In this document: piece after piece, positions 1-64,000 of the stretch
How the letters are laid out: each line of letters starts with the position of its first letter
How positions within the stretch are numbered: position 1 is the first letter of the stretch
From: Aquincola tertiaricarbonis
GTDB taxonomy: Bacteria > Pseudomonadota > Gammaproteobacteria > Burkholderiales > Burkholderiaceae_C
Assembly: GCF_023573145.1 (NCBI RefSeq)
Contig: NZ_CP097638.1
Span: 1-64,000 of the forward strand
Length of the DNA stretch: 64,000 nt
Reading direction: 5' to 3'
Translations under genes and position numbers: made by a program
The notes under the pieces: generated by a model
The model's database searches: none
What the model saw: the letters and a program-made list of their open reading frames with translations, nothing else
Told to the model about the DNA's origin: nothing

Positions 1-2528
1 ACTGCATCCGCCAGAGAGAGTTCGACGGCTCGCATCTGAAGCTGCCGGGCTTTTCGCAATGCTTCGAGCTCCACGCGAGCCAACGCAACGCGATCTGGCG
101 CGTCGTGCAGTCCGGCAACACCGGGCTGTTTCACGCAGTGGGCGCGGGCAAGACGGCCATCATGGTGGCCGCGAGCATGGAACTGCGCCGCCTGGGCCTG
201 GCCAACAAGCCGGCCCACATCGTGCCGAACCACTGCCTCGAGCAGTACGCCGCCGAGCTGGTGCGCCTCTATCCCTCCGCCGCCGTGCTCATGGCGACAA
301 AGGAGGACCTGGCCGGCGACCGCCGGCGGGAGTTCGTGGCGCGGGTGGCCACCGGCGACTGGGATGCGATCGTGATGACGCACTCCACCTTCGAGCTGCT
401 GCCCATGTCCGCCGGCTTCACCGCCGACTTCATCAAGGACACCATCCGCGAAATCGAAATGGCGGTGCGCATGTGCAGCGCGGACAGCCGGTCCAACCGG
501 ATCGTCAAGCAGCTCGAGCGCATGAAGAAGACCTGGAAGATCCGGCTCGAACGCCTGGAGAACCAGGATCGCAAGGACGACTTTCTCTGCTGGGAAGCAC
601 TGGGGGTCGACTGGCTTGCGTACGACGAGGCCCACTCGGCCAAGAATCTGTTCCGCCACACCAAGATGGCACGCATCGCAGGCCTGCCGCTGAGCAACTC
701 GCAGCGCGCGTTCGACCTGTACCTGAAGTCGCGCCACACGATGAGCCTCTACCGAGGCGAGCACCGTGGCGTGGTGTTGGCCACGGCGACCCCGGTGGCC
801 AACAGCATGGCAGAGGTTCACACGTTCCAGCGCTTCCTGCAGCCCAACACGCTGCGCTCGCTGGGGCTTGAGCAGTTCGACGCCTGGGCCGCCACCTTCG
901 GGGAGACGGTCACGGCGCTGGAGATTGCGCCTGATGGCAGCGGCTATCGCCTCAACACCCGGTTCGCGCGCTTCATCAACGTGCCGGACCTGATGACGGT
1001 GTTCTGCGACGTGTCGGACATCCGCACCCGCGAGATGCTGAAGCTTCCTGTGCCGATCCTGAAGGGCGACAAGCCCAGAACGGTGACGTGCAAGCCAAGC
1101 GAGCAACTACGCGCCTTCGTGCGATCGCTCGTGAAGCGGGCCGAACGCCTGAAGACGGCGCACGTGGACCCGCGCGAGGACAACATGCTCATGATCGCCA
1201 GCGAAGGCCGCCTGGCCGCGCTGGACATGCGACTGATCAACGGCCGCCAACCAGCCGACCCCGGCGGGAAGGTGGCGCAGTGCGCCCGAGAGGTGCACAA
1301 CATCTGGCAGGAGACTGCGAGCCTCAAGAGGGCACAACTGGTCTTCTGCGACCTGTCCACTCCCAAGAGTGGCATGGCGTTCAGCGTCTACCAGGCGCTG
1401 CGCGAAGAGTTGATCGAGCTGGGCCTGCCGGCCGAGCAGATCGCTTTCATCCACGATGCCGAGACCGACTCGCAGAAGGCACGCCTGTTCCGCCAGGTGC
1501 GCGAGGGCAAGGTTCGTGTCCTGCTCGGTTCGACCCCGAAGATGGGCGTCGGCACGAACGTGCAGCGGCGCCTCGTGGCCCTGCACGAACTCGACTGCCC
1601 ATGGCGCCCGTGTGACGTGGAGCAGCGCGAGGGCCGGATCCTTCGCCAGGGCAACGAATGTGCCGAGGTGGAGATCATCCGCTACGTCACCGAAGGCAGC
1701 TTCGACGCGTACAGCTGGCAGACGGTGCTCACCAAGGCCAAATTCATCGCGCAGGTGATGAGCGGGGACAAGGGCATCCGGTCCGTCGAGGACGTCGAGC
1801 TCGCAACACTGACCTACGCGGAGGTGAAGGCACTGGCGTCGGGCAATCCGAAGATCATCGAGAAGGCCGGTGTCGACGCGGAGATCGCAAAGTACGCCTC
1901 GCTGCTGTCCGTGTGGCGCAACCAGCGCTACGCGAACGAATCCGAAGTGGCCGGCCTGCCGATGCGCATCGAGAGCAACGAGCGGCTGCTCGCAGCCCTT
2001 CAGGCTGATGCCGAACGGGCGCATGCGGTTCTCGGATCGGACCTGGTGGTCAACGTCCACGGACGCACCTACCGCGGTCGTGAAGAGATCGGCGAAGTGC
2101 TTCGGGCCACGGTACGAAGCGCGAGGGCATCGATCTCGCGGTCCGCGCGGGACGAGGTCATCGGCACCGTCGGGGCTTTCGAACTGTGCGTGTTCATCGG
2201 ACGCGCAGAGGACGAGGTGCATCTGTTCGTGCGGGGCGCGAGCTCACACGAATGCAGGCCATGCCAGACCGGACCGGCACTCCATGCCTCCTTGGTCGAG
2301 ACGATCCGCGAGATCGCGCCGCACCGCGATGACTGCGCCCAGCGGCTCGCGAGGATGCGATCGAAGCTCGAAGGCCTTGCGGCTGAACTGCAGCGGCCGT
2401 TCGAGCACGAGGACCGCTTGGCCGCGCTGATCGCGAGGCAGCGTGAGCTCGAAGCCGAGTTGGACCTTGGCAAGGACGAAGTCGGCAGCAACGCTGTCGA
2501 GGATGTCCCGGAGCAAATTGCAGCTTAG
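1..2528 (+). CDS. SNF2/DEAH-type plasmid helicase, C-terminal part
   Basis: The reading frame is open from the first base, so the start lies outside the window; the GTG at 105 is internal. Superfamily 2 helicase motifs are visible in order: a Walker A loop (HAVGAGKTA, near base 140), a DEAH box (YDEAHS, bases 621-638), motif III (ATATPVANS), and motif VI (EQREGRILRQGN, near 1620-1655) in a RecA-like second lobe containing GVGTNVQ. The C-terminal ~250 residues are rich in charged, helical sequence. This matches the helicase half of large plasmid/ICE helicase-methylase proteins; whether a methylase half precedes it cannot be seen. It probably remodels or translocates on DNA during plasmid transfer or maintenance, which is inference. 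It faces rep convergently and has its own terminator. Confidence 0.8.
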   Translation, partial: CIRQREFDGSHLKLPGFSQCFELHASQRNAIWRVVQSGNTGLFHAVGAGKTAIMVAASMELRRLGLANKPAHIVPNHCLEQYAAELVRLYPSAAVLMATKEDLAGDRRREFVARVATGDWDAIVMTHSTFELLPMSAGFTADFIKDTIREIEMAVRMCSADSRSNRIVKQLERMKKTWKIRLERLENQDRKDDFLCWEALGVDWLAYDEAHSAKNLFRHTKMARIAGLPLSNSQRAFDLYLKSRHTMSLYRGEHRGVVLATATPVANSMAEVHTFQRFLQPNTLRSLGLEQFDAWAATFGETVTALEIAPDGSGYRLNTRFARFINVPDLMTVFCDVSDIRTREMLKLPVPILKGDKPRTVTCKPSEQLRAFVRSLVKRAERLKTAHVDPREDNMLMIASEGRLAALDMRLINGRQPADPGGKVAQCAREVHNIWQETASLKRAQLVFCDLSTPKSGMAFSVYQALREELIELGLPAEQIAFIHDAETDSQKARLFRQVREGKVRVLLGSTPKMGVGTNVQRRLVALHELDCPWRPCDVEQREGRILRQGNECAEVEIIRYVTEGSFDAYSWQTVLTKAKFIAQVMSGDKGIRSVEDVELATLTYAEVKALASGNPKIIEKAGVDAEIAKYASLLSVWRNQRYANESEVAGLPMRIESNERLLAALQADAERAHAVLGSDLVVNVHGRTYRGREEIGEVLRATVRSARASISRSARDEVIGTVGAFELCVFIGRAEDEVHLFVRGASSHECRPCQTGPALHASLVETIREIAPHRDDCAQRLARMRSKLEGLAAELQRPFEHEDRLAALIARQRELEAELDLGKDEVGSNAVEDVPEQIAA

Positions 2529-2542
2529 TCGCTGAGCGCCCT

Positions 2543-2575
2543 GCCCCACTGCACATGCAGTGGGGCACTTTTTTT
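2543..2575 (+). terminator. Rho-independent terminator after the helicase gene
   Basis: The arms GCCCCACTGC (2543-2552) and GCAGTGGGGC (2557-2566) form a 10-bp perfect stem with a 4-base loop, followed by a run of T at 2569-2575. It lies 15 bases after the helicase stop codon. There is no T-run on the minus side, so it serves the plus-strand gene only. Confidence 0.85.
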
Positions 2576-2597
2576 GCCCGTCCGGTTGCGGTGAGTT

Positions 2598-4037
2598 TCA
2601 GCCCGCGTCGCGTTCGCTGCCGACGTCGATCGCCATGAGGCTCTCGAACTCGGCCAACGGCAACGTCGCCCAGTCATCGCCCAGCTCGCTCTTCGCGTAG
2701 TGCTGGATCACCATCACCTGAACCAGTGGCGACTGCCACTCGCCGCGTGCGAGACGCTTCATGATGCTGGGGCTGGGTGCCGTGGTCGCGTCCGCCTCGT
2801 CGCGTACCCGCCGCACCCACTCCATCTGCTCCTCCGCATCCAGCTTGGCGAACTGGTCGCGGATCAGGCTGAAGCGCCGGTGGCGCTCGGCGTCCTCCGC
2901 ATCACGGCGCGAAGCGGGCACCGCTGGCGCCGCCTTGCTCTCAACGACAACATGGGCCGACTTCTCCGGTTCTGCGCCCTGCCCTGTCGACCCATCCTCG
3001 CGCGCCTTGTTCGCGATGATCGTGCGCAGGTAGGCTCCGGCATTGCCGATGCGCGGGCGGTCCGCTCCACTCAGGAAGCGCTCGTAGCGTTCGAGTCCTT
3101 CGGTCACGGCGGCGACGCCATAGCCGCGCTCGAGTTCCTCGATGACCGTGTCGCGGATGCTCAGCTTGCCACCCCGCAGGATGTTCGTGACATCGGGTGG
3201 CACCGGCGCGATCCGCTCGGGGCGCCGCGCACTCTTCTTGACCGCGAACTGAACGAACTCGACTTCGCGGCCGCGCCTGAACTCGATCAACTCGATCTCG
3301 ATGTCGCCTAGGTCGTTGATCTCCTTGATGGCGGGCGCGACGAACTCGTTCTTGAATTTGCGCCACGCGCGGACCTTGGAGGTCGGCGAACTTCGCAATG
3401 ACTCGGCCCACCAGGACCAATGCTGCCGACTGGTGACGCCCGCGGGGCTGTCGCGGTAGCGCGCGCAGATCTCGTAGAGCGCCACCGCGCAGTAGGTGGT
3501 CAACTGGCGCAGCACCGCAAAGTCGACCTGGGCCCAGCGCGAGGGGCTCACCAGTTCTTCCCGGATGGACGGCGGGTAGTACCAGGTTACCCAGTTCTCG
3601 CCCGCGCGCTTGTAGACGCGGACCTCGGCGAGCAGGTTGAAGATGCGAAGCTCGTCGGTGATCTGCGCCGGCGAGCCGCCCTCTTCCTTTCCGTCGATCC
3701 CGAAGGTCAGCGGCAATTGCTGCTCGGACTTCGACAGCGGCCTCCACTCGACCTTGGTCGACACCATCTGGTCGATGTACTTCTTTGCATCGCTGGAGAT
3801 GCTGTTGGTCGCACCGAAGCCGCGAAGGATGGAATTCAACGGCGCAGCGAAGCCGCCGTCTGCACCCTCTGTTCCGGCCGCTGCCTGCATCTGGGCAAGA
3901 TGCAGCATGACCGAGTACGCTTTGCGTCCAGTGACTGTCAGCGATCGGTTGGTCGGCACGATCGCCAGGGCGATGACGGACTTGTGCAGCATGCCCTGCA
4001 CCACATCCATCTGCCTCACGATTGCCACACTGCCCAT
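2598..4037 (-). CDS. Plasmid replication initiator, Rep_3-like
   Basis: This 479-residue protein resembles large Rep_3/RepA-type initiators with tandem winged-helix domains. The N-terminal half carries the initiator signature (VPTNRSLTVTGRKAYSVML), and the second winged helix lies near LTTYCAVALYEICARYRD. The C-terminal ~150 residues are charged and variable, as in other Burkholderiales plasmid initiators. It would bind the iterons just upstream (4292-4362) and open the AT-richer DNA. Its ATG at 4035-4037 faces the origin, and the gene is divergent from parAB across the origin, the usual layout of an iteron replicon. The family call rests on sequence character and context. An alternative is a relaxed RepA relative without iteron dependence, but the repeats beside it argue against that. 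Confidence 0.75.
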   Translation of the reverse strand: MGSVAIVRQMDVVQGMLHKSVIALAIVPTNRSLTVTGRKAYSVMLHLAQMQAAAGTEGADGGFAAPLNSILRGFGATNSISSDAKKYIDQMVSTKVEWRPLSKSEQQLPLTFGIDGKEEGGSPAQITDELRIFNLLAEVRVYKRAGENWVTWYYPPSIREELVSPSRWAQVDFAVLRQLTTYCAVALYEICARYRDSPAGVTSRQHWSWWAESLRSSPTSKVRAWRKFKNEFVAPAIKEINDLGDIEIELIEFRRGREVEFVQFAVKKSARRPERIAPVPPDVTNILRGGKLSIRDTVIEELERGYGVAAVTEGLERYERFLSGADRPRIGNAGAYLRTIIANKAREDGSTGQGAEPEKSAHVVVESKAAPAVPASRRDAEDAERHRRFSLIRDQFAKLDAEEQMEWVRRVRDEADATTAPSPSIMKRLARGEWQSPLVQVMVIQHYAKSELGDDWATLPLAEFESLMAIDVGSERDAG

Positions 4038-4255
4038 GCGTCCATTCTAGGGCGCCAACCTCGGGCAAGTGTCCGGGTTGACCAGCGTCTTTCGGACGCG
4101 ACACCTGCAACTCGATGAGCGATCAGAACTGAGCAGCTTCCGAGCGACTACGGGCCGGAAAACCCGGACACTTCGGGCGGCTCTTGGGCGCGGCGGCTGA
4201 CCTCTCGAGAACGTTGGCTGGGGTCGAAACAGGGCCTGAAAACCCGGACGCCAAG

Positions 4256-4283
4256 TTATCCACAGGCCTGAAAGTTATCCCCA
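4256..4283 (+). promoter_or_regulatory. Two DnaA boxes in the origin
   Basis: TTATCCACA at 4256-4264 is a perfect consensus DnaA box. TTATCCCCA at 4275-4283, in the same orientation, has one mismatch. Their spacing of 19 bases and position directly before the iterons indicate that host DnaA cooperates with Rep. Confidence 0.8.
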
Positions 4284-4284
4284 G

Positions 4285-4372
4285 GACTTCCCGGACGCCT
4301 TCAACCAAGTTCGCGGACGCTACCGCAGCCTTGTCCGGACGATTGGCGCCGGGAGTCCGGACAGAGAGCCGG
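4285..4372 (+). repeat. Replication iterons, four 22-bp direct repeats
   Basis: The core CGGAC recurs at 4292, 4314, 4336 and 4358, exactly 22 bases apart, within units of the form TTNCNCGGACG. Exact helical spacing (two turns) is typical of Rep-binding iterons. More loosely spaced copies of the core lie at 4093, 4165 and 4245, and an inverted copy (GTCCG) at 4071, close to the rep start. Those may be operators for rep autoregulation. The repeats are degenerate outside the core. Confidence 0.8.
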
Positions 4373-4541
4373 CTAACTTGTTGATTTCAAATGACTTTCT
4401 GGCAGAGAAAGTCTTGAACTATTGAACTTCTAAAACTGATCGGCGACTGACCTTGAAGGAAGTCTTCAAAACGTCCTGAAATCCAGGGTCTTCGCAGTCC
4501 GAGCACTAGCTTGTCTGCGATAGACGTGAAATCCAACGATG

Positions 4542-4600
4542 TCTTGAAAAAGCACTGTCTCACGTAGAATTGCGTTCATTGTCATAGCGCACTGCAAGGA
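4542..4600 (+). promoter_or_regulatory. Putative parA promoter and ribosome binding site
   Basis: TCTTGA (4542-4547) and TAGAAT (4565-4570) are separated by 17 bases and resemble a sigma-70 promoter. AAGGA at 4596-4600 precedes the ATG at 4605 by four bases. A GTCTTGAA repeat overlaps the -35 element, which would allow autorepression by ParA. Confidence 0.45.
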
Positions 4601-4604
4601 ACGC

Positions 4605-5813
4605 ATGGATCCGACCACACAGGGGCCCCTGGCGACCCACCCAATCTCGCTGAAGGCCATCACCGAGCAGGCCGAGCGGGCAACGTCCATCGTGGCGCAG
4701 GCTCGCGGTGTGATGCTAGCGCCGGATGCCCGCAAGCTGCCGCCGACGTTCTCAGCGACCCAACTGATCGAGCGCTTGAAGATCGAGCGTTCCCAGTACG
4801 ACTATCGCGTGCGCAATCCTGGCGACCTGCCGACCGGGCGGCTGACGTCGACGGGCGCGCGTCGCGAGTTCACGCTCTCGGAGATGCGGCAGTGGGCCCG
4901 GCACTACCGGGCTGACCATTTGCGGCCCGAAGGCGGCGAGGCCATCACGATCTCGACGGCGCACTTCAAGGGCGGAAGTTCGAAGACGACCACAGCAACC
5001 ACCCTCGCTCAGGGGCTGAGCATGCGTGGCCACAAGGTGTTGGTGGTGGACGTCGACCCGCAGGGCAGCATGACGACCCTGTTCGGCTTCCTGCCGGACG
5101 CCGAGGTCGACGTTACCCAGACGCTGCTGCCGCTGTTCAGTGGCGACGTGTCGGACGTGAGCTATGCGATCCGCCCGACCTACTGGGACGGCGTGGATCT
5201 GGTGCCGTCCTGCTCTCCCCTCTTCTCGGCCGAGTTCATCCTTCCGACGCGACAGTTGAAGGAAGCCGCTTTCCAGTTCTGGCGCACGCTCGACTACGGG
5301 CTCGACCCCATCCGGTCGAAGTACGACGTGATCATCTGCGACACGCCGCCGTCGCTGTCGTTCCTGACGGTCAACGCCCTCATGGCCAGCGACGGCATCA
5401 TCATGCCGCTGCCACCGAGCAACCTGGACTTCGCGTCGAGTGCGCAGTTCTGGGATCTGTTCAAGGATCTGGCCGACGACTTCGCCGGACGGGGCGCCGG
5501 CAAGGACTTCGCGTTCATCAACATCCTGCTGTCCAAGGTGAAGTACGCCGCGCCCAAGGACAACACCGGGCAATCGACGGCGATCATCCGCGAGTGGATC
5601 CAGGCCGCCTACGCCGAGCGCGTGCTGCCGGTCGAGATTCCTGACGTCGAGGCCGTCCGGACCGCGAGCAAGGAGTTCGGGACCGTCTACGACGCGACGC
5701 GCGACAACGCTTCGACGCGCACCTTCAAGAGCGCCTTCGAGGCCTACGATCGGTTTGTGGACCTGATCGAGCAGCAGATGGAAACGTTCTGGCAGCGCCA
5801 GGTGGGAGGTTGA
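4605..5813 (+). CDS. parA: Partitioning ATPase ParA (type Ia)
   Basis: This 402-residue ParA has an N-terminal DNA-binding region (about residues 45-105), as in the P1 ParA class, which also represses its own promoter. The deviant Walker A motif KGGSSKTT is at residues 122-129 with the signature lysine, the A-prime motif VVDVDPQGS at 147-155, and Walker B at VIICDTPPS. It hydrolyses ATP on nucleoid DNA to move ParB-bound plasmid copies. The length is normal for the class. parB starts one base after the parA stop codon, so the two are cotranscribed. The N-terminal extension separates it from chromosomal Soj-type ParA. Confidence 0.9.
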   Translation: MDPTTQGPLATHPISLKAITEQAERATSIVAQARGVMLAPDARKLPPTFSATQLIERLKIERSQYDYRVRNPGDLPTGRLTSTGARREFTLSEMRQWARHYRADHLRPEGGEAITISTAHFKGGSSKTTTATTLAQGLSMRGHKVLVVDVDPQGSMTTLFGFLPDAEVDVTQTLLPLFSGDVSDVSYAIRPTYWDGVDLVPSCSPLFSAEFILPTRQLKEAAFQFWRTLDYGLDPIRSKYDVIICDTPPSLSFLTVNALMASDGIIMPLPPSNLDFASSAQFWDLFKDLADDFAGRGAGKDFAFINILLSKVKYAAPKDNTGQSTAIIREWIQAAYAERVLPVEIPDVEAVRTASKEFGTVYDATRDNASTRTFKSAFEAYDRFVDLIEQQMETFWQRQVGG

Positions 5814-5814
5814 G

Positions 5815-6864
5815 GTGGCCACGCAAAAGAAGGGGCAGGGAATCGCCTTCAAGATTCCGGACCATGTCGAAGCGCCCGCTGTAGCTGCGGAGCCGCAGGC
5901 CGATGCCAAGCCAGCCGTGCCTCGCACCGGGGTGGGGATGCTGTCCCGTATGCTGTCTGGCGCAGCCGCCGACACGGAAGCGGTCTCGAAGCTCAATGCC
6001 GAGATCGAGAAGCTCAAGTTGCAGGTCGGCGAGCAACTCATCGATCCTCGCCAGATCACGCTGACGCGCTGGGCCGACCGCCACGCGGATTCGTTTTCGA
6101 GTCAGGCCTTCATCGAACTGAAGCAAGAGATTGAGAGTGCCGGCGGCAACGTGCAGCCGATCAAGGTGCGACCCGCTCGGGGTGCCGCAGCGGAGCAGGC
6201 GGACGGGCCTCGGTTCGAACTGGTCTACGGTTCGCGTCGGACGCGTGCATGCCTCGAACTGGGTTTGCCTGTGCGCGCAGTCGTCGACGAGAACGTCGAC
6301 GACCAGGCGCTCTACATCCAGATGCAGCGGGAGAACCGCGGGCGGTCGAACCTGTCGGCCTGGGAGCAGGGCGTCAGCTACCACAAGGCGTTGAACGAGG
6401 GCTTGTTTCCCAGTGCCCGTCGGCTAGCCGAACAGATCGGCCTCGACCACAGCAACGTGGCCAAGGCGCTTCGTGTGGCCGAGTTGCCGCAGGAGATCGT
6501 CGGCGCGTTCCGCAGCCCGGTCGACATTCAATTCCGTTGGGCCGTCGCGCTGGACAAGGCCTACCAGCAGGATCCGGACGCAGTGCTGTCGGCTGCCCGT
6601 TTGCTCGCCGGCCGGTCGCCGAAGCCGGCTGCCGCGGAGGTGTTCCGCGCGTTGACGGAGCGGGTTCAGCCGAAGGGCAAAGCCAAGGCAAAGGAGGTCT
6701 CACAGACCTTCGCGCTGTCGGACGGCAAGAAGGGTGTCATCCGTGCAGGGAAGGGTGGGGCGGTGACCGTGGAGCTGCCCCGTGGGGTCCTCTCTCAGCA
6801 GCGTTGGCCTGCGTTCGAGGAAGCACTGCGGAAACTGCTCTCGGAGCTCCCGGAGGCACCCTGA
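5815..6864 (+). CDS. parB: Centromere-binding protein ParB
   Basis: This 349-residue protein uses a GTG start one base after parA. It has a predicted coiled coil near residues 56-75, the ParB box II signature GSRRTRA at 139-145 (CTP-binding clamp domain), and a helix-turn-helix at about 200-222 (SARRLAEQIGLDHSNVAKAL). It would load at the palindromes that begin eight bases beyond its stop codon, slide as a clamp and stimulate ParA. The gene order parA-parB-parS is complete. Its C-terminal region (about 280-349) is likely the dimerisation domain. Confidence 0.9.
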   Translation: MATQKKGQGIAFKIPDHVEAPAVAAEPQADAKPAVPRTGVGMLSRMLSGAAADTEAVSKLNAEIEKLKLQVGEQLIDPRQITLTRWADRHADSFSSQAFIELKQEIESAGGNVQPIKVRPARGAAAEQADGPRFELVYGSRRTRACLELGLPVRAVVDENVDDQALYIQMQRENRGRSNLSAWEQGVSYHKALNEGLFPSARRLAEQIGLDHSNVAKALRVAELPQEIVGAFRSPVDIQFRWAVALDKAYQQDPDAVLSAARLLAGRSPKPAAAEVFRALTERVQPKGKAKAKEVSQTFALSDGKKGVIRAGKGGAVTVELPRGVLSQQRWPAFEEALRKLLSELPEAP

Positions 6865-6871
6865 TCAGGCT

Positions 6872-7036
6872 CCGTGGTACGGTACCACGGAGGGCCTGGG
6901 AACCATGGTTTGTTCGCCTTCCGTACCCTCTCGCGCGTCTCTCAGTCCCGCGGAAAGGCGTCCGTGGTACCGTACCACACGTATCCGATTCACCCCTGCT
7001 GACGCCTGTCGATTTGGGTGCGTGGTTCCGTACCAC
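6872..7036. promoter_or_regulatory. parS-like centromere: three palindromes
   Basis: Three palindromes share GTGGTAC-N-GTACCAC. Site 1 (6872-6890) is a perfect 19-bp palindrome with arms CCGTGGTAC and GTACCACGG. Site 2 (6964-6978) has perfect 7-bp arms. Site 3 (7022-7036) has one mismatch (GTGGTTC). They lie directly downstream of parB, where plasmid centromeres usually sit. A further short palindrome, AACCATGGTT, is at 6901-6910 and a half-site CCGTACC near 6921. Assignment to ParB is by position and symmetry. The third site lies inside the 3-prime end of the tnpB reading frame. Confidence 0.7.
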
Positions 7037-8267
7037 ACCGCTCTGCAACGCTTGCGCTAACCGGGCGATTTGCGCCTGACTCGCTGGTTGCTTCCTGCTT
7101 CCCCGAGGCCGGTTTCGCTGGGGTCTTGCGACCCCAGCCAGAGCCTTCCTCTCCACAGGCTGGCGCGGTGGAACTCACCGCCAGATTCCTTAGGTTCACC
7201 GCGGCATTCACGTCACGGTCGTGCGTTCTGCCGCAGTACGAGCACGTCCAGCTGCGCAAGGCCAGCGGCAACTGGTCGACCTTGCCGCCGCAGTCCGAGC
7301 ACGTCTTGCTGCTGGGGAAGAAGCGGCCGGCCAACACCACCTGTCCGCCTCGCATGGCGGCCTTGTATTCCAACTGCCGCCGAAACTCGAAGAAGCCCAT
7401 GTCGGCAATGGAACTCGCCAAAGAACGGTTGGCCAGCATGCCGCGCACGTTCAGATTCTCGATTCCGATGGTGTGAAACCGCCTCGTCAGGTCTGTCGTG
7501 AGCCTGTGCAGGGCGGCGGAGCGGATGGTCGCGATCCGGCTATGCAACCGTGCCAGTTTGGCCCTTGCCTTCTTCCGGTTTGCTGAGCCCTTCACCTTTC
7601 GCGACAGGCCCTTGGAGAGCCGCCTCAGGCGGCCTAGGAGGGCCTTGTGTGGCTTCGGGCCGGCAATCACCTCTCCGGTTGAAAGCGTGGCAAGCGCCAA
7701 CACGCCAAGATCGACCCCCACTGCGCCTTGGTTCTCGGCTGCGGGAAGGTGCGAAAGATCGTCTGTGTCAACGGTGATGCTGACAAACCAGCGGTCGGCC
7801 ACACGGGAGATCGTCGCCGAAATGATCCGCCCGGTGAAGCGCAACGCCTCTTTCATCCGCATCCAGCCCAGCTTCGGAATGCGGATGCGACGGCCATCGA
7901 CGGCGAACTTGTCGTTGGTGAGCGTGAATCGGTCGTGCACGCCCTTTTTGCGGAAGCGCGGATAGCGAGCCCGGCCTGCGAAGAAGTTCTTGAAGGCCTC
8001 GCCCAACTGGATGATCGCCATCTGTGGCGCGTTCTTGGTGACTTCCAGCATCCAGGGGAACTGCTCGCGCTTGATAGCGTTCAGCTGGCGGCGCAATGCA
8101 GCCTCAGTGGGCAACGCTAGGCTGCTGTTCACTTTCCAAGCCTGGTACTGCCGTTCCCACTCGGCCAGCCCCCAATTGAATGCGAAGCGCGCCGTGCCCG
8201 CGGCCCGCGTGAGATAGCTGGCCTGGACGTTGTTCGGGTCGAGCCGGATGCGGTGGGCAAGCAGCAT
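6990..8267 (-). CDS. tnpB: TnpB, RNA-guided nuclease of an IS605/IS1341-type element
   Basis: This 425-residue TnpB has all RuvC residues: D186 (GVDLGVLAL), E270 (GIENLN) and D352 (RDVNAA). A four-cysteine zinc finger is at C323, C326, C342 and C345. TnpB proteins are omega-RNA-guided DNA endonucleases that keep the transposon at its donor site. No tnpA lies next to it, so it is of the solo IS1341 type. The conserved protein ends around residue 392 (near base 7092). The last ~33 residues are translated from what looks like plasmid DNA, including the third parS-like site, so the original stop codon was probably lost on insertion. The omega-RNA would be read from the minus strand across the 3-prime end of the gene, with its guide taken from DNA near 6990-7070. 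Confidence 0.9.
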   Translation of the reverse strand: MLLAHRIRLDPNNVQASYLTRAAGTARFAFNWGLAEWERQYQAWKVNSSLALPTEAALRRQLNAIKREQFPWMLEVTKNAPQMAIIQLGEAFKNFFAGRARYPRFRKKGVHDRFTLTNDKFAVDGRRIRIPKLGWMRMKEALRFTGRIISATISRVADRWFVSITVDTDDLSHLPAAENQGAVGVDLGVLALATLSTGEVIAGPKPHKALLGRLRRLSKGLSRKVKGSANRKKARAKLARLHSRIATIRSAALHRLTTDLTRRFHTIGIENLNVRGMLANRSLASSIADMGFFEFRRQLEYKAAMRGGQVVLAGRFFPSSKTCSDCGGKVDQLPLALRSWTCSYCGRTHDRDVNAAVNLRNLAVSSTAPACGEEGSGWGRKTPAKPASGKQEATSESGANRPVSASVAERCGTEPRTQIDRRQQG

Positions 8268-8305
8268 GACTGGTCATTTTCCCCAGCCAAGTGCGTTGTC
8301 AAGGG

Positions 8306-10717
8306 CTACTTCGGCTGGGTTCCTTCTGCCGCCCGCTGCATCGCCCGCATGCCCCGAACGAGGTCCACAGCGTCCGCCTTCACGTAGACCGAGGTCACCC
8401 GAAGGTCGGAGTGCCCAAGCAGGCTCTGCAGCACTTGGGGCTGCATCTGCTTCACGGCGGAATTCGCAAAGGTGTGACGCAACCAGTGGGTCGATGCATT
8501 CAGGAAGTCCGCCGAACCGGGGGCACCATCGCGCGCGGCGGCGGCGACGGCCGCCTCGCGGAAGAACCGGCGCAGCGCCTTGTAGATCGCCGAGCGCTCC
8601 AGCGCGCCGTAGCGGTCAGCTTGTGAGGGCTGCTCACGGTCCAGGAACGGCACGCCGAGGCGGTCCAGATTGCGGCGAGGAGGAGGGCGCTTGAGGATCC
8701 CGACCAGGGGACGCCAGGCCTCCCGATGCTCTGTCCGAAGCGCGTCCTGCAATGCCTGCCCCGGGCCCTCAACGATGCTGTCGCCGAGACCGTGATCGGC
8801 TCCCGCCATGCGCTCGCCGGCTGCGGTGACGGGAAGGCTGTTGGGCGCCTGGACTCTCTCCACACGTGCATCGAAGCCCAGGCCCGCGGCGTCCATGTCC
8901 TGGTGGTGCTGCTCGAGCAGGGTCTTGATCTCGTCGAAGACCATCACCGTCCGGGGCTTCCCGCCCTTGCCGATGACGTCCAGCAACCAGGCCTCTTGGC
9001 CATCCACCAGCTCCCGCCGGAAGCCCTTCAGCCGGGTCGTGGCCAGTTCTGACAAGCGAAGGCCGGTGGTGCTGCCGAGTTCCAGCAGCAACTGCAGGCG
9101 CCGTCGTTCCGGAGTGTCCGGCTTTTCATGTAGCACCTCCATGGCGAAGGCCCACTGGTGCTCGCTGAGGGAGCGGCGAACGTCGATACTCGGCTTCAGC
9201 AGACCCAGCGTCCGGCCGAGGTTCGCCATGGCATTGGCCCGCAGGTACCCCTTTTCGTGCATGGCGGAGAACATGCTGCCCAGCACGGTGAACTCGTGTC
9301 GCTGGCTGTTCCGTCCCAGAGGGCCCCGGAAAGGCCTCCAGGAGGCGTCCTCGCGCCTCACCTTGCGCTCCTGCACCCAATCGGCCGGCGGAGCCGCCAG
9401 GAAGGCCTGGTAGGCCTGCAAATCGGGCTCCTGCAGCGAGGAAAGGGCCTTGCGCCGGACGTGAATGCACCAGAGGTAGAAGCGCTCCGCGATGCGCGTG
9501 TAGTCCCGCCGGGTCTGCCCCTGGTAGCGGCTCAACCACTGGCTGATCGCCTGAACATCGGTCTCCGCGCCCCAGACGTTGGCCTCATGCGATCGGAAGG
9601 CGCCTTGACGGCCCGACAAGGCATCGGGGAGGGCGCCGTCGACGATTGGGACCAGGGCGAACGGCTCCGCACCGGCCACGCCCCGAACTGCCAGTTCCCG
9701 CCGGCGCAGCAGAGCCAGGTCAGTCTCGGGGCGCCGGGCGGATTCCTTAAACGGTCGTCCGCCAGCTTCGGCGATGGGGGTCAACCAGTCGAGCAGCCGC
9801 CGGGCCCGCACGACACCCATCCGGGGCACCCGCCGGTGCCACCGGAAGCCGTAGATGTTGATGTAGTTGACCAAGTCGCCGAGCGACTTGACGCCGACCT
9901 TGGCCAGGTCGCGCGGGATCCCGGAGCCCAGCCAGAAGCCGGCCTCATCCTCAAGGCTGGCCTCACGCGACAGCACGCGCTCCAGCGTCGCAAGGGCCTC
10001 GACGACGGCCTTTCGCTGTGCCGCGGACAGACGCGATGTCGCGACGACGGGCAATCCTTCGACGAGCCTGGCGTGGGTCGTGGCTGACAGGGCAGGGGAG
10101 GGCGGGGCGGCAAAGTGTCCGGCTTTTCCTGCCCTGGACTGGCCCCTTGCGGCCTCCGCTCCGAACTCCTCGACGTACAGCTCGAGCCACTCCGCTTCCG
10201 TGTAGAAGTCCTCATCGATTCCGGTCGAACCACAGTACTGGGAGCGCCACTCCTCGAGCGAAGGGGAGGGTGGGGTGCTGGGCGCCAGGCCATGCTTGGT
10301 CTCTACGGGGTCGATGTGTCCGGCTTTTCCTGCCCCCCGCCCAGTCCGTGCAACCGCGAAGTCGGGGAGCGCGCGCAAGGCCGGCAGCACCACAGCGAGC
10401 TCGGTCACGCATCCGCGCGTTGAGCCCGCGCGCTCGATGGCCTCGACAACCAGGCGCAGCCGGCCGGTGAAGTGGCGCCGATCGCTGGGCCCGCCGGTGA
10501 ATGACAGGTAGAGCTTCCACGCACGCTCGAGGTCAACCCCGTCGAGCAGGGCTCGCAGGAACGCGAAGTGGTGGCGGCCGAGCTCGCCACTGCCTTCACG
10601 CAGCAGACGAGTCTTCGCACCCCGCGGACGGCCACGGCGCCGCGCCGGCACGCCGGCGTCGGCCGTGACCTGGGCAGGGGAGGGCGCTACCTCTGTAGCC
10701 ACCACCTCCGTAGGCAT
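8306..10717 (-). CDS. Large tyrosine recombinase (site-specific integrase)
   Basis: The C-terminal half is a tyrosine recombinase catalytic domain: first arginine in GLRLSELATTRLKG, beta-hairpin lysine in GKGGKPRTVMV, the HWLRHTFANS box, LLGHSDLR, and the nucleophile in TSVYVKAD. At 803 residues it is twice the usual integrase length, with a ~400-residue N-terminal part of unknown fold. The open frame extends to a GTG at 10750, but that codon lies inside a TATAGT-like -10 element, so the ATG at 10717 is preferred. Similar long integrases occur on Burkholderiales plasmids, often as resolvase-like or island-mobility genes; the substrate is unknown. The gene carries an internal 19-bp DNA repeat (10116-10134 and 10317-10335). 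Confidence 0.75.
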   Translation of the reverse strand: MPTEVVATEVAPSPAQVTADAGVPARRRGRPRGAKTRLLREGSGELGRHHFAFLRALLDGVDLERAWKLYLSFTGGPSDRRHFTGRLRLVVEAIERAGSTRGCVTELAVVLPALRALPDFAVARTGRGAGKAGHIDPVETKHGLAPSTPPSPSLEEWRSQYCGSTGIDEDFYTEAEWLELYVEEFGAEAARGQSRAGKAGHFAAPPSPALSATTHARLVEGLPVVATSRLSAAQRKAVVEALATLERVLSREASLEDEAGFWLGSGIPRDLAKVGVKSLGDLVNYINIYGFRWHRRVPRMGVVRARRLLDWLTPIAEAGGRPFKESARRPETDLALLRRRELAVRGVAGAEPFALVPIVDGALPDALSGRQGAFRSHEANVWGAETDVQAISQWLSRYQGQTRRDYTRIAERFYLWCIHVRRKALSSLQEPDLQAYQAFLAAPPADWVQERKVRREDASWRPFRGPLGRNSQRHEFTVLGSMFSAMHEKGYLRANAMANLGRTLGLLKPSIDVRRSLSEHQWAFAMEVLHEKPDTPERRRLQLLLELGSTTGLRLSELATTRLKGFRRELVDGQEAWLLDVIGKGGKPRTVMVFDEIKTLLEQHHQDMDAAGLGFDARVERVQAPNSLPVTAAGERMAGADHGLGDSIVEGPGQALQDALRTEHREAWRPLVGILKRPPPRRNLDRLGVPFLDREQPSQADRYGALERSAIYKALRRFFREAAVAAAARDGAPGSADFLNASTHWLRHTFANSAVKQMQPQVLQSLLGHSDLRVTSVYVKADAVDLVRGMRAMQRAAEGTQPK
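10116..10335. repeat. 19-bp direct repeat inside the integrase gene
   Basis: TGTCCGGCTTTTCCTGCCC occurs at 10116-10134 and again at 10317-10335, each preceded by a G-rich stretch (GGGGAGGGCGGGG and GGGGAGGGTGGGG). Both copies are read in the same frame as AGKAGH. The repeated blocks lie in the variable N-terminal half of the protein and may reflect insertion of a small repeat into the coding sequence. Confidence 0.6.
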
Positions 10718-10770
10718 AAAAAGGGGGTCCCCCAAGAGTGGTACCCCCACTATAGAGGAATTTTCGCGAT

Positions 10771-10796
10771 GTCCTGAGAAGTGTTCTTATCAGGAC
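10771..10796. promoter_or_regulatory. Inverted repeat upstream of the integrase
   Basis: GTCCTGA (10771-10777) and TCAGGAC (10790-10796) form perfect 7-bp arms with a 12-base spacer, just upstream of the TATAGT element (10751-10756 on the minus strand) of the integrase gene. It could be an operator or part of an integrase site. No T-run suggests termination. Confidence 0.4.
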
Positions 10797-11006
10797 GTCA
10801 TTTGATGCACGCAAATCATGAGTTCCCCCGGCCCTTCGCTCGTGCAACAGAAGTTGTGCTCAAGCCGCAAGAGAAGTTGTGTTCTATGCGGTGAGGGGAC
10901 GAGCAACTGGCCACAGTACGCCGAGTCGCCCGGCGCAGCAATGTCGATGGCGCCGTGCGGCTGGCTCCTGGCCGGCCCGCTGACTTGGCCGAGACCGGCC
11001 TTAGGT

Positions 11007-13010
11007 TCAGCTGCGTGAATGGCGTTGGCCGTCCGCCAGGTGTTCCCGGGCGAGGCTGCCGAACATCCAGGCCCGTCGCCAAAAGCCGTGCTCGCGCAAC
11101 TCGCGAGCCACCAGCAATTCGTAGTCAGCGTGAATTTCAGGGCGCAGAGGCACCGGGGTGCTCGTCGGTGAGGTCGGTGACGGGCTCGGTGACGGGTACT
11201 TCCGGCTGTACTGCCGAACGGCCAACCTCAATGTGTCGATGGCCTCACGCGCAGTGCCGCCGAACGCCTGAATCCTGGCCCTGCAGACCCTGGCCGCGAA
11301 GCCACCTCCCCAAGGGAACACCCAGAACTTCAGTGCGCAGGCGACGCCCAGCAGCCGGTGGCGTTTGGCCGGCTCGATCGGGCTGGCCGACGGGCAAACC
11401 TCCCAGCCGGCGTGCGCCGACCAAGTGAGACACGGGCCGGTACAGGCTCCGCGCAGCGCCGACGTCCTTGCCTGCAGCGCCGTGGACCAGGTGGTCTGTC
11501 GCTGGGCTTTGCTCGAACGCGGCATCGTCCAGTCGATCCTCGGCGTGGACGGTGAGGCGACGAACCGAAGGTACTCGCCGCTGATCGCTGCAGCCCATGT
11601 CACCTGGAATGGCGGAGGGGCGTCGAACCAGAACGCCGTCCGGCTTGGCTTGGGCCAGCGCACAAACGATGAGCAGGGTGCTCCGGCCGGGACGTACCGC
11701 TCGTTGGCCGCGCTCCAGTCAGCGATACCCGTGGCGGCTGCTTGAATGGCGATGCCTTGCGCTCGGCGCCAAGCGTGCGTGATGGCAGCCGAGGCCGCTT
11801 GCCTGTCCACCCAGGCCGACAGGGCTTCGCGCGAAGCAGGAGGCCAGGCGCGACCCACGTCGATGCGCAATGGCAACAGGCCGTCCTGGACCCAGCTGTT
11901 CGCGCCGGCTCGAGGGTCGCGATAGGGCCATCGACGCTGGCCGGCATAGCTTTCCATGCACTCCGTAAACAGCAGATCGGCGAATGCCACCATCGCGCGA
12001 GGCTGCTCGCGCATCTTGGCGCCCATCTGCAGCGGATCGGGGTTCAACATGAAGTCGATCGCGAGGCCGTCGCATCCCCGGGCCACATGCCGCCTGATGT
12101 GTCGCGCCAGCGCTCGGTAGATCGTCGTCGCGTCGTTCGCCGACCAGTAGGAACTGTGCTTGCGCCGGCCCGTCTGCACGCGCTGTAGGGTGTCGACAGC
12201 AGGACGAGCAGCGCAGCCACGCTCGATGGCGGACAGCGGTGCCGTGCTGATGCTCGCGGACAGCGGCGTTGTGTCAGAACCCTGCCGCGGGCCGGGCATG
12301 CCCAGGCCCAACTCTGCAAACCAAGCGTCGAGCGAATCCATGAACGCAAGGTCGTGTGCACGTTTGGCCTGCCTGTCGTTCGGCAGCGGGCGAACAACAC
12401 CAGCCAGGCGTTCCAGCCATGCCGCGATCACCGACATCGGTGCGGTCTCTTCGTGTCGCATCGCCGGACGCCGGCATGTCTGTCGAGTGACGAACGCCAT
12501 CCGGCCGCATCGGCAGAAGCCGGGGTTCATCCCGTTCAGGGCGACGAGTTCGCCGTTGAAGCGCTCTCCGCAGTTGCACCGGTCTTCGAGCTCGCAGCCG
12601 TGAATCGGGCAGGTCTGCAACAGCCACAACGAGTGCAGCGCGCTGTGGTAGCCCGCAGCCAGGCACGCCCTGCAAACGCGAACACTCGGGGAGATCAGCG
12701 AGCGAACCGACCTCGGCACGCGGCCCAGGTGTGCCCAGGTGAACGCGGTCTCGGGCTCGCCCAACGCCTGGGCCAAGGACTGCATCGACAGCGCGTCGAT
12801 GGCGCTGCGCCGGCCGCCACTGGTCTCGTTGAAGAGCAGGTTGACCCGACGCGGGAAGCCGCCTTGATCAAGCGCGCTGGTGCAGAACGACAGCTCGCTG
12901 GGCCGCAGCGAGTTCAGCCACATGGCCCGCTGAACGGTGTGCCACAGGGAAGAGTAGGGCAGGACGCTGCCCCGGTGCCAGGTCAGCCGGCAGGCTGGGG
13001 CGGTCGTCAT
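11007..13010 (-). CDS. tniQ: TniQ/TnsD-like target selector
   Basis: The 667-residue protein starts at an ATG that overlaps the tniB stop (ATGA), so the two are translationally coupled. The N-terminus (LPYSSLWHTVQRA) resembles TniQ, followed by a zinc-binding block: CRACLAAGYHS, then CPIHGCELEDRCNCGERF and CRCGRMAF. TniQ/TnsD proteins recognise the target (a DNA site or a guide complex) and recruit the TniB ATPase. The length is nearer to TnsD (~500) than to Tn5053 TniQ (~400), with a long C-terminal half that may hold the sequence-specific DNA-binding part. The attachment site it recognises is unknown; the element sits beside an integrase promoter rather than a tRNA or glmS. Confidence 0.75.
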   Translation of the reverse strand: MTTAPACRLTWHRGSVLPYSSLWHTVQRAMWLNSLRPSELSFCTSALDQGGFPRRVNLLFNETSGGRRSAIDALSMQSLAQALGEPETAFTWAHLGRVPRSVRSLISPSVRVCRACLAAGYHSALHSLWLLQTCPIHGCELEDRCNCGERFNGELVALNGMNPGFCRCGRMAFVTRQTCRRPAMRHEETAPMSVIAAWLERLAGVVRPLPNDRQAKRAHDLAFMDSLDAWFAELGLGMPGPRQGSDTTPLSASISTAPLSAIERGCAARPAVDTLQRVQTGRRKHSSYWSANDATTIYRALARHIRRHVARGCDGLAIDFMLNPDPLQMGAKMREQPRAMVAFADLLFTECMESYAGQRRWPYRDPRAGANSWVQDGLLPLRIDVGRAWPPASREALSAWVDRQAASAAITHAWRRAQGIAIQAAATGIADWSAANERYVPAGAPCSSFVRWPKPSRTAFWFDAPPPFQVTWAAAISGEYLRFVASPSTPRIDWTMPRSSKAQRQTTWSTALQARTSALRGACTGPCLTWSAHAGWEVCPSASPIEPAKRHRLLGVACALKFWVFPWGGGFAARVCRARIQAFGGTAREAIDTLRLAVRQYSRKYPSPSPSPTSPTSTPVPLRPEIHADYELLVARELREHGFWRRAWMFGSLAREHLADGQRHSRS

Positions 13011-14032
13011 GCACGCGACCCACTGCGCTTCAAGCGTGGCGACAACGCCGTCACGATGGCCATCAGTGCCTGATGGCCGCAGCCGGCGACGATGTGCCGC
13101 CATGATTCGTTGGTCATGACGTCCCGTGGATCGGCACCGCCGGCGACGCGCAGCAGCGCGTGCCGGGCGGCCTGTGCCACCGTCTTCATCGGGAACTCGA
13201 TGGGGCCCTCGTACCTGGCCGGCAGTTCGAGCACCATCGCCTGCATCAGACCTTCGGCATGGTGGGCCATCCTGAACCCACCGGCCCAGGCTTCGGGCGC
13301 CAGGCCCGCCGTGAACGAGATGCCGGAGTTCCTTGGCCACTCGGTGCCCACGTCGTAGCCCGACAGCACAAAGCGCAGCTCGTCGATATCCCGGATGCCG
13401 TGGAACGGCGCCGAGGCCAGCATGAACCGGGCGGCGACGTGGGCGCCGCCGGACATCGCCATGCTCACCGGTTCGTCGAAAACCTGAAGTGAGGCGACCG
13501 AGAAGACGCACAGGCGGATGCGCTCCTTCTCGAGCAGGCTGTGCAGCTCGACCAGCCACAGCCATTCCCGCTGCGTCATGCCCTGCGCCTCGTCGATGAC
13601 GAGGACCAGGAATCGACCGCCGCCCTGCGACGCAAGCTCTGCCCAGCGTTCGATCAACATGTGCTGGCGGTCGAGAGGGTTGCGCGCTGCCTTGGCCAGG
13701 GGGTGCCGGCTGGCGTGCAGCAGGTGGGAGTGGAAGCGCCCGACCGAGGCGGCGCCGCCAGAATCGGTGTGGCTCCAGACGACCATGGGGACGTGGCCGC
13801 CGCAGCGTTGCGACAACAGCGACTGCAGCCAGTGGTCCACGGCGCTGGACTTGCCGAAGCGCGAGGGACCGAAGATGGTCGCGCCGTCGACCTGGTCGTC
13901 GATCCAGCGCCCCACTGTGTCCACCATGTCGGAGATGGCCGGGGTGAAGAGCGAGTAGTCGCGCGTGACCACCGGGTGGTCCCTGGGCAGGTGCTCCGCG
14001 ACCAGCGGGCTGGACGAAACGGCCTCCATCAC
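13007..14032 (-). CDS. tniB: TniB/TnsC-like AAA+ transposition ATPase
   Basis: This ~341-residue AAA+ protein has Walker A GPSRFGKSS and Walker B FLVLVIDEAQG. It couples target choice by TniQ to activation of TniA. The first codon may be GTG (14030-14032) or the adjoining ATG (14027-14029). It begins 4-7 bases after the tniA stop and overlaps tniQ by four bases, giving a compact tniA-tniB-tniQ operon. Confidence 0.85.
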   Translation of the reverse strand: MMEAVSSSPLVAEHLPRDHPVVTRDYSLFTPAISDMVDTVGRWIDDQVDGATIFGPSRFGKSSAVDHWLQSLLSQRCGGHVPMVVWSHTDSGGAASVGRFHSHLLHASRHPLAKAARNPLDRQHMLIERWAELASQGGGRFLVLVIDEAQGMTQREWLWLVELHSLLEKERIRLCVFSVASLQVFDEPVSMAMSGGAHVAARFMLASAPFHGIRDIDELRFVLSGYDVGTEWPRNSGISFTAGLAPEAWAGGFRMAHHAEGLMQAMVLELPARYEGPIEFPMKTVAQAARHALLRVAGGADPRDVMTNESWRHIVAGCGHQALMAIVTALSPRLKRSGSRA

Positions 14033-14036
14033 TGGG

Positions 14037-16028
14037 TCACCAGGTCTTGGCCATTTGCATGGGCGGCAGCGGACGTCGAGGCTCCGTCGTCACGCCGGGT
14101 GGATAGTCCGATCCTTCGCCGTGCGGCGCCGGCGGCGCAGGCACAGGTTGGCCTGCCAGCGCCTGGGCATGCTGCTGCAGCACCCGTCTGGCTTCCAGGT
14201 AGGCAGGGTGGGGCGGCAACTTCTTGTCCTTCGAGCCCTCGGCATAGCGGATGAGCTCTTCCACGGCGTCGCACTGCCCGGTGAGGTGCAGCATGCGCCG
14301 CTTCTCGAGCGCGCGGATGGCTTGGCGCATGTACAGCGTGTGCGGCGACCGGTTCCAGGGCGGCGCGGCTCGGACAACGCCCAGGAACTCGCCGCGCTCG
14401 TTCGACACGCTTGCAAAGCGGGCGTCGTCCTCGTCCTCCAGTTGCAGCCACAGCAGCTTGCCGAGGAGATCCGTGCGCAGGGTGAGCCACTCTGCCGAGT
14501 AGCGGGCGTTTGCGAACTGGACGTACGGCCGGCGGCCTGTGCTGACGCCTCCCTTCAGCGTGCACAGCTTGCGGATGCTGACCATGCGCTGGACCTCACC
14601 GGCATCGGCCTGGCGGATGCGTTCTGGTTCACGGCCGGTCAGGAAGTCGAGCTGGGCCAGCGGGCTGCGCCAGCCCAGGCCGGAGTGCGGCCTGGCGTTG
14701 TAGTTGGCGATCAGTGTGTCCAGCAATTCCTCGGCATACTCGAGCTGGAACTGAGTCTCCGCCGCCGTCTCCTCAGGTTTCGCGCCGCGCTTGTCGGCCG
14801 GCTTGCTGCCGGTTGTGGTCGACAGCCGATGAAAGCCTCCCCTGGCGAGCTGGCCGAAGAAGGACTCGATGAACGGGCGGTCGTCCTTGCTGCGCCGGCT
14901 GGTGTAGCTGGTGGGATCCTGCGGTTTGAGGATCATCGAGCCGACCACCTCCCGAAGCTGCCGCTCAACCCGGGCGCAGATGTTGGCCATTGCGCCATCG
15001 ACGCTGAACTCGTCCCAGCAGGCGCCCAGGTAGCGCTCGTGGTGCGCCGACGGTAGGCCCGCGCCCTCGACGTAGGCATTGCCGCTCCACAGCAGCTCGC
15101 GTGGCGCCCAGCGCGTCAAGGCTCGCTTCACGGTGCGAAGCACGTCCTCGGCGTTGCACTCCGGGTGCAGACTCAGGTGGTAGCCGAGCACGGCACGAGA
15201 CTCGACCTCGATGATGGCGACGACCCACAGACGACGAATCTTGCGGGTCTCGTAGCCGCCGTACGGCGACGGGATGGCGACGACCATGCGCGAGTCGAGC
15301 TTGTGGGCGTCGCACTCGACCCGTTGGAATACACGCAGGCGCGGCCGGTCGGCACCGTCGCCGGCGCGCGCCTTGCGTTCGGCCTCCCGGCCGCCGAGCA
15401 GTTGCCGCTGGCGCCGTGGGTTCTCGTCCATCACCTTGTCGATGAACTTGCAGATGCTGACGTAGCCCAACCTCTCGACGTTGAAGGGCCACTCGCCTCG
15501 CGCCTCGAGGCCGGCTGCGCGCAACTCCTTGATGAACCAGGTGAAGAGCTCCTGCTTGGGGCGCTTCGCCGCGGCGAGCTTCGGCACCTTGCCGACGATT
15601 TGTTTGCGGAACTTGGCCTCGAAGTCGGAGCCGCCTGGCGACTCGAACAGCCACTGGAGAGCCCCAGCGGCCCCGGCCCCCGCATCGCTGACCTCGAGCG
15701 GTGTCGTTCGAGACCATTCCTTCACCCGGCGATGCGGGAGCGCACCGCGCCAGCCGTTCAAATTGCCGTCCGGGTTCTGCGCCAGGCAGCGCTCCGTGAT
15801 GAGGCGATAGATGTGTGCGCGGCCAAAGCCGCAAGCCTCCCGAATGGCGGCCTCGGTCGCGCCGTCGAAGTAGAGCTGGATGCCCGTCTTGCGACGCAAG
15901 AACAACTCTCGCCGGCCTTCCGGCAAGGCGTCTGCATCGACCTGAGTCCAGAGATCCGGCCGAACCTGATCGGGCACGGCGGCTTGGCCGGGCCAGGCCG
16001 CCGTACCAATGCGAGCGTGTCTGGGCAT
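14037..16028 (-). CDS. tniA: TniA/TnsB-like DDE transposase
   Basis: This 663-residue transposase has an N-terminal helix-turn-helix (AIREACGFGRAHIYRLITERC), an rve/RNase H core with an acidic residue in VECDAHKLD, a candidate second acid in FSVDGAMAN and a glutamate in PFIESFFGQL, and a Mu-type C-terminal barrel. The ATG at 16028 is preferred over the upstream start at 16067 because GGGAGG lies just before it. It binds the end repeats and joins the 3-prime ends to target DNA. TnsA (the 5-prime nuclease) is absent, so copy-in with cointegrate formation is expected, as in Tn5053 before resolution. No resolvase gene is present. Confidence 0.85.
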   Translation of the reverse strand: MPRHARIGTAAWPGQAAVPDQVRPDLWTQVDADALPEGRRELFLRRKTGIQLYFDGATEAAIREACGFGRAHIYRLITERCLAQNPDGNLNGWRGALPHRRVKEWSRTTPLEVSDAGAGAAGALQWLFESPGGSDFEAKFRKQIVGKVPKLAAAKRPKQELFTWFIKELRAAGLEARGEWPFNVERLGYVSICKFIDKVMDENPRRQRQLLGGREAERKARAGDGADRPRLRVFQRVECDAHKLDSRMVVAIPSPYGGYETRKIRRLWVVAIIEVESRAVLGYHLSLHPECNAEDVLRTVKRALTRWAPRELLWSGNAYVEGAGLPSAHHERYLGACWDEFSVDGAMANICARVERQLREVVGSMILKPQDPTSYTSRRSKDDRPFIESFFGQLARGGFHRLSTTTGSKPADKRGAKPEETAAETQFQLEYAEELLDTLIANYNARPHSGLGWRSPLAQLDFLTGREPERIRQADAGEVQRMVSIRKLCTLKGGVSTGRRPYVQFANARYSAEWLTLRTDLLGKLLWLQLEDEDDARFASVSNERGEFLGVVRAAPPWNRSPHTLYMRQAIRALEKRRMLHLTGQCDAVEELIRYAEGSKDKKLPPHPAYLEARRVLQQHAQALAGQPVPAPPAPHGEGSDYPPGVTTEPRRPLPPMQMAKTW

Positions 16029-16195
16029 GTGTGCCTCCCGCTCAAGCCGCCGTCGGCGGCTCCGCAAGAATAGTTGAATCGCACCCTGCGTTACAACTTC
16101 TCTTGTCGCACGCGCCCTGAGTAACCCATCGTCGCTGTCAGCGCTGCCCAGGAGGATGGTTCAACCTGTGAGTTACAACTTCTCTTGCGTGAGCG

Positions 16196-16417
16196 GGTAA
16201 AGACCTCCAAGCGGCCCATGGCGGGGTCAACCCGCGATGTGACCCGGTGGGCGGCGTCAAAGCTATGGTCATGCGTTTGGTGCCGGTCGCGCACTCGGTT
16301 GCGTGGAACTGCTGGCTTGGGCGTCACCACCACGTACGATGTCGGAAAGCCGGTCGACTTGAGGGGCGAGGGCGTGAGGATCGAGTGCATCGGATGGGGC
16401 TTCCTGGTCCGGGATCC
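16196..16417. other. Short spacer between the Tni element and the Tn3 remnant
   Basis: These 222 bases hold no convincing gene. They separate the right end of the TniABQ element from the 39-bp inverted repeat of the Tn3 remnant and probably represent older plasmid sequence. Confidence 0.5.
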
Positions 16418-19400
16418 GGTGTCCTCTTGATTTCGGCGCAAAAGAGTGACGGTTCGTGCCTGCCCGCAGAGCGAGCATTGACGCGGGTTCGCTTTCCGGC
16501 CGCCGCCAAGTGCCTGTCAGGCAACGAGTTTCTGTTGGTCCTCCGGTCGGTCGCCGAGGCCCTGCTTTCGTGCTTGTTTTCGCCGCCGTTTGTGACGGCA
16601 GGATCTGCTGGGCGCAGCGCTCAAGCGGGAAGCGGGAGACGCCGCGCAGGTTGATGCCCACCAGCCGCGTCGGTACCACCCGCCCGATGAGCTCCTGCGG
16701 TACGAGCTGGCGACGGTTGGCCCAACAATCCAGCACGGCGTGCATTTGGTGGGTGTTTCACGCCGTCACGATATTGGCCAGCAAGCTCAGCGCGTCGGCC
16801 ACTGCCAGCATCTCGTCGGCGCGACGCGCCTGCGCGGGCCCGACACGGCTGGTGTAGATGGCGCGCTTTAGCGCGTTGACCGCCTCGCCGCGGTTGAGCA
16901 CGCGACGCAGCTCCCTGCGGAAGCCGGCGTTGACGACGTAGTCAGCCAGGAACGCCGTGCGCAGCAGCTTGCCCAGCTGCACGCCGGCGTCGTAGATCGG
17001 GTCACCTCTTCCGGCCGACCCGAGCCAAACCGGGCCAGTGCCGTCACCGCGCTGGAATGCCCGCTCGACACGGATGCCGCCAGGTGCACCAGGGTGTCCC
17101 AGTGGCCCTCGATCAGCGCCGTGTCGATGCCGGCCTCGCACACGGCTGCGAGTTCCTCGGGCACCTTCGTACCGCGCGGCACGAACAGGTGCTGCTGCTT
17201 GAGCTCCCTAAGCCTGGGACACAGGTCGAAGCCCAACAGCCGGGCCAAGGCCATCGCGAAGTCGGTATACCCGTGCGTGTCCACCGCCAGTTGCGTCGTC
17301 TCCACCCGCTCATGACGCACAACGCCCTCGATGGCCGCGCCGGCCTGGCGCTCGTTGAGCACGATCGGCTGGGCGTGGAAGATCCCCCAGCGGTCCTTGA
17401 CGTGGCTGTAGATGCCGATGGAGGCGGTCTGCCGCCTTGGATCCTCGCGCGCCTGCCAGACCCGGCGGCTGGTCTCCAGGCTCATCATGTCCGAGGAGGC
17501 CAGGTCTGCTCGGCCCCACGTGGCGGCGATGGCTTGGCCGTGCATGAACCCCAACACCGCCTGGCAGGCCAAGGCCAGCAGCCGCTCGTCGCCTGCCCAG
17601 CGCATGGCCTGGCGGACGCTGGCGGCCGACAGCTGCGCGATCATGCGCGCGCACTCGGCAGCCGTCAGGCTGGTGCCGTGGGCCAGGATGCCGGCGTAGG
17701 CTATCAGCAGACAGCAGTTCCTGGCCTGATCGAGGCTCGCGGCTGAGCATGATCCAGCTGAAGCGCACCTGGGCGTCCACGGCCAGGATCACATCCGGCA
17801 GTTGCACCTCCCTGATGCGCTGGTCGAGCCGGCTGCGCAGCTTGGTTACCTCAGGGTCTTCGTCGGCGGCCGACAGCGGCGCTAGGTGCAGCTGGTCGTC
17901 CACACGCAGCGTGCCAGCACGCACGGCCGCGACCACGGCATCGACGCCGATGCTCATGCGATCGAGCAGCGGCGCGAGGAAGGCCGATGCCTTGGCGGGC
18001 ATCTGCAGCCGTGCGTAGTGCCACCGGACCTCGGCCTTCCAGCGCTCATCAGGGATGAACAGCCGCTCGCGGCCTCGGAAGCAAAAGCAGTGTTCGATCC
18101 ACACCGAGCCGTTGCGCAATCCCCGGCGCAGCGCGAACAGGGTGGCCACCTCCAGCGCTCGGAACGCCTGCTCGCGAACGGTGTCGGCAATCTCCTGCCG
18201 CCACGCCGCCCCCAGCCGTGCGGCCGTGACATCGACTGGCAAGGTCCGGTCGCCGGTCGCGTACTGCGCGCGCAGGGTGTTCAGGGCCTCCAGCGCTGGA
18301 TGCTCGCCTGTGGCCTTCAACGCCAGGCTGCTGACGGCCACCAACAGCGCGCGCACCGGCGCGATGGCAGCGGGCAACTGCCGGCGGATGCCCGAGGCCC
18401 GGCTCGGTGAGCGTTGGGCACGCTTGGCCGCGATGAGTTCGAGCAGCCGTGTGCGCAGTTCGGCCGCCCGGGCTTCGTCCTGGGCCAGGTCGGCCAATTC
18501 CCGCAGCAGCAGCTGGTACTGCCGCGACCAGTCGACGGCCGCAACCGCATCGTCGGCGCACTGGCGCCAGAGATCGGTAGCGCGGCGCTGGAACATGAGG
18601 ATGAACTGGTCGGTGGCCGTCAGAAGGCAGTAGCGCAGGAAGCAAGCCATCTCGACGGTCCGTGCCGGCTCCTTGATCCGCTCGCTGATCGACGGTGGCC
18701 GTGTGGCCATGCGCCGGGCGTAGCGGCGCACGAGCGAGTCGTTGAGGTCACCCAGGTACCGATCCAGGCCCAAGCTGTTGAGGAAGGTGATGCGCTCGAG
18801 TACTTCGGCGATCGGACGCGTGGAGTGCTTGGCCGGCGCACTCCACAACCGGCTGTGGCAGTGTTGGCCGTCCGGCCGGCTCGCAGCCACGGCCGCTACC
18901 CATTGCTTCAAGGTCGACATCGGCACCGTAGTTCGAATGGACTCGGCGATGGCGGCCTCGAGGTCGGTCAGCGCAGCCGCCACCATCGCTCGGATAGCGC
19001 GCTCGTGCGCGATGATCAGCCGATGCTCGCACAGCAAGTGCCGGGCCCGCAGCAGCAGCCGCTCGCGGTCGGCGGTGTGGGCCGCCTCGTCGCGCAGCAC
19101 ACGTACCAGTGCCCGGCGCTGGTGTTCGCTCATCCAGGCAAAGCCCAGGACCTCGCAGGCCTGCTGATGGTGATCGAACAGGCTACGGCCCCCCCCGCAT
19201 ACGCCGCCCGCAGCGACGCCAGTTCGGGCGCGGCGATGTCCAACGTCTGGCCCAGGTGGCGCAACAAAGCCACCGGCACGGCGCGAACGCTGTTCAACGG
19301 GCGCCCGCTCATGCGCACGAAGCCGATGTGCTGCGCCAGGCCCAGCTTGTGGTGGCCACCCCGGCGCCGTTCGATCAGCTCCCGTTCGGCGAGGCTGAAG

Positions 19401-19637
19401 GTGAAGAAGGCCTGCTGCTCGAACTGGCTGAACTCACGCGGCAGCTCACGCAGGCCCAAGTACGGTGTGTGCCAGCCCTGCATCGCCGCCGATCCAAGTG
19501 AGTCGAAAGGCAGCCAAAAATAAGCCCCGCCCGACCGAACAGCAAATGCCGTGAAATCAACGACTTACCGCTGAGCACCCGCTCCGTTGCTGAGAAATCG
19601 AACCGTCACCATTTTGCACTGAAATCAATTGGACCCC
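16418..19637. mobile_element. Tn3-family element, decayed
   Basis: Inverted repeats of 39 bp bound the element: 16418-16456 (begins GGTGTCCTCTTGATTTC) and 19599-19637 (whose complement begins GGGGTCCAATTGATTTC), with most positions matching and both ending in GTGACGGTTCG. The interior is a single broken transposase gene on the minus strand. There is no resolvase and no cargo. The five flanking bases differ (GATCC versus GTGAT), so there is no target duplication. The right repeat ends four bases before the ATG of the TauE-like gene. Confidence 0.8.
16570..19483 (-). pseudogene. tnpA: Tn3-family transposase TnpA, broken in four places
   Basis: Pieces of one TnpA (~1000 residues) can be read in order across three frames. 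The N-terminal part (19483 to about 19190) reads LGLRELPREFSQFEQQAFFTF. The frame changes at a C8 run (19189-19196). A long middle part follows (MSEHQRRALVRVLRDEAAH to FSWIMLSREPRSGQELL), with a frame change near 17713-17745. The catalytic core (SSDMMSLETSRRVWQAR, DTHGYTDFAMALARLLGF) ends at another frame change near 17010. The last part (VQLGKLLRTAFLADYV) reaches a TGA at 16758-16760 where relatives have TGG of AWNT, after which the frame continues (MHAVLDCWANRR, INLRGVSRFPLER). The gene is dead unless the lesions are sequencing errors. Only the C8 site is a typical error spot. Confidence 0.85.
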
Positions 19638-19640
19638 GTG

Positions 19641-20384
19641 ATGGCGCCGGAATCCGTGCCCTGGCTGCTGGCCGGCGGCGTCTTCCTCGCCTCGACGCTG
19701 CAGTCGGCTTCGGGCATCGGTTTCGGGGGCGTGGTCGGCCCGCTAATCATGATCAGCATGCGCAGCAGCGCGGCCGCTCAGGTGTCGATCGTGCTGAGCT
19801 TTGTCATCGCCCTGGCGCTGGCGCCGGCGATGTTGCGACGCGTGGACATGCCGCTGCTCAAGCAGCTGGTCTTGGGCGCGCTGATCGGCGTGCAGCTGGG
19901 CAACGCCGCCTTTGCGGCGCTCTCGCTCCCGGCATTGGAGTGGGCCGCTGCGGCAATCACAGCGTTCAACATCGCGACGATACCGCGATGGACCCGATGG
20001 CGATCCAGCCGGTCGCCCGCTGCGCAGCAGCGCTTGGTCGGCGCGATCCCCGGCGCCCTGAGCAGCGCCCTGGCGATGCCCGGGCCGGCCGTGGCCGCAC
20101 ACTTGGACGCGACGGACCGGGACAAGAACGCCATTCGCTCCGCGACCGTGGCGCTCTTCCTGTGGTCCTACCCGATCGAGTATGCGGCGCAGGCCCTGTT
20201 GGCCCAACCTTCTGGTGAAGCGCTCAAGCTCAGCGCCGCCTTGCTGCCGGCGGTCTTGCTCGGGGTGCCCGTCGGTGCCTGGCTTACGCGCTACATCTCG
20301 GAGCGCCAGTTCAAGAGCCTGGGCGTCGTGGTCATGGCCGCCACAAGCACCGCCCTGGTCGTCAGTGCTTTGCGCGCCGTTTGA
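19641..20384 (+). CDS. TauE/SafE-family membrane exporter
   Basis: This 247-residue protein has about seven to eight hydrophobic helices and the family pattern of two repeats, each starting with a glycine-rich motif ([28 protein letters not shown]). TauE/SafE proteins export sulfite, sulfonates or sulfoacetate across the inner membrane. A sulfite role would suit the downstream sulfite-oxidase-like protein and sulfur redox genes, but substrate is inference. The ATG at 19641 is four bases from the Tn3 right repeat, so the native promoter has been displaced. A TTG start at 19629 would lie within the repeat. Confidence 0.75.
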
Positions 20385-20767
20385 TCGCCTGCGCGGCCCA
20401 GGCTTGGTCGTTCTTGGGCGCTGCGAGCATGGCTCTGGCCTGGAAGCGGACGAACTCCGCAGCGCACAGCGGCATGTGGGGCGCCATGGCCCTTGACGGC
20501 CAGCAGCGTCTCGCGGCGCGCGTGCGGCGGCGTGGGGCACCGCCGCACGCGGGCAGAACGTCACTCGGGGTGCCCTTGTTGCGTAGACGAATGGCATGCT
20601 CCACAAGACGATCGACGGCCTTGCGCTTCAGCGCATCGACTTCAATTCAGCTCCAATATCGAGTTGCCCACCGTTCTTGCACTGAGCGTGCAATGGCGCG
20701 AGTTCGGGAAACCGGTGCCATGACGCTGGGCTGCTCTTCGACCGCGTCAAACCTTGGAGACGACCTC
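20385..20767. other. Intergenic region with a strong hairpin upstream of msrA
   Basis: No gene is supported in these 383 bases. The main feature is a hairpin at 20519-20551 with 12-bp perfect arms (CGCGTGCGGCGG and CCGCCGCACGCG) and a 9-base loop, without a T-run. The msrA promoter must lie between this hairpin and 20768; GGAGAC precedes the msrA ATG. Confidence 0.5.
20519..20551. terminator. GC-rich 12-bp hairpin
   Basis: The arms at 20519-20530 and 20540-20551 are perfectly complementary. The position after tauE and before msrA fits a terminator or transcription barrier, but no U-tract follows on either strand, so a regulatory or mRNA-stability role is also possible. Confidence 0.45.
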
Positions 20768-21283
20768 ATGACGACGACCGAAACTGCCATCCTTGCCGGC
20801 GGCTGCTTCTGGGGTATGCAGGACCTGGTGCGCAAACTCCCGGGCGTGCAGTCCACGCGCGTGGGCTACAGCGGGGGCGACGTGCCCAATGCGACCTATC
20901 GCAACCACGGCACCCACGCCGAGGCGCTGGAAGTAGTCTTCGATCCGGCCAAGCTGAGTTTTCGAGAGCTGCTGGAGTTCTTCTTCCAGATCCACGATCC
21001 GAGCACTTCCAACCGGCAGGGCAACGACCGCGGCTCGTCGTACCGCTCGGCGATCTTCTATACATCGCCAGAACAGTTGCGAGTCGCCCAAGACACCATT
21101 GCCGACGTCAATGCTTCGGGCCTGTGGCCCGGCCGCGTCGTGACCGAACTGGCGCCCGCAGGGCCGTTCTGGCAGGCCGAACCCGAGCATCAGGACTACC
21201 TGGAGCGGCATCCCAACGGCTACACCTGCCACTACCCGCGCGCGAAATGGCGGTTGCCCAAGCGCGCGGTCAGCGCGCGCTGA
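20768..21283 (+). CDS. msrA: Peptide methionine-S-sulfoxide reductase
   Basis: This 171-residue MsrA has the catalytic GGCFWGMQ motif at residues 11-18 (C13) and the conserved [20 protein letters not shown] region that binds the substrate. It reduces the S-epimer of methionine sulfoxide in proteins and free methionine. It has no signal peptide and acts in the cytoplasm. It is the first gene of a 13-gene plus-strand array in which gaps never exceed 65 bases. MsrB activities are encoded twice downstream, so both sulfoxide epimers are covered. Confidence 0.95.
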
Positions 21284-21347
21284 GCACGCTGGCCGCCCGA
21301 GGCGGCAGGCGCTTCTCGAGGTGACACGGCAGAAATTAGGGCGAAGG

Positions 21348-21821
21348 ATGATGGCAACCGAATTGCGAGTCCCCCACTGGATCGACGCGAAGGGCAACGC
21401 GCGCAACCCGTTGAAGCTGGCCGAGTTGGGCAACGGCTTCAAGGTGCTTTACCTGTTCCAGGCTTGGTGCCCAGGCTGTCACAGCCATGGGTTCCCCACG
21501 CTCAAGCGGCTGGTGGACGCGATGACGCCACATGGCTTCGGCTTCGCGGCCATCCAGACGGTGTTCGAGGGGGCGCACACCAACACGGCCGAACGGCTGC
21601 GTGAGATGCAACAGCGCTACGGCCTGGCCATTCCCTTCGGACACGACGCACCGGGCGACGGGCGCCGGTCGACCGTGATGGCGGACTACGGCACGCGCGG
21701 CACGCCGTGGTTCATCGTCCTCGATCCGCTGGGCGAGGTGGTGCACAGCGACTTCGAACTCGACGCCGACGCGTTCATGCAGGCCTTTGGTGTTGAGTCC
21801 ATGCTGCGGAGCGCGGCCTGA
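21348..21821 (+). CDS. Thioredoxin-fold protein with CPGC motif
   Basis: This 157-residue TlpA/AhpC-like redoxin carries C41-P-G-C44 in the context AWCPGCHSHGFPTL and the cis-proline loop GTPWFIVLDP. Its sequence parallels the N-terminal domain of the thioredoxin-MsrB fusion two genes downstream, so the two are probably duplicates. No signal peptide is seen. It is likely the electron donor to MsrA or to another reductase in the operon (inference). Its stop overlaps the start of selO by one base. Confidence 0.8.
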   Translation: MMATELRVPHWIDAKGNARNPLKLAELGNGFKVLYLFQAWCPGCHSHGFPTLKRLVDAMTPHGFGFAAIQTVFEGAHTNTAERLREMQQRYGLAIPFGHDAPGDGRRSTVMADYGTRGTPWFIVLDPLGEVVHSDFELDADAFMQAFGVESMLRSAA

Positions 21822-23362
21822 TGGTTTCGCCTGCACGTGCCGCCCCTGCACCTGCCGCTCCCGCACATGTCGCTGCGACCGACGCCGAGGCAGGCGGCGG
21901 CCTGCGGCTCGATCATCAGTTCGCCTGCGACGTGCCGGGGATGTCCACTCGCTGGCGGCCGACGCCGGCGCCAGCGCCGCGCTGGCTGCGGTTCAATCAT
22001 GAACTTGCCGTCGAGTTGGGGCTTGATGCCGAAGTGTTGCGCGGAGATGCTGGCCTGGAGATCTTCTCCGGACGCCGGATTCCCGAGGGCGCCGTGCCCG
22101 TGGCGCAGGCCTATGCCGGCCATCAATTCGGCCATTACTCGCCGCGGCTGGGAGACGGCCGTGCGCTGCTGCTGGGTGAATGGGTCGATCCGCAGGGCCG
22201 TCGCCATGATCTAGCGCTGAAGGGTTCCGGGCGCACGCCCTACGCCCGCGGCGGCGATGGCAAGGCGGCGGTGGGACCGGTGCTGCGCGAATACCTCGTG
22301 GCCGAGGCGATGCATGCGATGGGTGTTCCCACAACGCGCGCGCTGGCCGCGGTCGCTACGGGCGAGCCCGTGCGGCGTGAAAGAACCCTTCCGGGGGCCA
22401 TGCTCACCCGGGTTGCCGACAGTCACCTGCGTGTGGGCAGCTTCCAATTTGCGGCGCGCGCCGGAGACGACGGCCTGCTGACACGGCTGGCCGAGCACGC
22501 CATCGCCCGCCACACGCCGCTGCTGATGGGGCAACCCGGTCGCTACATCGGCCTGCTCGAGCATGTCGTGCAGCGCCAGGCGAAGCTCATCGCGCAGTGG
22601 ATGGGGCTGGGCTTCATCCACGGCGTGATGAACACCGACAACATGACCATCTCGGGCCAGACCATCGACTACGGCCCGTGCGCGTTCATGGAGCATTTCG
22701 ACCCGGCCGCGGTTTTCAGCTCCATTGACGAGGCGGGTCGCTACGCCTGGGCCAATCAACCCGGGATCGGGCAATGGAATCTGTCTCGCCTGGCCGAGAC
22801 GCTGCTGCCGCTGATCGATCCCGAGCCCGAGCGTGCGACCGAGCTGTCCACGGCCACCGTGCAGACGTTCGAACAGCACTTTCTCGAGCAGTGGTCGACC
22901 ATCCTGCGAGCCAAGATCGGGCTTCCCGATCAGGGCAAGGTGGCAGACCAGCTGGTAGCCGACTTCCTGACGTTGCTGCGCCAGCACCAAATGGACTACA
23001 CGCTGGCCTGGCGCCGTCTGGCCGACGCTGCGGCGGGCGACGAGGTGCCCCTGCGCACCCTGTTCGGCGCGCATGCAGCCGCGCTGGATGGGTGGCTTCT
23101 GCGTTGGCGCGCATTGTTCGGAACGACGCCCGGCGCGCACAGGGCCCTCGCCATGGCGGCGGTCAATCCGATGGTCATTCCCCGCAACCACCAGGTCGAA
23201 CGCGCGTTGGAGGCGGCCAGTGAGCACGATGATCTGCGCCCGTTCGAGCGGCTGCTGGACGAGGTGCGCCGCCCCTACGTACCGCGTGCTGCGGACAATC
23301 CCTACATCGACCCTGCGTCGCGTGAACAGACAGCCTGCTACCGTACGTTCTGTGGCACGTGA
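21821..23362 (+). CDS. selO: Protein adenylyltransferase SelO
   Basis: This 513-residue SelO/YdiU pseudokinase transfers AMP from ATP to Ser/Thr/Tyr of target proteins; known targets link it to redox control (glutaredoxin in E. coli). Visible motifs are VAQAYAGHQFGHYSPRLGDGRA (first half), LKGSGRTPYARGGDGKAAVG, the metal site HGVMNTDNM, and DYGPCAFMEHF. The C-terminus ends in CYRTFCGT, with the cysteine that replaces selenocysteine of animal SelO. The ATG overlaps the preceding stop (TGATG). Placement between thioredoxin and Msr genes supports a role in oxidative stress. Confidence 0.95.
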   Translation: MVSPARAAPAPAAPAHVAATDAEAGGGLRLDHQFACDVPGMSTRWRPTPAPAPRWLRFNHELAVELGLDAEVLRGDAGLEIFSGRRIPEGAVPVAQAYAGHQFGHYSPRLGDGRALLLGEWVDPQGRRHDLALKGSGRTPYARGGDGKAAVGPVLREYLVAEAMHAMGVPTTRALAAVATGEPVRRERTLPGAMLTRVADSHLRVGSFQFAARAGDDGLLTRLAEHAIARHTPLLMGQPGRYIGLLEHVVQRQAKLIAQWMGLGFIHGVMNTDNMTISGQTIDYGPCAFMEHFDPAAVFSSIDEAGRYAWANQPGIGQWNLSRLAETLLPLIDPEPERATELSTATVQTFEQHFLEQWSTILRAKIGLPDQGKVADQLVADFLTLLRQHQMDYTLAWRRLADAAAGDEVPLRTLFGAHAAALDGWLLRWRALFGTTPGAHRALAMAAVNPMVIPRNHQVERALEAASEHDDLRPFERLLDEVRRPYVPRAADNPYIDPASREQTACYRTFCGT

Positions 23363-23422
23363 GCCGAACTTCATGCCCGCACAAGACCACCGCCATTCAA
23401 TGCAGAACCAAGGAGTACGCTG

Positions 23423-24382
23423 ATGCACGAACGCATCGTTGACGATCTGGCACCCGAGTTGGGTGTCGCCCGCTGGGTTGATGCGTCGGGGCAGCCCATG
23501 GGCAGCTATGGCCTGGATCGCATGCCGGGCGCCTACAAGCTCATTTTCTGCTTCCAACACGCCTGCCCGGGCTGCCACCTCACGGGTTTCCCCACCCTGA
23601 CGCGCCTGGTGGAAGCCTTCCGCGGCTCCAAGCTCATCAGCTTCGCAGTGGTTCAGACCGTGTTCGAGGACTTCGAACACAACACCTACGAGCAGATGTT
23701 GGCCGACCAGCGGAAGTACGCGTTGCCCATCCCCTTCGGCCATGACGAAGGCGAAGGCCGTGTCGGCGCCAGCTCGGTGCTGATGAAGCGGTTCCAAAGC
23801 GGCGGAACACCCTGGTTCATCGTGATCGATCCGTCAGGCGTCGTGGTCTTCAACGGCTTCCGTCTGGATGCCGAAGCCTTGATTGCCAACCTGAAGCGAA
23901 TCGAGGCACGACCGCCAGCGCCCGAGGTGCCGGCTGGCACGCTGACCTGGCGCGGCGTGCTGCAGCTGACGCGCGACGGCAACCCCGCGCCGCCGCGCCG
24001 GCTCGATCTGAGCGACGCGCAGTGGAAGCAACGCCTGAGCCCCGAGCGCTACCGCATCCTGCGCCAAAAGGGCACCGAGCGCGCGCACAGCTCGTCGATG
24101 TGCACGCTGTTCGAGTCTGGGCGCTACGCCTGCGCGGGTTGCGGCACCGAGTTGTTCGATGCCACCACCAAGTTCGACAGCAAGAGCGGCTGGCCCAGCT
24201 TCACGCAAGCGGTCACGCCGGGGGTGGTGGCTTATCACGGTGACAGCAGCCACGGCATGAAGCGGGTGGAGACCACCTGCAACGTGTGCGACTCACACCT
24301 GGGCCACGTCTTCCCTGATGGTCCCGCGCCCAGCGGGCTGCGCTATTGCATCAACGCGCTGTCACTGGAGAAGCTGAGTTGA
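23423..24382 (+). CDS. msrB: Thioredoxin-MsrB fusion protein
   Basis: This 319-residue protein has two domains. Residues 1-~160 form a thioredoxin-like fold with C48-P-G-C51 and a GTPWFIVIDP loop. Residues ~190-319 form MsrB, with zinc cysteines in CAGC and CNVC, the substrate motif SGWPSFTQ, and the catalytic cysteine in RYCINAL (about C309). MsrB reduces methionine-R-sulfoxide; the fused domain should recycle it directly. The arrangement recalls PilB (Trx-MsrA-MsrB) but without MsrA and without a signal peptide. It is coupled to the next gene by a TTGA overlap. Confidence 0.9.
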   Translation: MHERIVDDLAPELGVARWVDASGQPMGSYGLDRMPGAYKLIFCFQHACPGCHLTGFPTLTRLVEAFRGSKLISFAVVQTVFEDFEHNTYEQMLADQRKYALPIPFGHDEGEGRVGASSVLMKRFQSGGTPWFIVIDPSGVVVFNGFRLDAEALIANLKRIEARPPAPEVPAGTLTWRGVLQLTRDGNPAPPRRLDLSDAQWKQRLSPERYRILRQKGTERAHSSSMCTLFESGRYACAGCGTELFDATTKFDSKSGWPSFTQAVTPGVVAYHGDSSHGMKRVETTCNVCDSHLGHVFPDGPAPSGLRYCINALSLEKLS

Positions 24383-25650
24383 GCGTTCGCGGGCATGCCC
24401 ATGCGGGGCGGGGTGCAGCGCTTCGTAGTGAGCATGTCAGTTTCGCGGGTTCGCGAGATGCGATGCTCGCCGGCGTGATCGAATGGCCGCCTCACGGCAA
24501 GCCGCGGGCGTGGGCGATCTTCGCCCATTGCTTCACATGCGGGAAGAACTCGCTTGCGGCCACGCGCATCAGCCGCGCGCTTGCGGAACGCGGCATTGCC
24601 ACGCTGCGCTTTGATTTCACCGGGCTGGGTGAAAGCGGGGGGGAGTTCGGAGACGCGGGCTTCGCTGCGGACGTGGCCGACCTCGTCGCTGCGGCACACT
24701 GGCTGGCCGCCACGCATGGGCAGCCGTCGCTGTTGCTGGGGCATAGTCTGGGCGGAACGGCGGCCCTCATGGCGGCGGGCGAACTGCCGGGGGTGGCCGC
24801 CGTGGTGACCATCGGTGCACCGGCCACGGCGCAACATGTGCTGCGGCACATTCAACCAACGGGTGATGTCAGGAACACGCAAGTCCTGGTGAAGATCGGC
24901 GGGCGCGGGTTCCACGTGCATGCGGAGTTTCTCAATACGCTGAATCGGTGGGATGGCTCGCAGGCGCTGCCCAAGCTGCCGGGTGCGCTGCTGGTGATGC
25001 ACGCGTCGGCCGACGACGTGGTCGGCGTGGAGCAGGCGCATTCCATCTACAAGGCAGCCGCTCATCCCAAGAGCTTTGTCAGTCTCGATGACGCCGACCA
25101 TCTGCTGAGCCGCCAATCGGACGCGGACTACGTCGCCGATGTCGTCGGTGCATGGGTCTCGCGCTATCTGCCTGCCGAACTGGCAGCAGAAGGCGCCGAC
25201 GTGGAATCAGATGGCCTGCGGGCCGGCGAGGTGTGGGTGGGCGAGCACGATAGGGTATTCTGGCGCGCGATGCGTGCCGGCCGCCATCACATCGATGCGG
25301 ACGAACCGGCAGAGCTTGGGGGTGGCGACCGCGGCCCTACTCCCTATGACCTGCTGCTGATGTCCCTGGGTTCATGCACCTCGATGACCCTGCGGCAATA
25401 CGCGCAACGCAAGGGCTACCCGTTGCGCGATGTGCAGATCAGGCTCAAGCACGAGCGTGTCCATGCCACCGACTGCGCCGCATGCGACGGGCGCGATGGA
25501 CGCGTGGAACTGATCAGCCGTGAAGTCGTCCTGGACGGCCCCTTGAGCCAGGCGCAGCGCGAGGACCTGCTGCGCATTGCCGACCGCTGTCCTGTGCATC
25601 GCACATTGGAAGGCAGGCCGGTCATTACGAGCCGGCTCGGCTACGACTGA
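24379..25650 (+). CDS. Alpha/beta hydrolase-OsmC fusion
   Basis: The N-terminal ~260 residues are an alpha/beta hydrolase with the nucleophile elbow GHSLGGTA, an ASADDVV acid loop and a DDADHLL histidine. The C-terminal ~150 residues are an OsmC/Ohr-type domain with SLGSCTSMTLRQYA and DRCPVHRTL, carrying the two peroxidatic cysteines of thiol-dependent peroxidases that reduce organic hydroperoxides. This two-domain architecture is a known family; the joint substrate is not established. The TTG at 24379 is chosen because it overlaps the msrB stop and leaves the conserved EHVSF strand intact; the first ATG (24463) would remove it. Confidence 0.85.
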   Translation: MSVRGHAHAGRGAALRSEHVSFAGSRDAMLAGVIEWPPHGKPRAWAIFAHCFTCGKNSLAATRISRALAERGIATLRFDFTGLGESGGEFGDAGFAADVADLVAAAHWLAATHGQPSLLLGHSLGGTAALMAAGELPGVAAVVTIGAPATAQHVLRHIQPTGDVRNTQVLVKIGGRGFHVHAEFLNTLNRWDGSQALPKLPGALLVMHASADDVVGVEQAHSIYKAAAHPKSFVSLDDADHLLSRQSDADYVADVVGAWVSRYLPAELAAEGADVESDGLRAGEVWVGEHDRVFWRAMRAGRHHIDADEPAELGGGDRGPTPYDLLLMSLGSCTSMTLRQYAQRKGYPLRDVQIRLKHERVHATDCAACDGRDGRVELISREVVLDGPLSQAQREDLLRIADRCPVHRTLEGRPVITSRLGYD

Positions 25651-25706
25651 ATCCTGAGCACATGGATATCAGGCTCCGCGAATGCAGAAACAAGGAAACC
25701 GCCGAA

Positions 25707-25988
25707 ATGAAAGCCATCTGGAACGATGTGGTCGTCGCTGAAAGCGACGACATCGTCGAAGTTGAAGGGAATGCCTATTTCCCGCTCTCTGCGCTCAAGC
25801 GCGAACACGTGCAGGACAGCAGCACCCACACCGTGTGCCCCTGGAAAGGTCGGGCCAGCTACTACAGTCTGGTGGTCAATGGCAGGACCAACATCGACGC
25901 CGCCTGGTACTACCCGAACCCCAGTCACGGTGCCGAAGCGGTGGCCGACCGTGTGGCGTTCTGGCGCGGCGTCCGGGTGCAGGCATGA
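25707..25988 (+). CDS. DUF427 protein
   Basis: This 93-residue protein contains the DUF427 signature: WNDVVVAESDD at the start, then YFPLSALKREHV, CPWKGRASYYSL and AAWYYPNP. The fold is a small beta-tent; the function is unknown, though these genes often accompany redox or sulfur enzymes. The ATG at 25707 is preferred over an upstream ATG at 25662, because homologues begin at the MKAIWND strand and AAGGAAA lies upstream. It overlaps the next gene by ATGA. Confidence 0.85.
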   Translation: MKAIWNDVVVAESDDIVEVEGNAYFPLSALKREHVQDSSTHTVCPWKGRASYYSLVVNGRTNIDAAWYYPNPSHGAEAVADRVAFWRGVRVQA

Positions 25989-27391
25989 GCCAGGTTGAGC
26001 TGTTTGATCTGGTGGTCATCGGCGCCGGGCAGGCTGGGCCGTTTCTGGCCGCTCACCTCGTTGGGCAGGGCAAGAAGGTCGCGCTGGTCGAAGCGCGCGA
26101 TCTTGGCGGGACCTGCGTCAATCGCGGCTGCACGCCGACCAAGACCTTGCGCAAGTCGGCGCGCGTGGCGCATCTCGCGTCGCGCGCAGGCGACTTCGGC
26201 ATCCGGGCGGACGGCCTGAGCGTGGACTTCGCTGCAGCCATGCAGCGCATGCAGCAGCGTGTGGACGAGTCCCGAGCCGGGCTCGAACGCTGGCTCGGTG
26301 GGTTGGCCGGCCTGACCGTCATCAAGGCCCACGCCCGCCTGGAGGGGCGGGCTCCAGAGGGGGGGTTTCAGATCCGGGCTGGTGAGCGGCGACTCGCGGC
26401 ACCGCAGGTCGTGCTGAACACCGGCACGCGGCCGTTCATCCCGCCGATCCCGGGTCTGGCCGAACAAGCCCACCTGGACAACGAGAGCATCCTGGCGCTG
26501 CGCGAGCGTCCGCGCAAGCTGGTTATCATCGGCGGCGGCTACATCAGCCTGGAGCTGGGGCAGATCTTCCGGCGCCTTGGCTCCAAGGTCGCGGTGATCG
26601 AGCCCGGGCCGCGCCTCGTGCCGCGCGAGGATGCCGATGTCTCGGAGATGCTGGCCGATGCGCTGCGCGCAGAGGCCATCGACCTGCACCTGGGCCAGGC
26701 GGTGGAGCGCGTGGCGCCCGGGGACACGCCTGGGGGCGTGTGCGCTCAACTGGCCGACGGGCGCATTGTCGGCGGCAGCCACCTGCTGGTGGCCACTGGC
26801 AGGGTGCCCAACACCGACGACCTGGGCCTGGCCAGCGTGGGCGTGGCCATCAACATGCGCGGCTACGTCGGCGTGAACGAGCGGCTGCAGACCAACGTGC
26901 CGGGCATCTGGGCGTTGGGCGACATCAACCAGCGCGGCGCGTTCACCCACACCAGCTACCACGACCACCAAATCCTGGCCGACAACCTGGCCGGGGCGCA
27001 GCGCAGCGTGGAAGACCGCCCGGTCATCTACTCCATGTTCACGGATCCCCCCCTGGCGCACGTGGGCCTGTACGAGGCCGATGCGCGCAAGCTGGCGGCG
27101 CAGGGCCGGCGCATCAGCATGGCCGTACATGCGATGAAGGATGTCAGCCGGGCCAAGGAAGAGGGCGAGACGACGGGAGTGATCAAGCTGCTGATCGACG
27201 AGGACAGCGGCCACTTCCTCGGCGCGACGATCTTCGGCATCGAGGCCGACGAGATCATCCAGGCCATCAGCCTGGTGATGGCCTGCGGCGGCACCTGGAA
27301 GCAGGTGCGCGACGCGCTGCCCGTTCACCCCACGGTGACCGAATTCCTGCCCACCATCATCGAGCGGCGCCGCCCGCTGGCGGCCGCCTGA
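25985..27391 (+). CDS. Flavin disulfide reductase (mercuric reductase/lipoamide dehydrogenase family)
   Basis: This 468-residue class I pyridine nucleotide-disulfide oxidoreductase has an FAD loop VVIGAGQAG, redox pair C-V-N-R-G-C in GGTCVNRGCTPTKT, an NAD(P) loop IIGGGYISLELG, the second FAD motif GVNERLQTNVPGIWALGDIN and the C-terminal dimer motif HPTVTE. It lacks the N-terminal metal domain and the C-terminal cysteine pair of true MerA, so Hg(II) reduction is unlikely. Relatives include RclA and thiol-disulfide reductases; here it could reduce an ergothioneine or thioredoxin-like partner (inference). Confidence 0.85.
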   Translation: MSQVELFDLVVIGAGQAGPFLAAHLVGQGKKVALVEARDLGGTCVNRGCTPTKTLRKSARVAHLASRAGDFGIRADGLSVDFAAAMQRMQQRVDESRAGLERWLGGLAGLTVIKAHARLEGRAPEGGFQIRAGERRLAAPQVVLNTGTRPFIPPIPGLAEQAHLDNESILALRERPRKLVIIGGGYISLELGQIFRRLGSKVAVIEPGPRLVPREDADVSEMLADALRAEAIDLHLGQAVERVAPGDTPGGVCAQLADGRIVGGSHLLVATGRVPNTDDLGLASVGVAINMRGYVGVNERLQTNVPGIWALGDINQRGAFTHTSYHDHQILADNLAGAQRSVEDRPVIYSMFTDPPLAHVGLYEADARKLAAQGRRISMAVHAMKDVSRAKEEGETTGVIKLLIDEDSGHFLGATIFGIEADEIIQAISLVMACGGTWKQVRDALPVHPTVTEFLPTIIERRRPLAAA

Positions 27392-27428
27392 CGGCGGCCG
27401 AAGGCCTTCTCGAGAACCCACGACGACC

Positions 27429-28037
27429 ATGCCGATCAATCGCTCCTTCAGCGGCCGCAACCGCGGTGCCAACAACCATGGCGGTCGGCTGCCTCCGGGC
27501 CAGTCGCTCACCGACGGATTCCCGGTGCTCACCGCTGGCCCCGCGCCGCGCGCGCCCAGCCCGGTCGATTGGGGCCTCACCCTGAAAGTCGGGCCTCGTC
27601 CAGTGCGCACCTGGACCTGGGCGCAGTTCAATGCCCTGCCGCAGACCGAGCAGGTGGTGGACATCCACTGCGTGACCACCTGGTCGAAGTTCGACACGCG
27701 CTGGCGCGGCGTGACCATCGACGACCTGCTGGCCGACGCGGGGCTGGCGGCGCCCACGCCCTGGGTGCTGGCGCACTCGCTGGACGGGTACTCGACAAAC
27801 GTGCCGCTGGCTGATCTGGCCGGTGGCCGTGCCATGGTGGCCACGCACTACGACGACCGACCGCTGGCGCACGAGCACGGCGGCCCGGCGCGGCTGCTAG
27901 TGCCGCACCTGTACTTCTGGAAGTCGGCCAAGTGGGTGAACGCGCTGCAGTTCACGCCCAAGGACGAGGCCGGTTTCTGGGAACTGCGTGGCTACCACAT
28001 GCGTGGCGACCCGTTCAAGGAAGAGCGCTATGGCTGA
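27429..28037 (+). CDS. Sulfite-oxidase-like molybdopterin protein
   Basis: This 202-residue member of the sulfite oxidase-like family has the Mo-ligand cysteine at about C81 (VDIHCVTTWS) and the conserved HSLDGYSTNVPL, GPARLLVPHLYFWKSAKWV and GYHMRGDP(F/W) blocks. It is shorter than SuoX and has neither a Tat signal nor a dimerisation domain, so it is cytoplasmic. Candidate reactions are S-oxide reduction or sulfite oxidation. It overlaps by eight bases with a flavin reductase gene, so the pair is likely an electron transfer unit. Confidence 0.85.
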   Translation: MPINRSFSGRNRGANNHGGRLPPGQSLTDGFPVLTAGPAPRAPSPVDWGLTLKVGPRPVRTWTWAQFNALPQTEQVVDIHCVTTWSKFDTRWRGVTIDDLLADAGLAAPTPWVLAHSLDGYSTNVPLADLAGGRAMVATHYDDRPLAHEHGGPARLLVPHLYFWKSAKWVNALQFTPKDEAGFWELRGYHMRGDPFKEERYG

Positions 28038-28797
28038 GGCGGGCGGCACTGCCGCGTCGCGTCTGGCTTGGCAGGGTGCGCGCATCGAGGGCATCGAGCC
28101 GCTGGCCGAAGGCATCAAGCGCGTCGTGCTGCGCCCGCGCGTGTGGCATGCGCCGTTCGCCGGCCAGCATGTGGACGTGCGCCTGACGGCCGAAGACGGC
28201 TATCAGGCTCAACGCAGCTACTCGTTGCTGTCGCCACCCGAGCGCAGCGGCGTGTATGAGCTGGGCATCGAGTACCTGCCCGAAGGCGAGGTGTCGCCCT
28301 GGTTCCACGAGGCCGCAGCCGTCGGCGACGAGGTCGAGCTCCTTGGCCCGGCCGGTGGGCACTTCGTCTGGCGCGCGCAGTCCGGGACACCGGCCCTGTT
28401 GGTCGGCGGCGGCTCGGGTGTCGTGCCGCTGCTGGCGATGATGTCGCATCGGGCAGGCCACCGCAGCGGCGCGCCGGTCGCGCTGTGCGTGGCCGCGCGC
28501 ACGCTCGCGCATGTACCGATGTGGACCGAGTTGCAGGAATGGGAGCGCGCCGATGAGCGCATGCGCTGCGTGCTGGCGCTCTCCAGGCAAGCGCAAGCTC
28601 CGCGACCGCAAGACCGCGCCGGGCGCTTGCAAACCGGCGATCTGGCGACGGCGCTGCAGTGGTTGGGTGGCCACGCTGCGCAGTCGTGCACCGCCTATCT
28701 GTGCGGCAGCAACGGCTTTGTCGAATCCGTTACCGCGATGTTGCGTGATCTCCAGTTGCCCGATGGCGCGATCCGCACTGAGCGTTTCGGAGGTTAG
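28030..28797 (+). CDS. FAD/NAD(P) ferredoxin-reductase-like protein
   Basis: This 255-residue reductase has the FAD-binding RSYSLLSPPE motif, an NAD-binding GGGSGVVPLLAMM loop and a terminal CGSNGFVE motif. No [2Fe-2S] domain follows, so it hands electrons directly to a partner, most simply the Moco protein encoded just upstream. The ATG at 28030 overlaps that gene. Homologous pairs of an FNR-type reductase with a sulfite-oxidase-like protein are found in other proteobacteria. Confidence 0.85.
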   Translation: MAEAGGTAASRLAWQGARIEGIEPLAEGIKRVVLRPRVWHAPFAGQHVDVRLTAEDGYQAQRSYSLLSPPERSGVYELGIEYLPEGEVSPWFHEAAAVGDEVELLGPAGGHFVWRAQSGTPALLVGGGSGVVPLLAMMSHRAGHRSGAPVALCVAARTLAHVPMWTELQEWERADERMRCVLALSRQAQAPRPQDRAGRLQTGDLATALQWLGGHAAQSCTAYLCGSNGFVESVTAMLRDLQLPDGAIRTERFGG

Positions 28798-28851
28798 ATC
28801 CCGACAGGCCACCCGTTCCCATCCAGATCCCGCCCGAGTCCGAAACACCCC

Positions 28852-30072
28852 ATGGCCATCCTGACACCCGAAGCCATCCTGCTGCAGCGATATCGCGCCG
28901 TGCGCTCGCGCTCGCTCAAGCTGTGCGCGCCGCTGACCGCCGAAGACCACGTTCCCCAGCCGCTGCCCGAGGTCAGCCCGCCGAAGTGGCATCTCGGCCA
29001 TACCAGCTGGTACTTTGAAACCCTGTTGCTGGAACCCAGCGTGCCCGGCTACCGGGTCCATCACCCCCGCTACGCCTTCGTCTTCAACAGCTACTACGAG
29101 ACTTTCGGCCCAAGGGTGGCGCGCACGCAGCGTGGTCACATGAGCCGGCCGACCGTGGCCGAGGTGCTGGCCTACCGTGCCCATGTCGATGCCGCGATGG
29201 AGCAGTTGCTGCAGGGCGTGCTCGAGCCGCGCCAGCGTGAACTGGTGGAGCTGGGCCTACAGCACGAGCAGCAACACCAGGAACTGCTGTTGACCGACAT
29301 CAAGGCGATCCTCGGCACGAATCCGCTGCTGCCCGCGTACGACCCCGACGGCCGCAGCGGGGTCGACCTGAGCGCCGAGCACGACGGCACCTGCCCGCCG
29401 CTGGACGAGTGGGTGCAGGCGCAGGCCGGCACGGTCGAGATCGGCCACGCCGGCCCCGGGTTTGCGTTCGACAACGAGTCACCGCGCCATACAACCTACG
29501 TGGGCGCGGTTCAACTGCGCCAGGCGCTGGTGACCAACGCCGAGTACCTTGCCTTCATGGCCGACGGCGGCTACACGCGCCATGAGCTGTGGCACGCCGA
29601 AGGCTGGGACTGGTTGGCCGCCCAGACGCAAAGGGCACCGCTGCACTGGCAGCCCGACCCGGCCCAGCCCGGCGGCTGGCTGCATTACACGCTGCAGGGC
29701 CCGCAGACCCTGGAAGGCACGGCGCCGGTGACGCATGTCAACTACTACGAAGCGTTTGCCTTCTGTCAGTGGGCCGGGTGGCGCCTGCCCACCGAGGCCG
29801 AATGGGAGGCCCTGGCGCCGCGCTTCGGCTGGGGCCGGCGCTGGGAATGGACACAAAGCGGCTACGCACCCTACCCCGGTTTTCGCCGCAGTACGGACGC
29901 CAGCGGTGAGTACAACGGCAAGTTCATGGTCAATCAGCAGGTACTTCGCGGCGCCTCCTTCGCCACGCCGCCGGGCCATGCGCGGATGAGCTATCGCAAC
30001 TTCTTCCATGCCCCCGAGCGTTGGCAGTACACGGGCATTCGTCCGGCTCGCGACGTGGCGGCGTCGAGCTGA
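28852..30072 (+). CDS. egtB: Ergothioneine sulfoxide synthase EgtB
   Basis: This 406-residue protein has a DinB-like N-terminal domain and a C-terminal formylglycine-generating-enzyme domain (LRGASFATPP, SYRNFFHAPERW). The non-heme iron ligands are visible: a histidine in KWHLGHTSWYFE (H50) and the HX3HXE motif HEQQHQE (H138, H142). EgtB joins the sulfur of cysteine or gamma-glutamylcysteine to trimethylhistidine with oxygen. egtD follows two bases downstream; no egtC or egtE is adjacent, so either cysteine is the direct sulfur donor or the lyase step comes from elsewhere. Confidence 0.92.
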   Translation: MAILTPEAILLQRYRAVRSRSLKLCAPLTAEDHVPQPLPEVSPPKWHLGHTSWYFETLLLEPSVPGYRVHHPRYAFVFNSYYETFGPRVARTQRGHMSRPTVAEVLAYRAHVDAAMEQLLQGVLEPRQRELVELGLQHEQQHQELLLTDIKAILGTNPLLPAYDPDGRSGVDLSAEHDGTCPPLDEWVQAQAGTVEIGHAGPGFAFDNESPRHTTYVGAVQLRQALVTNAEYLAFMADGGYTRHELWHAEGWDWLAAQTQRAPLHWQPDPAQPGGWLHYTLQGPQTLEGTAPVTHVNYYEAFAFCQWAGWRLPTEAEWEALAPRFGWGRRWEWTQSGYAPYPGFRRSTDASGEYNGKFMVNQQVLRGASFATPPGHARMSYRNFFHAPERWQYTGIRPARDVAASS

Positions 30073-30074
30073 CG

Positions 30075-31025
30075 ATGCAGCACGATCCGGCCCTGGCCAA
30101 ACATGTGCTGCTCGGTCTTTCTGCGGCGCAGAAGGCGCTGTCGTCGGCCTGGTTCTACGACGACGAAGGCTCACGCCTGTTCCAGAGAATCATGGCCTTG
30201 CCGGAGTATTACCTCACGCGCGTTGAGCACCAACTGCTGCGCGACCGAGCGGACGAGTTGGCGCGCTGGATCGACCCGCAACGCAAGCCGCTGGACCTCA
30301 TCGACCTGGGTAGCGGCGACGGCGAGAAGACGCTGAGCCTGTGCCGCTCGCTGCACGACAGGGACGTGGATTGCGTCTACCGACCCATGGACGTGTCGCA
30401 GCACGCGCTGGCGGCCTTGAGCCAGCGCTTCGAGCAGCACCTGCCACGCCTGGCGCTCGAGCCGCTGCTGGGTGACTACTTCGAGCACTGGCCGCTGGTC
30501 AGGTCGGAACGTCGGCAGGTGGCCATGCTGCTGGGCAGCAACCTTGGGAACCTGGACGAACCACGCGCGGTGGCGCTGCTTCGCTCGTTGCACGCGCGCC
30601 TGCGCGAAGGCGACATGTTGCTGTTGGGGCTGGATCTGGCCAAAGACCCGCGCACTGTGCTGGCCGCCTACAACGACAAGCAGGGAGTCACGGCGGCGTT
30701 CAACCTCAACTTGCTGCGACGCTTGAACCGCGAGTTGGGCATGGACTTCGACCTCGCCCGCTTCAGCCACTACGCCAGCTACTGTCCGTTGGAGCATGTG
30801 GCGCGCAGCTTCCTGGTCAGCGAGACCGAGCAGGCGGTGAGCTCGCGCGTGCTCGAGCGCACGTTCACCTTCAATGCCGGCGAAGCGATCTACACCGAGC
30901 AGTCGCAGAAGTACACGCCGGAGATGATCCGCGAGTTGGCGGCCGCGAGTGGGTTTGCGCTGAACTCGCTGATCACCGACGACCGGCGCTGGTATGCGCT
31001 GGCGGTGCTGCACTGGGTGGCATGA
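30075..31025 (+). CDS. egtD: L-histidine N-alpha-methyltransferase EgtD
   Basis: This 316-residue SAM-dependent methyltransferase has the family N-terminus (SSAWFYDDEGSRLFQRIMALPEYYLTR) and SAM loop DLGSGDGEKT (residues 77-86). EgtD trimethylates histidine to hercynine, the first step of ergothioneine synthesis. Length is typical (~320). The start ATG is two bases from the egtB stop, and its end overlaps msrB by ATGA. EgtB and EgtD together are the minimal core pathway. Confidence 0.92.
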   Translation: MQHDPALAKHVLLGLSAAQKALSSAWFYDDEGSRLFQRIMALPEYYLTRVEHQLLRDRADELARWIDPQRKPLDLIDLGSGDGEKTLSLCRSLHDRDVDCVYRPMDVSQHALAALSQRFEQHLPRLALEPLLGDYFEHWPLVRSERRQVAMLLGSNLGNLDEPRAVALLRSLHARLREGDMLLLGLDLAKDPRTVLAAYNDKQGVTAAFNLNLLRRLNRELGMDFDLARFSHYASYCPLEHVARSFLVSETEQAVSSRVLERTFTFNAGEAIYTEQSQKYTPEMIRELAAASGFALNSLITDDRRWYALAVLHWVA

Positions 31026-31519
31026 GGCTGCAGGCGCCGATGCAAGCGTTCCATACCTGGGCCGATGTGATTTCACGTGCCAACTCGCGCAACCCCGATC
31101 CGCCGCGGCGCCTCGAGCTCACCGAGGATCAATGGCGCGCGCGGCTTCACCCCGAGGTATTCAACATCACCCGCCGTGGGCACACCGAGCCCGCGCACAG
31201 TTCCGCGATGTGCAGCCGGTTCGAGCCGGGTCAATACGCTTGCGCCTGTTGCGGCACGACCCTGTTTGAAGCCGAGCACAAATTCCGATCGGGCAGCGGA
31301 TGGCCGTCGTTCACCCGACCCGCCTCCGACGCCGTGGTGGCGTACCGCATCGACGATCGCCACGGCGCGCGCCGCATCGAATCGGCCTGCAACGTTTGCG
31401 ACGCCCACCTTGGACATGTCTTTCCCGACGGCCCGCCGCCGTCGGGTCTGCGCATGTGCATCAACGCGTTGGCGCTCACCCATGACGGCGGGGCGCCGAC
31501 CACGTTGAGCCCGGCATGA
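31022..31519 (+). CDS. msrB: Second methionine-R-sulfoxide reductase
   Basis: This 165-residue stand-alone MsrB has zinc cysteines in CACC and CNVC, SGWPSFTRP, and the catalytic cysteine in RMCINAL (about C146). A second cysteine in SSAMCSRF may resolve the sulfenic acid. Unlike the fusion protein upstream it has no thioredoxin domain. It is coupled to egtD by an ATGA overlap, an unusual neighbour for msrB. Confidence 0.9.
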   Translation: MRLQAPMQAFHTWADVISRANSRNPDPPRRLELTEDQWRARLHPEVFNITRRGHTEPAHSSAMCSRFEPGQYACACCGTTLFEAEHKFRSGSGWPSFTRPASDAVVAYRIDDRHGARRIESACNVCDAHLGHVFPDGPPPSGLRMCINALALTHDGGAPTTLSPA

Positions 31520-31538
31520 CACCCGGCTCGACACACGC

Positions 31539-32303
31539 ATGACATCCGCTGTTTCCTTGCCGATGGCGCTCTTCTGGGGGGCTGTCACCGCCAGCGGCAT
31601 CATGGTCGGCGCGTTGCTGGGCGTGTATGCGCGCTTGTCGCATCGTTCGATCGCGCGCGCCATGTCGCTGGGCGCCGGACTTTTGCTCGCCGCGGCGGCC
31701 GTCGAACTCGCGGCCGAGGTCACCCGCCACAGCCCGTGGTCAGGCGTCGCGGCCTTGCTGTGTGGTGCGGCTGCGTTCAGCGCTGCCAATGCCTGGCTGT
31801 CGCGCCGGGGCGCGAAGGACCGCAAGCGCTGTGGCGAGTGCGTCGCCCAACCTACTGAAGCCGAAGTTCCGAACAGTGGCCTGGCCATCGCGATGGGAAC
31901 AGCCATGGACGCGGTGCCCGAGGCCATCGTCTTGGGCCTGACCCTGCACGCCCATGGACCGAACGCCGCGCTGATCGCTGCCATCACCCTGGGCAACCTG
32001 CCCGAAGCCATGTCCGCGTCGGCCGGCATGCGCACGGCCCGGCGCAGCGTGGCGTGGATCCTCGGTCTGTGGGCGCTGATAGCTGCGGCCACCACCGTGC
32101 TCACCGGTGCGGGGTTCGCCTTCGCTGGCGCACTGACCGCTGGCGATGCACTGTTGCTGCAAGCCTTTGGTGCTGGCGCATTGCTGGCCATGGTGGCCGA
32201 AACCCTGTTGCCCGAGGCGGCGCACGAGGGGCCACGCTTCTCCGGACTCGTGGCTGCTGCCGGCTTCGGGGCCCTGCTGTTGATCTCGGCCTTGGGCGGC
32301 TAG
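31539..32303 (+). CDS. ZIP-family metal transporter
   Basis: This 254-residue membrane protein has about eight hydrophobic helices. A charged loop with CGEC lies between helices 3 and 4, and the metal-site helices contain AMDAVPEAIVLGL and LGNLPEAMSAS, matching the HxxPEG-type motifs of ZIP importers with the histidine replaced. It probably moves zinc, iron or manganese into the cytoplasm. It is the last gene of the redox array, 19 bases after msrB. The substitution leaves substrate uncertain. Confidence 0.75.
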   Translation: MTSAVSLPMALFWGAVTASGIMVGALLGVYARLSHRSIARAMSLGAGLLLAAAAVELAAEVTRHSPWSGVAALLCGAAAFSAANAWLSRRGAKDRKRCGECVAQPTEAEVPNSGLAIAMGTAMDAVPEAIVLGLTLHAHGPNAALIAAITLGNLPEAMSASAGMRTARRSVAWILGLWALIAAATTVLTGAGFAFAGALTAGDALLLQAFGAGALLAMVAETLLPEAAHEGPRFSGLVAAAGFGALLLISALGG

Positions 32304-32591
32304 CGGCGGCTAAACCCCTGGGCGGGTGACGGCACGATCCCGCCTGCACCGGCGGGGCCTAAGCCATCGCGTGAAGTTCGACCGAACGGCGCGGCGCGCG
32401 GCATGCTGCTGGGCCACAGGCGCAACGCCGGCAGCCGATATCCTTGCATTCCCGCCTGCTGCGGGGCGAGGGCTACGGCATGCTGGAAACTGATGTAACA
32501 GCCGCTTTCGCGGCGCTCGCGCAGTGCAAGGCCAAGCGCTGGTTGCGACACCGGATTCCTCATTGATAAGCTGCGCGCGGAAACAGCGTAC
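32304..32591. other. Intergenic region before the diguanylate cyclase
   Basis: These 288 bases contain no supported gene. GGCGGGATCGTGCC-type inverted stretches occur, but there is no clear terminator or promoter consensus that I can defend. Confidence 0.4.
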
Positions 32592-32600
32592 GTGGAATGC

Positions 32601-33665
32601 ATGTCGTCAGTACTTGACACCCAGAAGGTCCGCGAGAACTTCAGGCGCATTTCCCGTGTTGGAACCCGGGTCGCCGTGGTCACCATGCCCGTCCACGCCA
32701 TCCTGCTGGGGTCGGTGGACCAGCCCGTGTGGCGCTGGAGTGCGGCCGCTGGGTTCGTGCTGATCGCGCTCAGCGGCTTCATGGGCAACAGCCGCAGGTT
32801 CGCGGTCTTCCTGGCCGCCTTGCTGGGCTGCATCCTTGTCATCCTGGCCCACCAGTCGCTGATCGCCCTGAGCTTTGGCCGATCGGTCGGAGCCACGCTG
32901 CCCTTGCTCTGCCTGCTGCCCTTGGTCGCGGTCAGCGGGCGTATCGACGTGCGGGAGAAATGGGTGATCGCCGTTGCCATCGGGGCGGGCATCGTGACGT
33001 TGGATCTCCTGAGTCGCGACATGCGTGGCTCGCTGCCGCCGGTCCCAGCTGAATTCCTGCGGGCTATGAATTGGGGCGTCGTCACACTGGTCGTGACCGG
33101 CCTGACCTATCACTACTTTGCGCTGGTCACGGTCCAGCAGTCGGCGCTGCAGCTTCAGGCGATGACCGATCCGCTGACCAAGTTGGCCAACCGGCGCCAC
33201 GTCGAGTCCGAGGGCGGTCGTCTCGCACAGCGAACCCGCGGCATGGGCCAATCACTGCTCGTCATGCTGTGCGACATCGACCATTTCAAGTCGATCAATG
33301 ACCGGTTCGGACACGATGTCGGTGACAAGACGCTCGAGCGCGTGGCCGAAACGATCCGCCTCGTCGTTCGACAGACCGACATTGCCGCCCGCTGGGGCGG
33401 TGAGGAGTTTCTGATTCTGCTGCCGGGTATCGAAAGCGACCACGCGATGCTGACGGCCGAACGCATGAGGCGCAAGCTGGCAGGCGTGTCTATACCGGTG
33501 AAAGGGCAGCACATCAACATCACCGTCACGATTGGCGCCACGGCACTGGGCCCCCATGAGTCTCTCGAGGCAGCCATCGCCCGCGCCGACCGTTCGCTGT
33601 ACGAGGGCAAGGTCGCGGGCCGAAATCGCGTGATCCTTGCGCCTGCGCCGACCGGCCGGGGTTGA
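32601..33665 (+). CDS. Membrane diguanylate cyclase
   Basis: The N-terminal ~175 residues hold five or six hydrophobic helices, as in MASE-type sensor domains. A short linker leads to a GGDEF domain (DPLTKLANRRHVE, CDIDHFKSINDRFGHDVGD, RWGGEEFLILLPG). The active site is GGEEF, preceded by five residues and an RQTD inhibitory site, so it should make cyclic di-GMP with product feedback. The ATG at 32601 is used; a GTG at 32592 is possible. Confidence 0.88.
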   Translation: MSSVLDTQKVRENFRRISRVGTRVAVVTMPVHAILLGSVDQPVWRWSAAAGFVLIALSGFMGNSRRFAVFLAALLGCILVILAHQSLIALSFGRSVGATLPLLCLLPLVAVSGRIDVREKWVIAVAIGAGIVTLDLLSRDMRGSLPPVPAEFLRAMNWGVVTLVVTGLTYHYFALVTVQQSALQLQAMTDPLTKLANRRHVESEGGRLAQRTRGMGQSLLVMLCDIDHFKSINDRFGHDVGDKTLERVAETIRLVVRQTDIAARWGGEEFLILLPGIESDHAMLTAERMRRKLAGVSIPVKGQHINITVTIGATALGPHESLEAAIARADRSLYEGKVAGRNRVILAPAPTGRG

Positions 33666-33792
33666 TGGCAACGACCCCGGACGCCCGCTCGCGCGTTGCA
33701 CGCGCAGTCACGTCACAATGGGCTATCGTGTGAGCCGACACACGCTGGTCGGTTCTATCGGCCTTCCAATCCTTTCTTGAAAACCCGATGCC

Positions 33793-34239
33793 ATGAGCGA
33801 CAAGAATCACCTCAAGCAGACCATGCTTTCCCTGACCGCCGAACAATTGCGCTTTGCCGAAGGCGCTTACGCACAGTACTTGGCCGGCGCGGCCGGGCGC
33901 GGCGACGAGCCCGGCGATGCCGATGCGTCATCCCAGGCGTTCAACAGCGGCCTGTTGGCCGCGTCGTTCGAGTGCCCGATCCACACCTACGAGGAGGCGC
34001 TGGCGGCGCTGCGCCGCATCGATTTCGAGTCCAAGGACGAAGTTGGCGAGGGCGCGGCGGTCAAGATCGACGGCCGCTGGTTCGTGGTGGGTGTAGCCAC
34101 CTCGGCGTTCCAGTGCGACGGCAAGACCTACATGGGCATCTCGCCGCAGGCGCCTATCTACGCCGCGCTCGCCGGGCTGGGAAGCGGCGACACCGCCGAG
34201 TTCAACGGCCGCACCATCAAGATCGAAGACGTACGCTGA
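33793..34239 (+). CDS. Protein with GreA/GreB C-terminal-like domain
   Basis: This 148-residue protein is not a named family to me. The C-terminal half (GEGAAVKIDGRWFVVGVATSAF to SGDTAEFNGRTIKIEDV) resembles the FKBP-like C-terminal domain of GreA/Rnk, with the final beta strands typical of 'VGDEVEFNGREYRI'. The N-terminal half is helical (LSLTAEQLRFAEGAYAQYLAG) and could be a short coiled coil. If right, it may contact RNA polymerase. A hairpin after the stop (34244-34264) probably ends the transcript. Confidence 0.5.
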   Translation: MSDKNHLKQTMLSLTAEQLRFAEGAYAQYLAGAAGRGDEPGDADASSQAFNSGLLAASFECPIHTYEEALAALRRIDFESKDEVGEGAAVKIDGRWFVVGVATSAFQCDGKTYMGISPQAPIYAALAGLGSGDTAEFNGRTIKIEDVR

Positions 34240-34243
34240 ACGC

Positions 34244-34264
34244 GCGCCTCTGCGCACGAGGCGC
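34244..34264. terminator. Hairpin between convergent genes
   Basis: GCGCCTC (34244-34250) and GAGGCGC (34258-34264) form a 7-bp perfect stem with a 7-base loop, between the GreA-like gene and the convergent cytochrome gene. No T-run is present. Confidence 0.45.
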
Positions 34265-34291
34265 TGCGCGCGTCGCCGTCGCCAGATCAGA

Positions 34292-35263
34292 TCACTTGGA
34301 CAACAGGTACTCGATCAGCGCGGCCCGCTCCTGTTCTTGTTGAACTCCGGCCGCAAACATGTATGCCATGTTGTTGCCTGGGATGAAGCCCTTGACATCG
34401 CGAAGATGTCGGTCCAGCGTCTCCCGGCCCCATACCACGGCGGAGTTCTTCATCGCGGCCGAGTACGCAAAGCCCGAGCTGGAGCCTGCTTTGCGCCCCG
34501 CCACCCCCGCCAGCGAGGGGCCGATCCCATGCTTGTCTGGCGTCAGGCTGTGGCATGACACGCAGCGCTCGAAGACCGCAGCGCCCGAGGTCGGTGCTCC
34601 GGGCTTCGCGGCTGAGACGGCGGGCTTGGCCGGCGCCTGGGCAATCGCGGCAGGGCCGAGCACCGGATACGCATAGGCGTACAACCAGTCCTTGTCCTTG
34701 ACCGGGGTGTGGCAGCCCATGCAGTCCTTCTTGTAGTCGGTCGCCGCCTGCCGCGCCGGATCGGCACCCTTGAAGAGCCCCCAACCCCAACCATCCCCCC
34801 AGATCGGATTGCCGGGGAAGCGTCCTTTCTCGTCCTTGATCATGACGAACCATACGGCGACGTCTTCGGCCCAGAAGGCTTGTCCCGTCGTGTGCGTGCT
34901 GCCCCGCGCGTGCCGCACTTCCTTGACCAGCACAGCGCCATCGGGAAACCGGCCGTTGCTTCGGAAGTACTGGAGTTCTTCTTTCGGGGCATACACGCCG
35001 TGGAGATCCTTCACCTGGTCCTTCTCCAGTACGGCCCATGATCCGAGGTGCGTCCAGTCGGTCGCGAACTCCTTGGGCAGCAGGATGTTGCCCCGCGAGT
35101 CCACCCAACGGGCGTAGGTGCGGGCTGCGATGGCAGCCGCGTCGAGCGTCGAAGCATCCGCCGGTGCGCGCTGTCCCATCGCGCTGCCCATGCTCAGCGT
35201 CAGGAGGATCACCGACCGCAGCGCGGTGCGCAGGAGTGGTTGGGTGTGGGGCATGGATATCAT
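34292..35263 (-). CDS. Cytochrome P460-family / class I cytochrome c, exported
   Basis: A signal peptide (LLRTALRSVILLTLSMGSAMG) leads into a P460-like domain with a single heme motif CMGCH, then a proline/alanine linker and a cytochrome c domain with CVSCH and a distal methionine in GNNMAYMF. The protein is thus a periplasmic diheme protein of ~320 residues. P460 proteins oxidise hydroxylamine or detoxify nitrogen oxides, but the divergent family's role is often unknown. ATG 35263 gives the best signal peptide; the frame is open further upstream. A second P460-like gene follows on the same strand. Confidence 0.8.
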   Translation of the reverse strand: MISMPHTQPLLRTALRSVILLTLSMGSAMGQRAPADASTLDAAAIAARTYARWVDSRGNILLPKEFATDWTHLGSWAVLEKDQVKDLHGVYAPKEELQYFRSNGRFPDGAVLVKEVRHARGSTHTTGQAFWAEDVAVWFVMIKDEKGRFPGNPIWGDGWGWGLFKGADPARQAATDYKKDCMGCHTPVKDKDWLYAYAYPVLGPAAIAQAPAKPAVSAAKPGAPTSGAAVFERCVSCHSLTPDKHGIGPSLAGVAGRKAGSSSGFAYSAAMKNSAVVWGRETLDRHLRDVKGFIPGNNMAYMFAAGVQQEQERAALIEYLLSK

Positions 35264-35350
35264 GTCGGCGCGGACCTTTGTCAGCCCTGCTTGAGGAACG
35301 AAAATGGGGGGCACGCCCCCATTCGACCGATGCCATCGAAGGCGATGGCG

Positions 35351-35992
35351 CTACTTCTTCACGGGCAGGGGATCGAGGATCGACTTGTAGAACTTGATGT
35401 AGACCATGTCTTCATGCGCGTTGGCCATGTGGCAACCGGCGCAAGCCGCCACCGGGGCGGCAGCTGCCGCCCGCAGGTAGGGCGGGGCGTGGTGGCCGTA
35501 GTTGAAATAACCCCAGTTCTTGGACTCCTTGAAACGCGACGAGTCCTTGACCGCGATGTCCAGCCCGGCAACGCCCGCGGGGAAATAGCCGCGCCCGGAG
35601 ACCTCGGTGCGCGAGCCATCGGGGAACTGCGCCGGCTGCACCAGTTGCAATTCCTTCACCATCATCGTGCCCTCGGGCCAGGTGCCGGTCTTGCGGTAGT
35701 GCTTGAACGCCGAGGGTTGCACGTAAACGTTGTGGAACTCCGGGAAGTTGGCCTTGCCGTCGTTGAGACCGTGAGGCGTCATCGGCGAGCCGATGAAGAT
35801 CCACTGCCTGAAGTCCTTCGGCTGCACCAGTTCGCCCTGTGCCGTCCACTGCGGTGGAAACTCCACGCCGTACTTGGCCTTGCCTGGTTGCGCTGCCAGC
35901 GCCGCGGCACCCATGCCAAGGCCGACCACGACGGCGGCCAGGGCGGCCGCGCGCAGGGCGCTGGGATTCGTTCTCTTCGATCGTATCTTCAT
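35351..35992 (-). CDS. Cytochrome P460-family protein
   Basis: This 213-residue protein has a signal peptide (residues ~12-35, AALAAVVVGLGMGAAALA) and one heme motif CAGCH near the C-terminus. The body carries the P460 pattern (FRQWIFIGSPMTPHGLN, FHNVYVQPSAFKHYRKTGTWPEGTMMVKEL). A P460 cross-linking lysine cannot be verified here. It is 87 bases upstream of the diheme P460 gene and is probably cotranscribed; together they look like a small periplasmic electron-transfer pair. Confidence 0.8.
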   Translation of the reverse strand: MKIRSKRTNPSALRAAALAAVVVGLGMGAAALAAQPGKAKYGVEFPPQWTAQGELVQPKDFRQWIFIGSPMTPHGLNDGKANFPEFHNVYVQPSAFKHYRKTGTWPEGTMMVKELQLVQPAQFPDGSRTEVSGRGYFPAGVAGLDIAVKDSSRFKESKNWGYFNYGHHAPPYLRAAAAAPVAACAGCHMANAHEDMVYIKFYKSILDPLPVKK

Positions 35993-36357
35993 GGTCTGTC
36001 CAGGTCGTCCGATTGGGTTGATGGGAACATCGGCGCGCACCTTCAGGATGGTGTTCGCCGATCTTGCGATTCCTGCCGCGCTACTGCTCGGGTGGGAAGC
36101 GGGGCGTGCCGTCAGAATATCGAGGGCGTATACGCCGAAATCGTCGAATACGCGCTGTGCATCCTGATCTGTTGACCAATCGTCCGAAGGTGCATGGCGC
36201 TGCGCGCTCGCGCCGCAAGACGCTGCTGGGGTACGCTTCCGACCGCGGACTTCGCCCTCATGTCTCACGTTTCCAGCTGCGGATCGACGCGCTTGACAAT
36301 GCCACCTTTTGAAGTCCTCGTTGACACGTGGACGCTCGCTCGATGCGGACGATGCGC
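35993..36357. other. Divergent promoter region between cytochrome and MOSC genes
   Basis: A 365-base gap lies between divergent genes. The minus-strand frame of the cytochrome gene stays open across it, but its composition shows no domain. No strong promoter consensus is visible; it presumably holds both promoters. Confidence 0.4.
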
Positions 36358-36918
36358 ATGAGTAGCGGCCTGCGCGAGCTGGTCGCCCGGTTTGGTATGC
36401 CTGGACGCATCGATGCCATCGTGCTGCGCCCGCGCCGGCTGGCGCCGGCGGTATGGGCCGACCAAGCATGGGCTGAGCCAGGATTTGGTCTGCGCGGTGA
36501 CCATCGCTCTGTCAAGAGCCGCACGGGCGATGAAGCTCGGCGCCGCGAGCTGACCCTGTTGCAAGCCGAGCACTTGTCGGTGATTGCTGCCCTGGCGGGT
36601 CGCGACCGAGTCGATGCCCGGCTGTTGCGTCGCAACTTGGTGATCAGTGGCGTCAATCTGGCGGCGCTCGCGTCGCCCTTCCCGGACCAGAGGTTGCTGT
36701 GGCGGCTCGGCGAAGAGGTGGTGATCGAGGCGACAGGACCGTGCGCGCCTTGTTCACGCATGGAGGTCGCGCTGGGGTCCGGCGGCTACAACGCATTGCG
36801 CGGTCATGGGGGCATTACGGCGCGCATCGTGCGCGGCGGCTGGTTGCGCAAGGGTGACGCCGTCACGGTCATGGACGCGCCTGCCGTCGAGGAAACCGTG
36901 TCGCGGCCAGCGACCTGA
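36358..36918 (+). CDS. MOSC-domain protein
   Basis: This 186-residue protein has the MOSC pattern: IDAIVLRPRRLAP, GLRGDHRSV, LTLLQAEHLSVIAAL, LRRNLVISGVNLAAL, and the conserved cysteine in GPCAPCSRME. MOSC proteins bind sulfur carried as persulfide or deliver it to N-oxide reductases and molybdenum enzymes. Several in-frame starts exist from a GTG at 36328; the ATG at 36358 aligns best with family members. Confidence 0.8.
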   Translation: MSSGLRELVARFGMPGRIDAIVLRPRRLAPAVWADQAWAEPGFGLRGDHRSVKSRTGDEARRRELTLLQAEHLSVIAALAGRDRVDARLLRRNLVISGVNLAALASPFPDQRLLWRLGEEVVIEATGPCAPCSRMEVALGSGGYNALRGHGGITARIVRGGWLRKGDAVTVMDAPAVEETVSRPAT

Positions 36919-36935
36919 CGTAGCAGGAGCAGACA

Positions 36936-37925
36936 ATGTACCCAAGCCACGACGCAAGCCAGAACCCTGGTTACTTGCACCATATCGAGTTGAATGGCGG
37001 CGCAGATGCCACGGGCCCGCGTGCCGTGTGGCTGCACATGTGCATCCGCCACCCCGAAACCGGGCAATACCTCGTGGGCGACGAAGGGCTGGACCCCCTC
37101 GCGGTGGAGGCGATGCTGCGCGAGGACACCCGCTCGCGCATCCTACCCCGGCCCGCCGGTGTGATGGTGCTGCTCAAGGCCATGCACCAGCGCGACGGAC
37201 ACCGCCCGGAGGACATGATCAGCCTGCGCATCTGGATCGACGAGATGCGCGTCATCACCACTCGCGAGGCCGACATCGACGCCGTGCGGGAACTGCGCGA
37301 GCGGCTGCGCGCGGGCCACGGGCCTCGCTCGACCACCGAGTTCCTGGCTGACTTGATCGACTCGCATCTGGCCGAGACCGCCGAGGAGGTGGAACGGCTG
37401 GAGGATGCCGCCGCCACCATCGATGCCCACGAGCTGGCAGGCGACGATGGCTGCGACGCGACCTGCGGCCGCCTTGCTGTCCTGTCGCTCACGATTGCCG
37501 GGCTGCAGCGGCATCTGGCACCGCAGCGCGCGGTCTTCGAGGGCCTGGGCCGCCTGACATGCGCGTTCGTCACCGATCACGACCGAGCACGCTGGCACGA
37601 AGCTCAGGATCAGCTGCTGCGCCTGCTGGAATCTCTGCAGGCGCAACAGGAGCGGCTGGTCATCGTCGCCGGTCAGGCCCAGCGGATCCAGGATCGGCGC
37701 ACGGCCAACGTCGGTCTGGTGCTCAGCATGGCTGCCGCCGCGTTCCTGCCCTTGACCTTCGTGACAGGGCTGCTGGGCATGAACGTGGCGGGCATTCCGA
37801 TGGCCGAGCGGCCTTGGGCATTTGCCGCCGTGACCGCCGGATGCGCGGCCTTCGCCGCAGCCGCCCTGCTATGGATGCGGCGCCGCAACTGGCTGCGCGC
37901 CAAAGGGGGGCGCAGCCGGCTGTGA
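36936..37925 (+). CDS. zntB: CorA-like zinc transporter ZntB
   Basis: This 329-residue CorA/MIT protein has the cytoplasmic funnel domain with long coiled helices (LIDSHLAETAEEVERLEDAAATI) and two C-terminal transmembrane helices joined by the GMN loop (GLLGMNVAGIPM). ZntB proteins transport Zn2+ (proton-driven uptake in E. coli). The periplasmic loop GMNVAGIP is ZntB type rather than the CorA MPEL loop. It follows the MOSC gene by 17 bases. Confidence 0.85.
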   Translation: MYPSHDASQNPGYLHHIELNGGADATGPRAVWLHMCIRHPETGQYLVGDEGLDPLAVEAMLREDTRSRILPRPAGVMVLLKAMHQRDGHRPEDMISLRIWIDEMRVITTREADIDAVRELRERLRAGHGPRSTTEFLADLIDSHLAETAEEVERLEDAAATIDAHELAGDDGCDATCGRLAVLSLTIAGLQRHLAPQRAVFEGLGRLTCAFVTDHDRARWHEAQDQLLRLLESLQAQQERLVIVAGQAQRIQDRRTANVGLVLSMAAAAFLPLTFVTGLLGMNVAGIPMAERPWAFAAVTAGCAAFAAAALLWMRRRNWLRAKGGRSRL

Positions 37926-37981
37926 ATGCAGCCCCTCCGGTTTCCGATGACCAACCCTGAACGTCGGTCAACCCCCGGTGC

Positions 37982-38863
37982 TCATGTCTCGAGGCGGGCT
38001 TGCTGCCACGCCGCCGGCGACACGCCGAGCGCGCGCTGGAACACTCGCGAGAACGATGACGTATCGCGGTAGCCGACCGCGGACGCCACCTGCTTGACTG
38101 CCTTGCCCTGGGCGAGCAGCCCGCAGGCGACACTCATTCGCCAGGCAGTCAGGTACGAGAGCGGCGGCATCCCGACCACCGCCGAAAAGCGCTGCGCGAA
38201 GGCCGATCGGGACAACAACGCATGGTGCGCCATCGCCTCGAGGGTCCACGTCCGGCCGGGGTCCCGATGCAATGCTTCGATCACCGCGGCCAGCTTGTCG
38301 TCGGCCATGGCATCGATCACGCCGCCGCGCAACAAGTCGTGCTCCACCAGCTTTCGAACGACCAAGACCAACACGTACTGCAGCAGCCGGTCGATTGCTG
38401 CCTCACGGCCGTAGGCACGGTCCGCCGCTTCGCCGAACATCATCTCCACCGATTGACGCAGCCGCGGCGCGTCGTTCAGGCCGATGATCGTCGGTTCGGG
38501 AATCAGCGTGGACAGCGGTTGGCCCAGGTCGCTGAGCGTCGCGCACATCAGGTCGGCGCCGGCCGCGCCGAGCCCCTCGACCCGGTGCGCCAACGGACGC
38601 GGGAAGATCAGCACGCAGGGGCCCTGCACCATCTGCGGAGGCGAGTCTTCGCGCGTCAGGCCCAGCTCGCCGCTGATCAGGAAATGCAGACATCCCTGCT
38701 GCGTTCCGTCCACGCGTGGCGAAACGCCGCACAGTGTTCCCGAATAGAACATCGAGGCCATGGGAGCGGCCTGCAATAGGTACTTCAGCAGCGCGTTGCT
38801 CGGCTCCAAGGTATCGGCTTTGTCGGAGAGGGTAGGGGGTTCCACGGCAGAGACGTTCGGCAT
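37982..38863 (-). CDS. AraC-family regulator with cupin sensor
   Basis: This ~293-residue protein has an N-terminal cupin domain (SPRVDGTQQGCLHFLISGELGL, PCVLIFPRPLAHRVEG) and two AraC helix-turn-helix units (ALLSRSAFAQRFSAVVGMPP; AVGYRDTSSFSRVFQRALGVSP). It is related in layout to the two other AraC proteins at 58636 and 61383. It may regulate the divergent glutaminyl-tRNA synthetase region or a distant gene. The frame is open to 38929; the start is uncertain because neither ATG has a clear Shine-Dalgarno. Confidence 0.85.
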   Translation of the reverse strand: MPNVSAVEPPTLSDKADTLEPSNALLKYLLQAAPMASMFYSGTLCGVSPRVDGTQQGCLHFLISGELGLTREDSPPQMVQGPCVLIFPRPLAHRVEGLGAAGADLMCATLSDLGQPLSTLIPEPTIIGLNDAPRLRQSVEMMFGEAADRAYGREAAIDRLLQYVLVLVVRKLVEHDLLRGGVIDAMADDKLAAVIEALHRDPGRTWTLEAMAHHALLSRSAFAQRFSAVVGMPPLSYLTAWRMSVACGLLAQGKAVKQVASAVGYRDTSSFSRVFQRALGVSPAAWQQARLET

Positions 38864-39038
38864 GGGGCGCAGGACGATGGGTCGACGATGTGCGGCTAGA
38901 CTCAACTCGGGGGCTCCGGTGGCCCGCATCGATGCGATGTCCGAGAATCGCTTCGCTGATTGTCGCGCCGATCACGGGCAACCCCGAACGGCGAAGCCCC
39001 GCCAAGGGCCATCTTCTCCGCTGTCACCCCAACTGGAC

Positions 39039-40808
39039 ATGTCCCCCGATCCGGAGCATCCGCCGCACTTCTTGCGTGCCGCCATTGAACGCGACCTCGC
39101 GGACGGCACCTATGCTGCTCGCCGCTGGGCCGGATCGCCCGGCGATGCCGTGCACCACGCCAGCGGTGATCGCGATCCGATGCCCGTGCGAACGCGCTTC
39201 CCGCCAGAGCCCAACGGCCATCTGCACATCGGGCACGCGAAGAGCATCGGCCTGAACTTCGGCCTCGCGCGCGAGTTCGGTGGTGTGTGCCACCTGCGCA
39301 TGGACGACACGAATCCCGAGAAGGAGGAGCAGGCCTACGTCGAAGGCATCGTCGAGATGGTGCGCTGGCTGGGTTGGAACTGGGGTGCCGGCGACACCCA
39401 GCATCTGTACCACGCCAGCGACTACTTTGAATTCATGTACCGCGCTGCCGAGGCACTGGTGAGCGATGGACTGGCGTATGTGGACGAGCAAAGCGGAGAC
39501 GAACTTCGCGCCTCGCGCGGCGACTACGCCAGCGCGGGTGTGGCCAGCCCCTGGCGCGATCGTCCGCGCGAGGAGAGTCTCGCGCGCCTGCGCGAGATGC
39601 GCAAGGGTCGGCATCCCGACGGCTCAATGGTGCTGCGCGCGCGCATAGACCTCGCCTCGCCCAATCTGCAGCTGCGCGATCCGGTGCTCTACCGCATCCG
39701 CCACGTGCCCCACCATCGCACCGGCAGCGCCTGGTGCATCTATCCGGCCTACATCTACGCTCACCCGATCGAGGACGCGCTGGAGTGCATCACGCACAGC
39801 ATCGCGACGCTGGAGTTTGTCGAGCATGGCGCGTTCTACGACTGGCTGCTTGCGCACCTCGTGCGTCTCGGCCTGGTGCAAGCGCCGCCGCCGCGGCAGT
39901 ACGAGTTCGGGCGGCTGAACCTCACGCGCACCGTCACCAGCAAGCGCAAGCTCAAGGCGCTGGTGGACGAAGGCTTCGTGGACGGCTGGGACGACCCGCG
40001 TTTGCCCACGCTGGCGGGCCTGCGCCGGCGCGGCTTCACGGCCGCGGCGGTGCGCAACTTCGTCGAGGCCACCGGCGCCAGCCGCCATGCGGCCTGGGTG
40101 CCCTACGAGGCTTTGGAGCAGGCCCTTCGCGACGACCTCGACGAGCGTGCACCGCGCGCGATGGCCGTGATCAACCCGCTGCCGCTGGACCTGCAGAACT
40201 GGGCCGAGGAGTTCGGCACGCTGACCAGCGTGCCGTGTACTGCCCCGGTGCACCCTATGCACCCCCAGCGCGGCTTGCGCCACTTCGGACTGGGCCCGCG
40301 GCTGTGGATCGACCGCGCAGACTTCGAGGCCGAGCCGTCCAAGGGCTTCCGGCGCCTTGCGCCCGGCCGGCGGGTGCGGCTGAAGTACGGCCTGATCGTC
40401 GAGTGCACCGGATTTCAGCGTGCGGCCGGCGGCGAGGTCGAGTCGGTGCAGGCGCGCATCGTACCGGGCAGCCGCAGCGGCACGCCCGGGGCCGATGCGC
40501 ACAAGGTCAGCGCCACCATCACCTGGCTGGCGCAGCACGACGCGGTGGCCGCCGAGCTGCATCTGCTGGAGCCGCTGTTCGGCGTGGAGCGTCCGGACGA
40601 AGGCGAGGCGGACTTTCGCAGCCTCGTCAACCCCGACAGCCGGCGCATCGCGCGCGGCTTCGTCGAGCCCACGCTGGCCACCGCGGGCCCAGGGCATCAT
40701 GTCCAGCTCGAGCGCCTGGGCTACTTCGTCGCGGACTTGCACCGCCACCGAGCCGGCACGCCGGTGTTCAACCGCAGCACCGCGCTGCGATCATCCCTGC
40801 CGGGATGA
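39039..40808 (+). CDS. glnS: Glutaminyl-tRNA synthetase
   Basis: This 589-residue GlnRS has the HIGH motif in RFPPEPNGHLHIGHAKSI, the acceptor-stem and class-defining DDTNPEKEE, and a KMSKS loop reading VTSKRKL where most GlnRS have VMSKRKL. The C-terminal beta-barrel anticodon domain is complete. It would charge tRNA-Gln. The housekeeping copy is normally chromosomal, so this may be a plasmid paralogue, for example a drug- or stress-tolerant form (inference), or the only copy if the replicon is a chromid. The ATG at 39039 is chosen; an open frame extends upstream with no homology. Confidence 0.9.
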   Translation: MSPDPEHPPHFLRAAIERDLADGTYAARRWAGSPGDAVHHASGDRDPMPVRTRFPPEPNGHLHIGHAKSIGLNFGLAREFGGVCHLRMDDTNPEKEEQAYVEGIVEMVRWLGWNWGAGDTQHLYHASDYFEFMYRAAEALVSDGLAYVDEQSGDELRASRGDYASAGVASPWRDRPREESLARLREMRKGRHPDGSMVLRARIDLASPNLQLRDPVLYRIRHVPHHRTGSAWCIYPAYIYAHPIEDALECITHSIATLEFVEHGAFYDWLLAHLVRLGLVQAPPPRQYEFGRLNLTRTVTSKRKLKALVDEGFVDGWDDPRLPTLAGLRRRGFTAAAVRNFVEATGASRHAAWVPYEALEQALRDDLDERAPRAMAVINPLPLDLQNWAEEFGTLTSVPCTAPVHPMHPQRGLRHFGLGPRLWIDRADFEAEPSKGFRRLAPGRRVRLKYGLIVECTGFQRAAGGEVESVQARIVPGSRSGTPGADAHKVSATITWLAQHDAVAAELHLLEPLFGVERPDEGEADFRSLVNPDSRRIARGFVEPTLATAGPGHHVQLERLGYFVADLHRHRAGTPVFNRSTALRSSLPG

Positions 40809-40864
40809 CGCAAACGCATCACCCCGCACCAACACATCCAACCCACCCGAGGAGTCTGAAGATC

Positions 40865-41068
40865 ATGTCAAACGAGGGCTATCACGAACCCATCGAGGAA
40901 CTCAGCGACGACGTGCGCGACATGCACCGTGCGATCGTGTCGCTGATGGAGGAGCTGGAGGCAGTGGATTGGTACAACCAGCGCGCCCATGCCTGCAAGG
41001 ACCCGGTACTCAAGAAAATTCTCGAGCACAACCGCGACGAGGATGTTGAGATCCACGAACCCCACTAG
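40865..41068 (+). pseudogene. Encapsulated ferritin-like protein, 3-prime end lost to a transposon
   Basis: The first 59 residues closely match encapsulated ferritins (EncFtn) of Rhodospirillum: HRAIVSLMEELEAVDWYNQR carries the ferroxidase glutamate (E32) and tryptophan/tyrosine (W36, Y37), and HNRDED begins the second helix. Family members run on with E-x-x-H and ~35 further residues plus a tail that targets the encapsulin shell. Here the left end of the TniABQ element (TGTTGAGATC at 41044) interrupts codon 60, and a stop arises in the transposon. No encapsulin gene is seen on either side. The first shell helix alone cannot form the ferroxidase dimer. Confidence 0.85.
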
Positions 41069-41256
41069 CCATGTCCACGAACCGTGCTAGCGAGACCTGC
41101 GGCTAAGGTATTGATTCAACAAGGAAATTCGGGTTCTGAACCCTCTCGTCGTCCGTTGCGAGTTGACCACAACACGTGACACCGAGTCCACGAACCTCGC
41201 TATTGCATTTGGCGTGTCCATGAAGCATGCTACTGGCGCATTTGTGAGGTGAACGG
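41044..41256. repeat. Left-end transposase binding repeats of the compact element
   Basis: Four related blocks with core CCACGAAC or CCATGAAG and a following CTA are found between the left terminus and tniA (near 41054, 41073, 41191 and 41218). They share the motif TGTCCACGAAC-C-GTGCTAGCG. The tniA promoter must lie among them, so TniA binding could repress its own synthesis. Confidence 0.75.
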
Positions 41257-42867
41257 ATGCAGTCGCCCCATGAGATCGGCGAACGTGAAGTCCGGATCGC
41301 TCGCGTGCTGAGGCCGTTAGGCCGAGGTCCCATGAGACGCGAGCAGGCCGAGCGCGCGGGCCAACTGCTGGGTGTCCACTGGACCACGGTCTATCGCCTT
41401 CGTGCTCGATTTCTGGCGGATCCGAGAACGTCTGCGCTGGTACCGGACGCGGGAGGCCGCCGCGGCGAACCCTGGCGGCTGGCGCCTGCGGTCGAGGCGA
41501 TCGTCTCGTCGGTCGTCGAACAGTGGTTCCCGCGGCAGCGCGAGCTCGCACACCCCGTGCTGGACACCTTCAACGAGGTTCGCCGGCGCTGCACGGAACA
41601 TGGTCTCGTGGCGCCGTCACGCAACACGGTGGCGCGCAGGCTGCGTTCGCACCGCGGCCAGGAACTCCAGCATCTGGCCTCTCTCCCAGGCGCTGCAATC
41701 GCGCCCGGCAGCTTCGGAGCGGACTGGCCGTTGGAGATCGTGCAGATCGACCACACCCAGGCCGACGTCCTCATCGTCGACCGCTTCACCCGCAAGGTCA
41801 TCGGCCGCCCCTGGCTGTCGGTGGCCATCGATCTGGCCACGCGCACGGTCCCGGCCTTCTTCATCGGCATGGAGCGGCCCGGTGCCGGCACCGTGGCCCT
41901 CCTGGTCAGCCGCATCGTCCAGCCCAAGGCGGCCTGGCTGGCTCACCTGGGGCTGCAGATCGACTGGCCGATGGCCGGCCTACCGCAGCGGCTGCACCTG
42001 GACAACGCGGCCGAGTTCCGCAGCCGCGCCCTTCGCCTGGGCTGCGCTCAGTACGGCATCGAGCTCGACCACCGGCCGGTCGGCCGCCCGAACTATGGCG
42101 GCCACATCGAGCGCATGAACCGCACGCTGATGCAGCGGCTGAAGGGTCTGCCCGGCGCCACCGGCAACTCGCCGCGCGGCCGCAAGGCGCGCAAGCCCGA
42201 ACAGCGCGCCTGTCTGACCTTGGAGGAATTCGAGCGTTGGCTGGCCCTCGAAGTCGGCGAGCGCTACCACCACAGCGAGCATCGGGGCCTGTTCCGCTCC
42301 ACCCCCTTCTCGGCATGGCAGTCACTGGTTGAACAGCGTGCCCCACGCCAACTTGCGCCTGGGCCCGATGAGGCCATGAAGCTGCTGATCAACTTCATGC
42401 CGCTGGCCCACCGCTCGATCCAGGCCGATGGCCTGACCATTTTCTACATCCGCTACTGGAACCCCGTGTTCGTCGTCTGGCGCGAACAGCGGCAGAGGGT
42501 GAGGGTGCGCTACCACCCCGAGGACCTGTCGAGGATCTTCGTCAGCGCCGACGGGCGCAACTATGTGCAGGCGAACTACGCCGACCTGCGGCGCCCTCGC
42601 ATCACGCTGTGGGAGCAGCGTGCCGCCGTGCGAGCCCTCAGGGCGGCGCATGTGCCCCGGGTGTCCGAAGAGCATGTCTTCCGCGCCATCGGTGCGCAAC
42701 GACAGATCGTGGAGCAAGCCGAGCGATCGGCACGCCGGGCGCGCCGCAACTCGAAGGCGCCACCAGCGGCGCCTTCGCCTGAACTTCAGACCCGCGATTC
42801 TGGGCAGCCGACGGAAGTGGACTACAGCAAACCGGTGACACCTTACGCCGTGGAGATCTGGAAGTGA
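41257..42867 (+). CDS. tniA: TniA/TnsB-like DDE transposase
   Basis: This 536-residue transposase has two N-terminal helix-turn-helix segments (LGVHWTTVYRLRARF; SRNTVARRLRSH), an RNase H-like core with D165 (QIDHTQAD), D249 (LHLDNAAEF) and E285 (GHIERMNRTL) in an exact D-35-E spacing, and a Mu-type C-terminal domain. Its length and core match Tn5053/Tn402 TniA and type V-K TnsB. It would bind the CCACGAAC repeats. It overlaps tniB by an ATGA-type junction (42864-42867). Confidence 0.9.
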   Translation: MQSPHEIGEREVRIARVLRPLGRGPMRREQAERAGQLLGVHWTTVYRLRARFLADPRTSALVPDAGGRRGEPWRLAPAVEAIVSSVVEQWFPRQRELAHPVLDTFNEVRRRCTEHGLVAPSRNTVARRLRSHRGQELQHLASLPGAAIAPGSFGADWPLEIVQIDHTQADVLIVDRFTRKVIGRPWLSVAIDLATRTVPAFFIGMERPGAGTVALLVSRIVQPKAAWLAHLGLQIDWPMAGLPQRLHLDNAAEFRSRALRLGCAQYGIELDHRPVGRPNYGGHIERMNRTLMQRLKGLPGATGNSPRGRKARKPEQRACLTLEEFERWLALEVGERYHHSEHRGLFRSTPFSAWQSLVEQRAPRQLAPGPDEAMKLLINFMPLAHRSIQADGLTIFYIRYWNPVFVVWREQRQRVRVRYHPEDLSRIFVSADGRNYVQANYADLRRPRITLWEQRAAVRALRAAHVPRVSEEHVFRAIGAQRQIVEQAERSARRARRNSKAPPAAPSPELQTRDSGQPTEVDYSKPVTPYAVEIWK

Positions 42868-43733
42868 TCGTGCGCGAGCGCTCCCACCTTCATCCCGCAG
42901 CGAGGCAGATGCTCGACCTCGACGACGAGCAGCGGGTGCGGGCGTTGCGGACCGACCGCTGGATCGACTACCCACGTGCGACGCAGGCGCTGCAACGGCT
43001 GCAACGGCTCCTGGACACCCCGCAGCGCGAACGCATGCCGTGCATGCTGCTGCACGGTCCGTCCAATATCGGCAAGACGCTGATCGTGGCCAAGTTCCTT
43101 CGTGAACATCCGCCTGCCTTCGACGCTGTGCGCGGCGTCGAGCACAGACCCGTGATCAGCCTGCAGATGCCGCCGTCTCCCGATCAGCGGCGCTTCTACC
43201 GGGCATTGCTGACGGCAGTGGGGATACCTCAAGGCCCGAACTCGACCTTGGCGAGCCTAGAGCAAGTGGCTTGCGACATCCTGCGCCGAATAGGGCCGCG
43301 GCTGTTGATCGTCGACGAGGTGCACCACCTGCTGGCTGGCAGCGCACGGGAGCAGCGCGGCTCGCTGAACTTGCTGAAGTACCTCTCCAACGAGCTCAGG
43401 ATGGCCATCGTTGCGGTCGGCACGAGCGAGGCGCCGGTGGCGTTCCAAAGCGACGCCCAGATCCACAGCCGCTTCACGCCGCTGGAGTTGCCCCGCTGGA
43501 GCGAGAGCGAGGAGTTCCGCCGCCTCCTGGCCGCGTTCGAGGCGGCACTGCCGCTGAAGCGGCCATCAGAGCTGACCCAGCGCCCGCTGGTGCAGTACCT
43601 GAGTGCGGTCAGCGGTGGGCTGCTTGGCGAGGTCTCGCGGCTGCTCAACGATGCGGCCGAGGCCGCCATCCGAGACGGCAGCGAGCGCATCACCCTGGGG
43701 CATCTCGAGCATGTGGCAAGTCGGCCGTCGTGA
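42864..43733 (+). CDS. tniB: TniB/TnsC-like AAA+ ATPase
   Basis: This 289-residue AAA+ protein has Walker A LLHGPSNIGKT and Walker B RLLIVDEVHHLL, with a sensor asparagine/threonine in AIVAVGTSEAP and an arginine-rich HSRFTPLELPRW. Size is as in Tn5053 TniB (~300) and V-K TnsC (~276). It would polymerise on target DNA marked by TniQ and activate TniA. The stop lies 23 bases within tniQ. Confidence 0.9.
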   Translation: MIVRERSHLHPAARQMLDLDDEQRVRALRTDRWIDYPRATQALQRLQRLLDTPQRERMPCMLLHGPSNIGKTLIVAKFLREHPPAFDAVRGVEHRPVISLQMPPSPDQRRFYRALLTAVGIPQGPNSTLASLEQVACDILRRIGPRLLIVDEVHHLLAGSAREQRGSLNLLKYLSNELRMAIVAVGTSEAPVAFQSDAQIHSRFTPLELPRWSESEEFRRLLAAFEAALPLKRPSELTQRPLVQYLSAVSGGLLGEVSRLLNDAAEAAIRDGSERITLGHLEHVASRPS

Positions 43734-44247
43734 TCGACCCTGGCCTGTGGCGCATCGACCGTTTGAAGGCGAGGCCTTTGGTAGCTGGTTCGGCCGCATG
43801 GCATCGCGCTATCGATTGACGGTCGATGAGCTGGCGTCATCGGCGGGAGTGACGGAGATCTTCGCCGACGGGCAACTCTCGTGGCTTGAGGTGCCAGCGC
43901 CCAGGGGAGGGGGCTGCGAGGTTCTGGCAAGGCTTGCCCGCGTGAGCAACGAAATCATCGCTGCGCTCGGTCCGCAGGGGCCCCTGCCGAGTAGACAGGA
44001 CCTCCCGTTCTGCCACTCCTGCTTGTTCCTCAATCCCTTGGATGTCACGGCGCCATGCTGGCCAGCTGGTTGGTTGCACGGGCACGAATTCGTCTGCAAC
44101 AAGCATCCCGGCGAATCGAGCTGGGTGGGAAGGTCAACGCTGCGCAAGCATCGCAACATGGGCCGGCTCTTGAGCTACCTCAGCCGGCGTCGGCAAGCGG
44201 CCAACAGGCACCGGCATCTCGATTGCAGGGTCCCGCGGCGTCGATAG
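43711..44247 (+). CDS. tniQ: Short TniQ target selector
   Basis: At 178 residues this TniQ is much shorter than Tn5053 TniQ (~405) or TnsD (~500) and close to the ~167-residue TniQ of type V-K CRISPR-associated transposons. It starts with the TniQ signature (PFEGEAFGSWFGRMASRYRLTVDEL) and has one zinc-binding block: C101-x2-C104, GWLHGHEF, C129-x2-H132. It ends in a basic tail (RKHRNMGRLLSYLSRRRQAANRHRH). The ATG at 43711 overlaps tniB by 23 bases. The frame ends inside the right-end repeat, so the protein is not obviously truncated. No cas12k or CRISPR array is within the element. Confidence 0.8.
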   Translation: MWQVGRRDRPWPVAHRPFEGEAFGSWFGRMASRYRLTVDELASSAGVTEIFADGQLSWLEVPAPRGGGCEVLARLARVSNEIIAALGPQGPLPSRQDLPFCHSCLFLNPLDVTAPCWPAGWLHGHEFVCNKHPGESSWVGRSTLRKHRNMGRLLSYLSRRRQAANRHRHLDCRVPRRR

Positions 44248-44290
44248 CGCAGTTCGTGGACACGATTAGCAAGGTTTGTAGATCTCAACA

Positions 44291-44689
44291 GGTGCCATCG
44301 CGTCGACGCAGGTGCCGCATCGCAGCGGTGGCGTGAGCGTCGAGGACTTCGCCGAACTGCGCAGCCAGGCGTCGGACTACAACCTCAAGCTCGTACTGGC
44401 CGCGCGCGGCAGCGGCGCCTACCTGGCCGATGTCGACGTCACGGTTCGGTCGCTGCCGTCGCGCGAGGTTGTGCTGGAGCACCGCACCGACGGCCCGCTG
44501 CTGCTGGCTGCGCTGCCGGCCGGCCGCTACGAGGTGACGGCCAGTTTTGCGGATGTGCTTCCCGGCGCACGCGATACGTTGACCCGCGTCATCCAGGTGC
44601 CGCGCAGCGGCCTGGTGCGCTCGGTCATGTACTTCGACACCGGCGACGAAGTCAGCGCGGAGTCGCCCTCCGCCTACCGCTTGAATTGA
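44291..44689 (+). pseudogene. Exported carboxypeptidase-regulatory-like protein, 5-prime truncated
   Basis: The open frame begins in the transposon end, and the protein sequence is recognisable from GAIASTQVPHRSGGVSVEDFAELRSQ, as if the cut lies within or just after a signal peptide. The rest (DVDVTVRSLPSREVVLEHRTDGPLLLAALPAGRYEVTASF) is a beta-sandwich domain of the carboxypeptidase regulatory/DUF type, ending at YRLN. With signal and start codon lost, a protein could only be made from the GTG at 44312. The family has no certain function. Confidence 0.7.
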
Positions 44690-44746
44690 GAGGACCGCAC
44701 GCCGACACCCGGCGGGCGATCGACGACAGCCTGAAAGGAGGCCACC

Positions 44747-45580
44747 ATGAACCAACTTCAAACGCTGCCCCGTGACATGGCAGGCGCCGGCGCGGCGGGC
44801 GTGCTGGCCACGCACAAGGTGCTGCGAAACACCTACGCGCTGCTCGCGCTAACGCTTGCCTTCAGCGCCGGCACCGCGGCCCTGTCCTCCGCGTGGAAGC
44901 TGCCCCATCCCGGCATCCTGCTCACGCTGGCGGGGTACTTCGGTCTGCTGTTCGCCACGACCAAGCTGCGCAACAGCGGCTGGGGCGTCGTCTCGGTGTT
45001 CGCGCTCACGGGCTTCATGGGCTACACGCTGGGGCCGATCGTCGGCCATTACCTTTCCCTGGCCAACGGGCACCAGGTGGTGCTGATGGCCATGGGCGGT
45101 ACAGCGGCGATCTTCCTCGGGCTCTCGGCCTATGCGCTGACGAGCAAACGTGACTTCGGATTCCTCGGTGGATTTCTGTTCGCCGGCATCCTGGTTGCGT
45201 TCCTCGCCGGCCTGGGTGAGGACACGAATGCGGTCGAGCGCTTGGGACTGCAGGGCCTGCAATGGCACGGCGTGGTCGACGACCTGTGCCAGGACCTGCT
45301 GAGCGGTGCCTGCACGGGCCGTGAGTGCCTGATCGACGCCGGCACGCTGGCTGCATGGCTCGACGAGGTCGACGACTCCCGTCAGCGCGCGCTGGTGATC
45401 GAACTGTGCACGCCGGTCATCGAGGCCGACGGTGAGGTGCATCCTGGCGAGTCTCTGGTGCTGCGCGCGGCGCTCGAGCACTGGGTGATGCCGATGGAGG
45501 ACCAGGCGCGTGTCGAGCCGCTGATCTATGGTCTCGACTTCCAGGTCATGCCGCGGCAGGGACTGTCGGCCGGCGCCTGA
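44747..45580 (+). CDS. Chimera: Bax inhibitor-1 membrane half joined to a TerB-like domain
   Basis: Residues 1-~156 match the YccA/Bax inhibitor-1 family (VLRNTYALLALTLAFSAGTAAL, TGFMGYTLGPIVGHYL, SKRDFGFLGGFLFAGILVAFL) with five or six membrane helices. Family members then continue with two more helices and SLYLNIYNLF; here the sequence switches at about residue 157 (base 45215) to a soluble segment with a TerB-like acidic helical repeat (VIELCTPVIEADGEVHPGESLVLRAALEHW). The switch is in frame, so a fusion protein can be made. A strong AAAGGAGG lies before the ATG. The fusion probably arose by deletion between two genes; the truncated BI-1 half would lack its normal C-terminus. Confidence 0.75.
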   Translation: MNQLQTLPRDMAGAGAAGVLATHKVLRNTYALLALTLAFSAGTAALSSAWKLPHPGILLTLAGYFGLLFATTKLRNSGWGVVSVFALTGFMGYTLGPIVGHYLSLANGHQVVLMAMGGTAAIFLGLSAYALTSKRDFGFLGGFLFAGILVAFLAGLGEDTNAVERLGLQGLQWHGVVDDLCQDLLSGACTGRECLIDAGTLAAWLDEVDDSRQRALVIELCTPVIEADGEVHPGESLVLRAALEHWVMPMEDQARVEPLIYGLDFQVMPRQGLSAGA

Positions 45581-45694
45581 ACGGGCGCGATCCTGTCGCT
45601 CCGATCTGGGCCGGTAGCGCGGCGCGCTGCCGGCCCTTTCCACTTCGAAGGGCAGAATGCAGAATGAACAGAGCCGTTCGGAGGGGAGTTGATC

Positions 45695-45928
45695 ATGCGA
45701 TATGTCTATCTTGCGCTGCTGCTGGCGTTGGCCGCGGTGGTGTTCCTCTTCAAGTTCCAGAACCTGGAGACGGTGACGGTCCAGTTCCTGTCGGCTAGCC
45801 TGACGCTGCCGCTGTCGCTGCTTCTGCTGGGCGTCTACGTGCTTGGCATGCTCACGGGCGGCGTGTTCCTGTCGTTGATCCGCAGCTGGGTGCACGGCGC
45901 CACGACAAAACCGCCGGTACGCGGCTGA
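45695..45928 (+). CDS. LapA-domain (DUF1049) membrane protein
   Basis: This 77-residue protein has two hydrophobic helices (YLALLLALAAVVFLFKFQN, LPLSLLLLGVYVLGMLTGGVF) around the LETVTVQF strand that marks the LapA/DUF1049 family. LapA-domain proteins (E. coli YciS) work in lipopolysaccharide assembly control with LapB, but no lapB is nearby. An in-frame TTG at 45689 is an alternative start. Confidence 0.8.
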   Translation: MRYVYLALLLALAAVVFLFKFQNLETVTVQFLSASLTLPLSLLLLGVYVLGMLTGGVFLSLIRSWVHGATTKPPVRG

Positions 45929-45946
45929 CGTAGCGCCCGGCCCGCC

Positions 45947-47032
45947 ATGTCGCTGCTGCTGTTCCTCGGCGGTCTCGTCGCCTTGGTGGCCGGCGCCGCG
46001 CTGCTGGTGCGCGGGGCGTCGCTGCTGGCGCTTCGCCTGGGTTTGTCGCCGCTGGTCGTGGGCCTCACGGTGGTGGCCTTCGGCACCAGCGCGCCGGAGA
46101 TGGCCGTGTCCACGGGCGCCGTTCTGTCGGACCAGGGTGGCCTGGCGGTGGGCAATGCCATCGGCAGCAACATCTTCAATGTGCTGTTCATCCTGGGGAT
46201 CGCCGCGCTGATCACGCCGCTGGCGGTGCACCGGCAGGTCATCCGGCAGGAGGCGCCCATCATGATCGGGGGCGCCGTGCTGCTCATCGTGCTGGGTCTG
46301 GACGGCGCGCTGGGCCTGTTCGACGGGCTGCTGCTGCTCGGCTCGCTCGTGGCGTACACCGTGTTCCTCGTTCGCCAGTCGCGTGCCGAGCCGGCCGCCG
46401 CCGGGCGCGACGAGTTCGCCGACGAGTTGCAGCCCGCCTCGGCCGGTCGCTGGGATGCCAGGCTGCCCATGCAACTCGCCCTCATCGTCGCCGGTCTGCT
46501 GCTGCTTGTTCTGGGCTCTGAAGGCTTGGTGCGCGCCGCGGTGAGCTTCGCGCGCGCGCTCGGCTTGTCGGAAGTGATCATCGGGCTGACCATCGTTGCG
46601 GCCGGCACCTCGTTGCCCGAGGTCGCGGCGTCGGTGATGGCCAGCCTCAAGGGCGAACGCGACATCGCGGTCGGCAACGTGGTGGGCAGTTGCATCTTCA
46701 ATCTGTTCGGCGTCGTGGGGCTCGGTGCGGTCGTGGCATCGTCCGGGGCGGGCAGTGCGCTGCCGCTACCGCCGGACGTGGCGCGCTTCGACCTGTGGGT
46801 GATGCTCGCCGCGCTGGTCGCGTGCCTGCCCGTGTTCCTGACCGGTCGCGAGATCGCGCGCTGGGAGGGCGCACTGTTCCTCGCGTACTACGTCGCCTAC
46901 ACCGCCTATCTGGTGCTGGCCGCGCAACGCCACGACGGTGCACAGGCCTTCGGCGATGCGATGCTGGGTTTCGTGGTGCCGCTGACCATCGTGACGCTGG
47001 GCGTGACGATGCTGCGGCGGGCAGGGCGCTGA
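45947..47032 (+). CDS. Ca2+/Na+ antiporter (YrbG family)
   Basis: This 361-residue CaCA-superfamily exchanger has ten or eleven hydrophobic helices and the paired alpha repeats: GTSAPEMAVSTGAVLS with GNAIGSNIFNVLFILG, and GTSLPEVAASVMASL with GNVVGSCIFNLFGVVG. It exchanges Ca2+ (or K+) for Na+ or H+. It sits 18 bases after the LapA-like gene and two bases before mrpA, so cation exchangers are cotranscribed. Confidence 0.9.
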   Translation: MSLLLFLGGLVALVAGAALLVRGASLLALRLGLSPLVVGLTVVAFGTSAPEMAVSTGAVLSDQGGLAVGNAIGSNIFNVLFILGIAALITPLAVHRQVIRQEAPIMIGGAVLLIVLGLDGALGLFDGLLLLGSLVAYTVFLVRQSRAEPAAAGRDEFADELQPASAGRWDARLPMQLALIVAGLLLLVLGSEGLVRAAVSFARALGLSEVIIGLTIVAAGTSLPEVAASVMASLKGERDIAVGNVVGSCIFNLFGVVGLGAVVASSGAGSALPLPPDVARFDLWVMLAALVACLPVFLTGREIARWEGALFLAYYVAYTAYLVLAAQRHDGAQAFGDAMLGFVVPLTIVTLGVTMLRRAGR

Positions 47033-47034
47033 CC

Positions 47035-49338
47035 ATGGGACAGCCGGTGCCTCGTCCCGCCACAGCAGTGGCGCATGCGTCGGCCATGGGGCTCGCCGCA
47101 CGTGTCGGCTTCGTGCTGCTGCCGCTGACCGCGCTTGCCGTCGTCGCAGCGCTGCTGGCGCGGTTCGATCTGCCGCTGGCCGGGGCCATCGAATGGGTGC
47201 CGGCGCTGGGCATCGCTCTGGCCTGGCGCATCGACGGCCTGGCGGCGCTGATGCTGCTGATGATCACCGGCGTCGGCAGCGCGGTATTCGTCTATGCCGG
47301 CGGCTACCTCGCCGGTCACCCCGGGCAGCGGCGGCTGTACGTGCTGCTCACGCTGTTCATGCTGGCGATGATCGGCTGCGTCACCGCGGACGATCTGTTC
47401 ACGCTGTTCCTTTTCTGGGAGGCCACGAGCGTGCTGTCGTTCCTGCTCGTGGGTTTCGACCACGAGCAGCCGGGCAGCCGCAAGTCGGCACAACAGGCGC
47501 TGCTGGTCACGGGCACCGGGGGCCTGGCGCTGCTGGCCGGGTTGATCCTGGTCGGGCAGGCGATGGGCACGACCTCGATCAGCGCCATCGTCGAACGCCT
47601 GCCGGCCACCCCGCCCGGCCCGGTGCTCACCGCCGGCGTGCTGCTGGTGCTGGCAGGTGCCTTCACCAAGAGCGCTCAGTTCCCGTTCCACTTCTGGCTG
47701 CCCAACGCAATGGCCGCGCCGACGCCGGTGTCGGCCTACCTGCACTCGGCCACGATGGTGAAGCTGGGCGTCTACCTGCTGGCGCGGCTGGACGCCGGGC
47801 TCGACGCCTGGCCGCTGTGGCAATTGCTGCTGCAGGCGGCCGGCTCGATCACCGCCGCCTGGGGCATGGTGCTGGCGCTGCGCGAGCGCGATCTCAAGCG
47901 CATCCTCGCGTGGTCCACCGTGGCCACGCTGGGCACGCTGGTGGCGCTGGTGGGCATGCCGGGCGAGGGCGCCGCGGTCGCGGTGGGCGCGCTGCTGCTG
48001 GCGCATGCGCTGTACAAGGCGCCGCTGTTCTTCGTTGCCGGCAACGTCGACCACGGCACCGGTACGCGCGTGATCGATCGACTGGGCAACCTGCGCCACG
48101 CGATGCCGTGGACGGCCGCGGCGGCGTTACTGGCCGGCATGTCGATGGCGGGCATCCCGCTGTCGTTCGGCTACGTGGTCAAGGACCTGATCGGCGACGC
48201 CAAGGCCGCGGGCGACGTGCTCGCGTTTGCGCCGCTGGCCAACACGGTGTTCTCGGCGATCGCGGTGGCGGTGGCCGGCGTCGCCGCGGTACGCGTGTTC
48301 TGGCGCCACCCGGGCGCCAACGAAACGCCGCAGGCCCACGAGGGCGGCGCGGCGCTGGTGCTGCCGCCGCTGGTGCTGGCCGGGTTCGGCGTCGCCCTGG
48401 GACTGTTCCCCGTGTGGGCGCAACCGATGGTCGAATCCGTGGGCGTGGCGATGACCGCCGGAACGGATCCGGTGCTGGCGCCGCTGGCGCGCGTGCTCGG
48501 GCCGGAGCTGCTGTCGTTTGCCGCCACGTTCGCGATCGGTGCCGTGGTCTTCCTGCTCTGGGACCCCCTGCACCGCCTGGTGGACGCGTTGGCATCGCGG
48601 CTGGCCGTGTTCGGCCTTGCCGCGCAGTACGAACGCTCGCTGGGCTGGATACCGCACGTCGCCGCAGTCAGCACGCGCTGGCTGCAGCATGGCCGTTCAC
48701 CGGGCTACATGGCCGTGGCCGCGGCCGTCGCCGTGCTGGCCGTCGGGCTGCCGCTGGCGATGGCCGCGCCGGCGCTGGCGTGGCCGGCGTGGTCGGCGCC
48801 GCCGCTGGGCGTGGCAGGCGGCGTGCTGCTGATCGCCGTCGGCGCGCTGGCCGCTGCCATGCTGAAAGAGCGGCTCGTGCTGCTGCTCGGCGCCGGGCTC
48901 GTGGGCTACGGCAGTGCGGTGCTGTTCCTGTTCGCCGGGGCCCCCGATGTTGCCTTCACGCAGGTGGTGGTCGAAACGGTGTTCGTCGTCGTGATCGCGG
49001 CGGTGCTGCTGGCACTGAAGCGTCGCGGCAAGGCGATGAGCGTGCCGGAACCCGGCGCGCGCCCGCTGGCGCTGCTGCTGTCGCTCGCCTTCGCCACCGT
49101 GCTGACGGCGCTGCTGCTCGCGGCCGTGGCGGTGCCGTTCGACGACACCCTGTCGCGCTGGTTCGGCGAGCAGAGCGTGCCGGCAGCACAAGGACGCAAC
49201 GTCGTCAACGTGATCCTGGTCGACTTCCGTGCACTCGACACCCTGGGAGAGATCACCGTGGTGATGCTGTCGCTGCTGGCCGCGGTGCCGCTGCTGCGCG
49301 AGGTGCGGCGCCGGCGCGGGGCGGAGGCCGGCCGATGA
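47035..49338 (+). CDS. mrpA: Na+/H+ antiporter subunit MrpA
   Basis: This 767-residue subunit is homologous to NuoL, with many hydrophobic helices; [21 protein letters not shown] and [38 protein letters not shown] are diagnostic. The C-terminal part ([33 protein letters not shown]-like region) corresponds to the extra domain that MrpA has and NuoL lacks. It forms the proton path of the multi-subunit antiporter. It starts two bases after the CaCA gene and overlaps mrpB by ATGA. Confidence 0.92.
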   Translation: [767 protein letters not shown]

Positions 49339-49814
49339 ACCGCCGGCTGGTGATCCTCGAGGTGGTGGCGAGGCCCCTGTACTGGGTCATGCTCGCCGCG
49401 TCGCTGGTGGTGCTGCTGCGCGGGCACAACGAGCCCGGTGGTGGCTTCATCGGCGGCCTGCTGGCGGTGACGGCCAGCGTGCTGTGGGCGGTCGCGCATG
49501 GACCCGATGCCGCCACGCAGCGCCTGCCGCTGCGCTCGCCCGTTCGGCTGGCGGCGCTGGGCGTGCTGGTCGGCGCGCTGTCGGGCCTGCCGGCCTGGGT
49601 GCTGGGCAAGCCCTATCTCACGCACCTGTGGGCCAGCGTGCCGCTGGGCTTCACCACGCTGCCGGTGTCGACGGTGCTGGTGTTCGACGTCGGCGTGTAC
49701 CTGTGCGTGTGGGGCGCGCTGGGTGGTTACGCTGTCGCGCTGCTCGGCAGCGACGAGGCGGACGATGGCGCGGATGAAGGCGCACCCGAAGCGCCGAACG
49801 GGGGCGCGCGATGA
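49335..49814 (+). CDS. mrpB: Na+/H+ antiporter subunit MrpB
   Basis: This 159-residue membrane subunit starts at an ATG that overlaps the mrpA stop. Family motifs are GHNEPGGGFIGGLLAVTASVLW and LPVSTVLVFDVGVYLCVWGA. The last ~20 residues are acidic and soluble. MrpB is a separate gene here, not fused to MrpA as in some operons. Confidence 0.9.
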   Translation: MNRRLVILEVVARPLYWVMLAASLVVLLRGHNEPGGGFIGGLLAVTASVLWAVAHGPDAATQRLPLRSPVRLAALGVLVGALSGLPAWVLGKPYLTHLWASVPLGFTTLPVSTVLVFDVGVYLCVWGALGGYAVALLGSDEADDGADEGAPEAPNGGAR

Positions 49815-50241
49815 TCTGGGCCGTGGCCTGTGCGCTGTGGATCACGCTGGCCGCTGGGCTGTACCTGGCGCTGTCGCGCGATGTGCTGCGCTGCGTGGTG
49901 GGCCTGGCGCTGCTGGGCAGCGCGATCAATCTGCTGCTGCTGGCCGCCGGCCGCCTGGGCTCGGCGCAGCCGGCGGTGATCGAGGCGGGCGCAAGGGCGC
50001 TGCAGGATGCGGCCAATCCGCTGCCGCAGGCGCTGGTGCTGACCGCCATCGTGATCGGTTTCGCGCTGTTGTGCTTTGCGCTGGTGCTGGTGATGCAACT
50101 GGTGCGGCGCGTCGGCACCGACGATGCGCTGGCACTGCGGTGGGTGGAGCCCGAGCCGACCGATCCGGTGAAGCCGCCGCTGGTGGACGATGTCGCGCGC
50201 GAGCGCGCTGCGGACGATGCCGGATCGCGGAGGGCGCTCGC

Positions 50242-50245
<4 letters not shown>
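49811..50245 (+). CDS. mrpC: Na+/H+ antiporter subunit MrpC
   Basis: This 144-residue NuoK homologue has three hydrophobic helices, the GLALLGSAINLLLLAAG segment and NPLPQALVLTAIVIGFALLCFALVLV. It overlaps mrpB and mrpD by four bases each. A polar ~35-residue tail extends past the last helix. Confidence 0.9.
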
Positions 50246-51708
<1,463 letters not shown>

Positions 51709-51742
51709 TGACGAGCATCCAGCATCGGAAGGAGTACCTCGC

Positions 51743-52090
51743 ATGAACAGGCTCGTCGCTGCCGTGGTGCTGCCTGCGCGCTTCGGCTGGGCCATGGTGA
51801 CTTCGGGAGCGCAGACCATCGGCGCCATCGTGCGCCAGGGGCTCGCCATCGGCACGCCGCCGCCGGCGTCCTTCGTGCGCATCGACTTCGCGCCGATGAG
51901 TGCGCAGGGTGCGGCGCTGCTGGGCTGCATGATCTCGCTGACGCCGGGCACGACCGTGATCGACATCGACATGCCGCGGCGGCAGATGGTGCTGCACATG
52001 CTCGATACGCGTCAGGCGGCCGCCGCTGTCGAGGCCATCCGGCGCGAGTTCGAGCCGCCGCTCATGGCCTGGTTCGGAGAGGCAGCATGA
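51743..52090 (+). CDS. mrpE: Na+/H+ antiporter subunit MrpE
   Basis: This 115-residue protein has the MrpE pattern (IDFAPMSAQGAALLGCMISLTPGTTVIDID, then HMLD). Typical MrpE proteins are ~160 residues with two N-terminal helices; this one is shorter at the N-terminus, with only a weak hydrophobic segment before the soluble part. An ACGGAAGGAG-like ribosome site precedes the ATG. It overlaps mrpF by ATGA. Confidence 0.85.
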   Translation: MNRLVAAVVLPARFGWAMVTSGAQTIGAIVRQGLAIGTPPPASFVRIDFAPMSAQGAALLGCMISLTPGTTVIDIDMPRRQMVLHMLDTRQAAAAVEAIRREFEPPLMAWFGEAA

Positions 52091-52398
52091 TCGGGCTCGA
52101 CGACGTGGCCACGACGGGCTGGGCCACCGCAGTGCTGGCAACGCTGGCCGTTCTGGCGACGTTGATCGCCTCGGTGCGCATCGTGCGCGGCCCGCGCCAT
52201 GCCGATCGCGTGGTCGCGCTCGACATCTTCCTCGCCGCGGGCGTGGCCTTGTGCGTGGCGGCATCGCTCGGTACCGGTCGCACGGTGTTCCTCGACGTGG
52301 CGATCGGCCTGGCCCTGGTCGGCTTCGTGGGCACGGTAGGCTGGGCGCGCCTGATCGAACGCTCGGCGCACTCCGGGACTCCGGAGACGAAGTCATGA
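52087..52398 (+). CDS. mrpF: Na+/H+ antiporter subunit MrpF
   Basis: This 103-residue subunit has three hydrophobic helices with the family motif RIVRGPRHADRVVALDIF between the first two. It overlaps both neighbours by four bases. Confidence 0.9.
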   Translation: MIGLDDVATTGWATAVLATLAVLATLIASVRIVRGPRHADRVVALDIFLAAGVALCVAASLGTGRTVFLDVAIGLALVGFVGTVGWARLIERSAHSGTPETKS

Positions 52399-52757
52399 TC
52401 GCTGCGTTGGGGACTCTGCTGGTCGCGACAGGGGCCGTTGTGCTGCTGATCGCGGCCTGGGGGGTGATCGTGCTGCCCGATGCGCTGGCCCGCCAGCATG
52501 CAGCCACCAAGGCGGGAACGCTGGCGCTGGCGCTGGTCTGCGTGGGGACGATGCTCGTCGTGCGCGATGCGGCCTGGACATGGCGACTGCTGCTGATCCT
52601 TGTCTTCCTCCTCGCGACCCTTCCCGTGGCATCCCACCTTCTGGCGCGGGCCGCGGTGCGCGAGGCTGGGCTGGATCAAGAGGTGGATTCAGCGCCGCCT
52701 GCTGGGCGGACGCCGCTAGAAGCTCGCGTGAAGCAGAACTCCGGGCGCGCAGGCTGA
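52395..52757 (+). CDS. mrpG: Na+/H+ antiporter subunit MrpG
   Basis: This 120-residue subunit has three hydrophobic helices and the MrpG motif GVIVLPDALARQHAATKAGTLALALVCVG, followed by FLLATLPVASHLLARAAVREAG. The ~28-residue C-terminal tail is polar. It completes mrpABCDEFG in the standard seven-gene order. Confidence 0.9.
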   Translation: MIAALGTLLVATGAVVLLIAAWGVIVLPDALARQHAATKAGTLALALVCVGTMLVVRDAAWTWRLLLILVFLLATLPVASHLLARAAVREAGLDQEVDSAPPAGRTPLEARVKQNSGRAG

Positions 52758-52814
52758 ACGTTTGAACTGGCTCGCGGTGAGTAGTGCTCAGCTCACTGAG
52801 TTGACATAAACTAT

Positions 52815-52845
52815 ATTGTCGCGCATTAGCGGTTTGGGCGACAAT
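52815..52845. promoter_or_regulatory. Inverted repeat upstream of the ParE operon
   Basis: ATTGTCGC (52815-52822) and GCGACAAT (52838-52845) are perfect 8-bp arms around a 15-base spacer, in an AT-richer patch that also contains TTGACA at 52801. Location ~180 bases before the toxin-antitoxin operon suits an operator for autoregulation. Confidence 0.4.
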
Positions 52846-53023
52846 CGCGCCAGAAGCATACGAGATGAGCGCTGCTCCCGCCAGCGCTGGCTTTGCTGGG
52901 ACCTCGTCGCCCTGGTGGCGCGGTGCTTCCGGACTCTCATCGAATCTCGCGCTTGGGCCGACGGTCGTTGCACGACTTCTGTCAACCGTGCACAATGATT
53001 CCATCTCTGATGCGGTGGATCCT

Positions 53024-53491
53024 ATGCACAGCATGACCTTGGAACAACTGCGCGCCACCGCGGCCGCCGGCGGCGTCGCCGGCGTCACGCTCAAGGGCCA
53101 GGGCGGCGCCTTCATGCTGCGCATTGCCACCCGCGGCGGACAGGACGCCGTGCTGGCCAAGGCCCGCAGCACCGAGCCGCGCCGCTTCGGCAATCCAGCC
53201 TCAGCCATGATCCTGCTTCGCGAGGTCGGCATCGCTGTGGCACAGCTCGACGCCACCGACTGGAACCCCGACGAGAAGGACATGAGCCGCAGCCGCTCCA
53301 GCCAGGCCGAAGCGATGCGCACGGCCCACCAGGCTGCGGCGCACAACCGGTGGCTCGCCGCCGAGATCCAGGAATCGCTCGACGATCCGCGCCCGAGCGT
53401 CCCGCACGACGAGGCCATGGCGGCCATGGATGCCGAAATCGATGCGATCGAGCTCCAGCGTGCCGGCTCCGCACGAAGGAAAGGCGCATGA
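53024..53491 (+). CDS. Antitoxin-like first gene of a ParE module
   Basis: This 155-residue protein begins LEQLRATAAAGGVAGVTLKGQGG, a conserved N-terminus in plasmid/ICE stability proteins, and its C-terminal half is helical and charged (RSRSSQAEAMRTAHQAAAHNRWLAAEIQESLDDPRPSVPHDEAMAAMDAEIDAIELQ), resembling PaaA-type antitoxins that wrap ParE. The ATG at 53024 is used, because sequence upstream shows no conservation. It overlaps the next gene by ATGA. Confidence 0.65.
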   Translation: MHSMTLEQLRATAAAGGVAGVTLKGQGGAFMLRIATRGGQDAVLAKARSTEPRRFGNPASAMILLREVGIAVAQLDATDWNPDEKDMSRSRSSQAEAMRTAHQAAAHNRWLAAEIQESLDDPRPSVPHDEAMAAMDAEIDAIELQRAGSARRKGA

Positions 53492-53853
53492 GCACGACGC
53501 CGCGCCAACCCGATCAGGTCATTGCGCAGGCAATGCTGGCCGCCGCCGCTGAAGCGCCACCCCCTGCGATCACCTCCGAGGAAGTGGCGGCACTCGAGCG
53601 CCTGCTCGCGCATGCCAGGCGCGACTCCGGGCAGAGCCGGGTCGTTGCGGACTTTCTGCTGGCCTGGTGGAACACAGGCAGCTGCGGTGCCTTCGACCTG
53701 ACCTCGCTGTGGGCACTGGACACCGACATCGTGGCCGACATGACGACCGTGTTCGGCCTGATCGGCCGCGTTCACCGCTACCCCGACAGCCTGGGCTATG
53801 AGGCCGAGTTCAAGGCCATCGTGCAGGCCTGGCGGCCGGAGCTCGGGGACTGA
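53488..53853 (+). CDS. Unknown protein between antitoxin and ParE toxin
   Basis: This 121-residue protein has no recognised domain for me. It is helical, with the conserved-looking stretch FLLAWWNTGSCGAFDLTSLWALDTDIVADM. It overlaps the genes on both sides, so all three are made together; the same order is seen in other beta-proteobacterial islands (my recollection, not a search). A regulatory or third-component role is possible. Confidence 0.55.
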   Translation: MSTTPRQPDQVIAQAMLAAAAEAPPPAITSEEVAALERLLAHARRDSGQSRVVADFLLAWWNTGSCGAFDLTSLWALDTDIVADMTTVFGLIGRVHRYPDSLGYEAEFKAIVQAWRPELGD

Positions 53854-54155
53854 TGCCGGGGGCCGACTACCGCATCGCCTGGCGTCCCAAGGCCCTGGAA
53901 GACCTGCGCAGCATCGTCCGCTACATCGCCCAGGACAGTCCTACCCGAGCGCGCGCCTTCGGCAAGAAGCTGCGCGAGAAGGTCCAGCCGCTGGCCCAGC
54001 ACCCGCTGCTCGGCCATGAGGGCCGCCCCGGGCTGCCAGCCGGCGTTCGCGAACTCGTGCTGCACGCCAACTACATCGCCTTCTATCGGGTGTTCGACTC
54101 CTCTCGCACCGTCGAGATACTGCGGGTCAAGCACGTGGCGCAGCAAACACCTTGA
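53853..54155 (+). CDS. parE: RelE/ParE-family toxin
   Basis: This 100-residue toxin has the ParE fold signature: YRIAWRPKALEDLRSIVRYIAQDSPTRARAF at the start, LPAGVRELVLHANYIAFYRV and EILRVKHVAQQ at the end. The pattern is ParE (gyrase inhibition) rather than RelE, though the two cannot be told apart by sequence alone. The ATG overlaps the preceding stop (TGATG). Confidence 0.85.
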   Translation: MPGADYRIAWRPKALEDLRSIVRYIAQDSPTRARAFGKKLREKVQPLAQHPLLGHEGRPGLPAGVRELVLHANYIAFYRVFDSSRTVEILRVKHVAQQTP

Positions 54156-54298
54156 AACGCAGGGGCGAGTCCGCAGTGCGTTGGGACGGCTGGCCGTCTG
54201 AATTCGGCGCCCGATTTCGGCGGGGGGTTGGACCGGGGTTTCGAGTTGCGCGGTCACGTGGTCGGCCGCACGATGGGGTGCCCTGCACCCGCTGCGCC

Positions 54299-54574
54299 AT
54301 GAAGCCCCGGACATCACCGTTGCGAACCGCGCTCGCCGGCCTGTGTGGTCCCTCCGGACGGGATCAGGCCAGCGCCGACGGCTTGCTCGCGGTCGCTGGC
54401 CTGCAACTGCAGGCCTACGATCCGCCCGCAAGCTTTGCGGACCCGCGGCTGGAAGCGCTTTGTCGAGAGGCCGCGCGAAGAGGCTTGGTGATCACCGACG
54501 GTCAGGGGCGCCTGGTCGGCGATCTCCGTGCCGTGTCGGTCAACGAGGTGCTGCCGGGTTTCAGGGGCGTGTGA
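54299..54574 (+). CDS. Short hypothetical protein
   Basis: This 91-residue frame shows a proteobacterial-looking composition (SFADPRLEALCREAARRGLVITDGQGRLVGDLRAVSVNEVLPGF) and could be a real C-terminal or stand-alone regulator gene. I do not recognise a family. It converges with the response-regulator remnant. Confidence 0.4.
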   Translation: MKPRTSPLRTALAGLCGPSGRDQASADGLLAVAGLQLQAYDPPASFADPRLEALCREAARRGLVITDGQGRLVGDLRAVSVNEVLPGFRGV

Positions 54575-54619
54575 CGCACTCGACGGCACCCCCGTCCGCG
54601 CTGCAGCGCCGACGCCGAC

Positions 54620-55161
54620 TCACCGGGAGCTGGAGGCGCCGCCCGAGTTGCTCGCGGTGGCCGAATTGGCAGCGGCGGGGCGATCGCGAGCCAAGGTCTG
54701 GATGATCGTGCCGACCATCTTGTCGGCCTTTGAGGGCTTGGCGACGTAGGCGTCGAAGAGATGGCCGTGCTGCTCGGCCAGTCCGAAGGCGCTCATGGCG
54801 ATCAGTCTGGTGTCGCACTCCGGCGAGCGAGCCCTCAGTCTTCGTGCCAGCTCGTAGCCATCCGCGCCGGGCATCTGGATGTCCACCAGCGCCACCTCGA
54901 AGGCCTTCGAACCGAGCTCTTGTAGCGCCTCGTCGGTGCCTGGCGCTTCCACACACTCGGCTCCCTTGGCGCGCAGCAGATCTGCGACGGCGCTGCGAAC
55001 GGAGTCTTCATCGTCGACAACGAGGACGTGCAGGCCCGACAGGCTCGCCGATCCAGTCAGCGGTCGCGTCGGTTGCTGGTCCAGCACCTTCACCGGGATG
55101 TGCACGGTGGCCCTGGTGCCGTGGCCCTTCTCCGATTTGATCTCCGCGGTCCCGCCGAGCT
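54620..55161 (-). pseudogene. C-terminal end of a hybrid histidine kinase, cut by a Tn3 transposon
   Basis: Reading from the Tn3 repeat, the frame starts in the last strand of a kinase ATPase domain (LGGTAEIKSEKGHGTRATVHIPVKV) and continues into a receiver domain (HVLVVDDEDSVRSAVADLLRAKG, phosphorylation site D in VALVDIQMPGADGYEL, RLIAMSAFG, AKPSKADKMV). The N-terminal sensor and kinase are lost; they are not found beyond the right end of the transposon. A receiver-only product could start at the ATG at 55105. Confidence 0.85.
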
Positions 55162-55199
55162 GGGGTCGTCTCAGAAAACGGAAAATAAAGCACGCTAAG
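55162..55199. repeat. Left 38-bp inverted repeat of the Tn3 element
   Basis: It begins GGGGTCGTCTCAG and ends CACGCTAAG. It matches the right repeat at all 38 positions. The tnpR stop codon overlaps its inner end. Confidence 0.95.
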
Positions 55200-55752
55200 C
55201 GTGCGTGGAGGCTGGCACCCAGCGGTACAGCGTCGGAATGGACACGCCGAGGTTCTTGGCCACGTCCTTGGGCGGCACCCCGCTGGCCAGCAGCTTCTTG
55301 GCCGACTCGATCTTGCTGTCGGTCATCTTCGGCTTGCGGCCGCCTTTGCGGCCGAGCTGCTTGGCGACTTCCAGCCCGGCGCGGGTGCGCTCGACGGTCA
55401 GCTCGCGCTCCATTTCGGCAAGGCTCGCCATGACGTGGAAGAAGAACCGCCCGGATGGTGTGCCGGTGTCGATGGAGTCGGTGAGGCTCCTGAACTGGAC
55501 ACCGTGCTTGTGCAGATCGCCGACCAGATCGACCAGTTGCTTGACCGACCGGCCCAGCCGGTCGAGCTTCCAGACGACCAAAGTATCGCCTTCGCGCAGC
55601 ATTTCGAGCGTCTTGGCCAAGCCAGGCCGGTCTGCCCGCGTGCCACTCACCTTGTCCTCGAAGACCTTTTTACATCCGGCCTTGCTCAAGGCTTCGCGTT
55701 GCAGCTCCAGGTTCTGATCCTGCGTCGAGACGCGCGCATAGCCAATCAACAT
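55195..55752 (-). CDS. tnpR: Serine resolvase TnpR
   Basis: This 185-residue serine recombinase has the catalytic serine in IGYARVSTQDQN (S9), the conserved VWKLDRLGRSVKQLVDL, GTPSGRFFFHVMASLAEMERELTVERTRAGL, and a C-terminal helix-turn-helix (GVPPKDVAKNLGVSIPTLYRWV). It resolves cointegrates at res. Its start overlaps the upstream gene by seven bases, so it is the last gene of a four-gene operon, and the frame ends in the left inverted repeat. No res site is evident in front of tnpR itself; it should lie upstream of 56937. Confidence 0.95.
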   Translation of the reverse strand: MLIGYARVSTQDQNLELQREALSKAGCKKVFEDKVSGTRADRPGLAKTLEMLREGDTLVVWKLDRLGRSVKQLVDLVGDLHKHGVQFRSLTDSIDTGTPSGRFFFHVMASLAEMERELTVERTRAGLEVAKQLGRKGGRKPKMTDSKIESAKKLLASGVPPKDVAKNLGVSIPTLYRWVPASTHA

Positions 55753-56117
55753 GGCTTGTCTCGCGCCCGGTCGATGCGTTCCTGCATCGCCTGCATCACT
55801 TCTTCGTGGGTGTACGATCTGGCGTTGGCGTCGGTGGCTTGCCGCAGGGCTTCCTCAACCTCGCGCGTCATCCGCTCGTAATCCTCCGGCCACAGCGCTT
55901 GCTCCATGCGCAGCGACGCCTGACCCAGCAGGTGCAGCAGGCTGAACAGCCGCATGTCGTTGGTGGCGACGATGCGCTCCCGAATCTGCTCCTGAATAGC
56001 TTCGCTAGCCCGATGCGCTTGTGGTGTGGCAGTCCCCTCGTAGTCAGCGGGGAATTCCGCTTCCTCGGCAATCCTTGCCCAGGCGCTGGCGAGCGCCTCG
56101 ATGGTTGACGTGCTCAT
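55746..56117 (-). CDS. Unknown helical protein coupled to tnpR
   Basis: This 123-residue protein is acidic and helical (EALASAWARIAEEAEFPADYEG, EQIRERIVATNDMRLFSLLHLLGQASLRMEQALWPEDYERM). No domain is recognised. It overlaps tnpR at its end and the membrane-protein gene at its start (ATGA). Its only clue is the constant company of the resolvase. Confidence 0.6.
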   Translation of the reverse strand: MSTSTIEALASAWARIAEEAEFPADYEGTATPQAHRASEAIQEQIRERIVATNDMRLFSLLHLLGQASLRMEQALWPEDYERMTREVEEALRQATDANARSYTHEEVMQAMQERIDRARDKPC

Positions 56118-56614
56118 TTCCGCCGCTCCTGTGCTCTTTGGCGAATCAACCGGCCAAGGGGCCTCGACGCGAAAACCAGCAGCATCACGCCTATCGGATA
56201 CCAGGTCGAGAAGACCACCAAGGCATCGAAGGCTGGCCGTCCGGTGTTGGTAGGCAGTACGGCGGTCACAGCCATCAACCCGCCGACCGTCCAGATGATG
56301 CGCCACACGTAGGGCATCACGCGGGGCACGTAGCCGTCATCGAAAGCGGTCTGGTAGTAGCGGCGCAGGCCGCGCTCGGCAAGCGCCTGGCGCTGCCGCT
56401 CCGACAGCGCATCCGTCCGGCCATACCAGCGCCGGAATGGTGGACAGCGCAGCAGCAAAGGGGTGAAGAGGATCATCACCGCCACGATCGCGACACCCCA
56501 CGCCATGACGGCGCCGGCATCGGGCCGCTTGGCGTTCTCGATCACGGGCGCGAAGACGCCCGGAGCACCGATCATCCAGAACAGCGCAATGTGCTGATGG
56601 AAGGAGAGCTTCAT
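56114..56614 (-). CDS. Small membrane protein in the resolvase operon
   Basis: This 166-residue protein has four hydrophobic segments (HIALFWMIGAPGVFAPV, GVAIVAVMILFTPLLL, IIWTVGGLMAVTAVL, ALVVFSTWYPIGVMLLVF) separated by a basic loop. No family is recognised. The ATG at 56614 overlaps the preceding stop; the frame is open to 56626. Confidence 0.6.
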   Translation of the reverse strand: MKLSFHQHIALFWMIGAPGVFAPVIENAKRPDAGAVMAWGVAIVAVMILFTPLLLRCPPFRRWYGRTDALSERQRQALAERGLRRYYQTAFDDGYVPRVMPYVWRIIWTVGGLMAVTAVLPTNTGRPAFDALVVFSTWYPIGVMLLVFASRPLGRLIRQRAQERRK

Positions 56615-56937
56615 TTGCTCATCCACTTGCGCAGCAGGCGCTTTTTCAGGGAGGCGCGTTCTTGCGGGTTGCGTCCCTTGTGATTGGCGATGCGATCCGC
56701 CGTGGCGGCCTGGCGCTTGACGGGCCAGTAGGAGCGGCCATCCTTGCCCATCGACCAGACGCTGCTGGCCTGGTTTTCCAGCAGGGGCAGATGGGCGCTC
56801 AGGGCTTCGGGCGACGCGCTGGTCAGCGCCGTGCGCTCACGGGTGCGCCAGCGCTGATGCCAGAGCTTCTTGTCCTCGCGCTCGCTGCCGCAGGTCGTGT
56901 GCCCGACGATGGGTGTTTTGCGGCGGCTGCGGCTCAT
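56611..56937 (-). CDS. Small basic protein, Tn3 passenger
   Basis: This 108-residue basic protein (SRSRRKTPIVGHTTCGSEREDKKLWHQRWRTRER, ERASLKKRLLRKWMSK) resembles a conserved hypothetical found beside resolvase genes in Pseudomonas transposons, from memory. It is first of the four-gene operon that ends with tnpR. Function is unknown; the charge suggests nucleic acid binding. Confidence 0.6.
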   Translation of the reverse strand: MSRSRRKTPIVGHTTCGSEREDKKLWHQRWRTRERTALTSASPEALSAHLPLLENQASSVWSMGKDGRSYWPVKRQAATADRIANHKGRNPQERASLKKRLLRKWMSK

Positions 56938-57191
56938 AACGTAGTGGTCTCCAAGAACATTCAGGACTGATCCCAGGCGTCGATGGTCAAGACCTGATCG
57001 GCAGGACAGGCGGCTACGCGGTCGGGAACTGGATGGTGTTCAGTCTCATGCCGACCCCATTCGATTGATCGCGTCGCTTGCGGCACGCTGCGACGCAAGG
57101 AGGTTTGCGACCTGGTTTAGCAGCCGTGTCCGCTGCATGTCTGTTACCTATCTCCCCGACCGCTCATTGGACCAACTCCAGAGATTGGGCT
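56938..57191. other. Gap upstream of the resolvase operon, possible res region
   Basis: These 254 bases carry no supported gene. The region would be the natural place for the operon promoter and, in this arrangement, for res. I see no clear pair of dyad subsites. Confidence 0.3.
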
Positions 57192-57548
57192 CTATCGCTC
57201 AGCCAATACGAAACCGGCATTGGCTGATGCCACAACCGAGACGAACACAAATGGCTCGGTACCTGTATTTCGCGCCCCGTGCACTTGGCCCGGTCTTGCC
57301 ACGGCTATCTCACCTTCCCTGAGGGCACGAACAATCCCATTGCCCTGAAAGTAATCAGCCATTCCCGACAAAACAGTCCACGTGTCTTGGCCGTGAGGAT
57401 GAATGTGAGCCGCAATTTCCTGCCCGGGATGGACATGCCAAACCACGATAATTGAGTCTCGGGTTTCAAGCACAACGGAACGAATAGGCTCGCCTTCGGA
57501 CGGCTGAACATACTCGGCTACAGAAAATATTCTCGATTCAACAGTCAT
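57192..57548 (-). CDS. Cupin-domain protein
   Basis: This 118-residue protein is a single cupin: VVWHVHPGQEIAAHIHPHGQDTWTVLSGMADYF has the metal-binding HxH and E pattern, and GEIAVARPGQVHGARN the second motif. Small cupins of this type include dioxygenases, isomerases and quercetinase-like or sensor proteins, so the role is open. The ATG at 57548 is preferred over 57566. Confidence 0.8.
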   Translation of the reverse strand: MTVESRIFSVAEYVQPSEGEPIRSVVLETRDSIIVVWHVHPGQEIAAHIHPHGQDTWTVLSGMADYFQGNGIVRALREGEIAVARPGQVHGARNTGTEPFVFVSVVASANAGFVLAER

Positions 57549-57595
57549 CGGAGATCCCTCTTTCACAGTGCCCCCAGACAGGCTGGATATGAGTT

Positions 57596-57769
57596 CTAAC
57601 TCGAATTTGAACGGGAGGCTGGTCGTGCGGTCGTGCAGTTGCCGATGAGCGTGTCGGCTGCTGCCTCCTTGCCCACCAGCGAACTCACGTCCGTTGCGGC
57701 CATCCAGAAGGTCTTGCCCGAGCGCGGCTCATAGGTCGCGGGATCGAACACGCCAGAGGGGCCGAACAT
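57596..57769 (-). pseudogene. Gene fragment after hepT
   Basis: A 57-codon frame reads MFGPSGVFDPATYEPRSGKT and then FWMAATDVSSLVGKEAAADTLIGN. A second in-frame ATG overlaps the hepT stop (ATGA at 57784) but in another frame, which suggests a third gene of the hepT operon broken by a frameshift and truncated at about 57610. The family is not recognised. Confidence 0.4.
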
Positions 57770-57784
57770 CGGCGGCTTGATTGG

Positions 57785-58171
57785 TCATGGCTCCATGCCT
57801 TTGTCGTTACGGTCTTCATCGTCGGCATCCTGACGCACGGCGGGCAATTGCTGGAGCAACGCCGGCAGCCATTCCTGTACCGTCTCCCACACCACATCGA
57901 GGTTGATGTCGAAATAGCCGTGAGCCATGCGATTACGCATATTGCGCATGCTGCGCCACGGCACGTCGGCATGCGCCTGGGTGAACTCGACGTAGCCATC
58001 CATCACCTTTGTGGCCGCCTCGCCGATGACGATCAGGCTCATGATGACGGCCTGCTGGGTGCGCTTGTCGGCCAAGAAGTCGTCCTTGGCCATCCCTTCC
58101 ACGAAGCTGCGCGCATCGGTTGCGGCCTGCTGAATGTGGTCGAGGTAATCGGGCAGGCGGTTCTCGCTCAT
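57785..58171 (-). CDS. hepT: HepT toxin (DUF86, HEPN RNase)
   Basis: This 128-residue HEPN protein has the RX4HXY motif (RNRMAHGYF) in the region MRNMRNRMAHGYFDIN and typical flanking helices (QQAVIMSLIVIGEAATKV). HepT toxins cleave RNA and are neutralised when the partner MntA adds AMP to the tyrosine of the motif. It overlaps mntA by ATGA. Confidence 0.92.
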   Translation of the reverse strand: MSENRLPDYLDHIQQAATDARSFVEGMAKDDFLADKRTQQAVIMSLIVIGEAATKVMDGYVEFTQAHADVPWRSMRNMRNRMAHGYFDINLDVVWETVQEWLPALLQQLPAVRQDADDEDRNDKGMEP

Positions 58172-58464
58172 ATCGGTTGCGCCTCCGCGAGCACCTTGGC
58201 CCGGAACTTCGGCGGCAGGTCGCCGGGAGTCAGCAGATCGACGTCAACGCCGAGCAGCGATTTCAGTTCTTCTTCCAAATCGCCCAAGTCCAACAACGTG
58301 GCACCGGGCAGCGCATCGACCAACAGGTCGAGGTCGCTGCCATCCCGGTCGGTGCCATGCAGCACCGAGCCGAAGACGCGCGGGTTCGCGGCGCGAAAGC
58401 GGCCTACCGCTTCACGCACTGCGCTTCGCTTCATGTCAAGCACAACAGACGGTCGCATGCGCAT
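58168..58464 (-). CDS. mntA: MntA antitoxin nucleotidyltransferase
   Basis: This 98-residue minimal nucleotidyltransferase has the GSX10DXD motif (GSVLHGTDRDGSDLDLLVD), which binds ATP and Mg2+. It AMPylates HepT and so inactivates it. The first ATG or the one at residue 11 could be used. AT-rich DNA upstream (58465-58550) holds the promoter. Confidence 0.92.
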   Translation of the reverse strand: MRMRPSVVLDMKRSAVREAVGRFRAANPRVFGSVLHGTDRDGSDLDLLVDALPGATLLDLGDLEEELKSLLGVDVDLLTPGDLPPKFRAKVLAEAQPI

Positions 58465-58568
58465 CCTTTCTTATCGAAACTCGTTGAGATGATATGCAAT
58501 CAAGAATAGAATTTCAAGAACTATTTTCGAGAATCGCAATGCCTTGATTCCCGTGCCGCGCCTGTGAA

Positions 58569-58649
58569 TTTCACCCGCTCGACGAGCGCAACACCGACGC
58601 CGCCTACGCCAAGAACCGGCGAATCGACCTCAAACTCACGAACCGCTGA
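58569..58649 (+). pseudogene. Fragment of an OmpA-type C-terminus
   Basis: A 26-codon stretch reads LDERNTDAAYAKNRRIDLKL and ends TNR-stop. This is the end of the peptidoglycan-binding OmpA/MotB-type domain (NRRIDLKL). The rest of the gene is absent; the upstream base is the edge of the mntA promoter region. It marks a recombination junction inside the Tn3 element. Confidence 0.6.
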
Positions 58650-59478
58650 GCGACGCGTCACCGCGCTGCTGCGCCAGCCAGTCGCGCGGGGCGCAGCCCA
58701 TGCGCACGCGGAAGGCGCGCGCCAACGCGTTCGGGCTGCCGTAGCCGACGCGGTCGGCCACCACCGCCACCGGACGCCCCTGCTTGAGCAGGGTGCAACT
58801 GACGTTCATCCGCCAGTCGGCCAGATAGTCGCCCGGCGTGACGCCCACCGCGTCTTTGAACGCGGCGGCGAAGCGCGCGCGTGACATGCCCGCCTGCGCC
58901 GCCAGCGCCTCGAGCGACCACGCGGTCTGCGGCGCATCGTGCATGGCGGTTATGGCGCGCGCGAGTTTCGGGTCGGCCAGTCCCGCCAGCAGTCCGGTGG
59001 CGCCAAGCCGCCCATCCATCAGATAACGCAGCAACTGGATCAGTAGCAACTCGCACAAGCGGTCGATGGCGGCCTGCCGACCGCACTGGTCGCGCTCGGC
59101 TTCGGCAAACAGCAGCTCTAGCGTCGGCCCGAGGCCGGGCAAGTCCGCCAGCGGAATCAGCAGCATCGACGGCAAGGCCATGGCCAACGGATTGCCCGTC
59201 GAAGCGCCCAGATCGACCTCCGCACACAACAGCTCAGCGGTATCGCCGGGGGCGGCGACAAAACGATGCGACGCCACGCGCGGATAAAACAGCAGGCTCG
59301 GCTCGGTAACCAGCAGATCTTCATGCACGGGCGAACGCGCCGTAATCGGGCCGCGCCGCACCAGATGGATATAGCCATGCGGCGCCGCGTAATGATGCTG
59401 CTCACAGAAGGCGCCGCTGTGAAAAACGCGCGCCGAAAGCGAGTAGTGCCGGAGCAAGCCGGCCAGTCGATCCGCCAT
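58636..59478 (-). CDS. AraC-family regulator with cupin sensor, beside ahpD-like gene
   Basis: This 280-residue regulator has a cupin_6 domain (HGYIHLVRRGPI, EPSLLFYPRVASHRFVAAP, AELLCAEVDLG) and two AraC helix-turn-helix units (AGMSRARFAAAFKDAVGVTP; VGYGSPNALARAFRVRMGCAP). The ATG at 59478 is preferred because GGAGAG precedes it. It is divergent from the ahpD-like gene across a 117-base promoter gap. It resembles the RclR-like protein at 61383 in length and layout, so it may sense an oxidant or electrophile. Confidence 0.9.
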   Translation of the reverse strand: MADRLAGLLRHYSLSARVFHSGAFCEQHHYAAPHGYIHLVRRGPITARSPVHEDLLVTEPSLLFYPRVASHRFVAAPGDTAELLCAEVDLGASTGNPLAMALPSMLLIPLADLPGLGPTLELLFAEAERDQCGRQAAIDRLCELLLIQLLRYLMDGRLGATGLLAGLADPKLARAITAMHDAPQTAWSLEALAAQAGMSRARFAAAFKDAVGVTPGDYLADWRMNVSCTLLKQGRPVAVVADRVGYGSPNALARAFRVRMGCAPRDWLAQQRGDASLSGS

Positions 59479-59595
59479 TCCACTCTCCATATAAGACGAT
59501 AGGTTACGTATTTGATACTTTACGTGCCATATCGTACCAAACAAAGGGCGATCATGCCCACGTGCTCTTGCACCTCACCCACTACGGAGATAGAC

Positions 59596-60129
59596 ATGAC
59601 CCAAATCGCCCCCCTGACCATCGACACCGCTGACGCCGCTACCGCTGCCACACTCAAGGCCGTCAAAGCCAAGCTCGGCGTGGTGCCGAACCTGCTCGCC
59701 ACGCTGGCCCACGCGCCGGCAGCGCTCAACGGCTACCTCGGCCTGTCCGAAACGCTGGGCACCGGCCGCCTGAGTGCCACCCAGCGCGAGATCGTTGCGC
59801 TGGCTGCCGGTCAAGCCAATCGCTGCCAGTACTGCCTGAGCGCACACACCCTGATCGGCAAAGGTGCCGGACTGTCGGCAGAGGCCATCGCCGCGGCCCG
59901 CACCGGCCAGGCGGCCAACGCACTTGACGATGCAATTGCCGGCTTTGCCCGCGCGCTGGTCGAGCAACGCGGCGTGGTGTCGGCCGACGCCATGGCCAAC
60001 TACCGCCGCGCGGGGCTCGACGACGGCCTGATACTGGAAGTGATCGCCAACATCGCGCTGAACACGCTCACCAACTACACCAACCACATCGCCGACACCA
60101 CGGTGGATTTCCCCGTGGTCGCCGTCTGA
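59596..60129 (+). CDS. AhpD/carboxymuconolactone decarboxylase-family protein
   Basis: This 177-residue protein has the AhpD-type motif [20 protein letters not shown] with CxxC and the downstream histidine that performs peroxidatic or disulfide chemistry. It is a peroxidase-like or alkylhydroperoxidase-like enzyme. GGAGATAG precedes the ATG at 59596. It is divergent from the AraC gene, which probably controls it. Confidence 0.88.
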
Positions 60130-60158
60130 TCTCCATAGGCATATAAGGAGAACACAAC

Positions 60159-60246
60159 GAAAATCGCACTCACCGGCGCTCTGCTCGCCAGCGCCCTCGT
60201 CCTGCCACTGGCCGTCACGGCCGGCGACTTTGCGTGGCCACGGTCA
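60159..60246 (+). pseudogene. Start of an exported protein, broken off
   Basis: After the ahpD-like gene, AAGGAG is followed by a signal-peptide-like stretch [19 protein letters not shown] and then TAGDFAW, without a start ATG (ACGAAA in its place). It stops being coding after about 25 residues where the tnpA remnant begins. It marks the right junction of the inserted DNA. Confidence 0.4.
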
Positions 60247-60247
60247 A

Positions 60248-60388
60248 GCCGTCGATGACGGCCTGTTGCAGTACCTGTCGCCGCTCGGCTGGGAGCACAT
60301 CAACCTGACCGGCGATTACCTCTGGCGCAGCAGCGCCAAGATCGGCGCGGGCAAGTTCAGGCCGCTACGGCCGCTGCAACCGGCTTAG
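60248..60388 (+). pseudogene. tnpA: Last codons of Tn3-family tnpA
   Basis: The final ~46 codons of a Tn3-family transposase are intact in frame: [19 protein letters not shown], then KFRPLRPL, ending two codons inside the right inverted repeat. The stop (60386-60388) overlaps the repeat. Everything upstream of AVDDGL is missing, so the transposon lost ~950 codons. Confidence 0.92.
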
Positions 60389-60421
60389 CGTGCTTTATTT
60401 TCCGTTTTCTGAGACGACCCC
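60384..60421. repeat. Right 38-bp inverted repeat of the Tn3 element
   Basis: It begins CTTAGCGTGC and ends GAGACGACCCC, the exact complement of the left repeat. Confidence 0.95.
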
Positions 60422-60834
60422 TCGAAGATCGATGTATCTGTAGGGTTTGGAAATAAATGCGGGCGCCCACCGCACTCACGGCTCAGTTACCATTCTTTGT
60501 GCATCGCGGCCGCGCGGCTAGTTGGTAGCTGTTCTAAGCCTAGTCAGTGCCGCCCTTCGCCCCAAGCCCCATAGTCAGATTTGAGAAATGACAGTAGGCG
60601 ATGCCGCAACGCGCTTCATCGACCTATGTAAAACGACTCCTTTATCGAAATAGTGCACTCATCGCTCTCCACGGCGATCCCTTCATCGCGAATTGCACCG
60701 CCCAAGACGATCTGCACTGAAATCAATACTTTCTGATGCCTCTTGATTAGAGATGCCAGCCATAATCATCTCATCGCCAACGCATACGGCGTTCGGCAGC
60801 CAACACACTCTCACTCACTACTGGAAGCTCAGAC
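60422..60834. other. Gap between the Tn3 element and the rclC-like gene
   Basis: I see no supported gene in these 413 bases. GC is lower than in the rest of the window. The last ~100 bases before 60835 should hold the promoter of the DUF417 gene. Confidence 0.4.
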
Positions 60835-61353
60835 ATGAAAACCATAGGCATTGAAAACTCGAAGTCCAGCGTACAGGCCCACTTAACGCTTGGAACCAAA
60901 ACTATGGGGCTAGGTATCTATGGCGCGTACTTGGCTCTCGCTATTATTTACTTCTGGTTCGGCGGCATGAAATTTACCCACTACGAGGCCGAGGGCCTGG
61001 TTCCACTGGTGAGCAACAGCCCGCTTTTGGGATGGGTGTATAGCATTTTTTCGGTCGACATGTTCTCCAGCCTGCTCGGCATACTAGAGATTTCGATCGG
61101 CACTCTGATCGCAGGCCGCATGCTGTCGCCCAAACTATCCGTGGTAGGAGGCGCTCTGTCTGCAGGCCTGTTCTTCACAACCCTTAGCTTTATGTTTTCC
61201 ACTCCGGGCGTCATTGAGCCTAGTTTAGGGTTTCCGGCGATTTCCGTTGCGCCAGGTCAGTTTCTGCTTAAAGACTTAGGGTTGCTTGCTGTTTCGATAT
61301 TTGTGGCAGGCCATTCGCTGGTTGAACTGGAAAAACGTAAAATTAATGCATAA
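60835..61353 (+). CDS. DUF417 inner-membrane protein (YkgB/RclC-like)
   Basis: This 172-residue protein has four hydrophobic helices (GIYGAYLALAIIYFWFGGMKF, SPLLGWVYSIFSVDMFSSLLGILEISIGTLI, GALSAGLFFTTLSFMFSTPGV, FLLKDLGLLAVSIFVAGHSLV) and the DUF417 pattern KFTHYEAEGLVPLVSNSPLLGW. E. coli RclC belongs here and is part of the reactive-chlorine response. A terminator hairpin follows at 61364. The lower GC differs from the rest of the window, as expected for recent acquisition. Confidence 0.88.
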   Translation: MKTIGIENSKSSVQAHLTLGTKTMGLGIYGAYLALAIIYFWFGGMKFTHYEAEGLVPLVSNSPLLGWVYSIFSVDMFSSLLGILEISIGTLIAGRMLSPKLSVVGGALSAGLFFTTLSFMFSTPGVIEPSLGFPAISVAPGQFLLKDLGLLAVSIFVAGHSLVELEKRKINA

Positions 61354-61363
61354 TTTTTTCAAT

Positions 61364-61394
61364 GGCTTAAGGCAGTAATGCCTTAGGCCTTTTT
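61364..61394 (+). terminator. Terminator after the DUF417 gene
   Basis: GGCTTAAGGCA (61364-61374) and TGCCTTAGGCC (61379-61389) form an 11-bp stem with one U-G pair and a GTAA loop, followed by TTTTT at 61390-61394. It overlaps the stop end of the convergent AraC gene. Confidence 0.8.
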
Positions 61395-62228
61395 GCCATC
61401 ATTTTCCCCCGCCAGATCTTTCAACCAGTCACGAGGGCTCAACCCCGTCTTGCGTCTAAATGCGCGAGACAGCGCCGAAGGACTTTCGTAGCCGACTTGA
61501 GCTGCAATCAGCGTAATCGAGCGCCCTTCTCGCATCAGCTTCTGAGCCAGGCTAACTCGCCAACTCAACAAATAATCAGCAGGCGTCTGTCCGATGACAC
61601 TCTTGAAATGCACGGCATACGCAGCGCGTGACATATTTGACTCACTGGCCAGCTCTGCTATTGACCAGGCATGTTCCGGGGAGTTGTGCATCTGTAAAAG
61701 CGATCGGGCAAGCCGCATGTCGGCCAGTCCAGCCATCATTCCGGTGCGCAACTGGTGATGATCGAGCAGGTAACGGAGCAACAGAATGATTAGGAGCTCA
61801 AATAAGCGCTCAAGCGCGGCTTCCCTTCCACAATGCACATTTGCCGCCTCGGCAAACATCCACTCCAACGTGTCTGCCAGCATGGGCAGATCATCGAGTG
61901 CGAGCACCAAACAGTCCGGTAATGAAGCCGACAAAGGATTATCAATTCCGCCCTCAAACTCCATGGAAGCACACAACAACTTTGCGCCATCGGACTCACC
62001 CGCAAACAATTGATGCTTGGCGGGGCGTGGCATAAAAATCAAGCTAGGGCGAGTGAGCTGCAAATCCTTGCGATCGGGACCAAGCAACGTCACGCTGCCG
62101 GCCTGAAGCAGATGGATATAACCTCGCCGCTCGGCGCCATCGTAAGATGCAGAGCCGCATAGGTCGCCGTCATAGAACAGATTGGCCCGCACGCCGAACC
62201 GCGAGAGCAAATTAGACAAACGATCCAT
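61383..62228 (-). CDS. AraC-family regulator, RclR-like
   Basis: This 281-residue AraC protein has a cupin_6 sensor (LFYDGDLCGSAS, RGYIHLLQAGSVTLLG, FMPRPAKHQLF, LLCASMEFEGG) and two helix-turn-helix units (SNMSRAAYAVHFKSVIGQTP; VGYESPSALSRAFRRKTGLSP). Cysteines C24 and C86 lie at positions comparable to the redox-sensing C21 and C89 of E. coli RclR, so it may sense hypochlorous acid. It is convergent with the DUF417 gene; the E. coli rcl genes are divergent, so the pair has been rearranged. Confidence 0.88.
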   Translation of the reverse strand: MDRLSNLLSRFGVRANLFYDGDLCGSASYDGAERRGYIHLLQAGSVTLLGPDRKDLQLTRPSLIFMPRPAKHQLFAGESDGAKLLCASMEFEGGIDNPLSASLPDCLVLALDDLPMLADTLEWMFAEAANVHCGREAALERLFELLIILLLRYLLDHHQLRTGMMAGLADMRLARSLLQMHNSPEHAWSIAELASESNMSRAAYAVHFKSVIGQTPADYLLSWRVSLAQKLMREGRSITLIAAQVGYESPSALSRAFRRKTGLSPRDWLKDLAGENDGKKA

Positions 62229-62370
62229 TGGCCGATCCTTGACGAGTCAGAACGCACAGACCATACCATCTGCGTTGTCGTTCAGTGCCTGTAGCGAACA
62301 TGCCGGCGTAAATCAGCCAACGGATAAAGTGATCACTGAGCAGCTCAGCCTCCCTTTCCAGTTCGGCTGT

Positions 62371-62392
62371 TAAAAAAACAACACCGTTGTTT
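62371..62392 (-). terminator. Minus-strand terminator-like hairpin
   Basis: AAACAAC (62376-62382) and GTTGTTT (62386-62392) form a 7-bp stem with a 3-base loop. On the minus strand the stem is followed by a T-run (62371-62377 read as complement). It would stop transcripts coming from istAB before the AraC gene. Confidence 0.55.
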
Positions 62393-62470
62393 GAAAGCAC
62401 CAGCAAATCAAGTGCTCACTCTTCTATTTTACAGTACCTGGCAACAGCACTTTGCGGTGCAGTCTGCGGA

Positions 62471-62557
62471 TTCCACGCCATCCGGCCACCCAGTCCGCTC
62501 TCATCTGGCCAGGCATTCCACGGCCATCTGGCCACCTGTTCCACGGCCATCCGGCCG
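62471..62557. repeat. Terminal repeats of the IS21-family element
   Basis: Related 19-21-base units, TTCCACG(G)CCATCTGGCCACC, occur at 62471-62490, 62516-62536 and 62539-62557, with a shorter CATCTGGCC near 62502. IS21 elements carry such multiple transposase-binding repeats at their ends. The outer boundary probably lies near 62470. Confidence 0.65.
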
Positions 62558-62592
62558 GGCAGTCGGAGCGCAGCGACGCAGGGGTTGCATTG

Positions 62593-63348
62593 TTAGTCTG
62601 AGGCGCCCGGTGTCGTCAATTTCTTCACCCGCTTTCTCATCGATTCGCCCTTGAGGTTGATCCGATAAGCGTTATGCACCAGGCGGTCGAGGATGGCATC
62701 GGCCAGGGTTGGATCGCCGATCAGTTCGTGCCAGTTGTCCACGGGCATTTGGCTGGTCACGAGGGTCGAGCGCTGGCCGTAGCGGTCGTCCAGTAGCTCC
62801 AGCATGTCGCGACGCTGCTCAGCGGTGAACGGCGCCAGGCCCCAGTCGTCGAGGATCAGCAGGTCGGTCTTGGCATAGCCGCTCATCAGCTTGGCGAAGC
62901 GCCCGTCGCCATGGGCCAAGCCCAACTCTTCCAGTAGGCGCGGCAAGCGCAGGTAACGCACGCTGTAGCCCTCTCGGCAGGCCTGGTGTGCCAGGGCGCA
63001 GGCCAGCCAGGTTTTACCGACGCCAGTCGGGCCGTTGATAATCAGGTTGAGGCCGTCGCGCAGCCACTGGCCGCTAGCCAGTTGCAGGATCAGGGCCTTG
63101 TCCAGCCCGCGCGGGCTGCGGTAGTCGATGTCTTCGAGGCAGGCGTTGTGCTTGAGCCGGGCCTGACGCAGGCGGCTGCTGAGGCGCTTGTCGTCGCGTT
63201 CGGTCAGTTCGCGGTCGACCAGCAGGCCGAGGCGTTCCACGAAGCTCAGGCTGTCGATGTCGGGGGTTTTCAGTTGCTCGGCGAGTGCCTTGAGCATGCC
63301 GGTCAGGCGCAGGGTCTGGAGCTTGTCCAGGGTCGGATGGGGCAGCAT
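62593..63348 (-). CDS. istB: IstB helper ATPase of IS21
   Basis: This 251-residue AAA+ ATPase has Walker A GPTGVGKTWLACALAH, Walker B LLILDDWGLAPF, and the IstB signature RGLDKALILQLASGQWL. It binds DNA and activates IstA. The ATG at 63348 is selected because the extension to 63492 is low-complexity and non-conserved. It starts 17 bases after the istA stop. Confidence 0.93.
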   Translation of the reverse strand: MLPHPTLDKLQTLRLTGMLKALAEQLKTPDIDSLSFVERLGLLVDRELTERDDKRLSSRLRQARLKHNACLEDIDYRSPRGLDKALILQLASGQWLRDGLNLIINGPTGVGKTWLACALAHQACREGYSVRYLRLPRLLEELGLAHGDGRFAKLMSGYAKTDLLILDDWGLAPFTAEQRRDMLELLDDRYGQRSTLVTSQMPVDNWHELIGDPTLADAILDRLVHNAYRINLKGESMRKRVKKLTTPGASD

Positions 63349-63365
63349 GGTGGGATTCCTTGTGT

Positions 63366-64000
63366 TCAGTGGTAGTAGCCGGGGCCGCGCAGGTTGGCGT
63401 GGTCGTCCGGCAGCAGGGGCAGGTGCTGCTGGGCCAGCGGCAGGTTTTCCAGCCCCTGGCGCAGGATCGATTCGAGGCTCTTGTAGCTGCACGCACCGAG
63501 GCTGAGGGCGCGACGGCAGGCCAACTCCAAGCGCACTTCGCCATGGGTCTTGCCCAGGCGCAGGATGCCCAGGCAGGCCCGGTAGCCTTGGGTTGGGTGG
63601 ATGCGCCGTTCGAGGATGTGGCTGATCACGCCGGCCGTGTTCGGCCCGGTCTGCTCAGCCCAGCGGATCAGCCGTTGTGGCGTCCACTCGGCATGCTCGC
63701 GATGACTCTTGGGCATGTGCTCGGCCTGTGTGCTGTGCCGGCCCTTGTGCGGTGAGCGAAGGTGGCTGGCCACCCGCTGATTGGCGTGGAAGCACTCCAC
63801 CGTGCGCGCTGTCAGGCGTACTTCCAGTTGTTTCTTCACCAGTTGGTACGGCACCGAGTAGTAGTGCCCATCGACCTCGACGTGGTAGTCGATGTGCACC
63901 CGCGCCTTCTTCCACTCGGCATAGACGTAGGGCTGCTCCGGCAGTGGGCGCAGCGCTGGACGATCCAGGGCTTCGAAGGCCGAGTGCCGGGAGCCCGGCA
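63366..64000 (-). CDS. istA: IstA transposase of IS21, C-terminal part
   Basis: The frame runs off the window at 64000, so the N-terminal helix-turn-helix and DDE core lie outside. Visible are the beta-barrel segment (YVYAEWKKARVHIDYHVEVDGHYYSVPYQLV) and the C-terminal helices (WAEQTGPNTAGVISHILERRIHPTQGYRACLGILRLGK). The part present is about 211 residues of ~500. Confidence 0.93.
   Translation of the reverse strand, partial: PGSRHSAFEALDRPALRPLPEQPYVYAEWKKARVHIDYHVEVDGHYYSVPYQLVKKQLEVRLTARTVECFHANQRVASHLRSPHKGRHSTQAEHMPKSHREHAEWTPQRLIRWAEQTGPNTAGVISHILERRIHPTQGYRACLGILRLGKTHGEVRLELACRRALSLGACSYKSLESILRQGLENLPLAQQHLPLLPDDHANLRGPGYYH

Follow-up and report, generated by a model that had tools for sequence, protein, structure and literature searches.

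Anatomy of the element

The window, a stretch of 64,000 nucleotides from Aquincola tertiaricarbonis, contains a complete 3,247-bp element at positions 41044-44290, in which the list of open reading frames (ORFs) places tniA, tniB and tniQ only. The locus comprises the following features:

40865..41043, + strand: encapsulated-ferritin (EncFtn) gene cut by the element's left end (profile positions 2-58 of 85)
41039..41043, no strand: 5 bp beyond the left end, GAGGA, absent from the other end
41044..41093, + strand: left terminal inverted repeat, starting TGTTGAGATC (inverted-repeat search; second copy, L008 and L009 agree)
41052..41067, + strand: left end block 1, a putative TniA-binding-site-like repeat (1 mismatch)
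41074..41089, + strand: left end block 2 (exact match to the pattern)
41187..41202, + strand: left end block 3 (exact match to the pattern)
41217..41232, + strand: left end block 4 (2 mismatches)
41257..42867, + strand: tniA, 536-aa DDE transposase, TnsB homologue (ORF, Pfam)
42864..43733, + strand: tniB, 289-aa AAA+ ATPase, TnsC homologue (ORF; Pfam TniB, E 5.9e-68)
43711..44247, + strand: tniQ, 178 aa, short form, ATG at 43711 (ORF, copy comparison)
44241..44290, - strand: right terminal inverted repeat, terminating GATCTCAACA (inverted-repeat search, second copy)
44245..44260, - strand: right end block 2 (1 mismatch)
44267..44282, - strand: right end block 1 (2 mismatches)
44291..44295, no strand: 5 bp beyond the right end, GGTGC (flank reading)

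The 50-bp inverted repeats are 78% complementary, and both element ends carry TGTTGAGATC. The block pattern TCCACGAACCNNGCTA, allowing up to 2 mismatches, matched six times in the window, always within the element ends (four left, two right), against 0.23 matches expected per window from 100 shuffles. Repeat arrays at both ends and TGT/ACA termini give the element Tn7-like ends. Its boundaries were confirmed by a second full-length copy in the same genome (G000:C1:915852-919099, 98% over 1-3247) and again by two copies from MAGs (L008, L009) with the same ends. A preliminary description of this DNA had pointed to inverted, repeat-bearing ends with four blocks on the left and fewer on the right, and to a minimal element encoding three proteins of these sizes with neither cargo nor a CRISPR component; our ORF, Rfam and array searches led to the same picture. 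Neither Cas12k nor a CRISPR array, nor any CRISPR-like or tandem array, was found in the window element by ORF and repeat search, the Rfam search of the element returned nothing up to E 0.1, and the window copy's ORFs include no TniR resolvase with a res site.

TniA contains IDHTQAD (164-170), HLDNAAEF (247-254) and GHIERMN (282-288), which we take to be its DDE motifs; its Pfam match to Mu-transpos_C is over the cut-off and that to rve under it. TniB has a Walker A-like GPSNIGKT at 65 and a Walker B-like LLIVDE at 147. A DDE TnsB/TniA transposase with Mu-transpos_C, a TnsC/TniB ATPase and a TniQ together make the element Tn7-like, as seen in the TniA tree, the profiles and the nearest structures.

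The family, its short TniQ and its place beside Tn402

The search for the same ends in other genomes, which the preliminary description had proposed, uncovered a Burkholderiales family in which we delimited 34 copies of 3.05-3.30 kb (28 tabulated first, then enlarged). Because tniABQ fill this length, there is no room for cargo, TnsA or a resolvase, and copies other than that in the window were judged for a resolvase by length. The count omits repeats from the same strain or record (L168/L187 of L078, L172/L190 of L079, L174/L192 of L081, L178/L196 of L076, L044/L088 of L016, L169 of L188, L170 of L189, L173 of L191, L175 of L193, L176 of L194, L177 of L195, L179 of L197, L153/L165 of L198), further loci repeating earlier ones, loci at which both ends could not be delimited (L013/L155, L018/L164, L019/L167, L039, L041, L042, L080, L084, L166, L171, L180-L183) and fragments (L185, L223-L225). 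Most carriers have one copy per genome. We recognised no published description of this family in the open-licence PMC literature.

TniQ is 160-183 aa long at 17/17 family loci examined, and thus not the full-length protein (~400 aa) of the Tn5053/Tn402 family. The preliminary description had considered it truly short while allowing for a truncated copy of a longer homologue; since tniQ is intact in 32 of the 34 delimited copies (broken in L016 and L193), a local truncation or frameshift is ruled out. Taken alone, its Pfam match is weak and under the cut-off (E 0.0026, 18.8 bits vs 27). The protein has one zinc-finger motif, in which C101, C104 and C129 are kept and H132 is found in 12/14. A low-confidence AlphaFold2 model (mean pLDDT 64.6) predicted a helical N-terminal part; its best Foldseek match was ShTniQ (7oxd), to which we gave no weight because E was only 0.33.

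In the TniA tree, from which the short L073 was omitted, the family is a clade (100/100) nested in a group that also holds Tn402 (97/96), and V-K TnsB falls outside on a long branch, a placement to which a long-branch warning applies. Consistent with it, TniQ aligned over its N-terminal ~140 residues to positions 3-140 of 372 of a Tn402-type TniQ profile (hhalign E 5.1e-17); the score against V-K TniQ was E 2e-5, and the two are not an equal test because the V-K side is one sequence and the Tn402 side seven.

These data bear on the earlier suggestion that the family is related to the pre-CRISPR state of V-K CASTs. By sequence, ShCAST provides the nearest solved TniQ and TnsB, and V-K CASTs (ShCAST kind) likewise have a short TniQ and neither TnsA nor resolvase; solved structures exist for few relatives, however, and the nearest solved TnsC is that of the I-F3 element Tn6677. 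The similarity in size to CAST proteins noted at the outset holds for TniQ length, but does not extend to its make-up: V-K TniQ carries CxxC..CxxH plus CxxC..CxxC, two fingers, whereas the second is missing here. With the TniA tree and the zinc-finger content both disfavouring it, and TniQ nearer the Tn402 type, we consider V-K ancestry extremely unlikely.

Insertion sites and missing target duplications

The main finding of our analysis is the absence of target duplications. According to a passage of one review (PMC11406308), a 5-bp duplication typifies Tn7 and every one of its relatives. The window copy has none (GAGGA / GGTGC), and 0/34 delimited copies are flanked by exact repeats of 3-12 bp. 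The preliminary description had proposed looking for duplications in other copies, which gave this negative result, and for a common target motif, which did appear: the 34 copies share a palindromic 5-bp consensus, SCWGS, outside each end. Position 2 is C in 21/34 on each side, and position 4 is G in 24/34 and 25/34 on the two sides. Within a copy, the left and right 5-mers agree at a mean of 2.09 of 5 positions, compared with 2.01 when randomly re-paired (P 0.34). Because the consensus stands at each end, the data suggest that the 5-bp stagger itself is kept.

Several copies lie between parts of genes. Besides the EncFtn gene in the window, copies on plasmids and in genomes are flanked by a LysR N-terminus (L075 left), an MFS C-terminal part (L072 right), an FAD oxidoreductase without its start (L184 right), the middle of a Transposase_mut gene (L186 left) and a group II intron maturase C-terminus (L191 right). 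No encapsulin was matched in the window genome at E 0.01. An empty site for the window copy was not found among 60 relatives; only in one of them (G073) were EncFtn and the right-flank gene both clearly matched, on different contigs. Integrase genes occur near some copies (copy 2, L074, L079, L080). When the 1,500-bp flanks of all 34 copies were compared with one another, a single pair had a common junction, and no common target gene was seen in the flanks looked at; an untargeted element would fit both results.

The lack of duplications in 34 copies, the common SCWGS and the position of copies between parts of different genes together indicate that the ends of one copy derive from different events. 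A single event could produce a similar picture if the two ends were joined independently to separate targets and the intervening DNA deleted on insertion: SCWGS occurs at both ends, yet the two 5-mers are never identical within a copy, and several copies interrupt genes on one side or on both. The pair with one common and one different junction (L078/L086) fits a crossover or old-plus-new flanks instead, and we know of no Tn7-like element that joins its ends independently to separate targets. We regard this reading as very improbable.

The left flanks of L078 and L086 are identical over 4,777 bp, as are the first 2,266 columns of the element; beyond these, 26 columns and the entire right flank differ. 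This is a homologous crossover inside the element, and an adjacent deletion, which we had also considered, was dropped on the basis of this comparison. Such exchange could account for the whole family if ordinary insertions with 5-bp duplications later had their flanks swapped everywhere by homologous recombination between sites, in which case nothing replicative or unusual about transposition itself would be required. Divergence is likewise uneven between the window genome's two copies (2 differences in tniA, 15 in tniB, 34 in tniQ), the last ~250 bp of the window copy standing apart from copy 2, L008 and L009, and L014/L015/L191 differ unevenly, partly via a deletion in L014. On the other hand, 0/34 would be extreme for a low-copy element, and L186, L189 and L082, near-identical and evenly diverged at different sites, lack duplications without a visible mosaic, although copies this similar could cross over without leaving a trace. 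We judge universal flank swapping unlikely, while taking it seriously.

As controls, we scanned 18 loci, of which only L021 and L025 had convincing ends (those of L022 are contig ends and not judgeable), and 8 added loci, with convincing ends in L201, L202, L203 and L205; end candidates in both scans were ranked with duplication included, which favours finding duplications. With Tn402 of R751, added later, this gave seven relatives. A 5/5 duplication was present in two, L203, which carries a resolvase, and L021, whose contig is short and shows no resolvase; it was missing in L201, L202, L205, L025 and the R751 copy, which has a resolvase. Because the controls are few and mixed, the absence of duplication is neither cleanly tied to a missing resolvase nor special to the short TniQ.

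A proposed model for the element and comparison with known systems

We propose that the element descends from the Tn402-type branch of Tn7-like transposons as an IS-like form without cargo, and that its copies probably arose by replicative transposition without resolution, followed by rearrangement. Of TniQ, only the N-terminal part and the first zinc finger would remain, and TniA and TniB would insert both ends at SCWGS, a 5-bp core for which the preference is loose, with no targeting of particular genes. Without TnsA, movement by copying, from a Shapiro intermediate to a cointegrate, is expected; passages of two reviews (PMC11406308, PMC8649781) state that TnsA-less relatives form cointegrates. 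Without a resolvase, the element would leave behind additional copies as well as DNA that is fused or broken. Homologous recombination between copies may process these products, and intramolecular transposition may delete or invert adjacent DNA. The left and right flanks of a surviving copy would then stem from separate events, hence no duplication and cut genes at the junctions.

Several observations count against the rearrangement part of this model. Most genomes are single-copy and thus offer few recombination partners, and the sole shared-junction pair is accounted for by homologous crossover rather than a transposase-made deletion. The cut EncFtn gene, the only EncFtn match in the genome at E 0.01, speaks for the model, but a remnant of 27 positions could have escaped that search. 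Two genomes were examined for a cointegrate or inverted pair with matching 5-mers, and none was found: the 5-mers of the window genome's two copies do not pair, and Burkholderia sp. SRS-46 has two copies in opposite orientation, one a diverged remnant.

More speculatively, and with the balance tilted against it, rearranging might be the normal life cycle of an element that lacks TnsA and resolvase and whose TniQ is cut to its first modules: it would move mainly within its own replicon or join its ends to separate sites, deleting, inverting and fusing DNA, so that clean duplicated insertions do not persist.

The family shares the gene order TniA-TniB-TniQ, TGT ends and the TniA clade with Tn402/Tn5090 (R751) and the Tn5053 family, and the R751 copy of Tn402 is itself without duplication, like the 34 family copies. 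It differs in a TniQ of 178 aa instead of the 405 aa of Tn402/Tn5090, and in lacking TniR and cargo, and no res-site or other common target was seen in the inspected flanks. The TniABQ elements of alpha-proteobacterial plasmids (L201, L202, L205 and kin) have 3.7-3.8 kb between their ends and often adjoin a site-specific recombinase gene; L201, L202 and L205 are also without duplications, and the annotated TniQ is longer, 348 aa in L201 and 314 aa in L205. Tn5469, compared here by its description, is a cyanobacterial element for which a passage of one review (PMC11406308) gives no cargo, a single TniQ and apparently no targeting, as here. V-K CASTs have Cas12k and CRISPR, the family element neither, and TniA lies in a different branch. 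According to passages of the same review (PMC11406308), V-K CASTs are replicative, and whether they can handle cointegrates in native hosts is called unknown. They have the same gap in resolving products, and the family, with duplications missing in 34/34 copies and the 5-bp consensus kept, is a natural record of what may happen to a copy-in transposon unable to resolve its products; its one-finger TniQ may help to ask about roles of TniQ beyond targeting.

Boundaries and distribution of the three-gene element

The element at 41044-44290 of the window is bounded on both sides by a 50-bp inverted repeat (78%, repeat search) with the terminus TGTTGAGATC at both ends, and its end block was found in six copies vs 0.23 expected. 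The genes for TniA (536 aa), TniB (289 aa) and TniQ (178 aa) take up its whole length, and DDE-like and Walker-like motifs are present in the proteins. A second full-length copy in the same genome (copy 2) is 98% identical over the full length, with end bases exactly identical in position, and two MAG copies (97% and 96% DNA identity) have the same exact end bases.

A search for related loci returned 36 loci. We set the boundaries of 34 copies from the inverted ends, or by aligning the full length with a copy bounded in this way; duplications were no criterion. Their length ranges from 3,045 to 3,299 bp, about the space needed by tniA, tniB and tniQ, and an internal loss in the tniB region accounts for the shorter length of L014. 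The element is sparse across the sampled genomes, mostly with one per genome. TniA matches at E 1e-100 were obtained in 7 of 399 genomes sampled from the window's family; five of these seven are only 39-44% identical, so not all fall in the short-TniQ clade. TniA also matched in 5 of 65 genomes from the genus of Burkholderia sp. SRS-46 and in 16 of 144 from that of Paraburkholderia rhynchosiae. Among the best 40 of 4,871 plasmid records in a tblastn search with TniA, at least 22 showed 51-57% identity, with Burkholderia, Paraburkholderia, Cupriavidus and Caballeronia as hosts, before identity fell to about 40%.

Flanking sequences and missing duplications

An exact flanking repeat of 3 to 12 bp was found in none of the 34 delimited copies. 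The left and right 5-mers of one copy are alike at a mean of 2.09 of five positions, vs 2.01 upon random re-pairing (P 0.34, 34 copies). The same palindromic core lies outside both ends: on the left and right, respectively, 21 and 21 of the 34 copies have C at position 2, 24 and 27 have A or T at position 3, and 24 and 25 have G at position 4. These cores are the expected remnant of 5-bp staggered joining, and the two cores of one element derive from different targets.

The window's encapsulated ferritin (EncFtn) gene (40865-41043) ends abruptly at the left end of the element and retains the N-terminal part only; the protein is intact in relatives. Searches of the genome at E 0.01 gave no other EncFtn match, at a setting that a 27-position fragment could escape, and no encapsulin match. 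The encapsulated-ferritin iron-storage compartment may thus have been lost from this genome. At L075, the left flank is an interrupted LysR gene and the right flank a transposase-like C-terminus; at L072, the element lies between an amidohydrolase-like start on the left and the C-terminal part of an MFS protein on the right. The transposase-like and amidohydrolase-like names are our own reading, these being two of the three fragments without a Pfam match among nine searched (six were named). L184, L186 and L191 each adjoin one or more interrupted genes, and many remaining flanks seem intergenic, the flanks viewed gene by gene being a subset. At copy 2 (L007 7853-11100), a tyrosine-recombinase-like gene reads into the element on the left; on the other side is a short reading frame, next to a regulator that we read as MerR-type.

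Mosaic copies

All-against-all comparison of 1,500-bp flanks revealed a single shared junction, between L078, on a plasmid of B. cepacia ATCC 25416, and L086, from B. arboris. Their left flanks are identical over 4,777 bp and their right flanks dissimilar; the first 2,266 columns of the elements are identical, followed by 26 differences in the last ~1,020. This pattern marks a crossover between two element copies. The right flank of L086 recurs in a B. anthina plasmid, ~20 kb from the element copy there, and that of L078, from base 63 onward, is shared with plasmids of B. cenocepacia, B. ambifaria and B. dolosa. The window copy and copy 2 look mosaic in their alignment as well: they differ at 2 positions in tniA, 15 in tniB and 34 in tniQ, and the last ~250 bp of the window copy are unlike the other three (copy 2 and the MAG copies L008 and L009). 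L186, L189 and L082 show evenly spaced divergence of 1.4-2.3%, and duplications are absent all the same. We think that crossover between copies and transposase-made rearrangement, the latter of which we infer, both act, and in our view both would arise because copy-in transposition occurs without resolution.

A B. cepacia ATCC 25416 plasmid also carries a deletion derivative (L223, W01:C1:45500-52500) of element bases 1-445 and 3042-3288, interrupted by a ~2.45-kb insert, together with two more left-end fragments (bases 1-674 and 1-587), the first of which is present in a B. ambifaria plasmid too.

The short TniQ and known Tn7-like systems

By profile search, 32 of the 34 copies have an intact short TniQ, and the other two, L016 and L193, have frameshifts; the protein is 160-183 aa long at the 17 loci where we chose its start codon. 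C101, C104 and C129 are invariant and constitute one zinc-finger motif, with H132, the likely fourth ligand, conserved in 12 of 14; a second CxxC..CxxC is present in the 170-aa V-K TniQ of Gloeothece. The short TniQ aligns to positions 3-140 of a Tn402-type TniQ profile (E 5.1e-17), and its own profile matches V-K TniQ, a single sequence, at E 2e-5. Under the simplest reading, the short TniQ would have lost its C-terminal part within the Tn402 branch. In a TniA tree of 51 rows, the 18 short-TniQ rows form one 100/100 clade nested in a clade (97/96) that also holds Tn402 and alpha-proteobacterial elements, and the three V-K rows stand apart on a branch of 2.23. Because the tree program warns of long branches, we take only the separation from V-K from this tree.

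Seven control relatives had convincing ends, with a 5/5 duplication in two and none in five. Tn402 in R751 (L207 34478-38967) has a resolvase, yet is among these five: its flanks are CAAGA vs GGTCA, with no 5-bp duplication at the ends found here. Given this split, a contrast with resolvase-bearing elements is not established; the controls made us slightly less confident in our main explanation and slightly more inclined to recombination between copies as its rival. The other four are alpha-proteobacterial elements, L201 and L205 having a longer annotated TniQ, and the R751 TniQ has 405 aa, unlike the short TniQ of the Burkholderiales family; since the duplication-free controls include these longer proteins, the lack of a duplication is not linked to a short TniQ. 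Related TniAB(Q) elements on alpha-proteobacterial plasmids (L199, L201-L206) are repeatedly found next to a gene for a tyrosine or serine recombinase, which would suit elements that target recombination sites; four of them have convincing ends, and in three of these the duplication is absent.

Our literature search found no account of the short-TniQ Burkholderiales family, a one-finger TniQ or missing duplications. Tn7-like clade 3 includes Tn5053 and V-K, and branches without TnsA as well as resolution via RecA or in trans have already been described (PMC8649781); Tn5469 has no cargo and a single TniQ (PMC11406308).
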